From Oscillospiraceae bacterium (GTDB lineage: Bacteria; Bacillota; Clostridia; Oscillospirales; Oscillospiraceae): a DNA stretch of 64,000 nt. Location of the stretch: contig CADARY010000001.1 of assembly GCA_902790375.1 (NCBI GenBank), forward strand, positions 54,260 through 118,259. The letters run 5' to 3'. The translations under genes were made by a program, and so were the position numbers. The notes below the pieces were generated by a model. It did no database searches. It saw only the letters and a program-made list of their open reading frames with translations, and was not told the origin of the DNA. Positions 1 through 64,000 of the stretch are shown in pieces (the first letter of the stretch is position 1; each line of letters begins with the position of its first letter).

Positions 1-70
1 CGTCCTTCATATAGATCTTTGCAGGCTTCTGGTTGGGGTTGCAGCCGTACTTGAGTTCAAATTCTTTCAT
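1..70 (-). CDS. purH: AICAR transformylase, stand-alone type (5' end only, runs off window)
   Basis: Only the first 23 codons are in the window. They encode a start typical of the single-domain phosphoribosylaminoimidazolecarboxamide formyltransferases of Clostridia (MKEFELKYGCNPNQKPAKIY). This family transfers a formyl group from 10-formyl-THF to AICAR, the penultimate step to IMP. In most bacteria it is fused to an IMP cyclohydrolase domain as PurH. Here the cyclohydrolase is the separate gene immediately upstream, 12 bases away, so this is the last visible gene of the purine part of the operon. The identification rests on a short N-terminus and on context. Confidence 0.7.
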   Translation of the reverse strand, partial: MKEFELKYGCNPNQKPAKIYMKD

Positions 71-82
71 GCTCTGCCTCCA

Positions 83-796
83 TCAAATGTGTTTATTGAC
101 AATGCGCTGCTCAACAGCCCCGCCCTTGAGCGCGGTGTAGCGTACATAGAGAGAAATTTTGTTGTCTGCGTTCAGGTTTTCCCACAGGAGTTCGGTGCAG
201 GCGTCGATATCGTCGAGCGTCTCCACCCGTTCCGGCTCACCCTGAAAGCTGGGGATGGGGTTGCCGTCACAGACATAGGTGTGCAGGAAGTGTCCAAGGC
301 CGGGCAGCGGTGCGTATTCAAAGGTCTGACGCAGACAGGCTGAGCCCGCTGCATCGGCAGATTTGAGAATGGAGAGCCTGTATTGCCCTGTCTTGAGATC
401 AATCAGGCCGGAAATACGCGGCGTCCAGTTGGGGCCGTCCGGCTCAAAGCAGCGTGTGCGCAGAGCGCTTTCAAAGTCAGAGCCTTTCTTGAGATATTCC
501 CACACGGTATCGGTCTGGTCGCCGTTTGTGACAATGAGCCAGTCGCCGTATTCGCGCACGGGGTGGTAGATGATGAGGCTCGGGTCCTTCAGCAGGGCCG
601 GATCGTTGGCCTCTGTGCGGATACCGTCAGGCTCGGGGAGGAAGACGCGATTGCGGCTGTTGACGCTCCTGCCCATGATGAAGTAGGCTGCGACAGAGCG
701 CGTGCCGTCCGGCGTCAGGCCGAGGATGATACCGCGGCCGGGGTAGGTGTTGCCTGCGAGCTTTTCGGCGATTGAACCGACTTCATAGATATTCAT
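83..796 (-). CDS. purO: IMP cyclohydrolase, PurO type
   Basis: A 237-residue protein resembling the archaeal-type IMP cyclohydrolase family, which closes FAICAR to IMP in the cytoplasm. It has the family's N-terminal substrate region (GNTYPGRGIILG, YFIMGRSVNSRNRVF) and the conserved INGDQTD-like stretch, here VTNGDQTDTV. The chosen ATG has an AGAAAGGA ribosome site. Its first base overlaps the purN stop in an ATGA junction, which argues against the longer frame running back into purN. With the AICAR transformylase next door it replaces the usual bifunctional PurH. Confidence in the family is high from context and motifs. Confidence 0.85.
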   Translation of the reverse strand: MNIYEVGSIAEKLAGNTYPGRGIILGLTPDGTRSVAAYFIMGRSVNSRNRVFLPEPDGIRTEANDPALLKDPSLIIYHPVREYGDWLIVTNGDQTDTVWEYLKKGSDFESALRTRCFEPDGPNWTPRISGLIDLKTGQYRLSILKSADAAGSACLRQTFEYAPLPGLGHFLHTYVCDGNPIPSFQGEPERVETLDDIDACTELLWENLNADNKISLYVRYTALKGGAVEQRIVNKHI

Positions 797-1413
797 ATGC
801 GTTTTCCTTTCTCTCTCATAAGTCTCCGGCAGACAAGCTCCGCCGCCCGGGGCAGGAGCTTCCACTCCGCCTGTTCCATGACACGCCGCCGCAAAAGCTC
901 CGGTGTGTCTCCGGGGCGGATATTGACCGCCTTCTGGAGGATGATCTCTCCCCCGTCCGGGATCTCGTTGACATAGTGCACGGTGGCGCCGGTGACCTTG
1001 ACGCCGCAGCGCAGCGCCGCCTCGTGTACCTTCAGTCCATAATAGCCCTTACCGCAGAAAGCCGGGATCAGGGCCGGGTGGATGTTAATGATGCGTTTGG
1101 GATAATGGGCGGTAAAGCTCTCGCTCAATATGCTCATAAAGCCCGCGAGAATGATGAGGTCGATCTCCCGCTCGTCCAACGCATCCATGAGCCTTTTCTC
1201 AAAGCCCTCCTGTCCGCCGCAGTCCCTGCGTGTGAGGGTCAGGCTTTCGATCCCGGCTTTTTTCGCCCGTTCCAGCGCGTAGGCAGAGGCGCTGTTGGAG
1301 ACGACCAGCTTGATCTCGCCGCTTTTGATTTTGCCGGCTCTCTCCGCGTCGATCAGGGCCTGCAGATTGGTGCCGCCGCCGGAGACCAGCACGGCTATTT
1401 TTGCTTTTGTCAC
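793..1413 (-). CDS. purN: Phosphoribosylglycinamide formyltransferase
   Basis: A 206-residue GAR transformylase. It moves the formyl group from 10-formyl-THF to glycinamide ribonucleotide in step three of purine synthesis. The N-terminal VLVSGGGTNLQALI loop binds GAR phosphate, and the INIHPALIPAFCGKGYYG block carries the catalytic Asn-His pair of the family; the catalytic Asp lies in the VNEIPDGGEII region. Length is normal for the family. The start is GTG, preceded by GGAGATAG, and overlaps the stop of the upstream channel gene by four bases. The stop in turn overlaps the purO start, so translation is probably coupled through all three genes. Confidence 0.95.
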   Translation of the reverse strand: MTKAKIAVLVSGGGTNLQALIDAERAGKIKSGEIKLVVSNSASAYALERAKKAGIESLTLTRRDCGGQEGFEKRLMDALDEREIDLIILAGFMSILSESFTAHYPKRIINIHPALIPAFCGKGYYGLKVHEAALRCGVKVTGATVHYVNEIPDGGEIILQKAVNIRPGDTPELLRRRVMEQAEWKLLPRAAELVCRRLMREKGKRI

Positions 1414-2027
1414 GGCGTTCTATCTCCTTTCAGACTCCGGACTGCCGGGATAAGCATGCCGCCGAGACTGTTTCCCAGCACCGCAAGCAGGATGAAAGCG
1501 ATCGCTTTTGGCGTGCAGAGCCCGGCAAGCGCAAAATAAAACATGTCCGCAACAGAGTGTTCAAAGCCCGCGAGAATGAAAACCGGGATGCAGAAGAGGA
1601 TTCCGGTCACGGTTTTCTTCTCCCGATAGATCCAAACGGCGCTGTACATCAGGACCCCGCAGAAGAAGCCTCGCAGCAGGGTTTGTACCGGAAGCTGCAT
1701 AAGGCGTTTTTCGCAGGCGGCGATGGCGGTCTCCCGAAGCTGCGGCAGGGCTGCAGCGATCAGTATACCGGACAGCACGGCGCCGATGAGATTTCCCAGC
1801 AGGCCCAGGAAGGCCATAGAGAGCTCCTCTCTGCCGTGGATATTCCAGAGAAAGCCCACCTTGCCGGTATAGAGATTGAAGCCGAAATAGCAGATGACAA
1901 GCAGCGCGATACTGAACAGCACTGCGCCGAGATAACGGTTATCGACAGACAGCAGCACCGTGCCTCCGACGGAGACCATTACCCCCGCGAGAATGCCATC
2001 CGGCACGGCAGCTCTTATACGAGACAT
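1410..2027 (-). CDS. Formate/nitrite transporter (FNT) family channel within the purine operon
   Basis: A 205-residue membrane protein with six hydrophobic segments. It shows FNT hallmarks: an LYTG loop after the second segment (LFTS in FocA), GNLIGAV in the third, the GFEHSVADM motif carrying the pore histidine in the fifth, and GNSLGG in the sixth. FNT proteins are pentameric channels for formate, nitrite or related small anions. The protein is shorter than FocA mainly because it lacks the cytoplasmic N-terminal helix. It overlaps purM by 13 bases and purN by four, so it is a true operon member. I infer that it handles formate, since the neighbouring enzymes use formyl-folate. The substrate is not proven by sequence. 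Confidence 0.85.
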
Positions 2028-3052
2028 ATTTTGTCCTCTCCCCTGTCGATTTCACCGATCAGGCAGGCCTTTTCTCCGGCATCCTGCAGGGCTTGAAGCG
2101 CCCTGTCCGCCGTATCTGCGGAGACGATCAGGACCATGCCGACGCCCATGTTGAAGGTGTTGAACATATCCCGCTCAGGGATCTGACCTTTCTCCTGCAG
2201 GAGCGTGAAGACAGGCGGCGTCTTTACGGCACGCTTCTCAATCCTGGCGCAAAGGCCATCCGGGACTGAGCGCGGAATATTCTCATAGAAGCCGCCGCCC
2301 GTGATGTGGCTGATGCCATGCACGTCCGCGGTTTCGATTGCCGAAAGGACCGGCTTCACATAGATCTTTGTCGGGGTCAAGAGCGCCTCGCCGAGCGTCA
2401 TGCTCAGCTCAGGCACATATACGCCAAGATCGGCGCGCTCCACATCAAAGACCTTGCGCACGAGGGAATAGCCGTTGGAGTGCAGGCCGCTGGACGCAAG
2501 CGCGATTACGGCGTCGCCCTTGCCGACCTTGCTGCGGTCGATGACCTTCGCCCTGTCAACAAGCCCCACAGAGAAGCCTGCCAGATCGTATTCATCCGGC
2601 TGCATGGTACCCGGATGCTCGGCCGTCTCGCCCCCGATCAAAGCGCAGCCTGCGCGCACACAGCCTTCGGCCACGCCGGAGACCAGCGTTGCGACCTTTT
2701 CGGGATCGTTTTTGCCGATGGCGATATAGTCAAGGAAGAACAGAGGCCTTGCGCCGCAGCAGACGATATCGTTGACACACATGGCCACGCAGTCGATGCC
2801 CACGGTGTCGTGCTTTCCCATCAGCTGGGCAATGCGCTGCTTGGTGCCGACACCGTCCGTGCCGGAGACCAGCACAGGCTCGCGCATGCCGGTAAAATCA
2901 GGAGAAAACAGGCCGCCGAAGCCGCCGATATCCGATACGACACCGGGGATCACGGTTCGCTCCACATGCTTTTTCATGAGCTTTACGCCCTCATATCCGG
3001 CTTCAATGTTCACACCGGCAGCGGCATACGAGGCGGAATGCGACTTGGTCAT
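2015..3052 (-). CDS. purM: Phosphoribosylformylglycinamidine cyclo-ligase (AIR synthetase)
   Basis: A 345-residue PurM that closes FGAM to AIR using ATP. Family landmarks include the N-terminal [11 protein letters not shown] segment, the [10 protein letters not shown] nucleotide loop, [10 protein letters not shown], and the [10 protein letters not shown] and HITGGGF blocks. The start used is the ATG behind AGGAAAGGAAT; a nine-residue upstream extension exists in frame but lacks a better ribosome site. It follows purF by five bases and overlaps the FNT gene. Length and motifs are normal, so the call is firm. Confidence 0.96.
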
Positions 3053-3057
3053 GACTC

Positions 3058-4482
3058 TTATTCCTTTCCTGTCCAGCAATAAGTGCAGATTTTTTCACGG
3101 TCGATGCCGATGGCTTCCAGCAGGCCGTCCAGAGACTGGTAGCCCAGGGAATCGAAGCCCAGCTCCTCACAGATGGCGTGCAGCAGGCACTGTCCCCTTT
3201 CGGTGGAAGCATCGCTGTATTCCTCCAGATGCTTCAGTCCCGCTTCGCCTTCAAGCTTTCGGACGATGCGGCGGGCCAGGAGATCCTGGTCGCTGTTGCT
3301 GCGGGAAAAGGCCAGGTACTTGCAGGCATACATGATGGGCGGGCAGGCCGAGCGCATGTGCACCTCGGCGGCTCCGGATTCAAAGAGGAAATCCACCGTG
3401 CCCTGCAGCTGGGTGCCGCGGACAATGGAGTCATCCACGAACAGGAGCTTCTTATCCTCGATCAGCTCGGGCACCGGGATTTGCTTCATCTTCGCCACCT
3501 GATCGCGCACGTCCTGGTTGGCAGGCATAAAGGAGCGCGGCCAGGTCGGCGTATACTTGACGAAGGGCCGTGCAAAGGGCTTGCCGCTGTGGTTGGCATA
3601 GCCGATGGCATGGGGGATGCCGGAGTCCGGTACGCCCGCCACATAATCCACCTCCGGCATTTTACCGGCAGCCTTCTCGTCACGGGCCATGATTTCCCCG
3701 TTGCGATAGCGCATGAGCTCCACATTCACGCCCTCATAATTGGAGTTCGGATATCCGTAATAGGTCCAGAGAAAGGCGCAGATTTTCATCTTTTCGGTGG
3801 GCGGCGACAGCGTTTCAAAGCCGTCAGCCGTGATGCGCACAATCTCCTGGGGGCCAAGCTCATGTACGCTGTGATATCCGAGCTTCTGATAGGCAAAGGA
3901 CTCAAAGGCGACACAGTGGCCGTCCCTGTCAGCGCCGATGAGCACCGGGAGTCTGCCAAAGCGGTCGCGGGCTGCAATGATCTCCCCGTCCGAAGTCATG
4001 AGCAGGATGGTCATGGACCCGTCGATCTGCCTCTGGGCGTTCAGGATCCCCTCGGTGAGAGACTCGCACTCATTGATGAGGGCGGCCACAAGCTCTGTCA
4101 TATTGATCTTGCCGGAGCCCATCGCCATGAGCTGGTGGCCGTGGTCTGAGAAATAAGTCTCCACCAGTTCCTCGGCATTGTTGATCTGCCCCACTGTGGT
4201 GATGACATAGATACCGAGGTGAGAGCGAACCAGCAGCGGCTGCGGATCGGAGTCGCTGATGCAGCCGATGCCGCTGGCACCCTTGAAATCAGCGAGATCC
4301 TTTTCAAATCGAGTACGGAAGGGGGTATTCGCAATGGAGTGGATCTGACGGCAGAAGCCCTCTTCCCTGCTCCAGATCGCCATGCCGGCGTTGCGCGTGC
4401 CGAGATGGCTGTGATAGTCTGTACCGAAGAAAACGTCAAGGACAATATCGCGCCTGGATACGGCGCCGAAGAAGCCGCCCAT
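3058..4482 (-). CDS. purF: Amidophosphoribosyltransferase homologue lacking the N-terminal Cys nucleophile
   Basis: A 474-residue PurF-family protein, the first committed enzyme of purine synthesis (PRPP to phosphoribosylamine). The phosphoribosyltransferase half is intact: [13 protein letters not shown] at about 285-296 and the PRPP loop [12 protein letters not shown] at about 347-358. Cysteines at about 235, 380, 466 and 469 sit where the iron-sulfur ligands of the Bacillus enzyme lie. The N-terminus reads MGGFFGAV instead of MCGIFG, so the glutaminase nucleophile is glycine, and the following RGQESAG motif is replaced by GTRNAGM. It may therefore use ammonia or a partner. It shares one base with purC (TGATG). 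Confidence 0.88.
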
Positions 4483-5168
4483 CAGGCGAAAAACAGACGA
4501 GAGAGCGTCATCGGGTCAATGTACTCCCCATCCTTGTATACGCGCATGTTGCCGGAGGCGATCTCGTCAATGAGCATGACCTTGCCGTCGGCATCGTATC
4601 CGTACTCAAACTTGATGTCGTAAAGCACAAGACCGCGCGCCTTCATCTCGTCGGCGACGATCTGGGTAATCTGCTGGGTCATGCGCTTGATCTCATCATA
4701 CTGCTCGCCGCTCATGACGCCGAGAACGATCAGGCCGTCCTTTGTGACGAGGGGGTCACCCTTTTCGTCATTCTTAAAGGTCATCTCGACATAGGCGGGC
4801 AGATCGGCGCCCGGCTCGATATAATCGCCGTAGCGGCGGATAAAGGAACCCACGGCCTTGTGACGGCAAATGACCTCCAGGCCCTTGCCGAAAACCTTCG
4901 CGGGCAGCACTTCCATGGTAGTGTCCTTGAGATTGGCGCTGACATAGTGTGTGCGGATGCCGGCGGCGTTGATCTTCTCAAAGAAATAAATGGACATACG
5001 AAGATTCACGTCCCCCACGCCGTCGATGGTCAGGCCGACAGAATTCTCGCCCGGATCAAACACGCCGTCCTTGCCGGTGCAGTCGTCCTTGAACTTGAGC
5101 AGGTAATTGCCGTTATCAAGGGCGTAAACATTCTTGGTCTTTCCGGTGTAAACGAGTTTCTTTTCCAT
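4482..5168 (-). CDS. purC: SAICAR synthase
   Basis: A 228-residue phosphoribosylaminoimidazole-succinocarboxamide synthase, which ligates aspartate to CAIR with ATP. The N-terminal [11 protein letters not shown] nucleotide loop, the [13 protein letters not shown] block, LYDIKFEYG and VLIDE-like [13 protein letters not shown] segments are typical. Length matches the compact bacterial form. The ATG sits behind GAAGGAGATATAACC. It lies 27 bases after purE and overlaps purF by one base, so it belongs to the same transcript. Confidence 0.95.
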
Positions 5169-5195
5169 GGTTATATCTCCTTCATATTTGATTTC

Positions 5196-5684
5196 TCAAA
5201 GTCTTTCGCCGATGCCGGCATCCTTGTCCAGCACGGCCTTCCGATCGGCAAGCCGTCTGGCGCGCAGTTTTTCCGCAAGCGACGCGTCCTGCACCGCGAG
5301 GATTTCGGCGGCAAGCAGGGCGGCATTGGCGCCGTTGTTGATCCCGACAGTCGCCACCGGGATGCCGGAGGGCATCTGTACCGTGGACAGCAGCGCGTCC
5401 ATCCCGTCGAGCGCAGGGCCCTTGCAGGGGATGCCGATGACGGGCAGGGTGGTGTTCGCGGCAATGGCCCCGGCCAGATGCGCCGCCATTCCCGCGGCGG
5501 CGAGAATCACGCCAAAGCCGTTTTCCCTTGCACACAGCGCGAAATCCCGTGCCTGCTCAGGGGTGCGGTGGGCGGAATAGACGTGGGCCTCAAAGGGAAT
5601 CTCCAGCTCCCGCAGGAGCTTGGCAGCCTTTTCCACGACGGGCAGATCGCTGTCGCTGCCCATGATGATCGCAACCTTTCTCAT
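5196..5684 (-). CDS. purE: N5-carboxyaminoimidazole ribonucleotide mutase
   Basis: A 162-residue PurE that moves the carboxylate of the CAIR precursor. The family signature is clear: [13 protein letters not shown] at the N-terminus, the AHRTPEQ loop with the catalytic His, [11 protein letters not shown] and [17 protein letters not shown]. The start is the ATG after AGGGAGGG; an 11-residue in-frame extension into the intergenic space is less likely. It is the first purine gene after pyrI, only 11 bases downstream, so the pyrimidine and purine genes are physically continuous. No purK is seen in the window. Confidence 0.95.
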
Positions 5685-5695
5685 AGAGCCCTCCC

Positions 5696-6112
5696 TCAGT
5701 TCGCCTTCGTCTCGCAATAGAGACAGCGGTATACCTTGTTCCTCCGGTCGGTCAGCTTCACAATATGCTTGAACTCCTGCTCGGTGGAGCTAATGCAGCG
5801 GGGATTCTTGCAGAAGATCACGTTTGTCAGCGTCTCCGGCATGTCAATGGTCCGCTTTTCAATAAGCCTGCCGTCCCGGATGATATTGACCGTGGCGCCG
5901 GGATCTACATAGCCGATCACATCGAAGTTCACATGGATGCCGGAGTCGATTTTGATAATATCCTTCTTGCCGAGCTTGCGGCTGACCACATTTTTGATGA
6001 TCGCAACCGAGCACTCGAGCTTTTCAAGGCCCAGCAGCTCATACAGGCGCATGCCCTGTCCGGCGGTGATGTGGTCGATCACGATGCCGTTCTGGATGGA
6101 GTCAATGTTCAC
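5696..6112 (-). CDS. pyrI: Aspartate carbamoyltransferase regulatory subunit
   Basis: A 138-residue regulatory chain that assembles with PyrB and carries the allosteric nucleotide site. The N-terminal half has the [19 protein letters not shown] and HVNF elements of the nucleotide domain. The C-terminal zinc domain keeps four cysteines, C101, C106, C130 and C133, as CKNPRC and CLYC. Length is slightly below that of the E. coli chain. The start overlaps the pyrB stop by four bases (ATGA), matching the needed 1:1 stoichiometry. Confidence 0.95.
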
Positions 6113-7032
6113 AGCCTTCCCGCCTCCTGTAACAGTTTGAGGATCAGCGCCATGCGCATATATTTGCCGTAGAGCACCTGTTTGAAATAGCAGGCGCGGG
6201 GATCATCGTCAATGGCAACGCTGATCTCATTGACGCGCGGCAGCGGATGCAGAATGCTCAGATCCGCCTTTGCGTTCCAGAGCCGCTCCGGTGTCAGAAT
6301 GTAGCTGTCCTTGAGGCGCAGATAGTCCTCCTCGTTAAAAAAGCGCTCCCGCTGGACCCGGGTCATGTAGAGGATATCCAGATCGGGCATGACCGATTCG
6401 AGATCCGTTGTCTGGACATAAGGGATATTGTTTGCCGCCAGCACATCTTTTTTGACGTAGCTGGGGAGCTTCAGCTCTTCCGGAGAGATCAGCACAACGC
6501 GGATGCCTTCATAGCGCGAGAGCGCGCAGATCAGCGAGTGCACCGTGCGGCCGAATTTCAGGTCTCCGCAGAAGCCCACCGTAAGATGATCGAAGCGCCC
6601 CTTTTCCCGATAGATGGTCAGCAGATCCGCCAGGGTCTGGGTCGGATGATTGTGTCCGCCGTCACCGGCGTTGATGACAGGGATGGAGGCGTTCATGGCG
6701 GCTACGAGGGGCGCCCCTTCCTTCGGATGGCGCATGGCGATGATATCCGCATAGCAGGAGATGACGCGGGCCGTGTCCGCCACGCTCTCCCCCTTGGCGG
6801 CGGAGGAGCTTTTCGCCTCGGAAAAGCCGATCACATTGCCGCCCAGCTCATACATGGCGGCCTCAAAGCTCAGGCGTGTGCGGGTGGAGGGCTCAAAGAA
6901 GAGCGTCGCAAGCTTCCTGCCGCGGCAGCGTTCGCTGTAGTTTTCGGGATGGGCAATGATATCGTTTGCGGTGTCGATCAGCTCCTGCAGCTCCTCCACC
7001 GAAAAATCCAGAATGTCGATCAGGCTTCTCAT
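6109..7032 (-). CDS. pyrB: Aspartate carbamoyltransferase catalytic subunit
   Basis: A 307-residue PyrB that condenses carbamoyl phosphate and aspartate. The carbamoyl-phosphate loop [12 protein letters not shown] lies near residues 47-58, followed by the [11 protein letters not shown] loop, the [18 protein letters not shown] block, and the HPLPRVNEI motif near the C-terminus. Presence of pyrI directly downstream indicates the class B, allosteric holoenzyme. ATGA overlaps on both sides tie it to pyrE and pyrI. Confidence 0.97.
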
Positions 7033-7670
7033 ACCCTGCTCTCCCCGATCCAGCTCTCATCAGAGGGGTTATTGCGGAAAGCGATCAGCCGTGTCACGTC
7101 CTCGGGGCGGATATAGCCCTCCTCCGCCGCGACGGCGGCGATGGTATCAAAATCAGTCAGGGCGTGGTTTTCCACCGCAGCAGCCTCCAGTCTCTCCAGT
7201 CCCTTCTTCATCCCGTAGGTGAAGATGCTGACGATGCCGAGAACCCGGGCTCCTGCCTCGCGCAGGACATTGACTACCTCCAGAACGCTCCCGCCGGTGG
7301 AGATGAGATCCTCCACCACGACGACCTTCTGTCCCGGCTCCAGCTTTCCCTCAATCTGGTTCTGCCGCCCGTGATCCTTTGCGCCGGAGCGCACATAGCC
7401 CATGGGCATGTTCAGGATGTGCGCCGTGATGGCCGCGTGGGCAATGCCGGCGGTGGCGGTGCCCATCAGGACCTCCGCCTCCGGGTAGTGTTCCCGGATA
7501 AGCTCAGCAAGGCCCTTTTCCACATCCAGCCGTACCTCCGGCGCGGTGAGGGTCAGGCGGTTATCGCAGTAAACGGGGCTTTTGATGCCGCTTGCCCAGG
7601 TGAAGGGCTCGTCCGGACGGAAGAAGACCGCCCCGATTTTCAGCAGATCCTTGGCAATTGTTTTCTTCAT
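7029..7670 (-). CDS. pyrE: Orotate phosphoribosyltransferase
   Basis: A 213-residue OPRTase that joins orotate and PRPP to make OMP. It has the [16 protein letters not shown] orotate-binding segment near the N-terminus, the [10 protein letters not shown] loop and the PRPP signature [14 protein letters not shown] much longer frame upstream is antisense-like read-through of pyrF. The ATG used overlaps the pyrF stop as ATGA. This is the Firmicutes-type protein that acts in sequence with the adjacent PyrF. Confidence 0.95.
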
Positions 7671-8365
7671 CCCACAAACTCCTTTACACATCTGCGGTAA
7701 GCGGCCACAGGATCTGCCGCTTTCGTGACGGGCCTTCCCACCACGATATAATCCGAGCCCAGTTCCTTCGCCCGTGCCGGCGTTGTGACACGCTTCTGAT
7801 CGCCGACATCGTTGTCTGCAAAACGGACGCCGGGGGTGACGGTGAGAAAGGCCTCGCCGCATTTTTCATGGACCTTGCCGGCTTCCAGCGGGGAACACAC
7901 CACGCCGTCAAGCCCAGCCTGCTTGGCGTTGAGGGCATAGCGCATGACCACCTCGTCCAGCGGACGGTCGATGAGCAATTCGTTTTTCATGGCCTGCTCG
8001 TCCGTACTGGTGAGCTGTGTGACTGCGATGAGCAGCGGACGGGTACCGTCCGGCCGCGTCAGTCCCTCCATCGCTGCGCGCATCATAGCGGCAGTCCCGG
8101 CGGCGTGGAGGTTTACGATGTCCACATCCAGGTTGGAAAGCACCCTCATGGCCTTTTGTACGGTATTCGGAATATCGTGGAGCTTCAGATCCAGAAAGAT
8201 CCTGTGGCCGCGCGCCTTGATGTCCCGCACGATCTGCGGGCCGGCAGCGTAGAAAAGCTCCATGCCGATCTTGACAAAGGGCTTTTCCTCGGTGAACCTT
8301 TCGAGGAAGGCGAAGGTCTCCTCCGCACCCGAAAAGTCACAGGCAACGATCACATCTTTTCCCAT
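7667..8365 (-). CDS. pyrF: Orotidine-5'-phosphate decarboxylase
   Basis: A 232-residue OMP decarboxylase that yields UMP. The catalytic Lys-Asp array is present in [14 protein letters not shown], with the VACDF start of the TIM barrel, the [10 protein letters not shown] segment, and the C-terminal phosphate loop [12 protein letters not shown]. Length is that of the short bacterial group I form. It shares one base with pyrD and four with pyrE. Confidence 0.96.
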
Positions 8366-9276
8366 CAGTGGGCACCTCCTGTTAGTTTTGATAAGGTTTT
8401 GATTCCATAGCGCTCCATGGTCTCCGGCAGCGCATCAATGATATCCCGGCAGGCAAAGGGGTTCACCAGATTGGCAGCGCCAATCTGTACCGCCGTCGCA
8501 CCGGCCAGCATCATCTCGATCACGTCCTCTGCGCTCCGGATGCCGCCAAGGCCGATGATCGGGATACTGACCGCCTCATATGCCTGCCACACCATGCGCA
8601 GGGCCAGCGGGAACACCGCCGGGCCGGAGAGTCCGCCGGTCGTATTGGCAAGCACTGGCCTTCTCGTTTTGAGGTCAATGCGCATGGCCATGACGGTGTT
8701 GATCAGGCTCAGGGCGTCTGCCCCCGCGTCTTCACAGGCTCTGGCGATTTCCGCAATGTCCGTGACATTGGGCGAGAGCTTTACGATCACGTGCTTTGCG
8801 GTAACTCCCTTCACAGCTCTTGTGACTTCCGCGGCGGCTTTCGGATCGGTTCCGAAGCTCATGCCCCCGCCGTGGATATTCGGACAGCTGATGTTGACCT
8901 CCAGCCAGCCTATCTGGGGCACAGCGTCCAGTCTGCGGCAGACCTCCGCGTATTCCGCCGCGGAAAAGCCGCTGACATTGGCAATGACAGGCTTATGAAA
9001 AACCTTCGCAAGCTTTGGGAGCTCCTCCCGGATCACCGCGTCCACACCCGGATTCTGAAGCCCAACGGCATTGAGCATGCCGGCGTTTGTCTCCGCAATA
9101 CGCGGCTGCGGATTTCCTGTGCGCATATGCAGAGTAGTGCCCTTGAAGGAGAACGTGCCGAGGCAGTTGATATCGTACAGTTCGGCAAATTCGTACCCAT
9201 AGCCGAAGGTGCCGGAGGCGGGGATCACAGGGTTATCCAGTTCGATCCCGCAGAGATTGACGCTCAAATCTCCCAT
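8365..9276 (-). CDS. pyrD: Dihydroorotate dehydrogenase, class 1B catalytic subunit
   Basis: A 303-residue FMN-binding TIM-barrel enzyme oxidising dihydroorotate to orotate in the cytosol. It shows the class 1 elements [12 protein letters not shown], an [11 protein letters not shown] block with the active-site Cys downstream of the first Asn, IVKLSPNV, and the FMN phosphate loop IIGLGGI. The partner electron-transfer chain PyrK is encoded immediately upstream and overlaps it by 13 bases. That pairing makes this the NAD-linked 1B type, not the quinone-linked class 2. Confidence 0.95.
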
Positions 9277-9998
9277 ATTACCTCCCTGCTTGAGAGCACC
9301 GGTCCGTCCTTGCAGATGCGCTTGAGGCCGCTTTTCGTTTTCACCGTACAGCCCATGCAGGCCCCGAAGCCGCAGCCCATACGTCTGTCAAGGCTCAGTT
9401 GTCCCGGCTTGTCCGTACAGGCGCACACAGCCTTCATCATGGCCTCCGGCCCGCAGGCATAAAAGCCGGTATGCTCCCGGTCCATGGCCTGCGTGACAAA
9501 GCCCTTTCTGCCATAACTGCCATCGACCGTCGTGACGACGGTTTCCACGCCAAGAGCGCGGAAGGCAGCCTCATAAAATATATCGGACACGCTGTTGAAG
9601 CCCAGCAGCGCGATCGGCTGTTTTTGCCGCATTATCAATTCCTTTGCCAGCCAATAAAGCGGTGAAAGGCCTGTACCGCCGCCGATGAGCAGAGGCGTGT
9701 CACCGCCGGCGTTCAGGTCAAAGCCGTTCCCGAGGCCGGTCAGCGCATCGAATTCATCGCCGGTTTTCGTATTCCGCAGCTTCTCTGTCCCCTTCCCGAC
9801 TGTCTCAAAGAGGACGGTGAAGCTGTCGGCATCCCGGTCGCACACCGAGAACGGCCTGCGCAGATAGAGACCCGGCAGACGCAGCTGAACAAACTGCCCC
9901 GGCCGCTCGAGCGCCGAAGCATCTCCCCGCAGGACAAGGCGCGAGACCTTATCGTTCAGAGGCGTGTTTTCGGCCACAGCAAAGATTCCCTGCTTCAT
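9264..9998 (-). CDS. pyrK: Dihydroorotate dehydrogenase electron-transfer subunit
   Basis: A 244-residue FAD/[2Fe-2S] protein that passes electrons from PyrD to NAD. The FAD-binding ferredoxin-reductase fold is seen as LRRPFSVCDRD, the pyridine-nucleotide part as LLIGGGTGLSPLYWLA, and the C-terminal [2Fe-2S] cluster cysteines as MGCGFGACMGC with a fourth Cys in KRICKDGP. It starts three bases after the carB stop and overlaps pyrD, as expected for an obligate partner. Confidence 0.95.
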   Translation of the reverse strand: MKQGIFAVAENTPLNDKVSRLVLRGDASALERPGQFVQLRLPGLYLRRPFSVCDRDADSFTVLFETVGKGTEKLRNTKTGDEFDALTGLGNGFDLNAGGDTPLLIGGGTGLSPLYWLAKELIMRQKQPIALLGFNSVSDIFYEAAFRALGVETVVTTVDGSYGRKGFVTQAMDREHTGFYACGPEAMMKAVCACTDKPGQLSLDRRMGCGFGACMGCTVKTKSGLKRICKDGPVLSSREVIWEI

Positions 9999-10001
9999 GG
10001 C

Positions 10002-13000
10002 TCAGGAATCAATGGTGGAGACGGTGATGGTCGTCTCCTCCAGGACATCCAGCAGGACACGCACGGTGTCGAGAGAAGTGAAGATGGTCACATTATTCTC
10101 GGTGGCGCACATGCGGATCGCAACGCCGTCTTCAAAATGCTTGTCGCGCCGGACGGCACGGGTGTTGATGATATAGCTCACATAGCCAGCGCGAATGGAG
10201 TCCAGGATCTCCTCGCTGCCCTCGCTGATTTTGCGGCGCATGCGGGTGCGGATACCGTGCTCCTTGAGGAATTTTGCCGTGCCGACGGTAGCCTCAATGT
10301 TAAAGCCCATGTCATAGAAGCGGCGCACCAGGGGCAGAGCCTCTTCCTTGTCCTCATCCGCCAGCGTGACGAAAACCGTGCCATAGTTCTGCAGCTTCAT
10401 GCCTGAGGCCTGCAGCGCCTTGTACATGGCGCGCGAGAGCTTGTCGTCATAGCCGATAGCCTCGCCGGTGGACTTCATCTCGGGACTGAGGTATGCGTCC
10501 AGCCCTTTGATCTTGTTCCAGGAGAAGACCGGCACCTTCACATAATGGCGCTTTTTTTCCTCTGGATAGAGGTCGAAGATGCCCTGCTCCTTGAGGCTCT
10601 TGCCCATGATGACCTCGGTGGCGATATCCGCCAGAGACCAGCCGGTAGCCTTGGAAAGGAACGGTACGGTACGGGAAGAGCGGGGGTTGACCTCGATGAT
10701 ATAGACATTCTCTTCTTTATCGACAATGAACTGGATGTTGAAAAGGCCGACAATCCCGATACCGAGACCCAGCTTCTTTGCGTATTGGAGGATGATCCCC
10801 TTAACCCTGTTGGAAATGGAGAACGAGGGATAGACGCTGATGGAGTCGCCGGAGTGGACACCGGTGCGCTCGACCAGCTCCATGATGCCGGGGACGAACA
10901 CATCCCGTCCGTCACAGATGGCGTCCACCTCCACCTCGCGGCCCATGATGTATTTATCCACGAGCACGGGTTTATCCGCGTCGATTTCCACGGCGGTCTT
11001 GAGATAGTGCCGCAGCATCTCTTCGTTGGCGACGATCTCCATCGCCCGCCCGCCGAGGACAAAGCTGGGGCGCACCAGCACCGGGTAGCCGATGCGCTGA
11101 GCGGCTTCGATCCCGTCCTCGATTCTGGTCACGGCGGTGCCGGTGGGCTGGGGAATGTCCAGCTCCAGCAGGATTTTCTCGAAGCTGTCGCGGTTCTCCG
11201 CGCGTTCAATGGCAGCACAGTCCGTGCCGACGATCCGGACGCCGCGCTCCATCAGGGGCTGGGCGAGGTTGATGGCTGTCTGCCCGCCGAGGGAGGCAAT
11301 GACGCCCTCGGGCTGTTCAAAGTCCAGGATCGCCATCACATGCTCCGGCGTCAGCGGTTCAAAATACAGCTTGTCGCCGGTGGTGTAGTCAGTGGAGACG
11401 GTTTCGGGGTTATTGTTGATGATGATGGCTTCATAACCGTTTCGTTTGATGGTCTGGACCGCGTGCACGGTGGAGTAGTCAAATTCCACCCCCTGGCCGA
11501 TGCGAATGGGCCCGGCGCCAAGGACCACCAGCTTTTTCTTCTCTGTCAGGCGCGAGTCGTTTTCACCCGTGTAGGAGGAATAGAGGTATGCAATATATTT
11601 GCCGGTGTGCAGGGTGTCCACCATGCGAAAGACCGGCGTGATGCCGAGCTTGCGCCGGCGCTCATAGAGCTCCGTCTCACTGAGGTTCCAGAGCCGCGCG
11701 ATGCATCCGTCCGAAAAGCCCAGCTCCTTGGCTTCGCGCAGCAGGGCTGTGTCGTTGATCCTTGCCTTGAGCTTTTTTTCCATTTCCACGATCTTCAGGA
11801 TGGATTCCAGGAAAAGCTCTGTGATCATGGTGACCTCGTGCAACTTCTCAATGGAGACGCCGCGGCGCAGAAGCTCAGCCACCGCAAAGACCTCGTCGTG
11901 GCGGAAGTCCGCAATATAGCTCAAAAGCTCATCGTCGCTCCAGGAGCAGAACTTCGGCATAAAGAAGTGATCCACGCCGATTTCCAGCGAGCACACGGAT
12001 TTCAGAAGGCACTCCTCCAGATTGGAGCCGATGCCCATGACCTCGCCCGTAGCCTTCATCTGCGTACCGAGGATGTTGGGCGCGGAGGTAAATTTGTCAA
12101 AGGGAAAACGCGGGAACTTTGCGACGATGTAGTCAAGGCTTGGCTCCATGGCAGCAGTGCCGCCGGCGACCGGGATCTCCTCCAGCGCCATGCCCAGGGC
12201 GATCTTCGCCGTGACGCGGGCGATGGGATAGCCGCTGGCCTTGCTTGCCAGGGCCGAGGAGCGGGACACGCGGGGATTCACCTCGATCAGGTAATACTCG
12301 CTGCTCGTCGGATTGAGCGCAAACTGCACGTTGCAGCCGCCCTCGATCCTGAGCTCGCGGATGATCTTAATGGCGCTGTCGTTGAGCATTTTAAGGTCGT
12401 GCTCATTCAGTGACAGGATGGGTGCGACCACGATGGAATCGCCTGTGTGCACGCCGACGGGGTCAACATTCTCCATGCCGCAGATGGTGATGGCGTGATC
12501 GTTGGAGTCGCGCATGACCTCGAACTCGATCTCCTTGTAGCCCTTGACGCTCTTTTCGATGAGCACCTGGTGCACCGGAGAGAGGCGGAAAGCGTTGACG
12601 CCGATTTCATTGAGCTCCTGCTCGTTGTTGGCAAATCCGCCGCCCGTGCCGCCGAGGGTGAAGGCCGGACGCAGGACGACCGGATAACCGATGCGCTCCG
12701 CCGCCGCTTTGGCCTCTTCCAGATTATAGGTAATCTCAGAGGGGATGACCGGCTCGCCGATGGACTGACACATCTCCTTGAAAAGCTCCCGGTCCTCAGC
12801 CCGCTCAATGCTCTGGCTGCTGGTGCCGAGGAGCTTTACGCCGCACTCGCGCAGGATGCCCTTGCGCTCAAGCTGCATGGCGAGGTTCAGCCCCGTCTGT
12901 CCGCCGATGCCCGGGACGATGGCGTCCGGCCGCTCATAACGCAGGATCTTTGCCACATAGTCGAGCGTCAGCGGCTCCATATAGACCTTATCGGCAATGG

Positions 13001-13175
13001 AAGTGTCTGTCATGATGGTGGCGGGATTGGAGTTTACCAGCACCACCTCATAGCCCTCCTCCTTGAGCGCGAGACAGGCCTGCGTCCCGGCGTAGTCAAA
13101 CTCCGCCGCCTGACCGATGACAATAGGGCCGGAGCCGATGATCAGTACTTTTTTAATGTCCGTTCTTTTCGCCAT
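10002..13175 (-). CDS. carB: Carbamoyl-phosphate synthase large subunit
   Basis: A 1057-residue CarB with the normal duplicated ATP-grasp organisation: an N-terminal carboxyphosphate half beginning KKVLIIGSGPIVIGQAAEFDY, and a second half beginning KKLVVLGAGPIRIGQGVEFDY near residue 560. Both halves have the EINPR-type motif (IEVNPRVSRSSAL and IEVNPRSSRTVPF), and a C-terminal MGS-like regulatory domain follows. The start is the ATG after AAAGGAG; a 58-residue extension would read back into pyrC. carA is not adjacent and is absent from the window, so the glutaminase subunit must be elsewhere. Confidence 0.96.
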   Translation of the reverse strand: MAKRTDIKKVLIIGSGPIVIGQAAEFDYAGTQACLALKEEGYEVVLVNSNPATIMTDTSIADKVYMEPLTLDYVAKILRYERPDAIVPGIGGQTGLNLAMQLERKGILRECGVKLLGTSSQSIERAEDRELFKEMCQSIGEPVIPSEITYNLEEAKAAAERIGYPVVLRPAFTLGGTGGGFANNEQELNEIGVNAFRLSPVHQVLIEKSVKGYKEIEFEVMRDSNDHAITICGMENVDPVGVHTGDSIVVAPILSLNEHDLKMLNDSAIKIIRELRIEGGCNVQFALNPTSSEYYLIEVNPRVSRSSALASKASGYPIARVTAKIALGMALEEIPVAGGTAAMEPSLDYIVAKFPRFPFDKFTSAPNILGTQMKATGEVMGIGSNLEECLLKSVCSLEIGVDHFFMPKFCSWSDDELLSYIADFRHDEVFAVAELLRRGVSIEKLHEVTMITELFLESILKIVEMEKKLKARINDTALLREAKELGFSDGCIARLWNLSETELYERRRKLGITPVFRMVDTLHTGKYIAYLYSSYTGENDSRLTEKKKLVVLGAGPIRIGQGVEFDYSTVHAVQTIKRNGYEAIIINNNPETVSTDYTTGDKLYFEPLTPEHVMAILDFEQPEGVIASLGGQTAINLAQPLMERGVRIVGTDCAAIERAENRDSFEKILLELDIPQPTGTAVTRIEDGIEAAQRIGYPVLVRPSFVLGGRAMEIVANEEMLRHYLKTAVEIDADKPVLVDKYIMGREVEVDAICDGRDVFVPGIMELVERTGVHSGDSISVYPSFSISNRVKGIILQYAKKLGLGIGIVGLFNIQFIVDKEENVYIIEVNPRSSRTVPFLSKATGWSLADIATEVIMGKSLKEQGIFDLYPEEKKRHYVKVPVFSWNKIKGLDAYLSPEMKSTGEAIGYDDKLSRAMYKALQASGMKLQNYGTVFVTLADEDKEEALPLVRRFYDMGFNIEATVGTAKFLKEHGIRTRMRRKISEGSEEILDSIRAGYVSYIINTRAVRRDKHFEDGVAIRMCATENNVTIFTSLDTVRVLLDVLEETTITVSTIDS

Positions 13176-14382
13176 GATATTCTCCTTTATAAACCGCATT
13201 CCCGTGATACACCGTGAGCAGACACCTGCCGTAAACCGAACGGCCGCTGAAGGGGCTCGCTCTCCCCTTGGACAGAAAGTCCCCGGGATCGATCGTGTAT
13301 CGTTCTTCAAGATCCCAGATGGAAAAATCATTCCCCATCGGGATGCCAAACCGCTTGCGCGGATTGTACGCCATAAGCTCCATCAGCTTTTCCATGGAGA
13401 GAACGCCGGTTCTCACAAAATTCGTGTACAGCAGCGGGAACGCCGTCTCAAGGCCCACGATGCCGAAGGCGCTGCCGGCGAGTCCCCTGCTCTTTTCCTC
13501 CAGACTATGCGGCGCATGATCCGTGGCGATCATGTCGATGGCGCCGTCAAGCAGCCCGTCCTGAAGCGCCTTGCGATCCGCACTCGTTCGAAGCGGCGGA
13601 TTCATCTTGAAGCGGCCGTCCTCCTCCAGGTCGTTCTCGTCGAGCAGCAGGTAGTGCGGCGCGGTTTCACACGTCACATTGACGCCGCTTTTCTTTGCGT
13701 CCCGGATGAGTGAGACGCTCTCCTTTGTGGAGATGTGGCAGACGTGGTAGGCGCAGCCGGTCTCCTCGGCCAGCTTCAGATCCCGCTCGATCTGCCGCCA
13801 CTCGCTCTCGCTGCAAATACCCTTGTGTCCGTGTCGGGCGGCGTAGCTCCCGTCATGGATATAACCGCCGCGAAGGAGGGTGTTGTCCTCGCAGTGAGCA
13901 ACGATCATCTTGCCGAGAGCTCTGGCCCGTATCATGGCCTCGCGCATCATGGCCTCCGACTGAACGCCATGCCCGTCATCCGAAAAGGCGATCACGTGCG
14001 GGGCCAGGTCTTCGAGGTCGGCAAGCCGCTCCCCTGCCTGGTTCTCCGTAATGGCGGCGTAGGGGTAGACCGCGATGCAGGCGCTGCGGTCGATGCTGTC
14101 CTGCTGCAGGCGTAAGTGTTCCGGGCTGTCACACACCGGCTTGAGATTCGGCATCGTGCACACCGCGGTATACCCGCCGTGCGCCGCCGCAATACTTCCG
14201 GTTTTAATAGTTTCTTTATAAGAAAAACCCGGCTCGCGGAAATGCACATGCACATCGCAGAAACCGGGTATCAGTGTATATTTTTCATGATTCAGACAGG
14301 CGCAGTCTGCGCGTACAGTATCCAGACAAAGAGGGCTTGCTTCACTGCTGACAATTTTATTCACACGGTCAAATACAATCAT
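13153..14382 (-). CDS. pyrC: Dihydroorotase
   Basis: A 409-residue class I dihydroorotase, a zinc amidohydrolase interconverting carbamoyl-aspartate and dihydroorotate. Metal-binding motifs are visible: DVHVHFREPG near residue 43, the VAHCED segment, HVCHIST, and IATDHAPHS with the catalytic Asp. It is the first gene of the pyr-pur operon. The ATG lies behind GGGAGG, 17 bases after the attenuator, and the 3' end overlaps carB by 23 bases. Confidence 0.95.
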   Translation of the reverse strand: MIVFDRVNKIVSSEASPLCLDTVRADCACLNHEKYTLIPGFCDVHVHFREPGFSYKETIKTGSIAAAHGGYTAVCTMPNLKPVCDSPEHLRLQQDSIDRSACIAVYPYAAITENQAGERLADLEDLAPHVIAFSDDGHGVQSEAMMREAMIRARALGKMIVAHCEDNTLLRGGYIHDGSYAARHGHKGICSESEWRQIERDLKLAEETGCAYHVCHISTKESVSLIRDAKKSGVNVTCETAPHYLLLDENDLEEDGRFKMNPPLRTSADRKALQDGLLDGAIDMIATDHAPHSLEEKSRGLAGSAFGIVGLETAFPLLYTNFVRTGVLSMEKLMELMAYNPRKRFGIPMGNDFSIWDLEERYTIDPGDFLSKGRASPFSGRSVYGRCLLTVYHGNAVYKGEYHGEKNGH

Positions 14383-14399
14383 GCGCAGAGCCTCCCATG

Positions 14400-14432
14400 A
14401 AAAGCAAAAGCCTTACCGTCAACCGGTAAGGC
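14400..14432 (-). terminator. Intrinsic terminator serving as pyr operon attenuator
   Basis: On the minus strand GCCTTACCG-gttga-CGGTAAGGC forms a perfect nine-base-pair stem with a five-base loop, followed by TTTTGCTTTT. It sits between the pyr promoter and the pyrC ribosome site, so it must be bypassed for operon expression. Its left arm can instead pair with an upstream AAGGC segment of the leader, giving the alternative fold expected of an attenuator. Confidence 0.85.
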
Positions 14433-14467
14433 AACGACGCAAAGCCTGTGAAGCAGCACCCACAAGC

Positions 14468-14509
14468 CTTTATTTCATGCCTTGCCGATCTCTCTGGATC
14501 GCCTTAAAG
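14468..14509 (-). promoter_or_regulatory. PyrR-binding anti-antiterminator hairpin in the pyr leader
   Basis: The minus-strand leader contains AUCCAGAGAG in a CGAUC-CAGAGA-GAUCG hairpin, followed by GGCAAGGC and closed by an outer CUUUA/UAAAG stem. This matches the conserved UCCAGAGAGG loop plus AAGG side element of PyrR sites in Firmicutes pyr operons. UMP-bound PyrR would stabilise it, release the terminator arm and stop transcription. pyrR itself is not in the window. Confidence 0.75.
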
Positions 14510-14517
14510 TATGGCAT

Positions 14518-14547
14518 ATTATAATGGCTGATTGCTTTTTCTGTCAA
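14518..14547 (-). promoter_or_regulatory. Sigma-A promoter of the pyr-pur operon
   Basis: Perfect TTGACA (14547-14542) and TATAAT (14523-14518) boxes on the minus strand are separated by 18 bases, with a start expected near 14511. Transcription from here goes directly into the PyrR-type leader and pyrC. Confidence 0.85.
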
Positions 14548-14655
14548 TCGGCGAAATAGACAGAAAACGGGCTTTTCAATCTGCCAGATTCCGGCAGGCA
14601 CACGCAGGGATTGACCCGGCAGAGCCGCAGAAGGGTCCGAACAGCGCATAAAGAG

Positions 14656-14693
14656 CGGCCCGCTTCTGCGTTTTTATACGCTTGTGCGGGCCG
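14656..14693 (-). terminator. Hairpin terminator after the EAL gene
   Basis: An eight-base-pair GC stem (CGGCCCGC/GCGGGCCG) with a loop that can itself pair lies 12 bases past the stop of the EAL gene and upstream of the pyr promoter. The run after it on the minus strand is only CTCTTTATG, so termination may be partial. Confidence 0.6.
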
Positions 14694-14705
14694 TTTCCTG
14701 TATAT

Positions 14706-16427
14706 TTATTTTCCTGCGGCGTACTTTGCTTCAAACGCCTCAACAGGGATCGGACGTGAGAAATAGTAGCCCTGAAACGAACCGCAGCCCATGTCCGAAA
14801 GGCATTGAAGCTGTTGTTCTGTCTCCACTCCCTCTGTGAGAACCTCCATCCCAAGATCTCCGGCCAGATTGATCACCGAGCGCAGGATAATGCGACTGCG
14901 CTCCCTGTCGCTGATTTCATGCAGAAAGCCCATGTCGATTTTCAGCATGTCCGCCTTGATGTTTTTCAGCAGGCTCAGCGAAGAGTAGCCGCTGCCGAAG
15001 TCGTCGATCTCAACGAAAAAGCCCCTCTCCCGCAGTCTGGAAACGACCTTGAGGCTCTTTTCCGGTTCAGCCAGCAGGGCAGTTTCCGTGATCTCAAGCC
15101 GAAGCAGGCTGCACTCCACACCGTATTGCTCCACAAGCCCTGTCAGCACTTCATATACATCAATGCTGTAGAAATCTTTTGCCGACATGTTGACTGAGAT
15201 TGCGAGCTGTCCCTTCTCTGTGCCCTTCCAGACGCTGAGCTGTCTGACCGCGCATTCCCACATATAGATATCGAGCTTCTGAATCAGGCCCGCGCCCTCC
15301 AGCGTCTCAATAAAGTCCCCCGGCATCATGATGCTGCCGTCTGGCTTTTGCCATCTCACAAGGGCTTCAGCGCCGAATATGCGCCCGTCTCTATCGACCT
15401 GGGGCTGCAGATACATCTTGAACTGTCTGTCCCGCAGGGCTTCTTCAAAACTGCCGATCACCGCCTGCTCAAGCAGGATCTTTTGCAGGAGGCTGTCATC
15501 AAAATGGGCGACTGTTCTCGTCAGATCCTCGCGGATCGTGCGCAGAGCTGAATTGGCGCGCCCACACATGACGGAAACCGGAATACGTGGATTGTCGATC
15601 ATATATACGCCAAAGTGGATGCAGAAGGTGAACATGCCGCTGCTGTAGATCTCCGTCAGCTTCCCGGCGATCTTCTGCAGCGCCTGCTCATGATACTCGT
15701 TCTGCGGGATGAGCACGGCAAACTGGTCGCCGCCCAGGCGACCGCAGAGGCCCCTCGCCTGCTCGGACATTTCCCGCAGCAAAGAGGCTGTTCTTACCAG
15801 CGCCTCGTTGCCCTTGAAGACGCCAAAGAGAGTATTGATCAGACGGAAGTTCATGATATTGCCCGTGATCATCACCCAGGGAGTCTCGGGTCTGTTCGTT
15901 ACCATATCCCTGGAGCGTTCATAGAAGGCGTCGGCATTGAGGACGTTTGTCAGGCTGTCGTGGTGCGCAAGATAGCGGGCGGCCCTGCTGCCGATGTTTT
16001 CCGCCTCACGATCATTTGCGCCGGCATTTCCAGGTCCCTTTACATTCACGAGCTCCACGACCACATCAAAAGCGCTCCCGTCCTGCAGCTTCAGCTTCAC
16101 GGGGTTTGACTGGATAAAATAATCCCGATCCTGAAAATGCTCAGTCTTTTCCTGATGCAGCTTGGTCCGGCATGCCAGGGCGCTGGAACAGTTGATGCAC
16201 TTCTGCTTCGCGTTCCAGATCCCGTAACAGTGCTCGTTCATTGAGACCTTTCCGTCCTCGGCAAATTCCAGAATACGGCATTCGACCGGATCCACCACAC
16301 GGGCAAGGTCGTACCTGCCGGACATTTCCTGCAGGAATGTCCGGATCTCCTCCACGCTGTACTCGGCGTTTTTCATCTGCGGCTGCACAACAGGCGTTTC
16401 CTGTCCCCGGCGCCCCATATCATCCAT
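14706..16427 (-). CDS. EAL-domain c-di-GMP phosphodiesterase with degenerate GGDEF and Cys-containing N-terminal domain
   Basis: A 573-residue signalling protein with no membrane segment. Residues ~25-130 form a PAS-like sensor with C50, C67, C77, C80 and C86 (NEHCYGIW, KCINCSSALAC). Residues ~145-320 are a GGDEF domain with GGDQF at 232-236, and its metal-binding segment reads NIMNFRLIN, so cyclase activity looks lost. Residues ~325-570 are an EAL domain with EAL at 354, EITE, DDFGSGYS, KID and EGVE intact, so c-di-GMP hydrolysis is expected. The start chosen has GGAGG eight bases upstream; a 35-residue extension reaches back to 16532, next to a likely -10 box. It lies alone between two intergenic terminators. 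Confidence 0.88.
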   Translation of the reverse strand: MDDMGRRGQETPVVQPQMKNAEYSVEEIRTFLQEMSGRYDLARVVDPVECRILEFAEDGKVSMNEHCYGIWNAKQKCINCSSALACRTKLHQEKTEHFQDRDYFIQSNPVKLKLQDGSAFDVVVELVNVKGPGNAGANDREAENIGSRAARYLAHHDSLTNVLNADAFYERSRDMVTNRPETPWVMITGNIMNFRLINTLFGVFKGNEALVRTASLLREMSEQARGLCGRLGGDQFAVLIPQNEYHEQALQKIAGKLTEIYSSGMFTFCIHFGVYMIDNPRIPVSVMCGRANSALRTIREDLTRTVAHFDDSLLQKILLEQAVIGSFEEALRDRQFKMYLQPQVDRDGRIFGAEALVRWQKPDGSIMMPGDFIETLEGAGLIQKLDIYMWECAVRQLSVWKGTEKGQLAISVNMSAKDFYSIDVYEVLTGLVEQYGVECSLLRLEITETALLAEPEKSLKVVSRLRERGFFVEIDDFGSGYSSLSLLKNIKADMLKIDMGFLHEISDRERSRIILRSVINLAGDLGMEVLTEGVETEQQLQCLSDMGCGSFQGYYFSRPIPVEAFEAKYAAGK

Positions 16428-16537
16428 CTTTCCATCCTCCGCGGAGATGAGCTTGAGAAGATGCCCGGGCTTTTCGAGCAGGCCGTAAACATGACCTGCC
16501 GAGAGATCCGCGCAGTATTCCCATAACGACATTTATT

Positions 16538-16543
16538 ATTATA
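16538..16543 (-). promoter_or_regulatory. Likely -10 box for the EAL gene
   Basis: A perfect TATAAT on the minus strand lies about 110 bases before the preferred ATG. No good -35 box is seen at 16-18 bases. If real, the transcript would start near 16532, making the upstream in-frame ATG nearly leaderless and the MDDM start the better one. Confidence 0.4.
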
Positions 16544-16604
16544 GCATGATGCCCTTCAAATTACCATCATAATGTCGAAAAAACGAAAATGCGGGCAGCG
16601 GCGG

Positions 16605-16934
16605 CTATCCTGCGTCCTCACACGCCTTGATCCAATTGTCCAGGAAGCGCATCTGCTCCGCCGTGTGAAACCAGTGCTCCCCGTTTTCCATCACAGTCAG
16701 TCCTGCCCCGTGATTCGCGGCAAATGCTGCGATCGTCTCATAGGAGCTCAGCGCATCCCTGCTCCCGTAGAGGATCTCAGTCGGCACATTCCAAAGGACG
16801 GGATGTGCCCGTACATATTGGAGATACTCCCAGGACAGCTCCTCGCCGGACGGGGTGGTGAACACGCGCTTTGCTCTCAGTTCTTCCTCCGTCACAGGAG
16901 CGGAGGCCATCATGTCCAGGATCAGCTTCTGCAT
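16605..16934 (-). pseudogene. C-terminal fragment of an alpha/beta hydrolase
   Basis: A 109-residue open frame matching only the last part of an alpha/beta hydrolase: the ILYGSRDAL segment with the acid residue and GEHWFHTAEQMRFLDNW with the catalytic His. The N-terminal half, including the oxyanion region and the GxSxG nucleophile, is missing. It nevertheless has its own strong ribosome site (AAAGGAGAAAGCA-ATG) just downstream of the terminator of the acetyltransferase gene. It is most simply a remnant left by a 5' deletion. A short expressed protein with another role cannot be excluded. Confidence 0.65.
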
Positions 16935-16955
16935 TGCTTTCTCCTTTTTCCTTTC

Positions 16956-16994
16956 ACAAAAGAGCCGGCAGCTCCCGGAAGGATCTGCCGGCTC
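16956..16994 (-). terminator. Intrinsic terminator after the GNAT gene
   Basis: On the minus strand GAGCCGGCAG and CTGCCGGCTC form a perfect ten-base-pair stem followed by TTTTGTG, 19 bases after the acetyltransferase stop codon. It separates this gene from the truncated hydrolase frame. Confidence 0.85.
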
Positions 16995-17013
16995 CCACTG
17001 TTTCACCCTACGT

Positions 17014-17640
17014 TCAGAATATTTGGCCCGGCAGTCTTAGCTTTTCCTTGGGCGGAAAAGCCCTGTCGAAAGCCTCCACATCCGCATCCTCCACATAATA
17101 GCCCTGTGGTGTCTGATAGACGCCGGTGACATCGCTGAGGAAGCCGGGGATCAGCTCCTTGCAGAGAAAGAAGGAATCGTCCGCCCCCTCCGGCAGATCA
17201 TGATAGCGGATACCGAAGGAACGCGCATAGTCAAAGCCGCTCTTCCCATAGAAGTCGATGTTGCCCTCAAACAGAACGGCGCCAAAGCCAAGGGCCGCAG
17301 CCTTCTCCAAAGAATAGTCCAGCAGCTTTTTCCCATAGCCCTGGCGCTTGCGGTCCGGGATGATCCCGATCGGCCCCATGGTCAGAACAGGGACGATGCG
17401 TCCGTCATCGGCGTTGATGACGGTGCGCATGAACATGTTCTGCCCGATCAGCCTGCCGTTTTGTTCCATGACGAAGTCCAGCTCTTTCACAAAGGCCGGA
17501 TCGTCCCGGAGAACATGGATCACATAATGCTCACTGCAGCCCGGGCGGTACACATTCCAGAATGATTCCCGCACAAGGTTCTCCACCGCTGCGTGGTCTT
17601 CGGTTTTTTCCAAACGAATGGTATAGTCATTTGTATTCAT
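17014..17640 (-). CDS. GNAT-family N-acetyltransferase
   Basis: A 208-residue protein with the GNAT fold. Motif A, the acetyl-CoA pyrophosphate loop, is visible as GIIPDRKRQGYGKKLLDYSL near residues 90-110, followed by GFGAVLFEGN and YGKSGFDYARSFG. It resembles the YhbS-like group whose substrates are mostly unknown. The ATG lies behind AGGAGG at ideal spacing. It is a single-gene unit with a consensus promoter about 210 bases upstream and a terminator downstream. The intervening leader is unusually structured, suggesting conditional expression. Confidence 0.85.
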   Translation of the reverse strand: MNTNDYTIRLEKTEDHAAVENLVRESFWNVYRPGCSEHYVIHVLRDDPAFVKELDFVMEQNGRLIGQNMFMRTVINADDGRIVPVLTMGPIGIIPDRKRQGYGKKLLDYSLEKAAALGFGAVLFEGNIDFYGKSGFDYARSFGIRYHDLPEGADDSFFLCKELIPGFLSDVTGVYQTPQGYYVEDADVEAFDRAFPPKEKLRLPGQIF

Positions 17641-17657
17641 TGTTTTTCCTCCTGAAC

Positions 17658-17672
17658 ATTGTTGACAACAAT
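17658..17672. promoter_or_regulatory. Operator-like palindrome before the GNAT gene
   Basis: ATTGTTG-A-CAACAAT is a perfect seven-base inverted repeat around one central base, ending 18 bases before the GNAT start codon. It resembles a dimeric repressor site but could also fold as a hairpin close to the ribosome site. Confidence 0.45.
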
Positions 17673-17682
17673 TGCCTTCTGG

Positions 17683-17728
17683 CGGGAGGTTTGTGTGATT
17701 GCGGCAAACCTCCCGGTCAGGCCGCAAT
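17683..17728 (-). promoter_or_regulatory. Two mutually exclusive hairpins in the GNAT leader
   Basis: In the minus-strand transcript ATTGCGGC (17728-17721) can pair with GCCGCAAT (17705-17698), or the overlapping CGGGAGGTTTG (17715-17705 side) can pair with CAAACCTCCCG (17693-17683). Both stems are perfect, eight and eleven base pairs, and share bases, so only one can form. No U-run follows, so this looks like a translational or stability switch, not a terminator. No known riboswitch class was recognised. Confidence 0.45.
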
Positions 17729-17812
17729 CTCCGGTGCGCTGTACTTTTTCAAAAAGCACTCTCCTATAAGTAAGTATTGTACAAAGCAAGAGCTTTGTGC
17801 AGGCTCAGTATG

Positions 17813-17838
17813 ATAATCCGTCCCGCGGGACGGATTAT
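17813..17838. repeat. 26-bp perfect palindrome just downstream of the GNAT promoter
   Basis: ATAATCCGTCCCG followed directly by its reverse complement, without spacer, covering about +10 to +35 of the predicted GNAT transcript. In DNA it is an operator-like dyad; in RNA it would fold into a stem near the 5' end. A second small stem, ACAAAGC-aaga-GCTTTGT, lies at 17781-17798. Confidence 0.6.
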
Positions 17839-17853
17839 TCTGGCTGCCACCTC

Positions 17854-17882
17854 ATAATAGAGAACGATCGGTCGCTTGTCAA
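17854..17882 (-). promoter_or_regulatory. Sigma-A promoter of the GNAT gene
   Basis: TTGACA (17882-17877) and TATTAT (17859-17854) on the minus strand with a 17-base spacer. The start would be near 17847, giving a leader of about 207 bases. Confidence 0.8.
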
Positions 17883-17977
17883 GAGTTGGTTTTTTCCCAC
17901 AGCGCCGGGGCAGAAGGAATGATTGCGCCCAACGCCGAGCGCAGCCTTGCATGCGATCGGATGCAGGAAGCTTTTTC

Positions 17978-18006
17978 TTGAAGAAGCTTGACAGATAGTA
18001 TATACT
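17978..18006 (+). promoter_or_regulatory. Sigma-A-like promoter of the C39-like gene
   Basis: TTGAAG (17978-17983) and TATACT (18001-18006) with a 17-base spacer on the plus strand. The predicted start near 18013 leaves only about ten bases before the ATG. An internal TTGACA at 17988 is too close to TATACT to be its -35. Confidence 0.55.
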
Positions 18007-18023
18007 GCATATTGGTGATTGAT

Positions 18024-18701
18024 ATGCTTGAGCTTCAGCATCCTTATATCTCTGTAGACGTTCATGGCAAATACAGCTATGGCGGCGGGCAGCAGTTTTC
18101 GGACAATCCAATGATTCGGCGCTGTGGGTGCGGTATTATTGCGGCAAACGATCTGCTCCTGTATCTCAGCGCCTGGCAAATGCAGGGCTCCGTTGCCTTT
18201 TTTGATGGCTTGCCTGAAACACGGCCTATTCCCCTCCCCGCCTATACGACCTGTATTTCACGCATGAATCAGCGGTATTTCCCGATGATCCCCTATGCCG
18301 GGATCAATGGCCTGATGCTCATGGCCGGCGTGCGGCGTTTTCTGCAGGAACAGCAGATGCCGTATTCTGCACGATGGTGCTTTTCGCCGGGCAGCCTGTG
18401 GCAAAGGACCGAAAAAATGCTGCGACAGGATATCCCGGTCATCATGTCGGTCGGACCAAACTTTCCGCAGATCTGGGGAAAACGGCGTGTCCGCCTCTAT
18501 ATACAATCCGGCCCAGACAGCTTCACGCCCGCAGCCGGAGCCAGGCAGCACTACTTTACAGTCACCGGGATGGATGAAGACTGGCTGCGCATCTCCTCCT
18601 GGGGGCGGTTATATTATATAAACCGCCAGGATTTTGAGGAGTATATTCACAGGTACAGCCTCAGCTTTGTCAGCAACGTGCTCCTGGTCGAAAGAAAATG
18701 A
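18024..18701 (+). CDS. Hypothetical protein with papain/C39-like cysteine peptidase features
   Basis: A 225-residue protein without signal peptide or membrane segment that I do not recognise as a named family. RRCGCGII (C34, C36) precedes a helix, as the nucleophile does in C39-type peptidases. Far downstream come GARQHYFTVTGMD (H176) and ISSWGRLYYI, which resemble the His and Asn/Asp strand region of that fold, although a Ser sits where Asp/Asn is usual. It may be a catalytic peptidase or an inactive relative. The start chosen is the first ATG, because the longer TTG start overlaps the promoter. The ribosome site is weak (GGTGA). It stands alone, facing away from the GNAT gene. Confidence 0.6.
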   Translation: MLELQHPYISVDVHGKYSYGGGQQFSDNPMIRRCGCGIIAANDLLLYLSAWQMQGSVAFFDGLPETRPIPLPAYTTCISRMNQRYFPMIPYAGINGLMLMAGVRRFLQEQQMPYSARWCFSPGSLWQRTEKMLRQDIPVIMSVGPNFPQIWGKRRVRLYIQSGPDSFTPAAGARQHYFTVTGMDEDWLRISSWGRLYYINRQDFEEYIHRYSLSFVSNVLLVERK

Positions 18702-18726
18702 GGCTGCGAAAAACAGCCTCATTTTT
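18699..18726. terminator. Bidirectional terminator between the C39-like gene and tyrS
   Basis: TGAGGCTG-cgaaaaa-CAGCCTCA forms an eight-base-pair stem followed by ATTTTTATG on plus and by TTTTCTTT on minus. The first three bases are the stop codon of the plus-strand gene. It serves both converging genes. Confidence 0.85.
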
Positions 18727-18729
18727 ATG

Positions 18730-19953
18730 TCACTTGAGAATGACCTTGTTGAAGTTTTTCTTGCCGCGGCGAACAATAATACCCTTTCGCAGCGCGTCGG
18801 CATCATAGCTGGCCGCAATATCGCTGACCTTGGCATCCTCGACCGTCACGCCGCCCTGCTGGACATTGCGGCGCGCTTCGGACTTGGAGGCGCACAATCC
18901 GGACTTCACAAGAATTGTCAAAATGTCCAGAGCTCCGTCAACAAGGTCTGCTTCCGCAAGCTCTGTCGTGGGGATATCGCCGCCGTCGGAACCGCCGGCA
19001 AAGAGGGCCTTCGCAGAGGCCTCCGCCTTCTTGGCCTCCTCCTCGCCATGGACAAGGCTTGTCAGCTCATAGGCCAGGATTTCCTTGGCGCGGTTGAGCT
19101 GGCTGCCCTCCCATTTATCCATCTCGTCAATCTGCTCCAGCGGGAGGAAGGTCAGCATGCGAATGCACTTGAGAACATCCGCGTCGCCCACGTTGCGCCA
19201 GTACTGATAAAATTCGTAGGGACTTGTCTTGTTGGGATCGAGCCAGACCGCGCCGGCGGCAGTCTTGCCCATCTTCTTGCCTTCGGAGTTGAGCAGCAGG
19301 GTGATGGTCATGCAGTGGGCATCCTTGCCGAGTTTTTTCCGGATCAGTTCCGTACCGCCCAGCATATTGCTCCACTGATCGTTGCCGCCGAACTGCATGT
19401 TGCAGCCGTAATGCTGGAACATGTAGTAAAAGTCATAGGACTGCATGATCATGTAGTTGAACTCCAGGAAGCTGAGTCCGCGCTCCATGCGCTGCTTGTA
19501 GCACTCGGCGCGCAGCATGTTGTTGACCGAGAAGCATGCGCCAACCTCACGCAAAAGCTCGATATAATTGAGCGGTACCAGCCATTCCGAGTTATAGAGC
19601 ATCAGCGCTTTGTTATCGGAGAAATCAATGAACTTCTCCATCTGGCGCTTGAAGCACTCGGCATTATGGCGGATATCCTCCTTGGTCAGCATCTTGCGCA
19701 TATCGGTACGGCCGGAGGGATCGCCGATCAGGGTCGTGCCGTCGCCGATCAGTGCGATCGGCTTGTTTCCGGCCATCTGCAAACGCTTCATCAGGCAAAG
19801 GGCCATGAAGTGTCCGACATGGAGGGAGTCGGCCGTGCAGTCAAAGCCGATGTAGAAGGTGGCTTTGCCGTTGTTGACCATGTCGCGGATCTCGTTCTCG
19901 TCTGTGACCTGGGCGATCAGGCCGCGGGCCACCAGCTCTTCGTAAATTCCCAT
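18730..19953 (-). CDS. tyrS: Tyrosyl-tRNA synthetase
   Basis: A 407-residue class I synthetase charging tRNA-Tyr. The HIGH-like motif is HVGHF in SLHVGHFMALCL, the tyrosine pocket includes FGGNDQWSNMLGG, and the KMSKS-like loop reads KKMGKT. The C-terminus carries an S4-type RNA-binding domain (LCASKSEARRNVQQGGVTV). Length is normal. It follows a T-box leader, and the ATG has GGAGAG upstream, so expression should rise when uncharged tRNA-Tyr accumulates. Monocistronic. Confidence 0.96.
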   Translation of the reverse strand: MGIYEELVARGLIAQVTDENEIRDMVNNGKATFYIGFDCTADSLHVGHFMALCLMKRLQMAGNKPIALIGDGTTLIGDPSGRTDMRKMLTKEDIRHNAECFKRQMEKFIDFSDNKALMLYNSEWLVPLNYIELLREVGACFSVNNMLRAECYKQRMERGLSFLEFNYMIMQSYDFYYMFQHYGCNMQFGGNDQWSNMLGGTELIRKKLGKDAHCMTITLLLNSEGKKMGKTAAGAVWLDPNKTSPYEFYQYWRNVGDADVLKCIRMLTFLPLEQIDEMDKWEGSQLNRAKEILAYELTSLVHGEEEAKKAEASAKALFAGGSDGGDIPTTELAEADLVDGALDILTILVKSGLCASKSEARRNVQQGGVTVEDAKVSDIAASYDADALRKGIIVRRGKKNFNKVILK

Positions 19954-19979
19954 TTTTTCTCTCCTGTAATTGTATTCTG

Positions 19980-20243
19980 AAAAAAGAAAACCCTCTGTCC
20001 CGGAAGACAGAGGGCATTTTCATGCGGTACCACCTCTGAACGCTTTTGCTTCACAGCAAAAGCCTCAGCGAGTGCAATGCACTCCAGCGCTGTATCGGGC
20101 GCACCCGTCATAGCCTACTTGTCCAGCTTTCGGTATGCCGTTCGGGACCGTATTCAAGCGTCTGCCTCTCCCCTCTTTCAGCGGCCGAAGGGCTCTCTGC
20201 GCAGGCTGTGGACGCTCTACTTCTGTCCGTCATCACGTTAGCA
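19980..20243 (-). promoter_or_regulatory. T-box leader of tyrS
   Basis: The minus-strand leader, about 264 bases, contains AGAGGUGGUACCGC (20037-20024), a variant of the T-box bulge sequence. Next comes an intrinsic terminator CCCTCTGTC-ttccg-GGACAGAGGG with TTTTCTTTTTT (20014-19980). A UAC tyrosine codon at 20152-20150 in a GAAUACG context is the likely specifier. Uncharged tRNA-Tyr would favour the antiterminator. The T-box core differs from the usual GGUGGAACCGC by A to U. Confidence 0.85.
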
Positions 20244-20249
20244 TGTGGC

Positions 20250-20278
20250 ATTATACTTTAAATAATCCGCGAAGTCAA
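20250..20278 (-). promoter_or_regulatory. Sigma-A promoter of tyrS
   Basis: TTGACT (20278-20273) and TATAAT (20255-20250) on minus, spacer 17 bases. It directly abuts the recN stop codon, so tyrS has its own transcript although it follows the recN operon in the same direction. Confidence 0.85.
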
Positions 20279-20279
20279 G

Positions 20280-21971
20280 CTATTGTTTTGCATTCAGTCC
20301 GACTTTGAAGTGCTCACAGGCTGAAAGCTGTTCCTCGGCGCTCAAAAGTGTTGTCTCCGTAATATTGTCACCGCCATGGAGCCTGGCAAGCTCATGCCTG
20401 CGGCCATCTCTATCCAATGGCAGTACCTCAGTATAAGTACGACCGCTGCGCTCCTGTTTCCGGATCAGATAATGCTGATCCGCCATGGCGGCAATCTGGG
20501 GCAGGTGCGTGACGCACATGACCTGCTTGCCAAGAGCAACGGTATAGAGCTTCTCCCCCACGCGCTGGGCCGCAATGCCGGAGACGCCGGTATCAATCTC
20601 ATCAAACACCATGGTTGCGACGGGATCCTTCTCCGCGAAGACGTTTTTCATTGCCAGCATGATCCGGCTCAGTTCGCCGCCGGAAGCAATGCGGCTGATA
20701 CGCCCCAGCTCCTCGCCGGCGTTGGCAGACATGACAAAACGGATCTCATCACACCCATTCGCGTCAAATCCGGGAGAACCGGAAAGGGCGGAAAACGCAA
20801 CCGCAAAGCGCACGGAGGGCATATTGAGCTGCCGCAGCTCGCTGATAATGCGCTCCTCGAGTATCCTGGCGGCATTGTGCCGCAGCCTGCTGAGATGATC
20901 CGCAGCCTTCAGACACACAGTCTCTGCTTCCTTCAGCTCTTTTTTCAGCTTTTCACTGCGCTCATCAGCGTACTGGATGTTGTCCAGCTTCTGCCTGCAT
21001 TCGGCGAGGTACTCAATCAGTCCATCCTCATCCCGGCCATATTTTCGCTGCAGCTTGTTGAGCAGCGAGATGCGGGACTCCAGGCTATCATATTCGCCCG
21101 GGGAAAAATCGAGGCTTTCACGAAAATCCCGCAGGGTTTCCGCAGCGTCCGAGAGACTGAAGGCGGCATTGTTCAGCGTCTGGGCGGTATTCTCCAGCTC
21201 GGGCGCATAAGCGCTGGCTTTGCCGATATAATAGGCGGCATTCTGCGTCAGAGATAATGCGTTTTCCTCTTCTCCGGAGAGCATGGCAATCGCTGTGTCG
21301 AGAGATTCACTGAGCTTTTCGGCATTGTGGAGCAGGTCGCGCCGTGCACAGACGCTGTCATACTCCCCTGCTTTCAGCGCGGCTCTTTCCAGTTCCTCGA
21401 TCTGATAGCGGAGGCTGTCGCTGAGGCGTTCTTTCTCGATTTCATCCATCTCCAGAGAGGACAGTTCCTTTTTGATGGCTGCATACTGCTGATAGCAGCT
21501 TTTATAGGCGTTTAACTCCTCCGTGCTGATGCCGAAGCGGTCAAGATATTCCCTGTGCCGCCTTTCATCCATGAGCTGGCGGCCGTCATTTTGCCCATGA
21601 ATATCCACAAGCAGAGACGCAAGCTCTTTAAGCTGTGCAGCCGTGACGGGACTGCCGCAAATACGGCAGCTGCTTTTCCCGTCGGCGCTGATGCGGCGCT
21701 GTATGATCAGCTCGTCATCGGCTTCGATCTCGTTTTCTTCAAGCCAGCGCTCACAGCCCTCCACGTCAAAAGCCGCGGTGACAAGCCCCTTCTCCGCGCC
21801 GTGACGCACGAGCTCACGGCTGACTCTCTCCCCCAGTACGGCGCCGAGAGAATCAATGACGATGGACTTGCCGGCGCCGGTCTCACCGGTCAGGATATTG
21901 AGCCCCCGTCCGAAGCTGATATCGGCACGCTCAATGACGGCAATATTTTCAATATGGAGTTCGTTGAGCAT
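20280..21971 (-). CDS. recN: DNA repair protein RecN
   Basis: A 563-residue SMC-like ATPase of double-strand-break repair. The N-terminal Walker A is LTGETGAGKSIVIDSLG near residue 30. A long coiled coil occupies the middle (about 150-360). The C-terminal ABC signature and Walker B are ASGGELSRIMLAMK and TMVFDEIDTGVSG, followed by VTHLPQIAAMADQH. Length matches Bacillus RecN. It lies 18 bases after argR, the order conserved widely in Firmicutes, and ends that operon. Confidence 0.96.
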   Translation of the reverse strand: MLNELHIENIAVIERADISFGRGLNILTGETGAGKSIVIDSLGAVLGERVSRELVRHGAEKGLVTAAFDVEGCERWLEENEIEADDELIIQRRISADGKSSCRICGSPVTAAQLKELASLLVDIHGQNDGRQLMDERRHREYLDRFGISTEELNAYKSCYQQYAAIKKELSSLEMDEIEKERLSDSLRYQIEELERAALKAGEYDSVCARRDLLHNAEKLSESLDTAIAMLSGEEENALSLTQNAAYYIGKASAYAPELENTAQTLNNAAFSLSDAAETLRDFRESLDFSPGEYDSLESRISLLNKLQRKYGRDEDGLIEYLAECRQKLDNIQYADERSEKLKKELKEAETVCLKAADHLSRLRHNAARILEERIISELRQLNMPSVRFAVAFSALSGSPGFDANGCDEIRFVMSANAGEELGRISRIASGGELSRIMLAMKNVFAEKDPVATMVFDEIDTGVSGIAAQRVGEKLYTVALGKQVMCVTHLPQIAAMADQHYLIRKQERSGRTYTEVLPLDRDGRRHELARLHGGDNITETTLLSAEEQLSACEHFKVGLNAKQ

Positions 21972-21989
21972 ACGCTGCCCCCTGTCAGA

Positions 21990-22439
21990 TTAAAAGAGCT
22001 TGTCTATTTCCCTGTAAAGATTCGTCGCGCAGACATTGTCTCTCATGGCGAGAAAAGCCGTATCATCACCGGCGAGCGTCCCGACAAGGCCATCGATATT
22101 CATGCCGTCCAGCGCGGAGCAGGCACCATTGGCAAGGCCGGGCAGCGTCTTGATGACCAGGATATTCTGAGCGAGATCATAAGAGACCACGCTCTCCTTA
22201 AAAATCTTTTTCAGCCGCTGGTCCAGATCCGGCGTATCCTGTTTGGCCGCAGCGACATACCGATAGTTTCCTTTTGGCCCAAGTTCCTTTACAAGTCGCA
22301 TGTCCCGAATGTCCCTGGACAGCGTCGCCTGGGTGCTTTTGACCCCTCGCTCTGCCAGGGCTTCCATGAGCTGGTTCTGAGTCTCAATGTCCCTTTCGCT
22401 GATTATTTCCATGATAACGCTCTGTCTGCCGAGTTTCAT
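21990..22439 (-). CDS. argR: Arginine repressor
   Basis: About 149 residues. The N-terminal winged helix carries the family motif STQATLSRDIRDMRLVK near residues 35-52. The C-terminal arginine-binding and hexamerisation domain contains GTLAGDDTAFLAM, with the paired Asp residues that contact arginine. It represses arginine synthesis and activates catabolism when arginine is high. Two adjacent ATGs are possible; the second is better spaced from AGGAGG. Position before recN is the standard Firmicutes arrangement. Confidence 0.95.
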   Translation of the reverse strand: MKLGRQSVIMEIISERDIETQNQLMEALAERGVKSTQATLSRDIRDMRLVKELGPKGNYRYVAAAKQDTPDLDQRLKKIFKESVVSYDLAQNILVIKTLPGLANGACSALDGMNIDGLVGTLAGDDTAFLAMRDNVCATNLYREIDKLF

Positions 22440-22461
22440 CATGTATCCTCCTGTTGTTTAT

Positions 22462-23307
22462 TTACCTAAGTTTTTCATATGCAACTGCATAAAAGTTTCT
22501 GAGTCCGAGATCTACCATGAGGGTATAGCTGCCGGAGCGGCGCACGATTATTTTGTCACCCCCGCACAGATCCGTTACGGAGCAGCCGTCTACCGAGAGG
22601 TAGGCGCGTCGATCATGCTGCTTCTCCATTTCAACGGTGATGGTGTTGTCCGGGCCGAGGACGAAGCTGCGAGAGCTCATCATATGTGCGCATATGGGAC
22701 TGATGATAATGTTTTCCGCATTCGGCTCCACGATCGGCCCGCCGGCAGACATGGAGTACCCGGTTGAGCCGGTCGGCGTGGAAAGAATGATCCCGTCGCC
22801 GGAGAAGGCCGTGATCCGGTTGCCGTTGCAGAGCGCCGCAACCTTGATGCAGTCGCCATAGCCGTGCATGACAATATCGTTCAGCGCCTGATCACGGCAG
22901 ATTTCGACACCGCCCCGATAGAGGCTGACATCCAGCTTCATCCGGCGGCTGAGGACATACTCCCCTCTCGCCGCCTTGAGCACATATTCATACTCATCCG
23001 GCTCAAGATTCGCCATAAATCCCTTTGTGCCGAGATTAATGCCAAGCAGGGGAACCGCCTGGGGATGTATGTCTCTGGCCGCATGGAGGATCGTGCCGTC
23101 ACCCCCGATGACAATAATCAGGGAGCAGGAGGGCGCAATGTCAGCAATCGATGTACAGGCGATATCCTCCGGCAGGATCTTATCCCCGCCATCTGCAAAG
23201 ATCGGACAATAGCAGGTTTCAAATCCATGCTCATTCAAAAGCGCGGCGACACGCATGCTGAGCTCGCAATTCTTGTCGCGGAAGGGATTCGGGCAGATCG
23301 CAATCAT
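22462..23307 (-). CDS. nadK: NAD kinase
   Basis: A 281-residue kinase phosphorylating NAD to NADP. Key motifs are IVIGGDGTILHAAR (catalytic Asp in GGDGT), GINLGTKGFMANLE, and the nucleotide-binding ILSTPTGSTGYSMSAGGPI block. The start chosen has GGAGG five bases upstream; a 20-residue extension is possible but reaches into the promoter region. It is 22 bases before argR and sits where Bacillus has no nadK, a common clostridial insertion in this operon. Confidence 0.95.
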   Translation of the reverse strand: MIAICPNPFRDKNCELSMRVAALLNEHGFETCYCPIFADGGDKILPEDIACTSIADIAPSCSLIIVIGGDGTILHAARDIHPQAVPLLGINLGTKGFMANLEPDEYEYVLKAARGEYVLSRRMKLDVSLYRGGVEICRDQALNDIVMHGYGDCIKVAALCNGNRITAFSGDGIILSTPTGSTGYSMSAGGPIVEPNAENIIISPICAHMMSSRSFVLGPDNTITVEMEKQHDRRAYLSVDGCSVTDLCGGDKIIVRRSGSYTLMVDLGLRNFYAVAYEKLR

Positions 23308-23406
23308 AAAAACCTCCGGGCATTCCAGCCCATTTGAATTGAAAGGTATGCGGCTTTCTGTATACACATGCTCCCATTTGAATCTACTGTATGATTATAT
23401 GAATTG

Positions 23407-23415
23407 ATTATACCA
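23407..23415 (-). promoter_or_regulatory. Extended -10 promoter for nadK-argR-recN
   Basis: TGG-TATAAT on the minus strand forms an extended -10 element in the 110-base gap between tlyA and nadK. The -35 is weak (TTCTCA at 18 bases). A second TATAAT lies at 23399-23394. It would allow this trio to be expressed separately from the upstream dxs-tlyA segment. Confidence 0.45.
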
Positions 23416-23417
23416 TA

Positions 23418-24212
23418 TTACAAGTGTTCATGAGAAGAGGCAATCAGGGCTTTTACATCAAAATTTACAGTCTCTCTCAAGCCGTTCTTCAGATGGCATA
23501 GATATTCGATGTTCCCCTCCGGCCCTTTTATGGGAGAATAGTCGAGCCCCACTGCCGTTAATCCAACGGTCGGGACAAAATCCAGAATCTCCCGGACCAC
23601 GCGCTCATGCACGGCGCTGTCACGAACAACGCCTTTTTTCCCGACCTCCTCGCGTCCGGCTTCAAACTGAGGCTTGATCAGGCAGATAAAATCAGCGTCA
23701 GGACGCAGCAGCGCTTTTACAGCAGGGATCACAAGCCGGATGGAAATAAAGGAAACGTCCATCACAGCCAGATCAATGGGCTCCGGGATCTGTTCCGCGG
23801 AGATATACCGCAGATTGGTCCTCTCCAGATTGACGACTCGATCATCCGTGCGCAGCTTCCATGCCAGTTGTCCGTAGCCTACATCCACAGCATACACCCT
23901 TCCGGCGCCATGCTGAAGCAACACATCCGTAAATCCCCCGGTTGAAGCTCCGCAGTCCAGACAGATTTTTCCTGCCGGATCGACCGGAAAGACCCGAAGA
24001 GCCTTATCGAGCTTAAAGCCGCCTCGGCTCACGAAGGGAATCGCTTCCCCATGAATCTCGATTTTTGACGAAGGGTCCACGGCAGTTCCGGGCTTGTCCA
24101 CCCGCTGCCCGTTCACGAAGACCAGGCCGCTCATAATGGTGGTTTTTGCCCGTTCCCGGCTTTCTGTCATGCCGAGATCAAATACAAGCTGATCCAGCCG
24201 AATCTTTTTCAT
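23418..24212 (-). CDS. tlyA: TlyA-type rRNA 2'-O-methyltransferase (hemolysin A family)
   Basis: A 264-residue protein with an N-terminal S4 RNA-binding domain (RLDQLVFDLGMTESRERAK, residues ~4-60) and an FtsJ-like methyltransferase domain. The SAM motif is CLDCGASTGGFTDVLLQ near residues 85-100, and the K-D-K-E type residues are spread over DVGYGQ, DVSFISIRL and IKPQFE. Relatives methylate ribose 2'-OH in ribosomal RNA. It overlaps the dxs stop by four bases. The dxs-tlyA-argR-recN order is conserved. Confidence 0.92.
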   Translation of the reverse strand: MKKIRLDQLVFDLGMTESRERAKTTIMSGLVFVNGQRVDKPGTAVDPSSKIEIHGEAIPFVSRGGFKLDKALRVFPVDPAGKICLDCGASTGGFTDVLLQHGAGRVYAVDVGYGQLAWKLRTDDRVVNLERTNLRYISAEQIPEPIDLAVMDVSFISIRLVIPAVKALLRPDADFICLIKPQFEAGREEVGKKGVVRDSAVHERVVREILDFVPTVGLTAVGLDYSPIKGPEGNIEYLCHLKNGLRETVNFDVKALIASSHEHL

Positions 24213-26065
24213 GTCTCCACCACCAGATCACGCCCGCAGAGTTCTGCCGAGGAACGCACGATCTCGTCCGCATCTATTCCATAGTCATGACGAAGCTCCT
24301 GTACAGTGCCGTGAGGGATGATCCCGTCGCCCAGGTTCAAGAGCTTCACAGCCTTCAAATGAATCTCTTTCTCCGCGCAGGCCGCAAGGATCCGCTGCCC
24401 GATACAGCCGGCGCCGCAGACCTCTTCCGCTGCCAGAAGACGTTTTGTTTTGAGAAGAGAGGCAAGACACAGCTCGTAGTCATTCGGGAAGACGATGCCA
24501 AGCTTGATAATCTCAGCCGAGATCCCCTGGACCGCGAGCTTTTCAGCAGCTGCAAGCGCCTCGTTGATCATCGTGCCATAGCACACGATGCTCAGGTCCG
24601 TTCCCTCCCGGATCACGCTCTCCGCGCGCATGATGCAATCGGTGTATACGCCCTCACCGCCTCGGGGATAACGGACGGCAACAGGCCCTGCGACACTGTG
24701 CAGCGCGTAATCGAGCATGTTGTGGAGCTCTGCGAAGCTCGCCGGACACAGCACCGTCATGCCGGGGACGGCTCCGAGAAAGCTGATATCAAAAAGGCCC
24801 TGATGGGTCTCACCGTCGCTGCCGACCAGACCGGCACGATCGACGCAAAGCACAACGTGCAGCTTCAGCAGTGCCACGTCGTGGATCAGCATGTCAAAGC
24901 CGCGCTGCAGGAAGCTCGAGTAAACGGCAAAGACAGGGAGGAGCCCCTGCTTTGCCATGGCCGCCGCCATTGTTACAGCATGGCCTTCCGCAATGCCGAC
25001 ATCAAAGAAGCGGTCGGGATACTTTGCGGCAAAGCACTCCGTCCCTGTACCGCCGGCCATCGCCGCGGTGATGGCAACGATCCGGCTGTCATGTTCGGCA
25101 AACTGGCAGAGATACTCTCCCATTCTGTCCGAGAAGCCAAGCCCGGCAGGCGCGAGTTCCCCGCTGAGCGGATCGAAGCTGCCGACCCCGTGGTATTTAT
25201 CGGGGTGTGCTTCCGCATAGGCGCATCCCTTGCCCTTACGTGTAAGCACATGGAGCAGCACAGGCCGTTTCATATCCCGGGCAAGCCGAATCGCATTCTC
25301 CAACTGTACGAGGTTATGCCCGTCAACAGGGCCGAGATAGTACAGCCCCATGTCGCTGAAAACATTGCTCGGCATAATCCAGGACTTGAGCTTTTCCTTG
25401 GTCCTGTGCACGAAGTCATAGACCCAGCGGGTGTGGGCGGAGACGCTGCGAAACCATTTTTTGAAATTGATATAGCCGGGTTTGATGCGCAGCGACTGCA
25501 AAAGTCTCGCAGTACCGCCGACATTCTCGCTGATGGACATGTTGTTGTCATTGAGAATAATAACGATCGGTTCTCCGCTGGCGGCAGTGTTGCATAAGCC
25601 CTCATAGGATAGTCCGCCGGTCAGCGCACCGTCGCCGAGCACCGCGACCACATCATAATCGGCATTCTGCAGCGTTCGGGCCCGCGCCATGCCGATTGCC
25701 GCGGAAATGGACGCCGAGGCATGGCCGGCGATAAAAGCGTCGTCCACCGCCTCATTCGGCTTTGGGAAACCGGAGATCCCGCCGCGCTGTCGCAGCGAAT
25801 GGAAAGCATCGCGCCGCCCGGTAATGATTTTGTGCGTATAACACTGATGCCCTACGTCAAAGACGATTCTGTCCCTGGAGGTGTCATATACGCGGTGCAG
25901 CGCAAGCGTGAGCTCCACCGTTCCGAGATTGGATGCAAGATGGCCGCCGGTGCGGGCTATGCTTTCAATTTCAAAACGGCGCAGCTCTTCGCTGAGCGCT
26001 TCCAGTTCGGCAGCGCTCAGTCTCTTGATATCTGCAGACGAATTGATATTCTCTATTATACTCAA
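24209..26065 (-). CDS. dxs: 1-deoxy-D-xylulose-5-phosphate synthase
   Basis: A 618-residue thiamine-diphosphate transketolase-like enzyme that starts the MEP isoprenoid pathway from pyruvate and glyceraldehyde-3-phosphate. Motifs: FDVGHQCYTHKI, AGHASASISAAIGMA, the ThDP motif VLGDGALTGGLSYEG through NDNNMSIS, and the C-terminal DRAGLVGSDGETHQG. The preferred start is TTG, preceded by CAGGGGAACGAT, which gives the usual length; the longer frame would invade ispA. Downstream of ispA by 32 bases. Confidence 0.94.
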   Translation of the reverse strand: MSIIENINSSADIKRLSAAELEALSEELRRFEIESIARTGGHLASNLGTVELTLALHRVYDTSRDRIVFDVGHQCYTHKIITGRRDAFHSLRQRGGISGFPKPNEAVDDAFIAGHASASISAAIGMARARTLQNADYDVVAVLGDGALTGGLSYEGLCNTAASGEPIVIILNDNNMSISENVGGTARLLQSLRIKPGYINFKKWFRSVSAHTRWVYDFVHRTKEKLKSWIMPSNVFSDMGLYYLGPVDGHNLVQLENAIRLARDMKRPVLLHVLTRKGKGCAYAEAHPDKYHGVGSFDPLSGELAPAGLGFSDRMGEYLCQFAEHDSRIVAITAAMAGGTGTECFAAKYPDRFFDVGIAEGHAVTMAAAMAKQGLLPVFAVYSSFLQRGFDMLIHDVALLKLHVVLCVDRAGLVGSDGETHQGLFDISFLGAVPGMTVLCPASFAELHNMLDYALHSVAGPVAVRYPRGGEGVYTDCIMRAESVIREGTDLSIVCYGTMINEALAAAEKLAVQGISAEIIKLGIVFPNDYELCLASLLKTKRLLAAEEVCGAGCIGQRILAACAEKEIHLKAVKLLNLGDGIIPHGTVQELRHDYGIDADEIVRSSAELCGRDLVVET

Positions 26066-26097
26066 ATCGTTCCCCTGAAAACCCCGCCGCAACGGTT

Positions 26098-26979
26098 TTA
26101 TTTTTCTCTTACAGAAAGCGCATCCGCGAGCTTGCACAAAAACGCAGTATCCTCAAACGCTTCACCAAGTATCTTTTTCGCAAATTCCGTAAGCTCATTA
26201 ACGGTCTTCTCGCAGCCGTCGCGGCCCATCAGCAGCATGTAGGTATGCTTGTCCTGCTGCCTGTCGGAGCCGATCGGCTTACCGAGCATTTCAACCGTAC
26301 TCATTTCATCGAGCATGTCGTCACGGATTTGAAACGCCATGCCGACAGCCGCGCCGAAATGCCCGGCGCAATCCAGCATTTTTTCCGTGCCTCCGGCTGC
26401 GGCAACGCCCATCTGACAGGCAGCCACAAGCAGCGCGCCTGTTTTGCGGCTGTTGATCTCCGTGAGCTCCTTCTCTGTCAAATCGCGCCCTTCCCAGATC
26501 GTATCGAGGTATTGTCCGCCGCACATTCCGTCCAGTCCGACAGCTCCGGCAAGGATCTCGGCGCAGGCAGCCCGCCGATCCGCCGACAGTGCCGAGCGCA
26601 GGATCGTCCCAAACGCCTCCGCCTGCAGCGTGTCCCCCGCCAATGTTGCGGTGCATTCTCCAAAGACGATATGATTTGTCGGCTTTCCGCGCCGAAGCTC
26701 ATCGTTATCCATACAGGGAAGATCATCATGGATCAGGCTGTAGGTATGGAGCATTTCAACGGCGCAGGCGATCGGCATCGCCTTTTCCGGATCTCCGCCG
26801 GCAATGCGGCAAAACTCCAGCACCAGCATGGGGCGGATCCGCTTTCCGCCTGCCAAAAGGCTGTATCGCATGGATTTGGCAAGACCGGACTGCGGAAGCG
26901 TATCCGGGAGCTTAAAGTATTCAGCGAGCGCTGCATCTATTTTAACTCTGTATTCTTCAGCTGTCATTTCCGTTTTCAT
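26098..26979 (-). CDS. ispA: Polyprenyl (farnesyl/geranyl) diphosphate synthase
   Basis: About 293 residues. A trans-isoprenyl diphosphate synthase with GGKRIRPML, the first aspartate-rich motif HDDLPCMDNDELRRG, the KTGAL segment, and the second motif FQIRDDMLD. The small residues before the first motif fit a C15-type chain length, but product length is not certain. The start is ambiguous (TTG at 26985, ATG at 26979 or 26967), and all overlap xseB. Gene order xseA-xseB-ispA-dxs matches Bacillus. Confidence 0.93.
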   Translation of the reverse strand: MKTEMTAEEYRVKIDAALAEYFKLPDTLPQSGLAKSMRYSLLAGGKRIRPMLVLEFCRIAGGDPEKAMPIACAVEMLHTYSLIHDDLPCMDNDELRRGKPTNHIVFGECTATLAGDTLQAEAFGTILRSALSADRRAACAEILAGAVGLDGMCGGQYLDTIWEGRDLTEKELTEINSRKTGALLVAACQMGVAAAGGTEKMLDCAGHFGAAVGMAFQIRDDMLDEMSTVEMLGKPIGSDRQQDKHTYMLLMGRDGCEKTVNELTEFAKKILGEAFEDTAFLCKLADALSVREK

Positions 26980-27208
26980 CCTCAAATTCGCATTCGACCG
27001 GACTGCGGTCAGGGCCTTTTTTCAGCTTGACGACTTTTTGCTCCGCTTCGTCCAGCATTTTGCTGCAGGCATTTATAAGACCCGTCCCCTCCTCATACAG
27101 GGACAGCGAGTCGTTCAAGGGCAGGTCGCCCTTTTCCAGATGGCGGACGATCTCATCGAGTCTGTTGAGAGCATCCTCAAAACTGATTGCATTCTTTTTT
27201 ACAGCCAT
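26957..27208 (-). CDS. xseB: Exodeoxyribonuclease VII small subunit
   Basis: An 83-residue, mostly helical protein with the family core SFEDALNRLDEIVRHLEKGD and LYEEGTGLINAC. It binds XseA to form the single-strand exonuclease VII. It overlaps xseA by ten bases and ispA by about 20, giving tight coupling with its partner. Confidence 0.94.
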   Translation of the reverse strand: MAVKKNAISFEDALNRLDEIVRHLEKGDLPLNDSLSLYEEGTGLINACSKMLDEAEQKVVKLKKGPDRSPVECEFEDENGNDS

Positions 27209-28413
27209 TTTTTATTCCTCTCCACCTCTTCCACAAGGCAGTCAGCGTCGCCGTCACAGAGGCGAAGCCGGAATCTGTCCCCCTTCTGCAGCTGCTCCGC
27301 CGAGCGGATGCAGCGCCCTTCCCCGTCGCTTGCGATCGTATAGCCGCGCGTCAATACCCGCAGCGGACTCATGGCCTCCAGGGACGCTGTAAGAGACACA
27401 AAGCGCTGCCGACAGCGGCTGTTTTTCTGTTCCTGCGCGGAGACAAGCCGCTCACGCAGACGATCGAGCTCCATGCGCCTGAGATCAATTGCGGCGGCGG
27501 GCGCCGTCATGACGCGTCGGCCGGCATATGCCTCAAGCTGCTGGCGCAGGGCATCCATCTTTTTCCGCATGCCGCCTGAGGCGCGAAGCCTGTACCCGGC
27601 GAGAAGATCCATGATTTCCCGGCAGTCGGGCACTGCGATCTCCGCCGCGTTGGAGGGCGTAGAGGCGCGCCGGTCCGCGACATAATCCGAGATCGTCACA
27701 TCCGGCTCGTGTCCCACCGCGGAGATCACCGGGAGCCGGGATGCATAGATGGCGCGCGCGACCCGTTCGTCGTTAAAGGCCCAGAGATCCTCAATGGATC
27801 CGCCGCCGCGGCCTGTAATAATGAGGTCTGCAACCTCAAATTCGTTCGCATAGCGAATTGCCCCTGCAATTTCTGCCGGGGCTTCCTGTCCCTGTACGCG
27901 CACCGGGAGCAGAATCAGCTTCGTCATCGGCCAGCGTTTTCCGAGGATGCGGATCATATCATGTACGGCTGCGCCGGCTGAGGAGGTGATGATTGCGATT
28001 CGTTCCGGGAAGCGAGGGAGCGGTTTCTTGTGCGCCGGGTCAAAAAGGCCTTCGGCATCGAGCTTCGCCTTGAGCTGCTCAAACGCGACCTGAAGATCGC
28101 CTGTCCCCTCGGGCACGATCTGCGTACAGTAGAGCTGATAAGCGCCGTCCCTCGGATAGACGGAGACCCGGCCCCAAGCCGTAACGCTCATACCGCTCTC
28201 CGGGCGAAAGCGCAGCTTCATGGCGCTGCTCTTGAACATGACGCACTTGAGGCTGCTTTCACTGTCTTTCAAGGTGAAGTAATGGTGCCCGGAGGGATAT
28301 ATCTTGTAGTTTGACAGCTCTCCTTTAACGCAGACATGCGATAAAAAGGGCTGACTGTCAAGGAGATCGCGGATGTAGAGATTGAGCGCTGTAACGCTCA
28401 TCGCCTGTTCCAT
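27199..28413 (-). CDS. xseA: Exodeoxyribonuclease VII large subunit
   Basis: About 404 residues. An N-terminal OB-fold (VCVKGELSNYKIYPSGHHYFTLKD, given here in two parts: VCVKGELSNY and GHHYFTLKD) is followed by the nuclease core with IAIITSSAGAAVHDM and DLIITGRGGGSIEDLWAFND, then a coiled C-terminal part. It degrades single-stranded DNA to oligonucleotides. The ATG with GGAGA seven bases upstream was preferred to a TTG two codons earlier. It overlaps nusB only by adjacency and xseB by ten bases. Confidence 0.95.
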   Translation of the reverse strand: MEQAMSVTALNLYIRDLLDSQPFLSHVCVKGELSNYKIYPSGHHYFTLKDSESSLKCVMFKSSAMKLRFRPESGMSVTAWGRVSVYPRDGAYQLYCTQIVPEGTGDLQVAFEQLKAKLDAEGLFDPAHKKPLPRFPERIAIITSSAGAAVHDMIRILGKRWPMTKLILLPVRVQGQEAPAEIAGAIRYANEFEVADLIITGRGGGSIEDLWAFNDERVARAIYASRLPVISAVGHEPDVTISDYVADRRASTPSNAAEIAVPDCREIMDLLAGYRLRASGGMRKKMDALRQQLEAYAGRRVMTAPAAAIDLRRMELDRLRERLVSAQEQKNSRCRQRFVSLTASLEAMSPLRVLTRGYTIASDGEGRCIRSAEQLQKGDRFRLRLCDGDADCLVEEVERNKKWL

Positions 28414-28415
28414 GC

Positions 28416-28865
28416 TCAATTCTCCGCATCGCCGCGCATAAAGCCGCCGAGAACGCCGTTGATGAAGGCGACCGTGTCAGGCTCGTCATAGCCCTTGGCA
28501 AGCTCTACCGCCTCGTTGATAGCCGCGGCGTTGGGAATATCATCCATATAGAGGATTTCGCACAGCGCGCAGCGCAGAACGGCAAGGGCGGTTTTGGAAA
28601 TGCGCTCCACCTTCCAGCCTTTGGCGTAACGCCGGATCTGTTCATCAATCTCGTCCCGATGCGCATGCGTCAGGGTGACAAGGCGGGTAATGTAATCCAT
28701 CTGTTTTTCGTCCGGGAACTGCGCGTACAGCTCGTCCTCAGGCGAAAGGCTGGCAAAGTGCTCCGGCTCGAAAAAGCGATCCAGGAGCTCTTGCGGGGAT
28801 TCTCCCGTAGCGGCAGCGGCAAAGCCGAGTTGAATGGCAATCTCTCTTGCCGTGGTTCTGGTCAT
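28416..28865 (-). CDS. nusB: Transcription antitermination factor NusB
   Basis: A 149-residue all-helical protein with the NusB signature near the C-terminus: ISKTALAVLRCALCEILYMDDIPNAAAINEAVELAK and FINGVLGG (cited in pieces: TALAVLRCALCEI, INEAVELAK, FINGVLGG). It works with NusE at boxA in rRNA transcription. It sits between the Asp23 gene and xseA, as in Bacillus, where folD would follow; folD is absent here. Confidence 0.94.
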   Translation of the reverse strand: MTRTTAREIAIQLGFAAAATGESPQELLDRFFEPEHFASLSPEDELYAQFPDEKQMDYITRLVTLTHAHRDEIDEQIRRYAKGWKVERISKTALAVLRCALCEILYMDDIPNAAAINEAVELAKGYDEPDTVAFINGVLGGFMRGDAEN

Positions 28866-28883
28866 GGTATGATCACCTCCGGA

Positions 28884-29246
28884 TTACTTGTCAAAGGAAA
28901 TACCGGAAACATGTACGTTGACCTCCGCCTGCTCTATGCCTGTGTAAGCCTGCACGAGGGAAATGACCTTTTCCTGTACTTCACGCGCGACCTGGACAAT
29001 ATTGCTGCCGTACATGACATTGACGATCACATCGACGATGATCTTCCCGTCCACGAACTGTACCTTCACACCCTTGCTGACCGTTTTCAGCCCGATCAGC
29101 TCGGCGATCTCAGCGCCGGCGGTATAAGACAGGCCGGCCACCCCGTCCACCTCGCAAACAGCGGTCTTTACAACGTCGATGATCACTTCCTCAGATATAT
29201 TGAGACTGCCCTTGTCAAGCTGGCAGCTGATATAATTCTCGCCCAT
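28884..29246 (-). CDS. Asp23/Gls24 family envelope stress protein
   Basis: A 120-residue protein of the Asp23/Gls24 family, the YqhY-type member that neighbours nusB in many Firmicutes. Typical segments are GSLNISEEVIIDVVKTAV near the start, EVDGVAGL and GVKVQFVDGKIIVDVIVNVMYG (cited as GVKVQF and VDVIVNVMYG), with VSGISFDK at the end. Members associate with the membrane or fatty-acid synthesis regulation. The role here is inferred only from family. It starts the asp23-nusB-xseA run, with GGAGGG upstream. Confidence 0.9.
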   Translation of the reverse strand: MGENYISCQLDKGSLNISEEVIIDVVKTAVCEVDGVAGLSYTAGAEIAELIGLKTVSKGVKVQFVDGKIIVDVIVNVMYGSNIVQVAREVQEKVISLVQAYTGIEQAEVNVHVSGISFDK

Positions 29247-29274
29247 AATGAACCCTCCAAATTGAAATCATGTT

Positions 29275-29280
29275 ATTGTA
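29275..29280 (-). promoter_or_regulatory. Candidate -10 box for the asp23-nusB operon
   Basis: TACAAT on the minus strand, 29 bases before the asp23 start, in a GTGA-TACAAT context. The -35 region (TCCTTT) is poor, so this is only a candidate. Confidence 0.35.
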
Positions 29281-29333
29281 TCACGTTTCCGTAAAAAAAG
29301 GAAGCGTTTTCTTGAATTTTAAATTGAATATGC

Positions 29334-29366
29334 AAAAATTTCAGGCACAGCAATTCGCTGTGCCTG
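29334..29366 (-). terminator. Terminator of the spoIIIA operon
   Basis: CAGGCACAGC-gaatt-GCTGTGCCTG forms a perfect ten-base-pair stem on the minus strand, followed by AAATTTTTG. It starts five bases after the spoIIIAH stop and separates sporulation genes from asp23-nusB. Confidence 0.85.
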
Positions 29367-29370
29367 TGTT

Positions 29371-29910
29371 TTATGCTTTCACCTCAATAATGCTGAGCTG
29401 CGCAGGACTGTAATCGGTTTCGGTGCAGATCACCTCGGTGATGCGGGCCACCGCCTCCTCGCTGAGTCCCTCCATGGGCGCAGGCACGGCGACCGTTACT
29501 TTTTCAGCGCCGATGTAGACCACGCAGTCTTCAAAATTCTTTGCCAGCAGCAGGTTCTCAATCTGCGCCTCCTGCATGGAGCAGGCTGCCATATTGCTGA
29601 TGGCGAACATAGCCCCGTCAATGGTATCCTGCGAGGCCGATTCCGATGACGCCGCCGTCTGTAAAAGCTCCAGCGCCTCGTCCCGTGATACCTGCCGGGT
29701 CAGCCGCGCCTCCGCAAAGTATTCTGTCCCCGACGTCATCAGCGTTTTCTCAAAGTCCATCTGTGCCGCCTGCATGGCTTCATCCTCGGCATAGACCATC
29801 TCTGCATCCGGCTTTCCCCAGCGGCTGTTATAGCTCCAGTTCAATGCGACGGCCGCACACACGAACATCATCACAGCCAGCATCGTCAAATTCCTTTTTC
29901 GATTCTTCAT
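29371..29910 (-). CDS. spoIIIAH: Stage III sporulation protein AH
   Basis: A 179-residue single-pass protein: a short basic N-terminus, a membrane segment at ~10-25, then an extracytoplasmic domain whose C-terminal part has the ring-building fold seen in SpoIIIAH (MDFEKTLM, then a degenerate repeat ending IEVKA). In the forespore-engulfment channel, SpoIIIAH sits in the mother-cell membrane and binds forespore SpoIIQ. The ATG with GGAGA seven bases upstream is preferred over TTG two codons earlier. Last gene of the operon. Confidence 0.88.
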   Translation of the reverse strand: MKNRKRNLTMLAVMMFVCAAVALNWSYNSRWGKPDAEMVYAEDEAMQAAQMDFEKTLMTSGTEYFAEARLTRQVSRDEALELLQTAASSESASQDTIDGAMFAISNMAACSMQEAQIENLLLAKNFEDCVVYIGAEKVTVAVPAPMEGLSEEAVARITEVICTETDYSPAQLSIIEVKA

Positions 29911-29929
29911 GACCAATTTCTCCTCCCCG

Positions 29930-30256
29930 CTACTGTTTTAATTTCAAGATTGTGATCTTATCAGAGCCAAATCCAGTATATGAGCAGACAGCGCGGATAA
30001 TGTCAAGTCTGACGGAGGCATTTGAAGCCCCGGCGCAGGCCACCACGACACCGTGATCGGAGATGAGAACCCTCGCTTCTCCGACGCCCTGCGTGTTTGC
30101 CAGCACCGCAGCGAGGGCCTCCTGCGCGCCGGCTGCGGGCGCCTCCCGTTCCCTTGAGGTCGGGATCAGCATCAGCAGAAGGCCGATCAGCAGGATCAGA
30201 ATGGGATATTTCCATTTCTCCACGGCGGCTGCGAGGACGGTTATTTCTTTATTCAT
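29930..30256 (-). CDS. spoIIIAG: Stage III sporulation protein AG, minimal form
   Basis: Only 108 residues, against more than 200 in Bacillus. A membrane segment at ~17-31 and a short linker lead into one compact ring-building motif: VLANTQGVGEARVLI, then directly GVVVACAGASNASVRLDIIRAV (cited as GVVVACAG and LDIIRAV) and ITILKLKQ. In Bacillus SpoIIIAG the two halves of this motif are separated by a beta-rich insertion that forms the large ring barrel. Here the join is only DH. Position and flanks make the identity sound. It overlaps spoIIIAF by eight bases. Confidence 0.88.
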   Translation of the reverse strand: MNKEITVLAAAVEKWKYPILILLIGLLLMLIPTSREREAPAAGAQEALAAVLANTQGVGEARVLISDHGVVVACAGASNASVRLDIIRAVCSYTGFGSDKITILKLKQ

Positions 30257-30728
30257 TCAAGGTCCAGACCTGCCTTTCCGCGGGAATCCCCAGCTCCGTG
30301 CAAATCAATTGGCAAAGCTCCTCCGTCGCCGCTGTGTTCCCCGAGATCTCCAGCGAAACGGAGTACGGCTCCCAGCGCGCTTCCCCTGTTCTGACAACGC
30401 TGAGCCTGATATTCTCCGCATGTATTCCCAGCTCTTCGGCATGAGAGCGAATATATCCCTCACAATTATGGATAAAGGCCTGCTCTTTCAGGCTGTTTTC
30501 ACGCTGCCTGCTTTCCTGTATGATCCTTGCCTCAGCGCTGCCGAGCTTTGCCTCCTCCAGTCCGAGCAGATCATAGTCCAGCTCACGAAGCGGGGTCAGT
30601 ATCGCAGCGATGAGAATTGCCGTGATCAAGAGCTTCAACACCTGCCTCGTTCCGTTTGCGGGACAGATATGCAAGGCCGCGCCGCCGATCAGCGACATGG
30701 CAATCAAAGAACGCAAGGCTGCCGACAT
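30249..30728 (-). CDS. spoIIIAF: Stage III sporulation protein AF
   Basis: A 159-residue protein with two N-terminal membrane segments (about 4-22 and 31-45) followed by a soluble ring-building-like domain. The segment TRQVLKLLITAILIAAILTPL is typical of the family (cited as VLKLLITAIL). The start shares one base with the spoIIIAE stop (TGATG); a 20-residue extension would overlap AE further and is less likely. It is part of the mother-cell SpoIIIA-SpoIIQ channel. Confidence 0.85.
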   Translation of the reverse strand: MSAALRSLIAMSLIGGAALHICPANGTRQVLKLLITAILIAAILTPLRELDYDLLGLEEAKLGSAEARIIQESRQRENSLKEQAFIHNCEGYIRSHAEELGIHAENIRLSVVRTGEARWEPYSVSLEISGNTAATEELCQLICTELGIPAERQVWTLNE

Positions 30729-31822
30729 CAGGCTGTCACCGCCTTCATTCCCGCCGCGAAGGAGAGAAAGAGCATGATCGCGCTGCATCCGAGCAGGCCC
30801 AGCAGCAGACCGATCGCGTTACCCAACCCGGAAAAGAGTTTTTTGAGGCGCGCATTCTGGACGGAATCAGCCGCTTCCGCCACTGCCTTGAACAGAAAGG
30901 ATTTCACTGATAAAAGCACGATCGGTCCTGCGCACATGGCGCTGACGGCCATCAGGCCGAAAGCGCCCGCACAGCTGCGCACCACGCCTGCGGCCGCAAG
31001 AACCGCAGCCGAGGCATCGGAGAGCATGCCGCCCACGACGGGGAGGCTCGCAGAGATCACTGTCCGTGTGGTCTTTAACGCAGCAGCGTCCACGCCGGTA
31101 CTGACAAGGGAGCTTATACTCAGGCAGGCAGTGAAGACAATGGTTGATGCCTTCAGCACCGTCTTCGCCGCCCAGTTTGAAAGCTGCTGCATCGCCTCAA
31201 GCAAGGGATTGGGGAAGACGGAAGCGCCGAGCGTCAACGCGAGATACGCATAGATGAGGGGAATGACCGTCTTCTGCGAAAGGCTCATCATCACATCGAG
31301 GGCCAGACTCGCCGCCGCATAGCGCACAGCCGAGGAGCTCACCGCGCCGCTGGCCGCTGCGGCAGTGTAGAGCACCGGCAAGGCGGCTTTGGAATAATCG
31401 GACAGGCGGTAAATTGCCTCAACTGTCTGGGACACAAGACTGTTCACGCTTCCCGTCAAGAGCATCGCTGCCGCTGAGGCGCCGCAGATCTCGATGGCAT
31501 CCCGGATCTGATCCACGGTGCAGACGGCGCAGGCAAAGGCGCACAGAAAGACAAGGGCCAGCAGCGACGCCGCAAATCCGAGCCCGGCATGCATTTCCGT
31601 TTTGAACTTTTCAAAAACGCCGCGCCAGAGTCTCGTGAGCGCTGCGCCCATATCATAAACGCCATCGCCGGGTTTTCCGCTGATTTTTGCTTCTTCCTCG
31701 CTCAATCCCCTCTCCATGATTTCGACATCAAAAACATCCATTGCGTTCGGAGTCAGATCCTGTGCATGGGCTTTGGAAAAAATCAAAGGGATCAGCAAAA
31801 GAACACACGCCAGCTGTTTCAT
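30728..31822 (-). CDS. spoIIIAE: Stage III sporulation protein AE
   Basis: A 364-residue polytopic protein, the largest channel component. A signal peptide ends at AHA-Q near residue 20. After a soluble stretch come about seven or eight membrane segments, rich in Ala and Gly, including the family-like VVGGMLSDASAAVLAAAG and LLGLLGCSAIMLFLSF. The ATG overlaps the spoIIIAD stop (ATGA). Its homologues resemble transporter membrane subunits, which supports a transport role. Confidence 0.9.
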   Translation of the reverse strand: MKQLACVLLLIPLIFSKAHAQDLTPNAMDVFDVEIMERGLSEEEAKISGKPGDGVYDMGAALTRLWRGVFEKFKTEMHAGLGFAASLLALVFLCAFACAVCTVDQIRDAIEICGASAAAMLLTGSVNSLVSQTVEAIYRLSDYSKAALPVLYTAAAASGAVSSSAVRYAAASLALDVMMSLSQKTVIPLIYAYLALTLGASVFPNPLLEAMQQLSNWAAKTVLKASTIVFTACLSISSLVSTGVDAAALKTTRTVISASLPVVGGMLSDASAAVLAAAGVVRSCAGAFGLMAVSAMCAGPIVLLSVKSFLFKAVAEAADSVQNARLKKLFSGLGNAIGLLLGLLGCSAIMLFLSFAAGMKAVTA

Positions 31823-32205
31823 AGCATACCGCCTATTGTTGTCATGAGCGTAAGTATCATGGGCATCGCAACGGCAGCCGCGCACAGGCTTCCCGCTGTT
31901 TCAACCGCCGCCGCGAGGGCGGATTGTGAGGCGTCTTTGCAGAGATCCGAACCGAATTTCGAGATGAGCGCTATGCCTAAGCACTTCAGGATCGGTCTCG
32001 CCTGTACGATCTGGCTGCCGAAAACATGCTCCAGCTCCTTCATGGATTCCGTCAGTTCCCGCAGCAGCATGGCGGCGGAGAGCAGAATCACGACAGCCGC
32101 AGCAGCGCTGATCGCAAGAGAAAGCTCCGGATTGATGCGGCGGATCAGCAGGGTGGAAATCGCGCTGAACATTGCCAGAGCCGTACATTTTAACAAAAGC
32201 TCCAT
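31819..32205 (-). CDS. spoIIIAD: Stage III sporulation protein AD
   Basis: A 128-residue small membrane protein with about four hydrophobic segments (LALAMFSAISTLLIR-like start, AAAAVVILLSAAMLL, SALAAAVETAGSLCAAAVAM). It belongs to the SpoIIIAC/AD family and is about twice the length of AC. The ATG lies four bases after the spoIIIAC stop; a TTG five codons upstream is an alternative. Confidence 0.87.
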   Translation of the reverse strand: MELLLKCTALAMFSAISTLLIRRINPELSLAISAAAAVVILLSAAMLLRELTESMKELEHVFGSQIVQARPILKCLGIALISKFGSDLCKDASQSALAAAVETAGSLCAAAVAMPMILTLMTTIGGML

Positions 32206-32209
32206 ATTG

Positions 32210-32404
32210 CTACAGTCCAAAAAGCGCTTTGATCATATGAAACAGCTCGCTGATTTTCTGCACGACCACCATCAGGACCACAACAAGAGCCGTGATCGTT
32301 GTCATCAACGCCTGCTCATCTCTGCCGGAACGCTGCAGAAGAATGTTCAATACCGCAACGAGGATTCCGACTGCTGCGATTTTGAAAATCAAATCGACAT
32401 CCAT
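32210..32404 (-). CDS. spoIIIAC: Stage III sporulation protein AC
   Basis: A 64-residue protein with two membrane helices and the family start DVDLIFKIAAVGILVAVLN (cited as IFKIAAVGILV) and QRSGRDEQALMTT. It is near-identical in size and layout to Bacillus SpoIIIAC, and sits eight bases after spoIIIAB. Confidence 0.92.
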   Translation of the reverse strand: MDVDLIFKIAAVGILVAVLNILLQRSGRDEQALMTTITALVVVLMVVVQKISELFHMIKALFGL

Positions 32405-32412
32405 TGTATCTC

Positions 32413-32925
32413 CTATATCAGTATAATCCCCAGCAGCATGGCCGCAGAGAGCGCAACGCCGAAGATCAGGCGTCTTGACTGCGGCAGGGACTGCTGCAGC
32501 TTCTCCTGGCGCTGCCGCAGCGTGCGCAGGCAGATACCGGCCGCGTCCAGCTGTGTTTTCAGATCATATCGCCCCAGAACGCTGCCCAGGGAATCCAGCG
32601 CCTGCTGCGCGTCTTTGTCCAGGCCGCCGGCTGACGCTGACAGGGATTTTTGCCAGAGTGCCTGAAAGCTCTCCGTTCCCAGGCTTTCCATAGATTGATA
32701 GAGGCGCTCGACAAATTCTGCCGCGGAACCGGTACAGCAGCAGGAAAGCGCGCTTAACAGCTCCGGCATCGGCGGAGCCTGTATCTCAAGCAAGCCGATC
32801 ATCTGTTCCAGCATATCGCAGTACGACCGCAGGGCGCCCGTGAGTCTTCTCTGCTCCTCGATTCGCTGCACGGAAAAGAGGAGCGCCGCAAGCAGGATTG
32901 CGGAAAAGCCCAGGGTTTTCGTCAT
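32413..32925 (-). CDS. spoIIIAB: Stage III sporulation protein AB
   Basis: A 170-residue protein with terminal membrane segments (residues ~5-18 and ~152-169) and a helical middle resembling type II/IV secretion GspF halves, a known similarity of the SpoIIIAB family. RLIFGVALSAAMLLGIILI at the end is typical (cited as SAAMLLGIILI). It overlaps spoIIIAA by four bases. It probably anchors the AA ATPase at the membrane. Confidence 0.9.
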   Translation of the reverse strand: MTKTLGFSAILLAALLFSVQRIEEQRRLTGALRSYCDMLEQMIGLLEIQAPPMPELLSALSCCCTGSAAEFVERLYQSMESLGTESFQALWQKSLSASAGGLDKDAQQALDSLGSVLGRYDLKTQLDAAGICLRTLRQRQEKLQQSLPQSRRLIFGVALSAAMLLGIILI

Positions 32926-33782
32926 GTCAGCGACTCCCTCTCATAAATTCTCCTGCCGCCGATACAGCGGATCGTCACAAGCGTATGAAAAAAGCCCTGC
33001 TCCAAAAGGCTCCTGTACAGGGGACGCTTCTTCATGTCTTCCCGGTTTTTTCCATGTGCCGTGGCATAGAGCAGTACGCCGCAGCCGGCGACCTGCTCAA
33101 TCACCTGCAGATCCGCTTCCTGGGTAATCTCGTCCATGGCGATGATCTGCGGATTCATCCCCCGCAGAAGCATCATGGCAGCCTGGGCTTTTCGGATACC
33201 GATCACGACGTCACTCCCCTGTCCCAAATCAAACTGTGCCTCCCCCGCGAAGCTGGCAGACAGCTCATTCCGCTCATCAATAACAGCCACACGGAAAGGC
33301 AGCTCTGCCGACCGGCGGATCAGCTCGCGCAGGAAGCTTGTCTTTCCGACGCCTGGCGGCGCACAGATCAGGGTGTTTTCCGGTTGTGGCCAGAGGATGC
33401 TGTCAATGAGGCCGCCGCAATCTCCTGAAAGCGCATGGGGGATACGAATTGAAAGAGAGCTTATGTTCCGCAGTCCGTTCAGCCGATCCCCGATGTAAAC
33501 GGCTTCCCCGCACACGCCGATCCGCAGCCCCTTATAGGCGATATAACCGGCGCTGAGTCCTGAGGCGGCGGCATGGACAGAGGCGCCGGTTGCCTTCTCC
33601 AGGATGCGATGCAGATCGTCTCGAGAAACGCGGGCCTCCGAAAGGCTTTGTTCCTTACCGGCGAGCACAATGCCCGGCGCTCGCCCGAGCCGAAGCCTGA
33701 TCTCTTCGGCCGTCGAATATGGCGCTGCCGCCCCGGACAGCTTCTCCGGAAGCAGGCCGAGCACGATCTTCCAAGTCTCCAT
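32922..33782 (-). CDS. spoIIIAA: Stage III sporulation protein AA (ATPase)
   Basis: A 286-residue secretion-type ATPase. Walker A is APPGVGKTSFLREL near residue 139, with VAVIDERNELS and the Walker B-like IIAMDEITQEAD downstream, then ATAHGKN. It is thought to power the SpoIIIA channel from the mother cell. It is the first gene of the complete eight-gene operon, and the start has GGGGGTGAG upstream. A possible sigma-E -10 (CATAGATT) lies about 25 bases before the ATG, matching the expected mother-cell control. Confidence 0.95.
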   Translation of the reverse strand: METWKIVLGLLPEKLSGAAAPYSTAEEIRLRLGRAPGIVLAGKEQSLSEARVSRDDLHRILEKATGASVHAAASGLSAGYIAYKGLRIGVCGEAVYIGDRLNGLRNISSLSIRIPHALSGDCGGLIDSILWPQPENTLICAPPGVGKTSFLRELIRRSAELPFRVAVIDERNELSASFAGEAQFDLGQGSDVVIGIRKAQAAMMLLRGMNPQIIAMDEITQEADLQVIEQVAGCGVLLYATAHGKNREDMKKRPLYRSLLEQGFFHTLVTIRCIGGRRIYERESLT

Positions 33783-33831
33783 GCTCTCACCCCCATGGAC
33801 AATCTATGCCTCTGCCTGCCCCGTTATGCAG

Positions 33832-33866
33832 CAGCAGAGCCCCACAGTATCTGTGGAGCTCTGCTG
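33832..33866 (-). repeat. Strong hairpin between the HAD gene and spoIIIAA
   Basis: CAGCAGAGC-U-CCACAG / CUGUGG-G-GCUCUGCUG with an AUA loop gives a 16-base-pair stem on the minus strand. The one non-Watson-Crick position is G-U only in that strand's RNA. No U-run follows, so it is an inefficient terminator or a transcript-end stabiliser for the HAD gene. Confidence 0.5.
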
Positions 33867-33879
33867 TAAAACAATCATG

Positions 33880-34446
33880 TTATTTTTTCCCGGGCCACGG
33901 CAACAGCTTATGCCTTTTTACAAGGAACGCAGCGTCCGCGATTTCAGCCATCGGACTGTCGCTGAGGGAATCGGAATAAAACTCCTCGGTGTGACCGTCC
34001 GGAAATTGTTCATAAAACCTGCGAACCTTCTCGTGATCATGACAGTTCAGACCGTTGATCTTTCCTGTACGCCGATCCATTTCGGTTGCGATGAGCGTTA
34101 CACCGAGCTTGTCGCAGATCGGCTGGAGCAGAAAACGGGGAGAGGCCGAGAGGATCAGATCGTCACCGCGCTTTTGCGCAAGATACCACGCGCCGAGGCG
34201 TTTTTCGTTCTTCTTCCAGAAGCTGCTGACTGTCCCGTCTATATCCCGCACAGCCGGCAGGAATGAAAAGAGCTGCTGCTTGAGCTCTTTCGCGCTCTTG
34301 GCGCCATGCCTGTAGGCGATATAGCTACGGATGGTCCCCGGGAGCGTCGGAAGCAGGGCTGCGGGATGGCGAAGCAGGCAAAAGCGGTAAAAGCAGGCTG
34401 AGCTGTCCGGATAAAATATCGTTTTATCAAAATCGTAGGTTCTCAT
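33880..34446 (-). CDS. HAD-superfamily phosphatase
   Basis: A 188-residue haloacid-dehalogenase-type hydrolase of the phosphoserine-phosphatase-like subgroup. Motif I is YDFDKTIFYPD at residues 3-13, with both Asp residues present. Motif II is LILSASPRF, a Lys lies in KVRRFYEQ, and motif III is YSDSLSDSP. A helical cap lies between motifs I and II. The substrate cannot be told. The start is ATG after GAGAGGG; a 26-residue extension runs into the upstream ATPase gene. It follows that gene by ten bases, so the two are probably co-transcribed. Confidence 0.85.
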   Translation of the reverse strand: MRTYDFDKTIFYPDSSACFYRFCLLRHPAALLPTLPGTIRSYIAYRHGAKSAKELKQQLFSFLPAVRDIDGTVSSFWKKNEKRLGAWYLAQKRGDDLILSASPRFLLQPICDKLGVTLIATEMDRRTGKINGLNCHDHEKVRRFYEQFPDGHTEEFYSDSLSDSPMAEIADAAFLVKRHKLLPWPGKK

Positions 34447-34456
34447 AGTCCCTCTC

Positions 34457-36436
34457 TCATTTGATTCTGAAGGTATTTGCAAGCAGAGCCGTGCTGAGGA
34501 GGAAGCCCAGAAGCTCTGCCGCAAGGGGTGAAATCACACCGAAAACGCCGAGGATCACAAGCAGGGCGCATCCGCCCGCGCCGGCGGCAAAGTTTTCAAG
34601 CCCGGCGCGGTAAACAAGCCGCGAAACCGTCAGGAGTCTTGTGATCTTGAAAATGTCCCGGTCCATAACCATCACATCGGCAGACGCGAGCGCGCTGTCC
34701 GAGCCGAGCGAACCCATCGCAATGCCCGTATCCGCATGGGACATGATCTTTCCGCTGTTCTCTCCGTCACCCACAAACACGATCGTGGAGTGGGTCCCCT
34801 TGTTCTTCATCAGATAGTTGACGGCTTTCACCTTATCCTCAGGCTTGAGCTCGGCACGAAGCATATCGAAGTTCAGGCGGGAGGCGATCGGTCTTGCCAC
34901 TGAAATCACATCCCCCGTCAGGAGGACAAGCTTTTTAATGCCGTTTACGCGCAGTGTCTCCAGGGCGTCAAAAGCGCGGCGCCGCACCTTGTCCGTCACC
35001 ATGATATAACCGCAATACCGCGTATCCACAGATACATGGATGGCTGTCCCCGGGTGGGACGGAATGTTGTACTTGATCCCATACTCCTCAAGCAGGGCGG
35101 CGTTACCAATCAGGATGCGGCGTCCGCCCACGATCGCGCTGATGCCTCTGCCGGGGATCTCATAAAGCTTCGTTGCCTTTGCCACGCGCTCATCCAGTTT
35201 GCCGGCAGCCTCCCGGATGGCCGCTGCGATCGGGTGCCGCGAAAAGCTTTCTCCCGCTGCCGCAATCGTCAAAAGCTGCTTCTCGCTCATCTTCACAGGA
35301 TAGACGTCCGTTACGGTATAGCGGCCCTCTGTGATCGTACCGGTTTTATCAAAAATCATCGTTTCAGCGCGCGCAATCGATTCCAGGCAGTCCTTTCCTT
35401 TCGAGAACACGCCGAGGGCTTCCATGACAGACAGGGCCCTGCTGTACAGCAGCGAAATGGAAAAGCTGTGCGTCAGCATGCATGCCGCAATGAGCGCCAC
35501 CGCAGCGCGCCGTCCATGGTAAAGCCACTCTCCCCGGAAAAGCGGCAGGAGAAGCCCCACAAGGAGGGCAAGGCCAAGCATAGCGGGGATCAGTATACGC
35601 TGGCAGCGCTCAGCCGCTCTCTCCTGCTCAGGCGGAAAGTCCGCAGCAGCTTCGGCGACCTTGACGATTCTCTTTGCTGTTGACTGCTCATAGGGCCGCG
35701 ATACTCTCATCCGGATATCGCTTGTCAAATTCCGACAGCCGGAATAGACCTTGTAGCCGACATTGACAGCCCACGGAGAGCGCTGCCCCGAAACAGCAGC
35801 AGTATCAATGGTTGTGATACCATCCACAATCACGCCGTCCAGGGGGATCCTCTCTCCGGCGGGCACCAGCAGGATATCTCCGGGATTTACGGCGGCCGGG
35901 TCAACACGCTCGTTTCCCTCTTCCGTTACAAGGATGGCATATTGAGGGAGGATCTCGGCGGTCTTCGCGCGCTCTCCGGCGCTTTGTTCTGACAGCCGCC
36001 TCTCCATGTATGCCGCAGCATAGGCGAGGATAAGCAGCAGGACGGATTCCGTATAAAGCTTTGTTGCAAACAGCAGCACAGCGGCAGCGCAGCACAGAAG
36101 CGGGCGGTTAAGATACTCTCCGGAGCGGATTTTCTCATACGCTGCGGCTGCATGCTCTGTGATGGCCAGCAGCGCGGGAATCGCATAGGCCGCGGGCACC
36201 ATCCAGCCATCAATGGGAAGAAAACGGATAACGACCAGCAGCAGTGCTGAAACGACGTAGAAAAGCCAGGGGTGCCGTCCCATCGTCGGTACCTTCCTGC
36301 TCGGGCGAGCGGACGCCCTCTTTTCAGGCGCTTCCCTGACCGCCTTGGCCAATGGCTTCAGTCCGTTTATGACAGGCGTTATTCTATTTATGAAATTCAG
36401 CTCGTGCTTTTGCTTCGGCGCGAGATGCTTTCCCAT
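34457..36436 (-). CDS. P1B-type ATPase homologue with degenerate catalytic motifs
   Basis: A 659-residue protein with the layout of a heavy-metal P-type ATPase but no N-terminal metal-binding domain. It has about seven to eight membrane segments, phosphorylation motif DKTGT at 363-367, TGD at 507-509, HP at 401-402 and KPEDK at 531-535. Three hallmark motifs are changed. The actuator TGE is SGQ (216-218). The membrane CPC is CML (319-321), and the hinge GDGxND is GDGENS (556-561). It may still be phosphorylated, but metal transport and normal dephosphorylation look impaired. It has its own promoter and precedes the HAD gene. Confidence 0.85.
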   Translation of the reverse strand: MGKHLAPKQKHELNFINRITPVINGLKPLAKAVREAPEKRASARPSRKVPTMGRHPWLFYVVSALLLVVIRFLPIDGWMVPAAYAIPALLAITEHAAAAYEKIRSGEYLNRPLLCCAAAVLLFATKLYTESVLLLILAYAAAYMERRLSEQSAGERAKTAEILPQYAILVTEEGNERVDPAAVNPGDILLVPAGERIPLDGVIVDGITTIDTAAVSGQRSPWAVNVGYKVYSGCRNLTSDIRMRVSRPYEQSTAKRIVKVAEAAADFPPEQERAAERCQRILIPAMLGLALLVGLLLPLFRGEWLYHGRRAAVALIAACMLTHSFSISLLYSRALSVMEALGVFSKGKDCLESIARAETMIFDKTGTITEGRYTVTDVYPVKMSEKQLLTIAAAGESFSRHPIAAAIREAAGKLDERVAKATKLYEIPGRGISAIVGGRRILIGNAALLEEYGIKYNIPSHPGTAIHVSVDTRYCGYIMVTDKVRRRAFDALETLRVNGIKKLVLLTGDVISVARPIASRLNFDMLRAELKPEDKVKAVNYLMKNKGTHSTIVFVGDGENSGKIMSHADTGIAMGSLGSDSALASADVMVMDRDIFKITRLLTVSRLVYRAGLENFAAGAGGCALLVILGVFGVISPLAAELLGFLLSTALLANTFRIK

Positions 36437-36482
36437 ACAGTATCACCTTAAGACATTTTCGGGCATATTCCTACATCATGTT

Positions 36483-36512
36483 ATAATACATCTTTCAGTC
36501 AGCTTCTGTCAA
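36483..36512 (-). promoter_or_regulatory. Sigma-A promoter of the P-type ATPase gene
   Basis: TTGACA (36512-36507) and TATTAT (36488-36483) on minus with an 18-base spacer, about 47 bases before the ATG. The boxes are strong for a protein that looks catalytically eroded, so the gene is probably expressed. Confidence 0.75.
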
Positions 36513-36561
36513 TAAATAATCTGCTTGATATGCACATTTCCAGAAAAATTCTGCCTCCAAA

Positions 36562-36606
36562 ACAGCAAAACCCGGAAGCTTCCGGCATAATCCGTGTGCT
36601 TCCGGG
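36562..36606 (-). terminator. Terminator after the MacB-like ABC gene
   Basis: CCCGGAAGC and GCTTCCGGG pair over nine bases around an 18-base loop that contains a nested GCCGGAAGCTTCCGGC dyad, then TTTTGCTGTTTT on minus. It lies 17 bases after the stop codon. Confidence 0.8.
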
Positions 36607-36623
36607 CCGCAGGATGAGAATCC

Positions 36624-39554
36624 TTATTCGTTTCGCAGCGCCTCGACCGGGTCCTTCTTCGCCGCAAGTCCCGATGGGATCAGGCCTGCGATAAAGGTGA
36701 GCATGACGCTGACCGCGACTAAGCCGACAGCGCCGACCAGGGGAAGGCTGGAATTCATATTTTGGATCCCTGTCAGATCGTGGATGACGATATTGATCGG
36801 AATGTTCAGCAAAAGGGTCAATCCGATACCGATCAAGCCAGCGAACAAACCGATGATAAAGGTTTCCGCGTTGAAAACACGGGACACATCGCGCTTGGAT
36901 GCGCCGATGGCGCGCAAAATGCCAATTTCCTTGGTACGCTCCAGCACGCTGATATAGGTGATAATGCCGATCATGATGGAGGAGACGACCAGGGAGATCG
37001 CCACAAATGCGATCAGCACATAGCTGATAACATTGATGATGGTGGAGACAGACTTCATCAGCAGCGCCACAATGTCGGTGTATTCGATCTGATCCTCCTC
37101 GGGGACCTTTTCGTTATACGCTGTGATTTCATTGGCAATGGCATCCTTGTCCTCGAAGGAGGAAGCATAGATATTAATCATGCTCGGGCTTTCAAGATCA
37201 ACATATCCGAGGGTCTTGAGGTTTTTGCGCAGCGTACTGTCGGAATAGGTCGGCGGCATGGCATTGTCATACAGCCATACGTAATCGTCCTCCTCCAGGG
37301 ACAGCAGCGAAAAATCCCTTGCCAGTGATTCATCCGAAAGATATGCGTACATGTTTCGCATCTGAACGGCATACTGCTCCTTGACGGTTTGGGTGAGCAT
37401 GTTTCGGATGTAGTCCATCAGGGTATCGTCGTCCATTTCCTTGAGGAAAGAGGCGTAGCCCGGGTAGAACTGGAGCACCATATCCTCAACATCCTTGCGG
37501 GTCAGGTCCTTCATCTGCTCATCAAGCTGCTCTTCAATATAGGAGTCCTCAGGAACTGTCATATACTCCACATAAAGCTTGGCAAGCTTTTCGTTGTCCG
37601 CATTGTTGATGTAGTCCTTTGCCGCCTCGATCTTGCGGAGCTTGGTCATGGCCTCGTCATTCTCCTCAAGGAAGGGCAGCCCGTTGAGCACATCAATCTC
37701 AGGGTTTGCAAGCTGTTTTGCCACCAGCGGCTTCTTTTCCGCCTCGCCGACCACATATTCCACGAGACTGTGTGTAAAGCCCACCGTGCCGCTGTTGATC
37801 ATACCGGTGAGCGCCTCGTCCGTCTGACGGGCTATTCCGACGATCCGGATGGGCAGGCCGTTCGTAAAGAGCGTACGCAGGCCAATGTCCTCATCCGCAA
37901 CATTCGTGTAGACATTCTCCTCCTCATCGTAACGGTATTCATCCGTCGGGAAGATATATCTCAGGTTCAGAGCGCAGATTTCTTCATAGGACCATTTCTC
38001 CAGCTCGGTTTTAAGATTCTCCTGATTGATGAAGCTCTCCATATCCTCAGACAGGTTCGCGCTGGATTTCAGACCCAGTGCATAGAGCGTCAGGTCCGAT
38101 ACATTGTTGTTTTTGTCGATGAACAGAACGACCTCATCATAGCGCTCCGGCCACTTGCCGTAGATTATACCGTATTGCTGCTTGAGCAGCGGGCTTACCG
38201 CTTCGCCGTTGTCGCCGGGCAGCATCTCCTGCCAGGCATTCATCATGTTGTACGCCTGCCCGAAGGTGGAAAAATAGGTGCTGTAATCGCCGCCGAAGGT
38301 GGCGCTCATGGCTCGCTGGAACAGCTCCGTGACATCGGTTTTTACGATGACGCCGTCGCAGTCCTCCGCAAAGATGTTCATGTCCAGGTCATAGGAGTAT
38401 TGGATGGAGCTGATGTGCGTAGAAATGTTGGAAGAATCGCTCTCAATGTATTGCTTAAAGGATTTGAGATTGTTTTTCTGTGTCTCCGCCGAAACCATGG
38501 AGTTCATCATATCATAGAGAACCGTGCTGGAATAGACCGCGTCTCGCTCGTGCTGGTTTTCCTCCGCCTCTGCCTGAACGCCCATAAGGGATGTCATCAT
38601 GCTTGTCATATCCACACTCTCTGCCTGGATCGTGATCGGGTAGCTGGACAAGGTATCTTCCTGAACCTTGTCAATATAATTCTGAATGCCGTTCGAGAGC
38701 GACATAATAAGCGCAATGCCGATAATGCCGATGCTGCCGGCAAAAGCGGTCAGGATCGTGCGGGCTTTTTTTGTCAGCAGATTGTTTGTGGAAAGCGACA
38801 GCGCCGTCAGAAAGCTCATGGAGGTTCTGTCCCTGCGCGCCGTTCGGACAGATTCTGCCGTATCGCCTGTACCGGAATCATAGGGATTGCTGTCGTCCGT
38901 TATGGCGCCATCCTTGAGCCGTATGATCCGGCTTGCATAGTCCAGAGCCAGCTCAGGGTTATGAGTGACCATAATGATGAGCTTATCCCGGGAAATCTCC
39001 TTCAACAGGTCCATGATCTGTACGGAGGTTTCCGTATCAAGGGCGCCGGTCGGTTCATCCGCCAGCAGAATATCGGGATTATTGACAAGAGCGCGCGCGA
39101 TGGCAACACGCTGCATCTGGCCGCCGGACATCTGGCTGGGCTTTTTGGTCAGCTGGTCTCCGAGCCCGACCTTGGCAAGGGCCTCACTCGCCCGCTGCCG
39201 TCTCTCGGACGGGCCGACGCCGGACAAGGTCAGCGCCAGTTCAACATTCGCCAGCACGGTCTGGTGCGGTATCAGGTTGTAGGACTGAAAAACAAAGCCG
39301 ATGGAGTGGTTGCGGTAGGCGTCCCAGTCGGCATCCGTAAAGCGTTTGGTTGATTTGTTGTTGATGATGAGATCGCCGGAGGTATAGTGATCAAGCCCGC
39401 CGATGATATTCAAAAGCGTAGTCTTGCCGCAGCCGGAATGACCAAGAATGGCAACAAACTCGTTCTCTCTGAACTCCAGATCGATTCCTTTGAGCGCGTG
39501 TACGACGGTATCGCCGACTTCGTAATCCTTCCTGATCTGACTGAGTTTAAGCAT
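36624..39554 (-). CDS. Single-chain MacB/FtsX-type ABC transporter (ATPase fused to permease)
   Basis: A 976-residue fusion. Residues 1-235 are an ABC ATPase of the LolD/MacB class with Walker [10 protein letters not shown] (38-46), FQSYNL, signature MSGGQMQR (142-149) and Walker B ILLADEP (162-168). A membrane segment follows near 262-285, then a large outer-face domain of roughly 550 residues rich in acidic residues. Three C-terminal membrane segments make the FtsX domain (from about 850, with [22 protein letters not shown], cited as [12 protein letters not shown]). MacB-like proteins in Gram-positives act in peptide or lipid extrusion or mechanotransmission. The substrate is unknown. No partner genes are adjacent. 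Confidence 0.9.
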
Positions 39555-39582
39555 AGAGTCTCCCTTTCGCGTGAAGTGCATA

Positions 39583-39611
39583 TTGACATTACATGCTTTA
39601 TGCTGTAAAAT
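39583..39611 (+). promoter_or_regulatory. Sigma-A promoter of tRNA-Arg
   Basis: TTGACA (39583-39588) and TAAAAT (39606-39611) with a 17-base spacer, about 17 bases before the tRNA. It lies in the 73-base gap that must also hold the divergent promoter of the ABC gene. Confidence 0.8.
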
Positions 39612-39627
39612 AGTTAAGCTTTAATTA

Positions 39628-39704
39628 GCCCACGTAGCTCAGCAGGATAGAGCGGCCGCCTCCTAAGCGGCAGGCCAGAGGTTCGAATCCTCCCGTGGGT
39701 GCCA
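39628..39704 (+). tRNA. tRNA-Arg (anticodon CCU)
   Basis: A complete 77-base cloverleaf with encoded CCA. The acceptor stem GCCCACG/CGTGGGT (first pair G-U), D arm GCTCAGCAGGATAGAGC, anticodon stem GCCGC/GCGGC around CTCCTAA giving anticodon CCU, and T loop GTTCGAATCC are all present. It reads the AGG codon. It stands alone with its own promoter and terminator. Confidence 0.95.
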
Positions 39705-39706
39705 GG

Positions 39707-39735
39707 GAAGTCGGCGGATGCCGGCTTCTTTTTTT
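39707..39735 (+). terminator. Terminator of tRNA-Arg
   Basis: GAAGTCGGC-ggat-GCCGGCTTC, nine pairs including one G-U, followed by seven T residues, two bases after the CCA end. Confidence 0.9.
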
Positions 39736-40084
39736 CTTCACAATTGATGATAATATAGCACAAAACCCCGCGATTGGATAGTGGCAGAAATCAATTTATC
39801 AGTTTATTCATAATGAACCGTCCCGGCAGATGTTTTGCTACGTTTCTGTCCAAATCCGGGGGCGCTTTCTTCCATAGAACCCTGCTGCAATAATCTTGAC
39901 AGAATTATTGATCTTCTCTTGGGCAACACCGCACAATCCGCCTTCGGCATCTCCTGGAAAATTTGTGCCCTGATTTCGTCACTTTTTCTTGAGGTACACA
40001 ATACGATTCGCTTCGCAAAAAGTGCCTTTATCAGAACCCAAATTTTCTCAGGATCTGCTCTTGCCGAATTATGCGGTATTGCCC
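39736..40084. other. Gene-free stretch before the CNBD pair
   Basis: About 350 bases with no supported gene. A plus frame from a TTG at 39835 and a minus frame antisense to the CNBD genes are both open, but neither has a ribosome site or recognisable family features. The stretch ends at the CNBD promoter. It is more AT-rich than its surroundings by eye and could be a decayed gene or an acquisition scar. Confidence 0.5.
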
Positions 40085-40113
40085 TTGTTTTTTTCTTATT
40101 CATTGTGTATAAT
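40085..40113 (+). promoter_or_regulatory. Sigma-A promoter of the CNBD pair
   Basis: TTGTTT (40085-40090) and TATAAT (40108-40113) with a 17-base spacer. The leader is about 47 bases and contains AGGAGG nine bases before the first ATG. Confidence 0.8.
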
Positions 40114-40166
40114 CTTACCAGATTTAATCCTGCAAATTTGACATATTTATACAGGAGGTCGATACT

Positions 40167-40643
40167 ATGGATGTTAAATCCTATCCGCGCGGCGCAATAG
40201 TCTTCCGTCAGGGAGATGCTGGCGAATGCATGTACGAGATTCAAAATGGGTCTGTCGGGATCTATTATGACTATAAAGGACCCCATGAAAAAAAGATCGC
40301 CCACCTTGCATCCGCCGACGTCTTTGGCGAGATGGGGCTTTTGGATCAGGCTCCCCGCTCGGCCACGGCAGTTGTTCTGGAGGATGATACGGTTCTGACG
40401 ATTGTGACAGAGCAGGACTTCCTCTCTTATTTTGAACAGAACCCGGTCAAGGTCCTGCAGCTGATGCAGCAAATGTGCATTCGGCTTCGCAACACGACCA
40501 CCGATTATCTGGATGCCTGCCGAACGGTGTACGAGACGGCCGAGGCGGAAAAGACCGGGAAAAAGAAGAGTGCAACGCTGATGGACAAGATCAAAAAGCT
40601 GTGCGATTTTTACAGCGGCTTTAACTTCTATGGCGAAGTCTGA
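40167..40643 (+). CDS. Cyclic-nucleotide-binding-domain protein without HTH (first of pair)
   Basis: A 158-residue protein made of one Crp-type beta-roll (residues ~1-100) and a helical tail. The phosphate-binding cassette is well kept, with FGEMGLL at 53-59 and PRSATAV at 63-69, including the Glu and Arg that hold the ribose and phosphate in cNMP-binding members. There is no helix-turn-helix domain, so direct transcription control is unlikely. The tail (LRNTTTDYLDACRTVYE) is shared with the next gene, implying a conserved partner-binding helix. Ligand unknown. Confidence 0.85.
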   Translation: MDVKSYPRGAIVFRQGDAGECMYEIQNGSVGIYYDYKGPHEKKIAHLASADVFGEMGLLDQAPRSATAVVLEDDTVLTIVTEQDFLSYFEQNPVKVLQLMQQMCIRLRNTTTDYLDACRTVYETAEAEKTGKKKSATLMDKIKKLCDFYSGFNFYGEV

Positions 40644-40661
40644 CGGAAAGGAGCAGCACTG

Positions 40662-41129
40662 ATGAAAAAATTGACCTTTGAAAAAAACCAGATTGTTTTC
40701 AGGCAGGGGTCCTTTGATACCAGTATGTACTGTGTCAATCGCGGTCTGATCGGAGTTTTCGTCAACTATGAGACGGAAAAGCAGAAAAAGATCACCGAGT
40801 TTGAAAAGGACCAGCTCTTTGGAGAAATCGGCCTGATCGGCTGCCTGCCGAGAACCGCAACCGCCGTTGCTCTGGAGGATGGAACGGAGCTGTTCGAGAT
40901 CCGCGAAGAAGATTTGAATGTGTATTTTAAGGATAAGCCGGAACAGCTTCTGCTCCTGATGAAGCAGCTCAGTCACCGCATTCGTGAGACCACCCAGAAA
41001 TATATGGATGTCTGCAAGACGATCTACGAAAACGATCAGGAACAGCGGAGAGGCGACCCCAGGAGCGCATGGATCGCGGAGCATATGGATCTGTACTGTG
41101 AAGAGTATGCCAACAGCGAACTGCGTTAA
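40662..41129 (+). CDS. Cyclic-nucleotide-binding-domain protein without HTH (second of pair)
   Basis: A 155-residue paralogue of the preceding protein, starting 18 bases after it behind GGAAAGGAG. The cassette FGEIGLI (53-59) and PRTATAV (63-69) is conserved at identical positions. The tail IRETTQKYMDVCKTIYEND mirrors the first protein, then diverges into a charged end rich in Glu and Arg. Identical spacing suggests tandem duplication, possibly forming a heterodimer. No effector domain is fused, so the pair probably acts on another protein. Confidence 0.85.
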   Translation: MKKLTFEKNQIVFRQGSFDTSMYCVNRGLIGVFVNYETEKQKKITEFEKDQLFGEIGLIGCLPRTATAVALEDGTELFEIREEDLNVYFKDKPEQLLLLMKQLSHRIRETTQKYMDVCKTIYENDQEQRRGDPRSAWIAEHMDLYCEEYANSELR

Positions 41130-41232
41130 ACAAATCGAAGTGTGCGGATTGGCGAGCAGATTTTTCGCCGGATGAAGGCGAAAAACCGCAGGAATATTTT
41201 GTGTATTGCAAGGTTTTGAGACAAGCCTTCAT

Positions 41233-41287
41233 ATAAAACCAGTGCAGGAGCACAGTCGAAACGACTGTGCTCCTGCACTGGTTTTAT
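41233..41287. terminator. 26-bp perfect inverted repeat, probable bidirectional terminator
   Basis: Two perfect 26-base arms around an AAA loop, bounded by ATAAAACC and GGTTTTAT. It lies about 100 bases after the second CNBD gene and 70 bases past the end of the converging SPOCS-LysM gene. The arms have T-rich ends in both directions, so it can terminate both genes, but the stem is much longer than normal for a terminator. Confidence 0.7.
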
Positions 41288-41356
41288 GCGCATCCTCTGT
41301 CAAAGCCTCCCGGAGCCCGCATGTGACGGGCCGGGAACGGTCTGCAGTGTTTGAGA

Positions 41357-42850
41357 TCAGATACATTTGGGAATGAGAAGCATTTGCTTTGTCTGATCTG
41401 CGTTCTCGTTCATCTCGAGGATCTTTTCCTCGCTGGAATGATATTTCTTTGCCAGCGACCAGAGGCTCTCTCCCTGTGCCCTTACCAGCGTCAGTGTGGG
41501 TATAGACTCCTGCATATAGCTGCTTCCTTCATCCAGGATCACCCCGTCCACCATGCTCACTTCCTTCTTCCCCACCGCCTGACCGCAGATTTCAAGCGTA
41601 ATGGCACAATTTACGGTTTCTCCCTCAGCCTTTGCGCTTACATTGGCTGCCCGAACACGCCGGATCCGAAACTCGCCGCTGTCGAGCTCCTGCGTCAGCG
41701 TGATCGTTCTTCGCCCTGAGCTCAGCTCGCCTTCTCCGTTTCTTATCAGAAGATCCAGGTTTACCGAGACGCTGAGCTTCCCCGGCTCCGCCGTCATACG
41801 GGAAAGTGACGGGAAAACAGCAAGCAGTTCCCGGCATTCTTCCATCAGCCGCACGCTCTCCTCGGCTTTGAGCTCCAGGGTTTTTTCTTCCCCGATCTGC
41901 CGATACTCCTGTGTCCGATACAGCAGATCGGCAGGCATGAGATTGCTGTATGCATCCGTAATGCAGCGGATCGAATGCTCCTGCGCGCAGATGAGCTGAA
42001 GCACCGCATGCAGCTCCATATCCAACGCCTTGTCTCCGTTTATGGTATCCACCAGATCAAAATACGCCCCCGTGATCTCCGGTCTTACCGAGCACAGGTG
42101 CATGCAATCCGCCCCAACGTCGACGATCTGGGAAAAAGGTGACGAAAAGCTGCTTTCCACGGGGTACTCCCCCGCTTCTGCAAAAGCATGGATTTTGACC
42201 TCGGCGCTGCCTTTTATGATGACTTTTGTGCCGATCATCTGACAGTCTTTCACAAGCAGCTCCGCCTGCGCTGCCGCCAGACCGGTCGGGGCTTCGCCTC
42301 CCGGGAAGCTGAACTGTTCGTTGATGGCCATGCTCTTTTCACAGACGGCATTCGGAAGCGTCAGCGTGTTCTCTTCCACCCGAACGTGAAGACCGTATGT
42401 GCTCTCCGGGAGCATGGACTCGATACGCAGCTTTTCACTGCGATAGCAGCTGAGCTCTCCTTCCACCTCAAAGCCCGCCGATATTTTGCGCGGATTAACA
42501 AGGCGCACATCCGTCCCCTGTACGAAGAGGGCAACCTGCGCCAGCGTTTCAGACTCGGGCGGCTCTGTCTCAAACTCGATGGAAAAAGGCTGTCGTACAG
42601 TCAGAGAGGAGATGCCGTTCTTGCCGTCCCGGATATACAGGATGCAGGCTGCAAGTTCTCCCGTGATAAGGATTCCCCTTGCGCTGAGATCCTTGCTCTT
42701 AAGAAAGACACAGCTCTGCACGGCCGCAATCTTCTCGATGTCCGCATCCGTATCCGGGACAACGCACTCCGCACTCTCCTGTACGCGCTTGGCCTGATGA
42801 TAGTATTCTCTGTAAATCGGGATTTCCCTGCTTTCAAAGCTGATATCCAT
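41357..42850 (-). CDS. SPOCS (DUF3794) and LysM-domain spore morphogenetic protein
   Basis: A 497-residue protein without signal peptide. The middle contains SPOCS/DUF3794-type modules (for example VKIHAFAEAGEYPVESSF, FSQIVDV), mostly beta. The C-terminal ~45 residues are a LysM domain (VRAQGESLWSLAKKYH, ILEMNEN, QMLLIPKC). This architecture occurs in SpoVID-like and related proteins that link the coat base layer to the forespore surface. Start chosen at the ATG with GGAG six bases before it. It is 126 bases downstream of spoVM, whose product anchors the coat base in Bacillus, so a joint coat role is a reasonable inference. Confidence 0.85.
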   Translation of the reverse strand: MDISFESREIPIYREYYHQAKRVQESAECVVPDTDADIEKIAAVQSCVFLKSKDLSARGILITGELAACILYIRDGKNGISSLTVRQPFSIEFETEPPESETLAQVALFVQGTDVRLVNPRKISAGFEVEGELSCYRSEKLRIESMLPESTYGLHVRVEENTLTLPNAVCEKSMAINEQFSFPGGEAPTGLAAAQAELLVKDCQMIGTKVIIKGSAEVKIHAFAEAGEYPVESSFSSPFSQIVDVGADCMHLCSVRPEITGAYFDLVDTINGDKALDMELHAVLQLICAQEHSIRCITDAYSNLMPADLLYRTQEYRQIGEEKTLELKAEESVRLMEECRELLAVFPSLSRMTAEPGKLSVSVNLDLLIRNGEGELSSGRRTITLTQELDSGEFRIRRVRAANVSAKAEGETVNCAITLEICGQAVGKKEVSMVDGVILDEGSSYMQESIPTLTLVRAQGESLWSLAKKYHSSEEKILEMNENADQTKQMLLIPKCI

Positions 42851-42891
42851 GCAATGCTCCATTCTGCCGCTCGAATCTGGATCGCTCACTC

Positions 42892-42918
42892 GATCTCCAT
42901 AAGCGGCAGATGGAGATC
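42892..42918 (-). repeat. Intercistronic hairpin between spoVM and the SPOCS-LysM gene
   Basis: GATCTCCAT and ATGGAGATC pair over nine bases around a nine-base loop. No U-run follows. It could stabilise the short spoVM mRNA or reduce read-through into the downstream gene. Confidence 0.4.
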
Positions 42919-42976
42919 TCCCGAGAGGCGCAGCCGGCGCTCCCGTCTTGTACAGCCTATTCTGTCCCGCTCGGGA

Positions 42977-43042
42977 TTATACCTGCAGTCTGATCAGGAT
43001 TTTCGCCAGAAACCGGGGCATCCGAAAAATGATCACCTTCAT
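42977..43042 (-). CDS. spoVM: Stage V sporulation protein M (21 aa)
   Basis: A 21-codon gene beginning MKVIIFRMPRFLAKILIR. It matches the Bacillus SpoVM pattern (MKFYTIKLPKFLGGIVRAM) in length, in the Pro at position 9, in the basic-hydrophobic alternation and in the amphipathic helix after Pro. The ribosome site is ideal (AAAGGAGACGGCA-ATG). SpoVM binds convex forespore membrane and recruits SpoIVA. Gene order rsgA then spoVM is that of Bacillus, where rpe and thiN lie between. It is shorter than Bacillus SpoVM by five residues at the C-terminus. Identity is strong given motif plus synteny. Confidence 0.82.
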   Translation of the reverse strand: MKVIIFRMPRFLAKILIRLQV

Positions 43043-43076
43043 TGCCGTCTCCTTTCCTGCCGACACTGTCGATTCA

Positions 43077-43229
43077 TCAGCAGCATCGAATATACCAAAG
43101 CCCAAACCCGATCAGCGCCGCCGCTGCCAGAAACCACCAGAATTGCGGCGGTAAAACCAGGGACAGCATGATGACCAGTCCCAGAATAACAGCGACCAGT
43201 CCCCAGAGACAACGACGCCCTCTGCGCAT
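43077..43229 (-). CDS. Small membrane protein (50 aa), unknown function
   Basis: A 50-residue protein: basic start MRRGRRC, two hydrophobic segments (about 8-23 and 26-45) separated by PPQ, and a short end with two Cys. The ATG follows a GGGGGG ribosome site, while longer in-frame starts lack one. It lies between rsgA and spoVM in the same direction, 34 bases before spoVM, so the two are likely co-transcribed. I recognise no family. A sporulation link is inferred from position only. Confidence 0.6.
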   Translation of the reverse strand: MRRGRRCLWGLVAVILGLVIMLSLVLPPQFWWFLAAAALIGFGLWYIRCC

Positions 43230-43328
43230 AAAAAACGCCCCCCGCGCTGTGAACTCATTACAGCATATGCGGGAGGTCATTTTATTATTCAGGCAGCGCC
43301 GCGCAGGGATACGCGCTTGCTGCATGAT

Positions 43329-44216
43329 TCAGTCATCCTTGTATTCCCAGAATTTGTGCTGGGCGCTGATCTCATACAGCCGTGCATAGGAGCGGTACCG
43401 GCTCTGTGAGATCTCGCCTGAGGCGACAGCGGCGGTAACAGCACAATCCGGTTCCTTCAAATGCATACAGTCCATAAAACGGCATTTTCCAAGATACGGC
43501 TCGAAATCCGGAAAATCATACTGAAGCTGTTCCTTCAGGATCACATTGGTCATCGTGACATCCAGGGAGGCAAAGCCGGGCGTATCCGCGATATAGGTAT
43601 CTTCTCCCAGCGCATAGAGCTCCACATGGCGTGTCGTATGTTTGCCGCGGCCGAGCTTATCGCTCACCTCCGCGGTCTTGATATGTGCCGACGGCAGCAG
43701 GGCGTTGAGGATACTGGATTTTCCGACGCCCGAGTTGCCGCTGAAGGCGCAGACCTTTCCCTTCAGCAGCCGCGTCAGCTCCTCCAGCCCGGCGCCGGTT
43801 TCCGCGCTGGTGCGCACGACCGGAAAGCCGGCTTTCGTAAAGACAGCATAGAGCTCATCCCCCGGGTCAAGATCGGTCTTGTTGATACAGATCACAAGTT
43901 CACAGCCCGCCTCCGCCGCAATGACGGAAAAACGGTCGATCAGGAAGGGGTCCGTGACGGGATTTGTATTTGCCGCAACAAAGACGAGGGTATCAATATT
44001 GGCCACCGCAGGACGGATAAACCAGTTTTTCCGCTCATGAACGACGTCCACACGGCCTTTTCCGTTTGCGTCGAGGCTGCATTGGACGCGGTCTCCTACC
44101 AGCGGAGAACTGCCGTCCAGGCGGAATCTCCCGCGGGCTTTGCAGTCAATGATCTGTCCCCCCGCGGCCACATAGTAAAAACCGCTGAGGGCTTTCATGA
44201 TGATTCCTTCAACCAT
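43329..44216 (-). CDS. rsgA: Ribosome small subunit-dependent GTPase A
   Basis: A 295-residue circularly permuted GTPase that checks late 30S maturation. It has an N-terminal OB-fold starting MVEGIIMKALSGFYYV, which aligns with the start of Bacillus CpgA and supports this ATG. The permuted G motifs are NKTD (112-115), SGNSGVGKSS (159-168) and DTPGF. A C-terminal zinc knuckle reads CRFMDCMHLKEPDC. It follows prkC by 51 bases, the conserved prpC-prkC-rsgA order. Confidence 0.96.
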   Translation of the reverse strand: MVEGIIMKALSGFYYVAAGGQIIDCKARGRFRLDGSSPLVGDRVQCSLDANGKGRVDVVHERKNWFIRPAVANIDTLVFVAANTNPVTDPFLIDRFSVIAAEAGCELVICINKTDLDPGDELYAVFTKAGFPVVRTSAETGAGLEELTRLLKGKVCAFSGNSGVGKSSILNALLPSAHIKTAEVSDKLGRGKHTTRHVELYALGEDTYIADTPGFASLDVTMTNVILKEQLQYDFPDFEPYLGKCRFMDCMHLKEPDCAVTAAVASGEISQSRYRSYARLYEISAQHKFWEYKDD

Positions 44217-44267
44217 GCTTCGGCGACTCCTGTATCGAATCCTCGATTTTTTGTGATGCGTACATCC

Positions 44268-45947
44268 TCACAGCTGCGGCCCCAGGGAAATTTTCAGGGA
44301 AATTTTGGAGTGCTCCTCAATCTCCGTGAAGGCGTCGGTGCTCTGGCCGATCACGGTTCCGGCATCCACATCGCTGTATACCCGGTCGGAGCCTCCGAAG
44401 CTCAGTCCGGCGCTCTCCAGGCGGGTGATGGCGGCCTCCTCCGACAGTCCGATCACATTCGGCATACGGACATAGCTGGTCTGCGGTCCGCTGCTGACCA
44501 CGACATAGACGGTGGAGCCGGAGCTCATCTGTTCGCCTGCCATGGGGCTTGTGCTGATGACATAGTCCTTGGTAACGCTCCCGGAGGTCGCGTTTTCAAT
44601 ATCGACGATAAAGCCTGCTTTCTGCAGGCGGTTCTTTGCCTCTCGATAATCCAGATTGACAACATCCGGGACTGCGCTGAAGACCTTGCCGGTGCTGACA
44701 GAGAGCTCAACCTTGATCCCGTCCGGCGTGATCATCATGCTCCGTCCCGGATCGGGGTTCTGGGACAGCACGGTGCCGCTCTCGGTTTCGGTATTGATGA
44801 CATAGACGACATCAAAGCTGTAAAGCGTCGCAAGCTCTGCATTCTCCACAATCCGCTGATAATCGCTGCCGACAAAGTTCGGCAGGCTGATGCGCTCAGC
44901 CGGAGAGAACACTTCCTTGAGCCAGAAATTCCACATGAACACGAACATCACAACGCAAAGCGCAAGCGCTCCGAAGCTGCCCATCAGGAAGGTGACGCGG
45001 CGGGCTCTGCGATGGCGAAGCAGAAAGCGCTCTTTGTCCATCTCGCTTACAGAGCGGATGGGCACAACAGCAGGGTTTTCCAGCGGCTTTTCCTCCGGCT
45101 CGGCCGGTTTGAGCTGCTCCTGCAGAAAAAGCTCGAGATCTGCCAGCAGCTCATTGGCGCTCTGGTAGCGCTGCGCGATATCGGCGCACATGGCCTTGAG
45201 GGTGATGCGCTCAAGCTCCGGCGGAACGCCTTCAACAAGCTCGTGGGGCGCAACTGCCGTGGAATTGATATGCTTGACGGCAATTTCGGCGATGGTATCT
45301 CCCTCGTAGGGCTTCTGGGCTGTGAGCATTTCATACATCACAATACCCAGAGAATAGAGATCGCTCCTTGCATCCGGCAGTTCCCCGCGGGCCTGCTCCG
45401 GGGCAATATAATGGATCGACCCGATCGCCTGGCCGTCATGCTCCTGCACCTCGTTTTCAAGCGCGGCTATGCCGAAGTCCTCCACCTTGACGGTTCCGTC
45501 CCGCAGCATCATGATATTCTGCGGCTTGATGTCCCGGTGGATAATGCCGCGCTCGTGGGCGTGGGCAAGGGCGCGGGCAATCTGACGGGTAAAGTGAACG
45601 ACTTCCCGCCATTGCAGCGCTCCGCGCCGGTCCATGTATTGCCTCAGTGTGATACCGTCTACAAGTTCCATAACTATGTATTCGATTTCATCACTGTGGC
45701 TGACATCGTAAACCGCCACGATATTGGGGTTGGAGAGCATTGCGACAGCATGGGCCTCGGCGCAGAAGGTGCGGCGAAAATCCTCGTCTGCCGCCATCTC
45801 ATCCCGCATGACCTTGACTGCAACGCTGCGGTTCAGGCGCAGGTCCTGCGCCTTATACACCACAGACATGCCGCCCTCGCCGATCAGCTCCTGGATCTCA
45901 TAGCGATCGTCAAAGACCATGCCTATATATTTATCCTTGTAGTCCAT
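44268..45947 (-). CDS. prkC: PASTA-domain serine/threonine protein kinase
   Basis: A 559-residue membrane kinase. Residues ~15-275 are a Hanks kinase domain with GEGGMSVVY, the VAVKVM lysine, HRDIKPQN and VEDFGIAA. A membrane helix lies at ~340-360, followed by three extracellular PASTA repeats that bind muropeptides. PrkC homologues govern growth, germination and cell-wall synthesis. The partner phosphatase prpC is 24 bases upstream. Confidence 0.95.
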
Positions 45948-45971
45948 AGCGTTCTCCGTTCCGGGGACTCC

Positions 45972-46718
45972 TCAGCGCATTACCGCCACAATCGTAACAT
46001 TATCCCTCGCGCCGCGGTTGAGCGCCTTGCTCATCAGCGACCGGCAGAGCTCCTCTGGTTCAGGAAATTCCCGGGCATATTCCAGCATCTCCAGATCGGA
46101 AACGATATTGGAGAGGCCGTCGGAGCACAGCAGAAGAATGTCGCTGTTTTGCAGGGTAAAGGTAAAGTAATCACACTTTACTTGCGCCTCAGAACCGAGC
46201 GCACGCGTGATCACATTTTTCCGCGGGTGGTTGCGCGCCTGTTCGGGGGTTATGGCGCCGGCCTCCACCAGCTCTCCGACCAGAGAATGATCCTTGGTGA
46301 TCTGGCGGATGCTGTTTGAACGCCGGGAGATCAGATAGGCACGGCTGTCACCCACATTGATAATATGCCCATTCCCGTTGTTCTTAATCACGCCTCCGAC
46401 GATGGTGGTGCCCATTCCGTCAAAGTCTTCATCAAAATGGGAATATTCATAGGCTACGCCGTTTGCTTCTGCGCAGGCATCCTCGAGAATACGCTTGTAA
46501 TCGACGCTGCGGGGAAGCCTGGTCATCAGCTTCATATAGATATAGGAGACAAAGGCCTTATTGGAAAGCTGGCTTGCGATGCCGCCCGCTTTGGCGCCGC
46601 CCATCCCGTCGCACAGCGCGGCGATCAGGCAGCGTCCGGTCTCACATTTTTCCAGAATAAAGCAATCCTGATTGTTTTTTCTGACGGCACCCTTGTCTGT
46701 CAAACCATAGCTTTTCAC
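45972..46718 (-). CDS. prpC: PP2C-type serine/threonine phosphatase
   Basis: A 248-residue PPM phosphatase with the metal-binding motifs of the family: VRKNNQDCF near the start, LCDGMGGAKAGGIAS, VGDSRAYL, DHSLVGEL, LLLCSDGLSNIV and the final ARDNVTIVAV. It reverses PrkC phosphorylation. The start overlaps the rlmN stop by four bases. Confidence 0.95.
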   Translation of the reverse strand: MKSYGLTDKGAVRKNNQDCFILEKCETGRCLIAALCDGMGGAKAGGIASQLSNKAFVSYIYMKLMTRLPRSVDYKRILEDACAEANGVAYEYSHFDEDFDGMGTTIVGGVIKNNGNGHIINVGDSRAYLISRRSNSIRQITKDHSLVGELVEAGAITPEQARNHPRKNVITRALGSEAQVKCDYFTFTLQNSDILLLCSDGLSNIVSDLEMLEYAREFPEPEELCRSLMSKALNRGARDNVTIVAVMR

Positions 46719-47782
46719 GTTGACCTCTGTCCTCCCTTCTGTGTTTTCTGCATTTTTCTTCTGAGCTGTCCGCAGGAGGCATCCACATCACTGCCGAGTC
46801 TGCGCCGCACTGTGACGTTGACGCCATTCTCCTCGAGAATTTGGATAAAGTTCTTCAGGTGTTCCGGCGCAGAGGGCTGGAAGGGCCGCTCCTCCACATG
46901 ATTCAAGGGGATCAGATTCACATGCGCCGCGACTGCGCGCGCATGCCTTGCAAGCAGCTTTGCCTGCTCCGGGCTGTCATTGACGCCGTCGATCATGGCA
47001 TATTCAAACGAAATGCGCCGCCCGGTCTTCTCATAATAGTCTCTGCAGGCGCCGATCAGGGCCGCGACCCCGCGCCCGTGGTTTGCCGGCATGATGCGCG
47101 AGCGCGTTTCATCGTCAGGAGCGTGAAGTGAAACCGAGAGTGTGAGCTGTAAATCCCGCTCTGCCAGCGCTGGAAACTTCTCTATGATTCCGCAGGTGGA
47201 CAGGGAGATATGGCGCATCCCGATATTCATGCCCTTCGGGTGATTGACGAGCTCCAGAAAGCGCATGACATTGTCGAAATTATCCAGCGGCTCCCCAATG
47301 CCCATGAGCACGATGTTGGAGATTTTCTTCCCGGAATCCAGCTCGGAAAAAAGCACCTCGTCCAGGATCTCGGAGGCCCTGAGATTGCGCACCAGGCCGC
47401 CGATGGTGGACGCGCAGAAGGCGCAGCCCTGGCGACAGCCCACCTGAGAAGACACGCAGACCGTGTTCCCGTGCTTATAGCTCATCACAACAGTCTCAAC
47501 CGCGTTGCCGTCGCACAGCTCCCAGAGGTATTTGATCGTGCCGTCCATGGTCGAGACCTGTTTGCTCAGCACCTTCGGCTCATACAGGCAGAAGTGCGCA
47601 TCAAGCTTTGCGCGCAGCTCTTTTGAGAGATTGGTCATCCCTTCAAAGCTGCGCACGCCGCGGCTCAGCCACTGGAAAATCTGGGCAGCGCGAAAGCGCG
47701 GCTCTCCCATCTCGGTGAGCGCCTGCTCCAGCTCCTCCGGCAGCAGGGAAAGAATGTCTTTTCTCTCAGTCATATCCATCAT
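46715..47782 (-). CDS. rlmN: Dual-specificity 23S rRNA/tRNA m2A methyltransferase
   Basis: A 355-residue radical SAM enzyme methylating C2 of A2503 in 23S rRNA and of A37 in some tRNAs. The cluster motif is CRQGCAFCAST, the second catalytic Cys lies in LGSDVDASCGQL near the C-terminus, and MGIGEPLDNFDNV and SLSTCGI are typical. Start ATGATGGATATG overlaps the rsmB stop. It continues the Bacillus-like order rsmB-rlmN-prpC. Confidence 0.96.
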   Translation of the reverse strand: MMDMTERKDILSLLPEELEQALTEMGEPRFRAAQIFQWLSRGVRSFEGMTNLSKELRAKLDAHFCLYEPKVLSKQVSTMDGTIKYLWELCDGNAVETVVMSYKHGNTVCVSSQVGCRQGCAFCASTIGGLVRNLRASEILDEVLFSELDSGKKISNIVLMGIGEPLDNFDNVMRFLELVNHPKGMNIGMRHISLSTCGIIEKFPALAERDLQLTLSVSLHAPDDETRSRIMPANHGRGVAALIGACRDYYEKTGRRISFEYAMIDGVNDSPEQAKLLARHARAVAAHVNLIPLNHVEERPFQPSAPEHLKNFIQILEENGVNVTVRRRLGSDVDASCGQLRRKMQKTQKGGQRST

Positions 47783-49104
47783 CCGGTTTTAACAGTCCTT
47801 CTCAGTTTGGCGGCAAAAAAGCCGTCTGTCTCATCTATATTTGGCCAGAACGTGTACATGCCGCTTTCACTGCGGATATTGCCGGCAGAGAACGCCTCGA
47901 GGCGGTATTCTGCGCTTGTTTCCAAAAACCGCAGCACAGGCTCCTCATTCTCCGCTTTCAGAATTGTACAGGTTGAATACAGCAGTACCCCGCCGGGTTT
48001 GACATAGCGGCTCAGGTTTTCCAGAATGGAAAACTGGATCTCAGGCAGTCCCTGCAGGCTTTTCGGATCTTTCGCACGGATCTCCGGCTTCTTGGCAATC
48101 ACGCCCAGACCGGAACACGGCACGTCCGCAATCACGACATCGAAGCTGTCTGCAAGGAGCGGATCAAAGATCCGTGCATCCATGGCCCGTGTTTGAATGC
48201 AGTCGATTCCAAGCCTTTCGGCGCCGCGCTCAAGAACCTGCAGCTTCTTTTCGTGAATATCGCAGGAGAGGATGCTGCCGCGGTTTTCCATACGAACGGC
48301 GGCGGCGAAGCTTTTTCCGCCCGGGCAGGCGCAGGCATCCAGCACATGTATGCCGGGCGCAGGCGCTGCAATCTCAACTGCCAGCCGCGCAGCGCGATCC
48401 TGCACATAGAAAAGGCCCTCTTTATAACCGGGCAGTTCGGATGTGATCCCCTTTTCAAGCTCGATACAGCCCTCCGGCTCACGGATGCGAAAAGAATATC
48501 CGGCCTCCTCGAGCCTTCCGGCATACTGCTCAGTCGTCGTTTTCAGCGTATTGACCTGGATACAAAGGCCTGGGGCTTCGTTGTTTTTTGCAAGAAAAGC
48601 CTCGGCGAAAGAATAGCCCTTCTCGGCAGCCAAAAGCTCGCAGAGCCACAGGGGATGGCTGTATCGTATGGCGAGATACGCAGCCGTTCCCTCGCCGGGA
48701 ATCCTGGGCAAAGCATCACGCTCTTCGGCAGCGCGGCGCAGTACCGCGTTGGTAAGCCCGGCAGCACGTGACAGCCCCTTCACGCGGCAAAGCTCCACCG
48801 TCTCACTGACGGCAGCGCGTGCCGGGATGCGTTCCATGAAAAGGAGCTGATACATTCCGAGGCGAAGAATATCCCGCACGACCGGCTCCAGCTTTGACGG
48901 GCAGAAGCAGCCAATATAGTAATCGCACAGGCTCTCATTCTGCAGGACGCCGAGACAAAGCCGCGAGGCCAGGGCCGCGTCTCGCCGGTCGAGGCCGTAT
49001 TTGCGTACAGCTGCATCAATTGCCGCGCCGGACCAGGAAGCGTCCCTTCGGCAGCGGATCAGTGTCTCCAAAGCTGCCGCACGTGCGTTTTCGTTCCTGC
49101 TCAT
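47779..49104 (-). CDS. rsmB: 16S rRNA m5C967 methyltransferase
   Basis: A 441-residue protein with a NusB-like RNA-binding N-terminal third (RCLGVLQNESLCDYYIG-type helices) and a SAM-dependent methyltransferase domain. The SAM motif is VLDACACPGGKSF, and the catalytic cysteines lie in ADVPCSGLGVI and YSTCTIL. The ATG overlaps the fmt stop (ATGA); the 34-residue extension upstream is rejected. It acts in ribosome maturation. Confidence 0.95.
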   Translation of the reverse strand: MSRNENARAAALETLIRCRRDASWSGAAIDAAVRKYGLDRRDAALASRLCLGVLQNESLCDYYIGCFCPSKLEPVVRDILRLGMYQLLFMERIPARAAVSETVELCRVKGLSRAAGLTNAVLRRAAEERDALPRIPGEGTAAYLAIRYSHPLWLCELLAAEKGYSFAEAFLAKNNEAPGLCIQVNTLKTTTEQYAGRLEEAGYSFRIREPEGCIELEKGITSELPGYKEGLFYVQDRAARLAVEIAAPAPGIHVLDACACPGGKSFAAAVRMENRGSILSCDIHEKKLQVLERGAERLGIDCIQTRAMDARIFDPLLADSFDVVIADVPCSGLGVIAKKPEIRAKDPKSLQGLPEIQFSILENLSRYVKPGGVLLYSTCTILKAENEEPVLRFLETSAEYRLEAFSAGNIRSESGMYTFWPNIDETDGFFAAKLRRTVKTG

Positions 49105-50021
49105 TCCGTCTTGATCCGGTGTCCGCGCAGAAACTCGGCAGCCTTCATCCGCTTCCTGCCGGGAGCCTGAAGCTCGGTAATCAGGACACACCAGCCATCG
49201 GCACACGCCACGGCAATTCCCTCTTCATCCGCACGGACAATACTCCCGGGCTCTTTGCCTGTGCTGCGCTCTGTGTACCCCGCTGCAAAGACGCGGAGAG
49301 TCTTCCCATCAAGCTCCATGGTCGCCACAGGCCAGGGCTGCAGGCCGTATATGTGTTTGACGATTTCACGCGGCGTTCGGTTCCAGTCTATGGGGCAAAT
49401 GGATTTATCCAGCATTTTGCAGTAGCTGGCCTGCTCATGATCCTGTGGGATGCGCGGCGCAGTACCGGCCTCAATGTCCCGCAGGGTCCTGACCAAAAGG
49501 TCGGCGCCCATTTCCATCAGGCGGTCAAAAAGCTCACCGGCAGTCTCAAACTCACCGATCGCCGTCTCTTCCCGATAAATGATATCCCCGGCATCCATGT
49601 CATGGGCCAGGTACATGGTTGTAACGCCGCTTTTTTGATCTCCGTTCAGCACGGCCCACTGGATGGGGGCAGCCCCCCGGTATTTCGGCAGCAGAGAGCC
49701 GTGTACGTTCACGGCGCCATACTTCGGTACGGCCAGGAGATCGTCCGGAAGAATGCGGCCGTAGGCAACGACCACCATAATATCCGGCTGCAGCTCTTTT
49801 ACGATCTGCAAAGCCGCCCCATCGCGCATCTTCTCCGGCTGAAATACCGGCAGAGCATGAGCAAGCGCAAGCTCCTTCACCGGTGAAAAGCTCATCTCCA
49901 TGCCGCGGCCCCTGGGCTTGTCAGGCTGGGTAAAAACACCGGCAATTTCAAATTTTTCTTCGATCAGCTTTTTCAGCGAGGCCGCCGCAAAATCCGGCGT
50001 CCCCATAAATACGATACGCAT
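49101..50021 (-). CDS. fmt: Methionyl-tRNA formyltransferase
   Basis: A 306-residue enzyme that formylates initiator Met-tRNA with 10-formyl-THF. The N-terminal RIVFMGTPDFAAASL, the catalytic VNVHGSLLPKYRGAAPIQWA block with its Asn-His pair, and the C-terminal OB-like tRNA domain are present. Length is normal. Directly follows def, the deformylase that later removes the group, 13 bases apart. Confidence 0.96.
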   Translation of the reverse strand: MRIVFMGTPDFAAASLKKLIEEKFEIAGVFTQPDKPRGRGMEMSFSPVKELALAHALPVFQPEKMRDGAALQIVKELQPDIMVVVAYGRILPDDLLAVPKYGAVNVHGSLLPKYRGAAPIQWAVLNGDQKSGVTTMYLAHDMDAGDIIYREETAIGEFETAGELFDRLMEMGADLLVRTLRDIEAGTAPRIPQDHEQASYCKMLDKSICPIDWNRTPREIVKHIYGLQPWPVATMELDGKTLRVFAAGYTERSTGKEPGSIVRADEEGIAVACADGWCVLITELQAPGRKRMKAAEFLRGHRIKTE

Positions 50022-50034
50022 AGCAGCTCCCGCC

Positions 50035-50538
50035 TTACTCTTCAACTTTTCCGGATTCAAGCTCCTCTTCGCTCAGCATGCGTTCACACTTGGAGGTAAA
50101 GACGATCCCATTGAGATGGTCGATCTCATGGCAGAAGCAGCGGGCAGTAAGTCCGGTGCCCTCCACCTCAAAGAAATTGCCGTTTCGATCCTGCGCGCGG
50201 ACCTTGACATTCAGCGGTCTTCTCACCATTCCGTATTCTCCCGGAACACTCAGGCAGCCTTCCGCGCCATACTGCTCGCCGGAGCTCTCTATGATCTCGG
50301 GGTTGACAAGCTCGATGAGGCGCTCCTCCTCCCCCTCCGGAACATTGGTCTCCAGCACAATAACAGCGCGGCGCAGCACCCCGACCTGGGGGGCTGCCAG
50401 ACCGACGCCGTTTTCCGTCGACAGTGTATCGGCCATATCGTCCAGAAGCTGATGCAGCCTCGGATTAAACTCTGTTACAGGCCGGCATTTTTTGTACAGT
50501 CCCGGCTCTTCCTTGGTGAGAATATTTCTGCGTGCCAT
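50035..50538 (-). CDS. def: Peptide deformylase
   Basis: A 167-residue metalloenzyme removing formyl from nascent N-termini. All three motifs are present: GVGLAAPQ, EGCLSVPG with the metal Cys, and HEIDHLNG with the HExxH pair. Length fits a class I enzyme. It lies 15 bases after priA and forms the usual def-fmt-rsmB cluster. Confidence 0.96.
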   Translation of the reverse strand: MARRNILTKEEPGLYKKCRPVTEFNPRLHQLLDDMADTLSTENGVGLAAPQVGVLRRAVIVLETNVPEGEEERLIELVNPEIIESSGEQYGAEGCLSVPGEYGMVRRPLNVKVRAQDRNGNFFEVEGTGLTARCFCHEIDHLNGIVFTSKCERMLSEEELESGKVEE

Positions 50539-50553
50539 ATTTTTCTCCCATCT

Positions 50554-52806
50554 TTAATCGTTTGGATCGTTATCTGCGTAAATTGTTACATCGGAAAAGC
50601 GCTTGTCCTGGCAAAATTCCATGACAACGCCGGCGATCGTCCCGCGAAGCCCGGCATTGACGCCGCCGTAAATCATGACGCGGTAACGGTATCGGTTGTT
50701 TACCTTCACTACGGCCAGCGGCGCCGGGCCGAGGATTTCAGCGTTGAACCCCTGTCCGATCAATCCGTCAAGCCTTGCGCGTATCATTCTGCATGCGAGA
50801 TACACATGCTCCTCGCTCATACCGGACACGGTAATGGACAGGAGCTCTGAAAAAGGAGGCGTGTGCTGCAGCTTTCTCAATTCGATTTCAGAGCGGTAAA
50901 AAGCAGGATAGTCCTGCTTTGCCGCCTGAAGGATCACTTCATTCTCCGGTGTATAGGTCTGGATCACCGCCCGCCCCGGTTTTTGTCCGCGGCCGCTTCT
51001 TCCCACCACCTGTGTGATAAGAGAAAAGCTGCGCTCGCCGGCGCGATAGCTCCCTGCATAAAGGCTTTGATCCGCCGATATGACGCCTACCAGAGTGACA
51101 TTTTCAAAATTGAGTCCCTTTGTCACCATCTGTGTCCCGACCATGATCGGGATGTTTTCGCTGCGGAAGCGCTCAAGCAGTTTTTCATGAGAACCGGCAG
51201 GCGCGACGGTATCGGCGTCCATGCGCAGTACCTCCCTGCCGGGGAACAGCTCTTTCAGCTCACTCTCAACCATCTGCGTACCGACGCCGATATATTTCAG
51301 GGTGCCGCCGCAATCCGGGCAGCTCTCATCCGGGCGCTGGGAATACCCGCAGTAATGGCAGAGGAGCCTGCGATTTGCGCTGTGATATGTGAGAGATACA
51401 CTGCAGCGCGGGCATTTATAGACGTAGCCGCATTCTCCGCAGCTGATAAGTCTGTTCGCTCCCCGACGGTTGATAAAGAGAATGCTCTGTTCCCCACGGT
51501 CGAGATTGTCTTGCAGCTCCTGGCGCAAAACGCTGCTGATACTGCCGCCGTTTCCCTGGCGCAGCTCCCGCTTCATATCCACGATTTCAACCGCAGGCAG
51601 CTCGTGCTCGTTATAGCGGTTATGCATCTCAAAAAAGGCATAACGCCCGTTCTCCGCATTGTACATGCTGACAACGTCAGGCGTTGCCGAGCCTAAGAGA
51701 AGGAGGCATTTCGCTTTTGCGCAGCGGTATTTCGCCACATCCTGGGCATTATAGCGCGGGATGTTTTCTGATTTATAGGTCTCTTCCTGCTCCTCATCCA
51801 TGATGATGAGACCGAGATTCGGCGTCGGCGCAAAGACAGCGCTTCGCGTACCGATCACCACACGCGCTCTCCCGGTTTTGACCCGCTTCCACTCATCATA
51901 GCGTTCGCCGACAGAAAGGCTGCTGTGCAGGACTGCCACTTCATTGCCGAAATGGGAGGAAAAGGTCTGGATCATCTGCGGTGTCAAGGCGATTTCCGGT
52001 ACAAGCAGGATTACGGCACGGCCGCGCCGTAGCTGGCGGTCGATCAGATGAATATAGACGCTTGTCTTTCCGCTGCCTGTCACGCCGAAAAGAAGAGCGG
52101 CACCCGCCTTGTCAGCCTGGGCAAGAGTGTGGATGCCGTTAAAAGCCTTTTCCTGCTCTGCGGAAAGAGCCGGCAGAGGCTCAATCCCGCCAACGTGGAT
52201 CTGTGGGCGGCGAAACGCCTCTCGCTGGTAAAGCTCCACCGCGCCCGCCTTCTCCAGCGCCTTCAGTGTCGGGCGTTTTGTGCCGGTATGGAGCAGAAGA
52301 TCATGACTTGGGATACATTCAAACGCACACAGCTGCTCAAGGATCGCAGCCTGTCCGGGCGAGCGCATACGTTTTGCGTCCCTCAGCGCCTCGGCCTCTT
52401 CCGGCTCAATGGCAAGACGTACCATCTCCAGGCTTTTGTCCCTGGCACGCCTGCGCCCCTCCTCATCAAACCAGAGCCCTGCCGGGAGCATGGCCCGCAC
52501 GGCGTCATAAACCGTGCAGAAGAAACGCTCCCGCATAAAAAGGGCAAGCTTTATCTGATCCGTCGTCAGAATCGGCTCCGTGTCCAGCAGCGCCAGTATT
52601 GCTTTGAGCGGCTGCTCATAGCTGCTGTGCTCCGCAGTGGCAAGGATAATGCCCTCTGTTCGGCGGTTCCCCCGGGAAAAGGGCACATGGACGCGCATGC
52701 CGGGGAGAGCCTGATCGGCAAGCTCCGGCGGAATCAGATAGTCGTATGGCTTATCGAGCCAATAGGTTGCGGCAGAGACCGCAACCTTCGCTACCGTCCT
52801 GGACAA
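50554..52806 (-). CDS. priA: Primosomal replication protein N' (PriA helicase)
   Basis: A 750-residue superfamily 2 helicase restarting replication forks. It has an N-terminal DNA-binding domain, Walker A LLFGVTGSGKTSVYIHL, DEEQEE, and GSATPD. A zinc region has two pairs each of CGEC, CPRC, CHYC and CPDC type, and the C-terminal helicase half has VVGRSGRG. The start is TTG with GGGGAGAAG upstream and gives an N-terminus at the usual point; no ATG is available nearby. Confidence 0.96.
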   Translation of the reverse strand: MSRTVAKVAVSAATYWLDKPYDYLIPPELADQALPGMRVHVPFSRGNRRTEGIILATAEHSSYEQPLKAILALLDTEPILTTDQIKLALFMRERFFCTVYDAVRAMLPAGLWFDEEGRRRARDKSLEMVRLAIEPEEAEALRDAKRMRSPGQAAILEQLCAFECIPSHDLLLHTGTKRPTLKALEKAGAVELYQREAFRRPQIHVGGIEPLPALSAEQEKAFNGIHTLAQADKAGAALLFGVTGSGKTSVYIHLIDRQLRRGRAVILLVPEIALTPQMIQTFSSHFGNEVAVLHSSLSVGERYDEWKRVKTGRARVVIGTRSAVFAPTPNLGLIIMDEEQEETYKSENIPRYNAQDVAKYRCAKAKCLLLLGSATPDVVSMYNAENGRYAFFEMHNRYNEHELPAVEIVDMKRELRQGNGGSISSVLRQELQDNLDRGEQSILFINRRGANRLISCGECGYVYKCPRCSVSLTYHSANRRLLCHYCGYSQRPDESCPDCGGTLKYIGVGTQMVESELKELFPGREVLRMDADTVAPAGSHEKLLERFRSENIPIMVGTQMVTKGLNFENVTLVGVISADQSLYAGSYRAGERSFSLITQVVGRSGRGQKPGRAVIQTYTPENEVILQAAKQDYPAFYRSEIELRKLQHTPPFSELLSITVSGMSEEHVYLACRMIRARLDGLIGQGFNAEILGPAPLAVVKVNNRYRYRVMIYGGVNAGLRGTIAGVVMEFCQDKRFSDVTIYADNDPND

Positions 52807-52838
52807 CTGTTCTTCTCCCCTAACGTGCTGCGTGCTTA

Positions 52839-53030
52839 TCAGCGGTCAATGCTGAGTTTTCCGGTATATACTTCCTCGATCGCTGTGGAAACAGCTTTTC
52901 TCTCCAGTGGGATCTGCTTCTCTTCCGCCTCGGTCGACAAGGCCCTTGCGCGACGGGCGACGAGGTTTACAAGCTGGTAACGGCTGCCGATCTTATCAAC
53001 GAGTTCGGCTACAGGGGGATAAAGCATCAT
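52839..53030 (-). CDS. rpoZ: RNA polymerase omega subunit
   Basis: A 63-residue omega chain: MLYPPVAELVDKIGSRYQLV at the start and the diagnostic VARRARALS helix, followed by a variable tail. It assists core assembly. The start has GGAGAAT upstream; a 17-residue extension lacks support. The gmk-rpoZ order is widely conserved. Confidence 0.92.
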   Translation of the reverse strand: MMLYPPVAELVDKIGSRYQLVNLVARRARALSTEAEEKQIPLERKAVSTAIEEVYTGKLSIDR

Positions 53031-53102
53031 AATAATTCTCCATTCTGCCGCTGAAAGCCGCGGCGTGCTATTTTTAAACAAATCAGAATCAGATCGGAAG
53101 GC

Positions 53103-53702
53103 TTATGCCTTTTTCAGCAGCTCCGACCAATCGGCAAAGCGGCAATGCTCCGCCTCGATAATCGCATTGAACTGCGCGGCAGCCTTCTCCAAATCGTCAT
53201 TGACAATGAGATAATCGTAAAAATCCGCTTCCTGATACTCCTGACGCGCCCGCTTCAAGCGGCCCTGAATGGCCTCCTCCGTATCGGTGGCGCGTCCTCT
53301 GAGCCGTCTTTCCAGCTCTTCCAGGGAAGGCGGAGCAATGAAGATCAGGACAGCCTCCGGCATCATGCGGCGCACCTGCCGGGCGCCCTGTATCTCAATA
53401 TCCAGCACGACGTTCTTTCCCTCATCCAGGCGCTGCTGGACATAGGCGCGCGGCGTGCCGTAGCGGTTTGAGACATACTCGGCATGCTCCAGAAGCTCGT
53501 TGTTTTTGATCATCTCAAGAAAGCGCTCAAGCTTAACAAAGAAATACTCTCTTCCATCCACCTCGCCGGGCCGGGGATTCCGCGTCGTGACTGAGGTGGA
53601 AAAGCATATGTCGTCCCTGCCCTCAATGGCTTTGAATACCACGGAGCTCTTGCCGGCGCCCGACGGCCCGGAGATAACCAGGAGTTTTCCTTTCTTACTC
53701 AT
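53103..53702 (-). CDS. gmk: Guanylate kinase
   Basis: A 199-residue GMP kinase. The P-loop [10 protein letters not shown] (11-20), the GMP-binding [21 protein letters not shown] region (cited as [11 protein letters not shown]), and the lid region with [11 protein letters not shown] are all typical. Start codon choice is slightly uncertain; ATGs seven codons upstream are possible. It overlaps remA by eight bases. Confidence 0.95.
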
Positions 53703-53958
53703 CCTTATATCCGCCTTCTTCATTGATATCTGAACAGCGCGCAGCCAGTGCCTCCGGTGACAATGCCGAGAGAACGACATTCCCGCTGTCCATGGTGATC
53801 ACAGATTTTGTGCTTCTGCCAAAGGAAGCGTCGATCAGCAGTCCGCGCTCTCTTGCATCCTGAACCATCCGCTTTATGGGCGCTGACTCGGGACTCACGA
53901 TAGCGATGATCCGTTCTGCCGAGATCAGATTGCCAAAACCGATTCCGATCAGCTTCAT
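53695..53958 (-). CDS. remA: RemA/DUF370 family DNA-binding regulator
   Basis: An 87-residue protein of the RemA (YlzA) family: [20 protein letters not shown] at the start (cited as [11 protein letters not shown]), SPESAPIKR and the DATYGR-like [12 protein letters not shown] segment. In Bacillus RemA forms DNA-binding rings that activate matrix and osmoprotection genes. It is shorter frames upstream aside, and the ATG used gives the normal length. It lies 11 bases after yicC, as in Bacillus. Confidence 0.93.
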
Positions 53959-53969
53959 TCGCTTATTCC

Positions 53970-54848
53970 TTACTCTATATTCTGGATCTGTTCGCGGATT
54001 TTTTCGATCTCCGACTTCAGATCCACCACCGTGTGCGCGATATCGGAGTTCTGGCATTTGGAGCCGATCGTATTGGCCTCTCTGTTAAACTCCTGAATCA
54101 GAAAATCAATCTTTCGGCCCGTCGGGGAATTGCCGTTGATCATGGTCTCAAGCTGACTCATATGACTGCGCAGGCGCACCGTCTCCTCGTCGACGGCGAT
54201 GTGATCGGCAAAGATTGCCGCCTCGGCCAGAATCCGGTTTTCATCTATGCCGGCGCTGTCGAGGACCTCCGCCATTTTGGCCTCCAGCCGGGCTCTGTAC
54301 GCTGCGACGGTTTTGGGGCTTTCTTGTTCGACGGTCTCAACCAGCGCACGGATCGTGCCGAGTCTTGAGAGCACATCCTCCCGGAGCTTTTCTCCTTCAC
54401 GCAGACGCATGGCGTCGAAATCCTTCAGCGCGTTTTCGGCAATGCCGAGGATACCGGCAGAGATCGCATCCGCATCCAGATCCTTTTTCTCCACCGTCAA
54501 AACGTCCGGAAAGCGGCTGACGGAAAGCGCGCTTGCGTCATTCGGCAGATGATACTCCTCTGCGATATGCTGCAAAGCCTCCAGGTAACCGCGCAAAAGC
54601 GCTTCGTTGACTTTGACATTCATTTCCCCGCTGTCTGTGGAATCCACACTGACAAACACATCGACCTTCCCGCGGCTGATATGCTGCTGTACAGCAGATT
54701 TCACAGCATCCTCAACAAAGAGGAAGTTCCTGGGCAGACGCACCGATACGTCCAGATAACGGTTGTTTACGCTTTTCAGCTCAACTGCGATTTGGAGCCC
54801 CTCTACCGCTCCCTTCGCGCAGCCATAGCCGGTCATGCTTTTGATCAT
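53970..54848 (-). CDS. yicC: YicC family endoribonuclease
   Basis: A 292-residue protein with the YicC_N start [13 protein letters not shown] and the conserved [13 protein letters not shown] segment, and the C-terminal DUF1732-type end ([36 protein letters not shown]). Members have been described as endoribonucleases linked to RNA decay. It heads the yicC-remA-gmk-rpoZ-priA run shared with Bacillus. ATG after GGGAGG. Confidence 0.92.
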
Positions 54849-54860
54849 ACTGCCTCCCGA

Positions 54861-55268
54861 TCAATTGATTTTTATGATATCAAAGCTTATGGGGTTTTTA
54901 TTCTTTTTCAGTCTCTGGGTCAATACCGTGATGACGGAGCCGAGAAGGAAACCGAGGAAGGTGCACAGCACACAGATCCCTTCAGAGGCTCCTGCCGCAT
55001 AAGCGGAAAAGCAGCAAAGCACGGCAAGCAGGATCGGAACGATGTATACAAGCACAATTGCGCTATATACGTGTGAGGATTTGCTCTCGATCAGCACCCT
55101 CTGCCCGGGGCGCGCCCCGACCAGGTTTCTTGCGACGGTTTTCAGTTCGTTCTGAAACACGCACGCTTCACAGCTTGCGCAGTTGGAGCCGCAAGCTGTG
55201 GCGCGTGTCACAACCACCTCGGCGGTCTGATCGTTCAGGCATCTGAACACGACGGCATCCTGTGTCAT
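54861..55268 (-). CDS. RseC/MucC-like SoxR-reducing membrane protein
   Basis: A 135-residue protein with an N-terminal cluster of four Cys (C26, C30, C33, C36 in ACGSNCASCEAC), a short soluble domain, and two membrane helices at about 68-86 and 92-113. This is the RseC_MucC layout. In proteobacteria it acts with Rnf-type electron transfer to reduce SoxR; in Clostridia the role is unclear. It lies 13 bases after cdaR and 12 before yicC. Confidence 0.85.
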   Translation of the reverse strand: MTQDAVVFRCLNDQTAEVVVTRATACGSNCASCEACVFQNELKTVARNLVGARPGQRVLIESKSSHVYSAIVLVYIVPILLAVLCCFSAYAAGASEGICVLCTFLGFLLGSVITVLTQRLKKNKNPISFDIIKIN

Positions 55269-55281
55269 TCGATCACCTCAA

Positions 55282-56586
55282 TCAGTCTTCCGGGGTTTCC
55301 GGGACTTCGACTGTTTTTTCCGCCTCGCTCGCCTTCTCAAGCTGGACATACACGGTATAGTCGTTACCGCCCGTCCTGATGGCGCCCACATCGGTAAAGC
55401 CGTCGACGTAGATCCTCACCTTCGGCGTGTAGGTGCCGACTGATTCATTCATGTCCGCCAGATCCGCAACAGCCCGGATATTCTCATCCTTGAGTGCTGC
55501 AAGGCTCTCAGGATTGCCGCGCAGAGTGACCACGAGGCTCTCTGTCAGGATCCTGGCGCTGACGCCTTCTGTCACATTGATGCAGGAAATGTTGGTCACC
55601 TTAAAGCTCTTGGTCTCGAGTCCGACGATTTCGACCGTCACCTTCGCTTCGGTCGCCCCGGTGATATTCCGCAGTTCGTTATCAATCGGGATCATATAGG
55701 TATCGCTGAAGGAGGTGGTAAAATCAGTCAGATCGATGGAGGAAAGCGTGATTTTGTTGATTCCCGCCAGAAGCTTGGAGTCACCGGCGAGACTGATGCT
55801 TGCAGGCTCGATGGTTACCTTGGTGTTCTCCGCCGTGGCCCCGCCGCCTTCTATCAGATTTACGCCGAGGTTGATCTCTTTCAGCGTCAGGATCGGAAGC
55901 GTCGCCGTGACGACATCGGTGGAGAACTTGATGCCCGTCGTGGAAGCCGGTGTGTTGTCGGCCGTCATCAGGGTATAGCCTGTCTCCACTTCGTAGGTGC
56001 TGTCGATGTTCTCCTTTCCGAAGCTGACCCAGGCATATTCAATGTTTCGCAAATACGCCTCAGGTCCGGAGAGGGTGATGACAGAAGGCTCAAAAACAAC
56101 GTTTTCGGCGGTATAGCCCTCTGCGATCGAACCGTCAAAGCTGCCGCGCACCTGGATTGACTTGGTGGTCTGGGCCGATACCATAAAGTTAATTGTCTCG
56201 GGCGTCTTTCGGGTGACCGTCAGATTGCCGGTATCCGTACCGTCAGGGAAAATAACGGAGTACTGCTGGGAGGTATACGCTGCACGGGAGAGCTTGGATA
56301 CATCGATCTGCGCGCTGATGGTATCCGAGTCAAGGCTGCCGACGATGCGCCGCGGTCCTACGACCTCAACCGTGACAGTGCTGGTATCCATGTCGGTAAT
56401 GACAAGATTTCTGGAATCTCTGAGCAGATCCTCCCCCACGAGCTGTACGCGGACGCCGCGGAAGGTCTGCTTGAATTCCTCTGTCTCCACGCTTGCCACG
56501 TAGACCCAGATGGTCAGTGAGCAAATCAGTGAGACGATGACCCAAAAGGCCTTGCTGTTATACAGTTTATTCAGCATCGTCTTCAT
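55282..56586 (-). CDS. cdaR: YbbR-domain regulator of CdaA
   Basis: About 434 residues: a membrane segment at ~10-30 (FWVIVSLICSLTIWVYVA), then a long beta-rich outer region with about four YbbR repeats, typically beginning VTVEVVGPRRIVG, and an acidic tail. In Bacillus and relatives CdaR (YbbR) binds the CdaA cyclase and adjusts c-di-AMP output. It overlaps cdaA by 20 bases. The third codon (ATG) is better spaced from GAGG than the first. The usual third partner glmM does not follow. Confidence 0.93.
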   Translation of the reverse strand: MKTMLNKLYNSKAFWVIVSLICSLTIWVYVASVETEEFKQTFRGVRVQLVGEDLLRDSRNLVITDMDTSTVTVEVVGPRRIVGSLDSDTISAQIDVSKLSRAAYTSQQYSVIFPDGTDTGNLTVTRKTPETINFMVSAQTTKSIQVRGSFDGSIAEGYTAENVVFEPSVITLSGPEAYLRNIEYAWVSFGKENIDSTYEVETGYTLMTADNTPASTTGIKFSTDVVTATLPILTLKEINLGVNLIEGGGATAENTKVTIEPASISLAGDSKLLAGINKITLSSIDLTDFTTSFSDTYMIPIDNELRNITGATEAKVTVEIVGLETKSFKVTNISCINVTEGVSARILTESLVVTLRGNPESLAALKDENIRAVADLADMNESVGTYTPKVRIYVDGFTDVGAIRTGGNDYTVYVQLEKASEAEKTVEVPETPED

Positions 56587-57454
56587 GTTCATCCTCGCCG
56601 TTGTTCGCCGCGGGCTTGAAGAATCCCTTGATTCCTGCCCATATACCCGTTTTTTCGTTGGTGTTCGTTTCCCGGATCAGAGCCTTTGAAAGCTCGGTCG
56701 CAAGCTCGCCGGTGCTCAGATGCCGTTTCAACGTCCCGTCAAGCGCGACGGAAATATCTCCGCGCTCTTCTGAAACGATGACAACGATTGCGTCAGACTC
56801 TTCGCTGACGCCAAGCCCGGCTCTGTGCCGCGTGCCGAGATCCTTGCTGAGATTCTGGTTCTTCGACAGGGGCAGCACGCAGCCGGCCGCCTCGATCCGC
56901 CCGTCGCGGAGGATCACGGCGCCGTCATGCAGAGGAGCATTCTTGAAGAAAAGGTTTTTGATTAGCTCTGCGTTTGTATCCGCATTTACAACCGAACCGG
57001 TGCCGATGATCGGAGAGAGCGATACATTGCGCTCAAAAACCAGCAGCGCGCCGGTGTTGGAGGCCGCCATATCGCCGCAGGCCTGCGCCACCTCGCTGAT
57101 GGTGCGGGTCATATCCCCCTTTTCTCCGCCAATGCTGGTATTGATAGAGCTGCCCATACGCTCCAGCAGTCTCCGCAGCTCCGGCTGAAAGAGGATGACG
57201 AGGGCAATCATGCCCAATTCCACAGCCTTGCGCAAAATATAGTTGATCATTCTCAGGCCGAAGAAGTCCGAAACCCACAAGGCCGCCAGGACCAGGATCA
57301 GGCCTTTGGCGAGATTGATGAAGTTTGACTTTCGGATAAACCAGATCGTCCGGTAAATCAGGTAGGCCACAATGATAATGTCGACAAAGTCGGCAATCCC
57401 CATTGTCGCCATATAATTGCCCGCACGCGCAAGGGCGCTGGTAATTCTGTCCAT
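56567..57454 (-). CDS. cdaA: Diadenylate cyclase CdaA
   Basis: A 295-residue enzyme that makes c-di-AMP from ATP. Three membrane helices lie at ~20-90, followed by the DAC domain with PLHDGAVIL (DGA at 177-179) and GTRHRAGLG (RHR at 209-211), the two catalytic motifs. A 50-residue charged tail follows. c-di-AMP controls potassium and osmolyte balance and wall integrity. It is the first gene of the long operon running toward spoVM. Confidence 0.95.
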   Translation of the reverse strand: MDRITSALARAGNYMATMGIADFVDIIIVAYLIYRTIWFIRKSNFINLAKGLILVLAALWVSDFFGLRMINYILRKAVELGMIALVILFQPELRRLLERMGSSINTSIGGEKGDMTRTISEVAQACGDMAASNTGALLVFERNVSLSPIIGTGSVVNADTNAELIKNLFFKNAPLHDGAVILRDGRIEAAGCVLPLSKNQNLSKDLGTRHRAGLGVSEESDAIVVIVSEERGDISVALDGTLKRHLSTGELATELSKALIRETNTNEKTGIWAGIKGFFKPAANNGEDEHEDDAE

Positions 57455-57506
57455 GAAAGCTCCCCTTTATTTGTCTGTGAACCATATACAGGTGTCTTAT
57501 CAATAT

Positions 57507-57535
57507 ATTATACCGCAAAGCACGCGAAAACGCAA
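57507..57535 (-). promoter_or_regulatory. Sigma-A promoter of the cdaA operon
   Basis: TTGCGT (57535-57530) and TATAAT (57512-57507) on minus with a 17-base spacer, about 50 bases before the cdaA ATG. Confidence 0.75.
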
Positions 57536-57555
57536 TAACCTTGGTGCTTTCCGAG

Positions 57556-57589
57556 GAATAAAAAGGGAAGCCGCCATGCGGCTCCCTTT
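57556..57589 (-). terminator. Terminator of the liv operon
   Basis: AAGGGAGCCGC-atg-GCGGCTTCCCTT, eleven pairs with one bulged T, followed by TTTATT on minus. It lies 12 bases after the livF stop and before the cdaA promoter. Confidence 0.85.
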
Positions 57590-57600
57590 CTGTCAATATT

Positions 57601-58305
57601 TCAGCTGCCGAGATACGCTTTCTTGACGTCTTCATTTACCAGCAGCTCTCTGCCGGTGCCCGACAGGCCTATGCTGCCGGTCTCAAGCACATAGGCGAAG
57701 TCTGCGATCTTGAGCGCCATGTTGGCGTTTTGTTCGATCAGCAGCACCGTCACGCCCTGGGCGTTGATTTGACGAATGATCTCGAAGATATCCTTCACCA
57801 CCAGCGGCGCAAGGCCCAGCGAAGGCTCATCCATCATGATGAGCTTTGGCTTGCACATCAGCGCTCTTGCCACGGCAAGCATTTGCTGCTCGCCGCCGGA
57901 GAGTGTGCCGCCGGCCTGCCAGGAGCGCTCCTTAAGGCGCGGGAAGAGCTCGTAGACCCAATCCAGGTCTTTTTCAATCTGCGCCTTGTCATTACGCAGG
58001 TACGCACCGATCTTCAGGTTTTCCAGCACGGTGAGGTTTGTGAATACACGCCGCCCCTCGGGCACCATGGCGATACCCTTTTCGAGGATCTTGTAGATGG
58101 GCTGGCCCAGCAGCTCCTGCCCGTCGTAGGTGATGGAGCCGCTGTCTGCCTTGACAAGACCGGAGATCGTACGCAGTGTGGTGGATTTGCCTGCGCCGTT
58201 TGCGCCGATCAGCGTCACGATCTTCCCCTCCGGGACCTCCATGCTGATCCCGCGAAGGGCGCGGATGCCGCCGTAGGATACATGCAGATTCTCAATTTTC
58301 AGCAT
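57601..58305 (-). CDS. livF: Branched-chain amino acid ABC transporter ATPase LivF
   Basis: A 234-residue ATPase. Walker A is GANGAGKSTTLRT near residue 34, the signature TLSGGEQQMLAVARAL (cited as LSGGEQQ), and Walker B LIMMDEPSLGLAP. Shorter than LivG, it lacks the extra loop. It overlaps the livG stop by 14 bases and ends the liv operon. It energises uptake with LivG through the LivHM channel. Confidence 0.95.
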   Translation of the reverse strand: MLKIENLHVSYGGIRALRGISMEVPEGKIVTLIGANGAGKSTTLRTISGLVKADSGSITYDGQELLGQPIYKILEKGIAMVPEGRRVFTNLTVLENLKIGAYLRNDKAQIEKDLDWVYELFPRLKERSWQAGGTLSGGEQQMLAVARALMCKPKLIMMDEPSLGLAPLVVKDIFEIIRQINAQGVTVLLIEQNANMALKIADFAYVLETGSIGLSGTGRELLVNEDVKKAYLGS

Positions 58306-59146
58306 CGTCTACCACCCCCAGATAGGCGTCGATCACTTTTTCATTCGCCCGAATCTCCTCAGGGACGCCCTGTGCAATCAGTCGGCCGAAGTCCAGCACA
58401 TAAATACGGTCGGAAATATCCATAACCAGATCCATATGATGCTCGATCAGCACGATCGAAACATCAAAATCCTTGCGGATCTGCCCGATAAACTGTGTCA
58501 GCTCCTGGGTTTCCTGCGGGTTCATGCCCGCGGCCGGCTCATCGAGCAGCAGCAGCTTCGGATGCGTTGCAAGTGCCCGCGCAATTTCAAGCCTGCGCTG
58601 CTTGCCGTAAGGCAGCGAGGTTGCAAGCTCATCCTTGAGCTCCTCTAACCCCACAATTTTGAGAAGCTCCAGGACCTCGCGGCGGTTGTTCTCCTCCTCG
58701 GCACGGTTGAAGCGGAAGGCCGCCGAGAAGAGATTGCTGCTGCGCTTGAGATGCTTGGCAACCAGGATGTTGTCAAACACCGTCATGCTCTTCCAGAGGC
58801 GGATATTCTGGAAGGTACGGGCCATGCCGAGCTTTGTAAGCTGGTCGGGCGTAGGCTCCTTCACCTGCTTATAGAGATCGGCATACTCGCCCAGATAGCT
58901 TTTTTTCATCTTGCCGTGCGGATGGTTTTCCACCACACAGTCCCCGTCGAAGTATACGCGCCCGTTGGTCGGGGCATAAACGCCGGTAATCACGTTGAAG
59001 GCTGTGGTCTTGCCGGCGCCGTTAGGGCCGATGATGGCGACGATCTCGCCCTCCCGTACTTCCATGCTCAGGTCGTTGACGGCGACCACGCCGCCGAACT
59101 GCATGGTCACATGCTCGACCGACAGAATTTTTTTCTGCTCAGTCAT
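58292..59146 (-). CDS. livG: Branched-chain amino acid ABC transporter ATPase LivG
   Basis: A 284-residue ATPase with Walker A GPNGAGKTTAFNVI, the signature region reading TSLPYGKQRRLEIARAL (degenerate SGG, normal for LivG), and Walker B LLLLDEPAAGMNP, followed by IEHHMDLVMDISDRI. The 30-residue insertion after Walker A, typical of LivG, is present. It overlaps livM by four bases. Confidence 0.95.
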   Translation of the reverse strand: MTEQKKILSVEHVTMQFGGVVAVNDLSMEVREGEIVAIIGPNGAGKTTAFNVITGVYAPTNGRVYFDGDCVVENHPHGKMKKSYLGEYADLYKQVKEPTPDQLTKLGMARTFQNIRLWKSMTVFDNILVAKHLKRSSNLFSAAFRFNRAEEENNRREVLELLKIVGLEELKDELATSLPYGKQRRLEIARALATHPKLLLLDEPAAGMNPQETQELTQFIGQIRKDFDVSIVLIEHHMDLVMDISDRIYVLDFGRLIAQGVPEEIRANEKVIDAYLGVVDDAEN

Positions 59147-60300
59147 GACTCTGCCTCCTTTACCGGGGTCTTTTTCTTTTTCCGGAACAGGTCAGGCAGC
59201 TCCTTCTCCCCCATGATACCCTGGCGGAAGAAAAGAACCACAATCATGATGATGACGGAAAAAACAACAAGACGGAAGCCGTTTCTGAAGATATTCGGCG
59301 CCTCGATTCCCAGGAACTTGCCGGAATCCAGGCCGCGCAGCCACCATTCCGAGGCCGCCACGAAGAGGAAGGAGCCGATCACGGAGCCGGTGATGGAGCC
59401 TATACCGCCCAGCACCACCATAAGAAGGATCTCATAGGTCATGGCCGATTTGAAGTTGTTGGCCTGCGCGATGGAGAGAACCATGGCAAGCGTCGCACCG
59501 GCGACGCCGGCGAAGAAGGAGCTCGTCACGAAAGCGATCATCTTGTGTTTGGCAAGATTGATGCCCATGGCCTCCGCCGCGATCTCATCGTCGCGGATGG
59601 CCTTGAAAGCGCGGCCATAGGTGGAGTTTACGATCAGGACGATCAGCGCGATGGATACCGTCGCGATCAAGACCGGCACAAAGGTTGACAGACTCAGCTT
59701 TGCCCCGGCGATCTCCAGCTTGAATTTACTGGCACGCGCAAAGTTTTTCAGCAGATTCGAGCCGTTTGTAATCGGGCCGAGCTTGCTCCACTGGAAAAGC
59801 GCACGGATGATTTCAGCAAAGCCGAGGGTCGCGATGGCCAGATAATCCGACTTGAGGCGCAGGACCGGCAGGCCGATCAGCCATGCCAGGAGCGCCGCCA
59901 CAGCGCCCGCGAGGATGAGGGCGATCAGGATGCCGAGCGCGGTGCCGAAGCCGCCCATGTGCCTGGACAGCTGCTCCGGGATGGAAAAACGCACAGCCGC
60001 ATCGTAATACTGATATACCGCGTCGCGGGATTTATCCGGGATCGTAAAGATCGCATAGGTGTAAGCGCCGAGGAGCATAAACCCTGCATGGCCCAGGGAA
60101 AAAAGCCCGGTATAGCCGTTGAGCAGGTTCATGGATACGGCGGCAAGGGCGTATACCGCACCCTTCTGCAGCACGATCAGCAGCATGCCCAGCCTGTCGG
60201 TGGGCTTGATGACCTGGTCGAGCACAAAGATCAGGGTGAGGAAGGCCAGCACCGCAAGAAATGCGAGCCAGGCATTCTTTTTACTTCTTGTTTGTATCAT
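59143..60300 (-). CDS. livM: Branched-chain amino acid ABC transporter permease LivM
   Basis: A 385-residue permease with about nine or ten membrane segments. The family region LPVLRLKSDYLAIATLGFAEI (cited as LKSDYLAIATLGF) and the EAA-like GRAFKAIRDDEIAAEAMGI that contacts the ATPases are clear. A charged C-terminal tail ends the protein. It follows livH by 13 bases. Confidence 0.94.
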   Translation of the reverse strand: MIQTRSKKNAWLAFLAVLAFLTLIFVLDQVIKPTDRLGMLLIVLQKGAVYALAAVSMNLLNGYTGLFSLGHAGFMLLGAYTYAIFTIPDKSRDAVYQYYDAAVRFSIPEQLSRHMGGFGTALGILIALILAGAVAALLAWLIGLPVLRLKSDYLAIATLGFAEIIRALFQWSKLGPITNGSNLLKNFARASKFKLEIAGAKLSLSTFVPVLIATVSIALIVLIVNSTYGRAFKAIRDDEIAAEAMGINLAKHKMIAFVTSSFFAGVAGATLAMVLSIAQANNFKSAMTYEILLMVVLGGIGSITGSVIGSFLFVAASEWWLRGLDSGKFLGIEAPNIFRNGFRLVVFSVIIMIVVLFFRQGIMGEKELPDLFRKKKKTPVKEAES

Positions 60301-60313
60301 GACTGACCTCCTC

Positions 60314-61240
60314 TCAGACCTTGTCCGTGCTCTTCTCTCCGAAGAGTCCGGTGGGCTTGAAGACCAGAATGATAATCAACAGCACAAAAGTGAAAGCATC
60401 CGAAAACGTAGCCAGACCGATCTGCTCACTGATCACGCCGTTGACAACAAGAATGGTATCAAGACCCTTGATCACGCTCTCCGCAACGCCGATAATGAAG
60501 GCGCCGATCACCGCGCCGGGAATCGAGCCAATGCCGCCGAAGACCGCAGCCACAAAGGCTTTCAGGCCGGGCATTGCGCCGGAGGTGGGCACGACGCCCG
60601 GATAGTTTGTAAAGAAAAGGATAGAGCCGACCGCAGCCAGGAAGGTGCCGATGATGAAGGTGGCGGAAATGACGCGGTTGATCTGAATGCCCATAAGCTG
60701 CGAGGTCTCAAAATCACGGGATACGGCGCGCATGGCCATGCCGATCTTCGTGTGATTGATCAGCTGCACAAGCACCACGACCAGAATGATCGTGAGGAAA
60801 GGCGTGATCACCGTAACACGCGAGGTCTCCATGCCGAAAATGCTGATCCGGTCAGAGATCCAGGGGATCTGCGGATAGTTCTTATTCAAGCCGCCGGTAA
60901 TATAGAGGGCCAGGTTCTGCAGCAGATAGCTCACGCCGATGGCGGAGATCATGACGGACATACGCGGCGCGGTTCTGAGCGGTTTGTATGCCACGCGTTC
61001 GATTGTAAAGCCCAGCAGCACCGTCAGCAGGATGACCAGAGGGATCGCAAGATAAAGCGGCAGGGACGCGGCGAGATAGACCATCATAAGGCCTGCCACC
61101 ATAAAAACATCGCCATGGGCAAAGTTGATAAGACGCAGAATACCGTATACCATGGTATAGCCGATGGCGATCAGTGCATACTGGCCCCCCACAGAGATAC
61201 CGGAGATGATATAGGGAAGAGTCGTTTTTAATACATTCAT
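60314..61240 (-). CDS. livH: Branched-chain amino acid ABC transporter permease LivH
   Basis: A 308-residue permease with about eight membrane segments. GGQYALIAIGYTMVYGILRLINFAHGD near the start (cited as YALIAIGYTMVYG and INFAHGD) is diagnostic, as are GMAMRAVSRD and FGGIGSIPGAVIGA. Pairs with LivM. ATG after AGGAAGGAAG. It follows livK across a 147-base gap with a hairpin. Confidence 0.95.
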   Translation of the reverse strand: MNVLKTTLPYIISGISVGGQYALIAIGYTMVYGILRLINFAHGDVFMVAGLMMVYLAASLPLYLAIPLVILLTVLLGFTIERVAYKPLRTAPRMSVMISAIGVSYLLQNLALYITGGLNKNYPQIPWISDRISIFGMETSRVTVITPFLTIILVVVLVQLINHTKIGMAMRAVSRDFETSQLMGIQINRVISATFIIGTFLAAVGSILFFTNYPGVVPTSGAMPGLKAFVAAVFGGIGSIPGAVIGAFIIGVAESVIKGLDTILVVNGVISEQIGLATFSDAFTFVLLIIILVFKPTGLFGEKSTDKV

Positions 61241-61332
61241 AAACTGGCTTCCTTCCTACAGGAGGATAATACTGACTTTCAACAGGAACAAGACAATCCT
61301 TGTATAATATGAATTTTTATATTTACATAGCA

Positions 61333-61364
61333 TTGCTGGCGGGAGCTGTGGCCCCCGCCAGCAA
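61333..61364 (-). repeat. Intercistronic hairpin between livK and livH
   Basis: TTGCTGGCGGG and CCCGCCAGCAA pair over eleven bases around a ten-base loop, followed by TGCTATG without a U-run. Such stems after a binding-protein gene usually protect the upstream mRNA and allow partial read-through, giving more binding protein than permease. Confidence 0.65.
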
Positions 61365-61387
61365 ATGGATCTGTTTCACTCAGGAGC

Positions 61388-62545
61388 TCAGCCGACGGTA
61401 GCCACGCTGACGAAGTCCCAGACACCGGTCTCGGTGTTGCACTCCTTGACAAATGCGCTGTCGCGCAGAGCATCGCCGATGTCGTCAAATGCGATCTTGC
61501 CGGTCACGCCTTCATAGGAAACGGAGGGCAGAACCTCGAGAACCTTCTCGGGGTCGGTGGAACCGGCAGCCTTCAGGGCTTCAAGCGCCATGTAGTAGGC
61601 GTCGTAGCCCATGACGGTGACGGCAGCCAGCTCATCATTGCCGCCGTTATTGGCCTTGGCGGTTGCATCGCTGTTGATCCAGGCCTTGATGCCGGCATCG
61701 AAGTCAGCATTTGCGCCTTCCTGATAGAAGGTGGTCACGCAGATCTTGACATTGGTGCCCTTGGCGGCCTGCAGAATAACATTGGAGTCCCAGGTGTCGC
61801 CGGCCAGGATGGGCATGCCCAGCGCCTGGGTGTCAGCCTTGGCGATGATCTGAGCGGCAGCCTCGGTGGAAACGGGAGAGAAGAAGACGTTGCAGCCCTG
61901 ATTCTGGGCGTTGGTAATGTAAGTGGAGTAGTCGGAGGTGCCTTCCGGGAACTGCTCGTAAACGCAGTTATCCTTGCCGAAGGCCTCAATGAAGTAGTTG
62001 CAGAGGCCGCCGGAATAGTCATCGCCCTGCTTGGCCAGGCAATAGGCCTTGGTGGCGTTCAGCTCGTTCTTGGCGAAGTTGGCCAGAACCGTGCCCTGGA
62101 AGGGATCGAGGAAGCAGATGCGGAAGTACACATCGCAGCCTGCGGTCACCTGGGGATTGGTGCACGTCACGCCGATGGCGGGCACGCCGGCCGCGTCAAA
62201 GGTATCGCTGGCAGCGATGGAGACACCGGAGCCGTAGGAGCCGAGCACCAGGGAAACGCCGTTGGAGATCAGCGTCTGGGCAGCGGTGGGAGCCTTGTCG
62301 TTGGAAGAGGCATTGTCAGCATAGACAAGCTCAACATCATACGTGGTGCCGTCGATCTCGACCGTCGGGGTCAGGTGCTTGGCATACTGCATGCCAAGAA
62401 TCTCCTGCTTGCCGCCTGCACCGTTATCGCCGGACTGGGGTTCAAACACGCCGATCTTGACGACGGGGTTATCGGCATAGGCGCTGAAGGAGCAGAGGCT
62501 GAAGAGCATCATCAGAGCCAGAGCCAGAGAAAGAACCTTTTTCAT
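61388..62545 (-). CDS. livK: Branched-chain amino acid ABC transporter substrate-binding protein
   Basis: A 385-residue periplasmic-binding-protein-like receptor of the Leu/Ile/Val family. The N-terminal signal peptide MKKVLSLALALMMLFSLC ends with an SPase I-like AYA-D cut near residue 24. The mature protein starts VVKIGVFEPQSGDNG, with the ligand regions GSYGSGVSIAAS and AVTVMGYDAYYMALEAL. The Cys at 18 is preceded by FSL, which is not a lipobox, so no lipid anchor is evident, unusual for a Gram-positive receptor. First gene of the operon, with GGAGGAAA upstream of the ATG. Confidence 0.93.
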   Translation of the reverse strand: MKKVLSLALALMMLFSLCSFSAYADNPVVKIGVFEPQSGDNGAGGKQEILGMQYAKHLTPTVEIDGTTYDVELVYADNASSNDKAPTAAQTLISNGVSLVLGSYGSGVSIAASDTFDAAGVPAIGVTCTNPQVTAGCDVYFRICFLDPFQGTVLANFAKNELNATKAYCLAKQGDDYSGGLCNYFIEAFGKDNCVYEQFPEGTSDYSTYITNAQNQGCNVFFSPVSTEAAAQIIAKADTQALGMPILAGDTWDSNVILQAAKGTNVKICVTTFYQEGANADFDAGIKAWINSDATAKANNGGNDELAAVTVMGYDAYYMALEALKAAGSTDPEKVLEVLPSVSYEGVTGKIAFDDIGDALRDSAFVKECNTETGVWDFVSVATVG

Positions 62546-62604
62546 ATTGTTTCCTCCTAATTCGTCCGTATTTCAAAGACAGCTGTCCTTGAGTTGGTAA
62601 GTTT

Positions 62605-62633
62605 ATTATGTACTTTATGTCGTTAAATTGCAA
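62605..62633 (-). promoter_or_regulatory. Candidate sigma-A promoter of the liv operon
   Basis: TTGCAA (62633-62628) and CATAAT (62610-62605) on minus with a 17-base spacer, about 60 bases before livK. A TTGACA further upstream has no matching -10. Confidence 0.55.
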
Positions 62634-62684
62634 TTGTAGGATTTTTCAAAATGTCAAGACCTGCCCCGACAATTTTTTTATAAT

Positions 62685-63875
62685 TTAAACAAGGATCAGA
62701 CTTCTTTCCCAATCCTCTCCCGGCCTGAACCTGCTCAAATCCGTACAGCAGAGGCAATACAGATCATGGGCGCAGGCGCTGAGCCGAAACAGCTCGACAC
62801 TGCGCGTATCCAGCCTTCGGACCGCAGCAGGCTTTATGACAAACGGGGCCTTTCTCTTCTCTCTGCGCAGCAGCTCCCGTCCGCGACCGCTTGCCGCCAG
62901 GACGCGCAGACAGGGCGGCGCGCCGTCCGTATCTTCCCTTTGAATCCCGAGCGCTGCGCACAGCAGCATTCTGCGCATGCGGGCAACGGTATGGCGCTTT
63001 GAGCTCGCCGCAACCGCGATCTGCTCAATAGCGCCGCCTTCCTGCAGCGCTTTGTAAAGGCGTCTCCCGGCGCCGCCCCCCGCGTCCGGCAGCTTGTCAA
63101 AATCCTCAGCCTCCATCCGGTACAGGCGGGACAGAAGCGCCGTTTCAAAGCGTCCCGCATCCTGAACCCTTCCGGCTTCCTTTGCTTTTTCAAAAACGCT
63201 CATAGCCACAGACGGCATAAAGGGCGAGACATTTTCACCCCTTTTCAGCATCTCCCTTACTTGCATGGCGGAGCGGTATGTTCCGCCGTGCATGCTGTCG
63301 TGCCCCTCCCCTTTCCGGGGAATTGCCAGCGTATGCAGGTCAAGCTTGTTTTTCTTGATAGCCTTGAGATACTCTACGGCAAGGATATCGTTGGCGTGCG
63401 ACAGAAGCGCCGCCTCCGGGCCCAGCAGCTTTTCTGCCGTCGCCTGCCTTGCGGCGGCAAAGGAGAGGTTTTTATCCCCGTCCATCCGCCTGTAGATCTG
63501 AGCGCAGGCATCAGGATCCAGCGCGAAATCGGCAAGTCGATCCAGACTGTCCGGATTGCCGCTTTCGCTGCCGAAGGCGATCGTATCGCAACCGGCAGCG
63601 CTGAGCATGGCGACCGCGCCGGACGCAAAGCCCTCTGCGGAGCTGAGCGACCAGGGCAGCGGAAGCTCCAGCACCAGGTCCGCACCGCAGCGGCAGGCCG
63701 CCTCTGCCCGGACAAACTTGTCAAAGCAGGCGCTCTCCCCTCTCTGCACGTAATCGCCTGACATGGCGCAGACCGTTGTCACATCCTCTCCGAGTCTGCG
63801 CCGTATTTCCCCGATCATGTACAGATGCCCTTTGTGAAAGGGATTATATTCACATACGATTCCGACCGTCGGCAA
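62685..63875 (-). CDS. tmcAL: tRNA(Met) cytidine acetate ligase
   Basis: A 396-residue nucleotidyltransferase-like protein (formerly UPF0348/YlbM). The N-terminal TVGIVCEYNPFHKGHLYMI carries the HxGH-type ATP motif as FHKGH, with AMSGDYVQRGE, LPLPWSLSSAEGFA and AFGSESGN downstream. TmcAL makes N4-acetylcytidine at the wobble position of elongator tRNA-Met from acetate and ATP. The likely start is TTG at 63875, placing AAGGGG ten bases upstream; a GTG three codons earlier overlaps that site. Confidence 0.92.
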   Translation of the reverse strand: MPTVGIVCEYNPFHKGHLYMIGEIRRRLGEDVTTVCAMSGDYVQRGESACFDKFVRAEAACRCGADLVLELPLPWSLSSAEGFASGAVAMLSAAGCDTIAFGSESGNPDSLDRLADFALDPDACAQIYRRMDGDKNLSFAAARQATAEKLLGPEAALLSHANDILAVEYLKAIKKNKLDLHTLAIPRKGEGHDSMHGGTYRSAMQVREMLKRGENVSPFMPSVAMSVFEKAKEAGRVQDAGRFETALLSRLYRMEAEDFDKLPDAGGGAGRRLYKALQEGGAIEQIAVAASSKRHTVARMRRMLLCAALGIQREDTDGAPPCLRVLAASGRGRELLRREKRKAPFVIKPAAVRRLDTRSVELFRLSACAHDLYCLCCTDLSRFRPGEDWERSLILV

Positions 63876-63985
63876 GACATGCACGCCCCTTAAAAATATT
63901 CTGTCAATGACTTTTTAAAATGTCCCTTTTTCCGCGACGTATTAACTTGAGAAAATGTCACTTATGAGTAGGCGGGAGAATCTAC

Positions 63986-63993
63986 AAAGGAGG
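63986..63993 (+). promoter_or_regulatory. Ribosome-binding site of a plus-strand gene beyond the window
   Basis: AAAGGAGG on the plus strand, seven bases from the window end, is perfectly placed for a start codon just outside. The divergent gene cannot be identified. Confidence 0.4.
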
Positions 63994-64000
63994 CGCTGTT

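What the first reader, a model, noticed from the sequence alone, without database searches (positions are those of the whole stretch)
42977..43042. Hidden 21-codon spoVM gene
A microgene below usual ORF cut-offs begins MKVIIFRMPRFLAKILIR behind a perfect AAAGGAGACGGCA ribosome site. Length, Pro9, basic-hydrophobic pattern and the helix after Pro match Bacillus SpoVM, and its place after rsgA matches the Bacillus order. The C-terminus is five residues shorter than in Bacillus. Automated annotation would probably miss it.
Basis: partly seen in the sequence, partly recalled or inferred. Interest (0 to 1): 0.75.

Follow-up and report, generated by a model that had tools for sequence, protein, structure and literature searches.

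The report
Hidden spoVM behind a hairpin switch
A real but easily overlooked 21-residue spore-coat gene (spoVM) lies in an uncultured, probably rumen, bacterium directly behind another overlooked 50-residue membrane protein gene, and both appear to be held silent by an RNA hairpin until the spore-making mother cell starts transcription from inside that hairpin.

Summary
The 21-codon gene is real and is spoVM. It sits in the same slot with Pro9 in 38 of 44 same-genus genomes that keep the locus. Its NCBIfam SpoVM score, 16.4 bits, is below the curated cut-off of 31, so automatic annotation would probably miss it. No other SpoVM-family match was found in its genome, which also has spoIVA.

The surroundings are more interesting.
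(1) Directly upstream lies a 50-aa two-helix ORF, "TM50", that matches no Pfam or NCBIfam family. Related ORFs precede spoVM in 23 further families of the class.
(2) spoVM is missing in 6 of the 44 TM50 genomes, with at least four losses on an RsgA tree.
(3) Between rsgA and TM50 lies a covarying hairpin. Its 3' arm is the TM50 ribosome site, and a SigE-type promoter lies in its 5' half.
(4) The same layout precedes spoIVA and a murA-like gene.

Best reading: read-through RNA folds and is silent; RNA begun by the mother-cell sigma factor lacks the 5' arm and is translated. Structure and promoter are shown computationally; switching and TM50's role are inferred. The principle is known from T4 gene e and B. 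subtilis sigG.

The parts
42977..43042 (-). spoVM, 21 codons plus stop
43049..43055 (-). Shine-Dalgarno AAAGGAG of spoVM
   Evidence: sequence; purine-rich sites upstream of the homologues
43077..43229 (-). TM50: 50-aa predicted two-helix membrane microprotein, no Pfam or NCBIfam family, encoded directly upstream of spoVM
   Evidence: AlphaFold helices 5-25 and 28-49, mean pLDDT 72.6, pTM 0.40
43225..43295 (-). conserved promoter-hairpin element (model R1, 59.5 bits; the window copy was one of the 43 sequences used to build R1)
43269..43276 (-). 5' arm of the hairpin (CCTCCCGC)
43238..43245 (-). 3' arm of the hairpin (GCGGGGGG), also the Shine-Dalgarno region of TM50
43230..43235 (-). run of six T between the hairpin and the TM50 start codon
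   Evidence: sequence; T counts
43285..43291 (-). SigE-type -35 element TGAATAA
43262..43269 (-). SigE-type -10 element CATATGCT, 16 bases after the ATA of the -35, where the hairpin's 5' arm meets the loop
   Evidence: score 26.6, the highest of 44
42977..42983 (-). -35 element GGTATAA of the sipL promoter; overlaps the last codon and stop of spoVM
42951..42961 (-). -10 element AATAGGCTGTA of the sipL promoter
41357..42862 (-). sipL-type gene (SPOCS domain, C-terminal LysM); the start could also be 42850
43329..44216 (-). rsgA, last gene of the upstream housekeeping operon
44268..50060 (-). upstream housekeeping genes fmt-rsmB-rlmN-stp1-prkC

Best explanation
The microgene is spoVM. It is the second gene of a mother-cell unit, TM50-spoVM, followed by sipL with its own SigE-type promoter, attached to the end of the housekeeping operon fmt-rsmB-rlmN-stp1-prkC-rsgA. 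A hairpin separates the two units. RNA that reads through from rsgA contains both arms. It folds, ends at the following U-run and/or hides the TM50 ribosome site, so the sporulation genes stay silent in growing cells. A SigE-type promoter sits across the hairpin's 5' half, so RNA started by the sporulation sigma factor begins in the loop, lacks the 5' arm and can be translated. SpoVM then marks the forespore membrane and recruits SpoIVA, with SipL joining the coat base; this part is taken from work on other species. TM50 is a two-helix hairpin protein that probably acts with SpoVM or SpoIVA at the forespore membrane (inferred). Shown by computation: the genes, their conservation and linkage, the covarying hairpin, the promoter motif. 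Inferred: start site, silencing, TM50 function.
For: Gene order rsgA-TM50-spoVM-sipL recurs in same-genus loci. Hairpin: 57 double-change cells against 10.6 in shuffles, 96.5% of cells paired. A promoter model trained on 32 sipL promoters finds the site in 40 of 44 TM50 upstreams and 0 of 43 rsgA controls. Ribosome site paired above 0.9 in read-through RNA: 39 of 44 TM50, 11 of 12 spoIVA, 16 of 17 murA-like, against 2 of 43 rsgA and 2 of 42 sipL; in RNA begun at the predicted start 2 of 44, 0 of 12 and 0 of 17. None of 52 window genes chosen by codon usage combines a paired site with the -10 motif. In C. difficile spoVM is cotranscribed with an upstream 50-aa gene, CD25622, and sigma-E controls spoVM, spoIVA and sipL there (PMC5607322, passages).
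Against: No expression data for this genus. In promoter-started RNA the ribosome site is only partly freed: mean pairing 0.53 (TM50), 0.34 (spoIVA), 0.55 (murA-like). In the window species it is the weak GGGGGG and stays about 0.74-0.80 paired. Outside the genus only 8 of 46 TM50-type starts tested have the site paired above 0.9. The promoter is SigE-like by resemblance; SigK is not excluded, and the murA-like gene looks SigK-like by eye. Only 5 of 12 spoIVA sites exceed the shuffled 95th percentile under the sipL-trained model, and the hairpin model itself did not report spoIVA. On TM50: the C. difficile authors saw no added defect in CD25622 insertions over spoVM mutants and thought it has little impact on sporulation. 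Six genomes of the genus lack spoVM.
Confidence: 0.78

Rival explanations
1. It is plain spoVM, and the hairpin is only the intrinsic terminator of the rsgA operon. The mother-cell promoter overlaps it because the genome is compact; there is no translational gating.
For: Stem followed by a T-rich stretch; mean T in the last 8 bases before the start is 4.45 for TM50, 5.67 for spoIVA, 5.71 for the murA-like gene, against 1.02 for rsgA and 1.88 for sipL.
Against: In all three gene sets the 3' arm coincides with the ribosome site, although a terminator could sit elsewhere in the gap. Termination and gating are not exclusive.
Confidence: 0.3
2. The hairpin is a protein- or ligand-responsive leader (riboswitch-like) that tunes TM50-spoVM within sporulation.
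For: Deep conservation of an RNA structure.
Against: No Rfam match. The strongly conserved bases outside the stem belong to the -10 element and the T-run. The promoter lies inside the structure, so promoter-started RNA should lack it.
Confidence: 0.07
3. The 21-codon ORF is a chance ORF or a leader peptide for sipL, not SpoVM.
For: Very short; its profile score is below the curated cut-off.
Against: Pro9 and M1 invariant, pN/pS 0.35, a relative in another family of the order scores 46.1 bits, and the position is kept in 38 of 44 genomes. In the window species sipL has its own promoter overlapping the spoVM stop codon.
Confidence: 0.03

Closest known systems
SpoVM of Bacillus and Clostridia (NCBIfam NF033436)
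   Same: short peptide with Pro9 and the basic-hydrophobic pattern, position near the rsgA operon, spoIVA present in the same genome
   Different: 20-25 aa in most same-genus copies read (up to 36) against a 26-position model; scores below the curated cut-off; neighbours are TM50 and sipL
C. difficile CD25622-spoVM operon (PMC5607322, passages)
   Same: a 50-aa protein of unknown function encoded directly upstream of spoVM and cotranscribed with it
   Different: The paper says CD25622 appears unique to Peptostreptococcaceae; here profile-related ORFs occupy that position in 23 families of the class besides the genus. I fetched no C. difficile sequence, so CD25622's membership is untested.
B. 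subtilis sigG large read-through hairpin (PMC5942855, passages)
   Same: a hairpin proposed to block translation of read-through RNA that cannot form in RNA from the gene's own promoter
   Different: single gene, different sigma factors; here the layout recurs at several genes and is conserved across species
Phage T4 gene e, soc, 49 and I-TevI hairpins (PMC3014915, passages)
   Same: the ribosome site is hidden in early RNA, and a late promoter lies in the DNA for the 5' strand of the structure
   Different: phage timing rather than cell-type-specific expression

Membership tests
SpoVM (NF033436) | peptide under about 30 aa with Met1 and Pro9 | tested here: met
SpoVM (NF033436) | match to the SpoVM profile | tested here: met
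   16.4 bits, E 0.0067, residues 1-16; all 28 members of A1 match at E<=1
SpoVM (NF033436) | score above NCBI's annotation cut-off of 31 bits (an annotation threshold, not a biological property) | tested here: not met
   Eight same-genus relatives scored 18.9-30.7; of two from other families L012 scored 29.9 and L024 46.1
SpoVM (NF033436) | position behind the rsmB-rlmN-stp1-prkC-rsgA operon | tested here: met
   the Bacillus order itself is recalled
SpoVM (NF033436) | partner SpoIVA encoded in the genome | tested here: met
   628.8 bits against a cut-off of 459.9
SpoVM (NF033436) | localises to the forespore surface and binds SpoIVA | not testable with these tools
   needs microscopy and pull-down
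Promoter-in-hairpin control of read-through RNA (sigG or T4 gene e type) | ribosome site paired in read-through RNA and freed in RNA from the gene's own promoter (predicted) | tested here: inconclusive
   Clear for the gene sets by the 0.9 criterion, though mean pairing in the short RNA is still 0.34-0.55; in the window species 0.999 falls only to 0.74-0.80
Promoter-in-hairpin control of read-through RNA (sigG or T4 gene e type) | measured silencing of read-through RNA | not testable with these tools
   needs reporters
CD25622 family | sequence homology of TM50 to CD25622 | not tested
   the C. difficile sequence was not fetched; position and length only

The most novel reading that the evidence does not exclude
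In these Oscillospiraceae the mother-cell sigma factors switch on a set of key spore genes (TM50-spoVM, spoIVA, a murA-like gene, probably more) from promoters buried inside hairpins that silence leakage from housekeeping operons: a regulon-wide gate at the level of translation. In addition, a previously unrecognised membrane microprotein family accompanies spoVM across much of the Clostridia and outlives it when spoVM is lost.
Probability: 0.55. Interest if true: 0.75.

Novelty: new variant of a known kind. Interest (0 to 1): 0.62.

Why it matters
Galperin et al. 2012 (PMC3533761, passages) asked whether distant SpoVM versions hide in clostridial genomes where searches failed; here is such a group, and the eight same-genus relatives scored singly, like the window's own copy, fall under the annotation cut-off. 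Repeated natural loss of spoVM with TM50 and sipL kept (and spoIVA in the three of six checked) agrees with the report that SpoVM is largely dispensable in C. difficile, and points to TM50 as a player that has not been tested on its own. The promoter-hairpin layout would give a compact genome a simple, testable way to hang cell-type-specific genes on the end of a housekeeping operon.

Tried and rejected
Rfam gave nothing for 42800..43400. Pfam and NCBIfam gave no family for TM50, only weak hits far below cut-off. No solved structure matched by sequence. AlphaFold gives TM50 two helices, 5-25 and 28-49, at modest confidence (pLDDT 72.6, pTM 0.40); I did not run a fold search on it. A strict hydropathy filter found the upstream hydrophobic ORF in 46 of 108 loci outside the genus, against 0 of 3,666 control windows; it missed many that the profile or the eye accept. 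Searches were failed scripts for the profile test that ran. An NAD-kinase gene (22462..23367) comes near the hairpin-plus-promoter criteria (0.88 paired) but looks like chance. A first control of 48 long ORFs picked by length gave 5 paired and 0 with both features, but included antisense ORFs; a cleaner set of 52 chosen by codon usage gave 6 and 0. Literature searches returned no paper; 14, 88 and 108 were seen as listings, apart from the papers cited by passages.

Selection to disclose: the class search found SpoVM matches in 137 of 243 genomes. I examined 88 loci: 28 of the 30 the tool returned (own copy and a duplicate left out) plus 60 that I picked to spread over families. The order-level set is 20 loci that I picked from genomes with a SpoVM match. 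The spoIVA layout was scored in 12 same-genus genomes (own included), those whose loci the tool returned; by eye, among 18 spoIVA loci of other families one is clear (L229) and L239 and L240 are partial. The murA-like set (17) came from hits of the hairpin model itself, so hairpins were selected for; its sequences were not used to build the model. The sipL training sites (32 of 42) were chosen by fit to a consensus that I wrote by eye from the same sequences. Shuffles keep base composition only.

Full report
What is there. The reverse strand at 43042..42977 encodes MKVIIFRMPRFLAKILIRLQV with AAAGGAG six bases upstream. Upstream genes on the same strand are fmt, rsmB, rlmN, stp1, prkC and rsgA. 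Downstream is a 501-aa protein with a SPOCS domain and a C-terminal LysM, that is, SipL-type. Between rsgA and spoVM lies a 50-aa ORF, here called TM50 (43229..43077).

Is it spoVM. NCBIfam SpoVM_broad matches residues 1-16 at 16.4 bits against a cut-off of 31. All 28 members of A1, the window's own included, match the model at E<=1. Of ten relatives scored singly, eight of the same genus reach 18.9-30.7 bits and two from other families reach 29.9 and 46.1. Searching 99 genomes (own included) with the 21-aa peptide gave 40 with a match at E<=10. All 30 loci then read (own included) begin with ATG and have Pro9. In the own genome the SpoVM family rings only here; the lax A1 profile adds a partial match at E 0.7. 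spoIVA is present at 628.8 bits. Ten distinct 21-codon copies give pN/pS 0.35. In named records, 16 of the 38 rsgA loci that I scanned (of 46 returned) show a SpoVM-pattern ORF downstream. The closest are metagenome assemblies titled mostly Ruminococcaceae, Oscillospiraceae or Clostridiales; their RUG names point to the rumen (recalled).

TM50. Forty-four of 61 same-genus genomes (own included) have TM50 at E below 1e-9 (tallied). Among the first 37 of these 61 genomes, TM50 and spoIVA co-occur: 24 both, 10 neither, 3 TM50 only, 0 spoIVA only (Fisher p 8e-7, not corrected for kinship; assemblies are 57-99% complete). In 20 of 20 order-level loci picked by me, a short hydrophobic ORF ends 10-235 bases before spoVM (by eye). 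A profile built from genus and order sequences, searched against all six-frame segments of 88 other class loci, gave 43 hits at E<=0.001. Forty-two lie upstream of spoVM, in 41 loci and 23 families, although that zone holds 246 of 4,538 segments; the other hit is a tandem copy just beyond the zone. Forty-seven of the 88 loci had no such hit, including all those examined from families f31 (10), f48 (5) and f72 (4). The profile reads hydrophobic proteins, so homology across all families is likely rather than proven; the positional linkage is firm. Pfam and NCBIfam have no family for it. AlphaFold predicts helices 5-25 and 28-49, broken at the conserved Pro27. A C. difficile study found a 50-aa gene of unknown function, CD25622, cotranscribed ahead of spoVM, and thought it unique to its family. 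Insertions in it were likely polar on spoVM and gave the same defect as spoVM mutants, from which the authors inferred little impact of CD25622 (PMC5607322, passages).

Natural losses. Of the 44 TM50 genomes, 38 have spoVM, some divergent and two with GTG starts (G026, G002). Six do not, although TM50 and sipL are intact on both sides. The lax profile found nothing convincing elsewhere in those six. spoIVA is present in the three of the six that were searched for it. On an RsgA tree the six need five losses if spoVM is never regained, four if one weakly supported node is rearranged (single gene). This agrees with the report that SpoVM is largely dispensable in C. difficile.

The hairpin. The gap before TM50 holds a GC-rich hairpin in each distinct same-genus sequence folded. 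In 43 distinct sequences 8 of 10 stem pairs show changes on both sides: 57 double-change cells against 10.6 in shuffles, 96.5% of cells paired against 57.9-62.5% when slid by 1-3 columns. The 3' arm is the TM50 ribosome site and is followed by a T-rich stretch and the start codon. In the own genome the model gives 8 matches at E<=10: TM50 at 59.5 bits, a murA-like gene after murG at 36.5 bits, and a ZIP-type transporter at 15.9 bits; most of the other five look like plain terminators, and spoIVA is not among them (the names murA, murG and ZIP are my reading of the sequences). The spoIVA hairpin was seen directly in the sequence. Among 20 regions fetched from further model hits in relatives, 16 precede a murA-like gene, two a ZIP-type gene, one a penicillin-binding-protein-like gene, and one shows no clear gene.

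The promoter. A conserved promoter precedes sipL in 32 of 42 sequences: ATA, 16 bases, CATA..CTGTA. A model trained on those 32 and applied to TM50 upstreams exceeds the shuffled 95th percentile in 40 of 44, at about 40 bases before the start; rsgA upstreams give 0 of 43. In the window it reads TGAATAA-16-CATATGCT, the top score. spoIVA upstreams show the same spacing in 12 of 12, but only 5 exceed the shuffled threshold. Calling it SigE rests on resemblance to the recalled consensus and on published sigma-E control of spoVM, spoIVA and sipL in C. difficile.

How it probably works. In RNA reading through from rsgA the ribosome site is paired above 0.9 in 39 of 44 TM50, 11 of 12 spoIVA and 16 of 17 murA-like upstreams, against 2 of 43 rsgA and 2 of 42 sipL. 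In RNA begun at the predicted start the figures are 2 of 44, 0 of 12 and 0 of 17, with mean pairing 0.53, 0.34 and 0.55. Of 52 window genes chosen by codon usage, 6 have a paired site and none also has the -10 motif. For the window species itself the predicted short RNA still pairs the site at about 0.74-0.80, so gating may be less clean here than in its relatives. In another genus of the family, where no TM50 was found at the locus, the same hairpin with CATATGCT lies directly before spoVM (L166). Outside the genus the layout is scattered: 8 of 46.

Comparison. The principle is known. In B. subtilis a large hairpin is proposed to block read-through translation of sigG and cannot form in RNA from its own promoter (PMC5942855, passages); T4 gene e, soc, 49 and I-TevI have comparable structures (PMC3014915, passages). 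I found no report of it as a recurrent, covarying element at several mother-cell genes, but only an open-access library was searched, with few queries.

Verdict. The finding is right. spoVM alone is a new member of a known kind; with the promoter-hairpin and the TM50 family the locus is a new variant worth testing.

Noticed in passing
window 42863..42976 (-), sipL leader: In eight close species the sipL leader carries a nearly invariant stretch (ATCTCCATCTGCCGCTTATGGAGAT ... AGCGGCAGAAGGAG) that could form two overlapping, mutually exclusive stems next to the ribosome site; possibly a pseudoknot or a second RNA control (by eye).
   Followed up: no
window 42977..42983 (-): In the window species the sipL promoter -35 overlaps the last codon and stop of spoVM, which may go with the short C-terminus.
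   Followed up: partly
L087, L089, L090, L091, L092, L093: spoVM missing between intact TM50 and sipL in six same-genus genomes.
   Followed up: yes
L340, L341: Two further metagenome assemblies with a TM50-type ORF after rsgA but no SpoVM-pattern ORF.
   Followed up: no
L137, L179, L189: Three loci of one family of the class (f45) have two tandem TM50-type ORFs before spoVM.
   Followed up: no
L218 1501-1569; L283-L294, L296, L299, L300, L302: A murA-like gene, after murG in the own genome, with a hairpin-borne promoter that looks SigK-like by eye (-35 CACA/AACA); similar genes in relatives.
   Followed up: partly
window 41239..41281: A 20-pair hairpin with T-runs on both strands, a possible bidirectional terminator between sipL and a CRP-like gene.
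   Followed up: no
window 40167..41129 (+): Two tandem short CRP-like ORFs of 158 and 155 aa.
   Followed up: no
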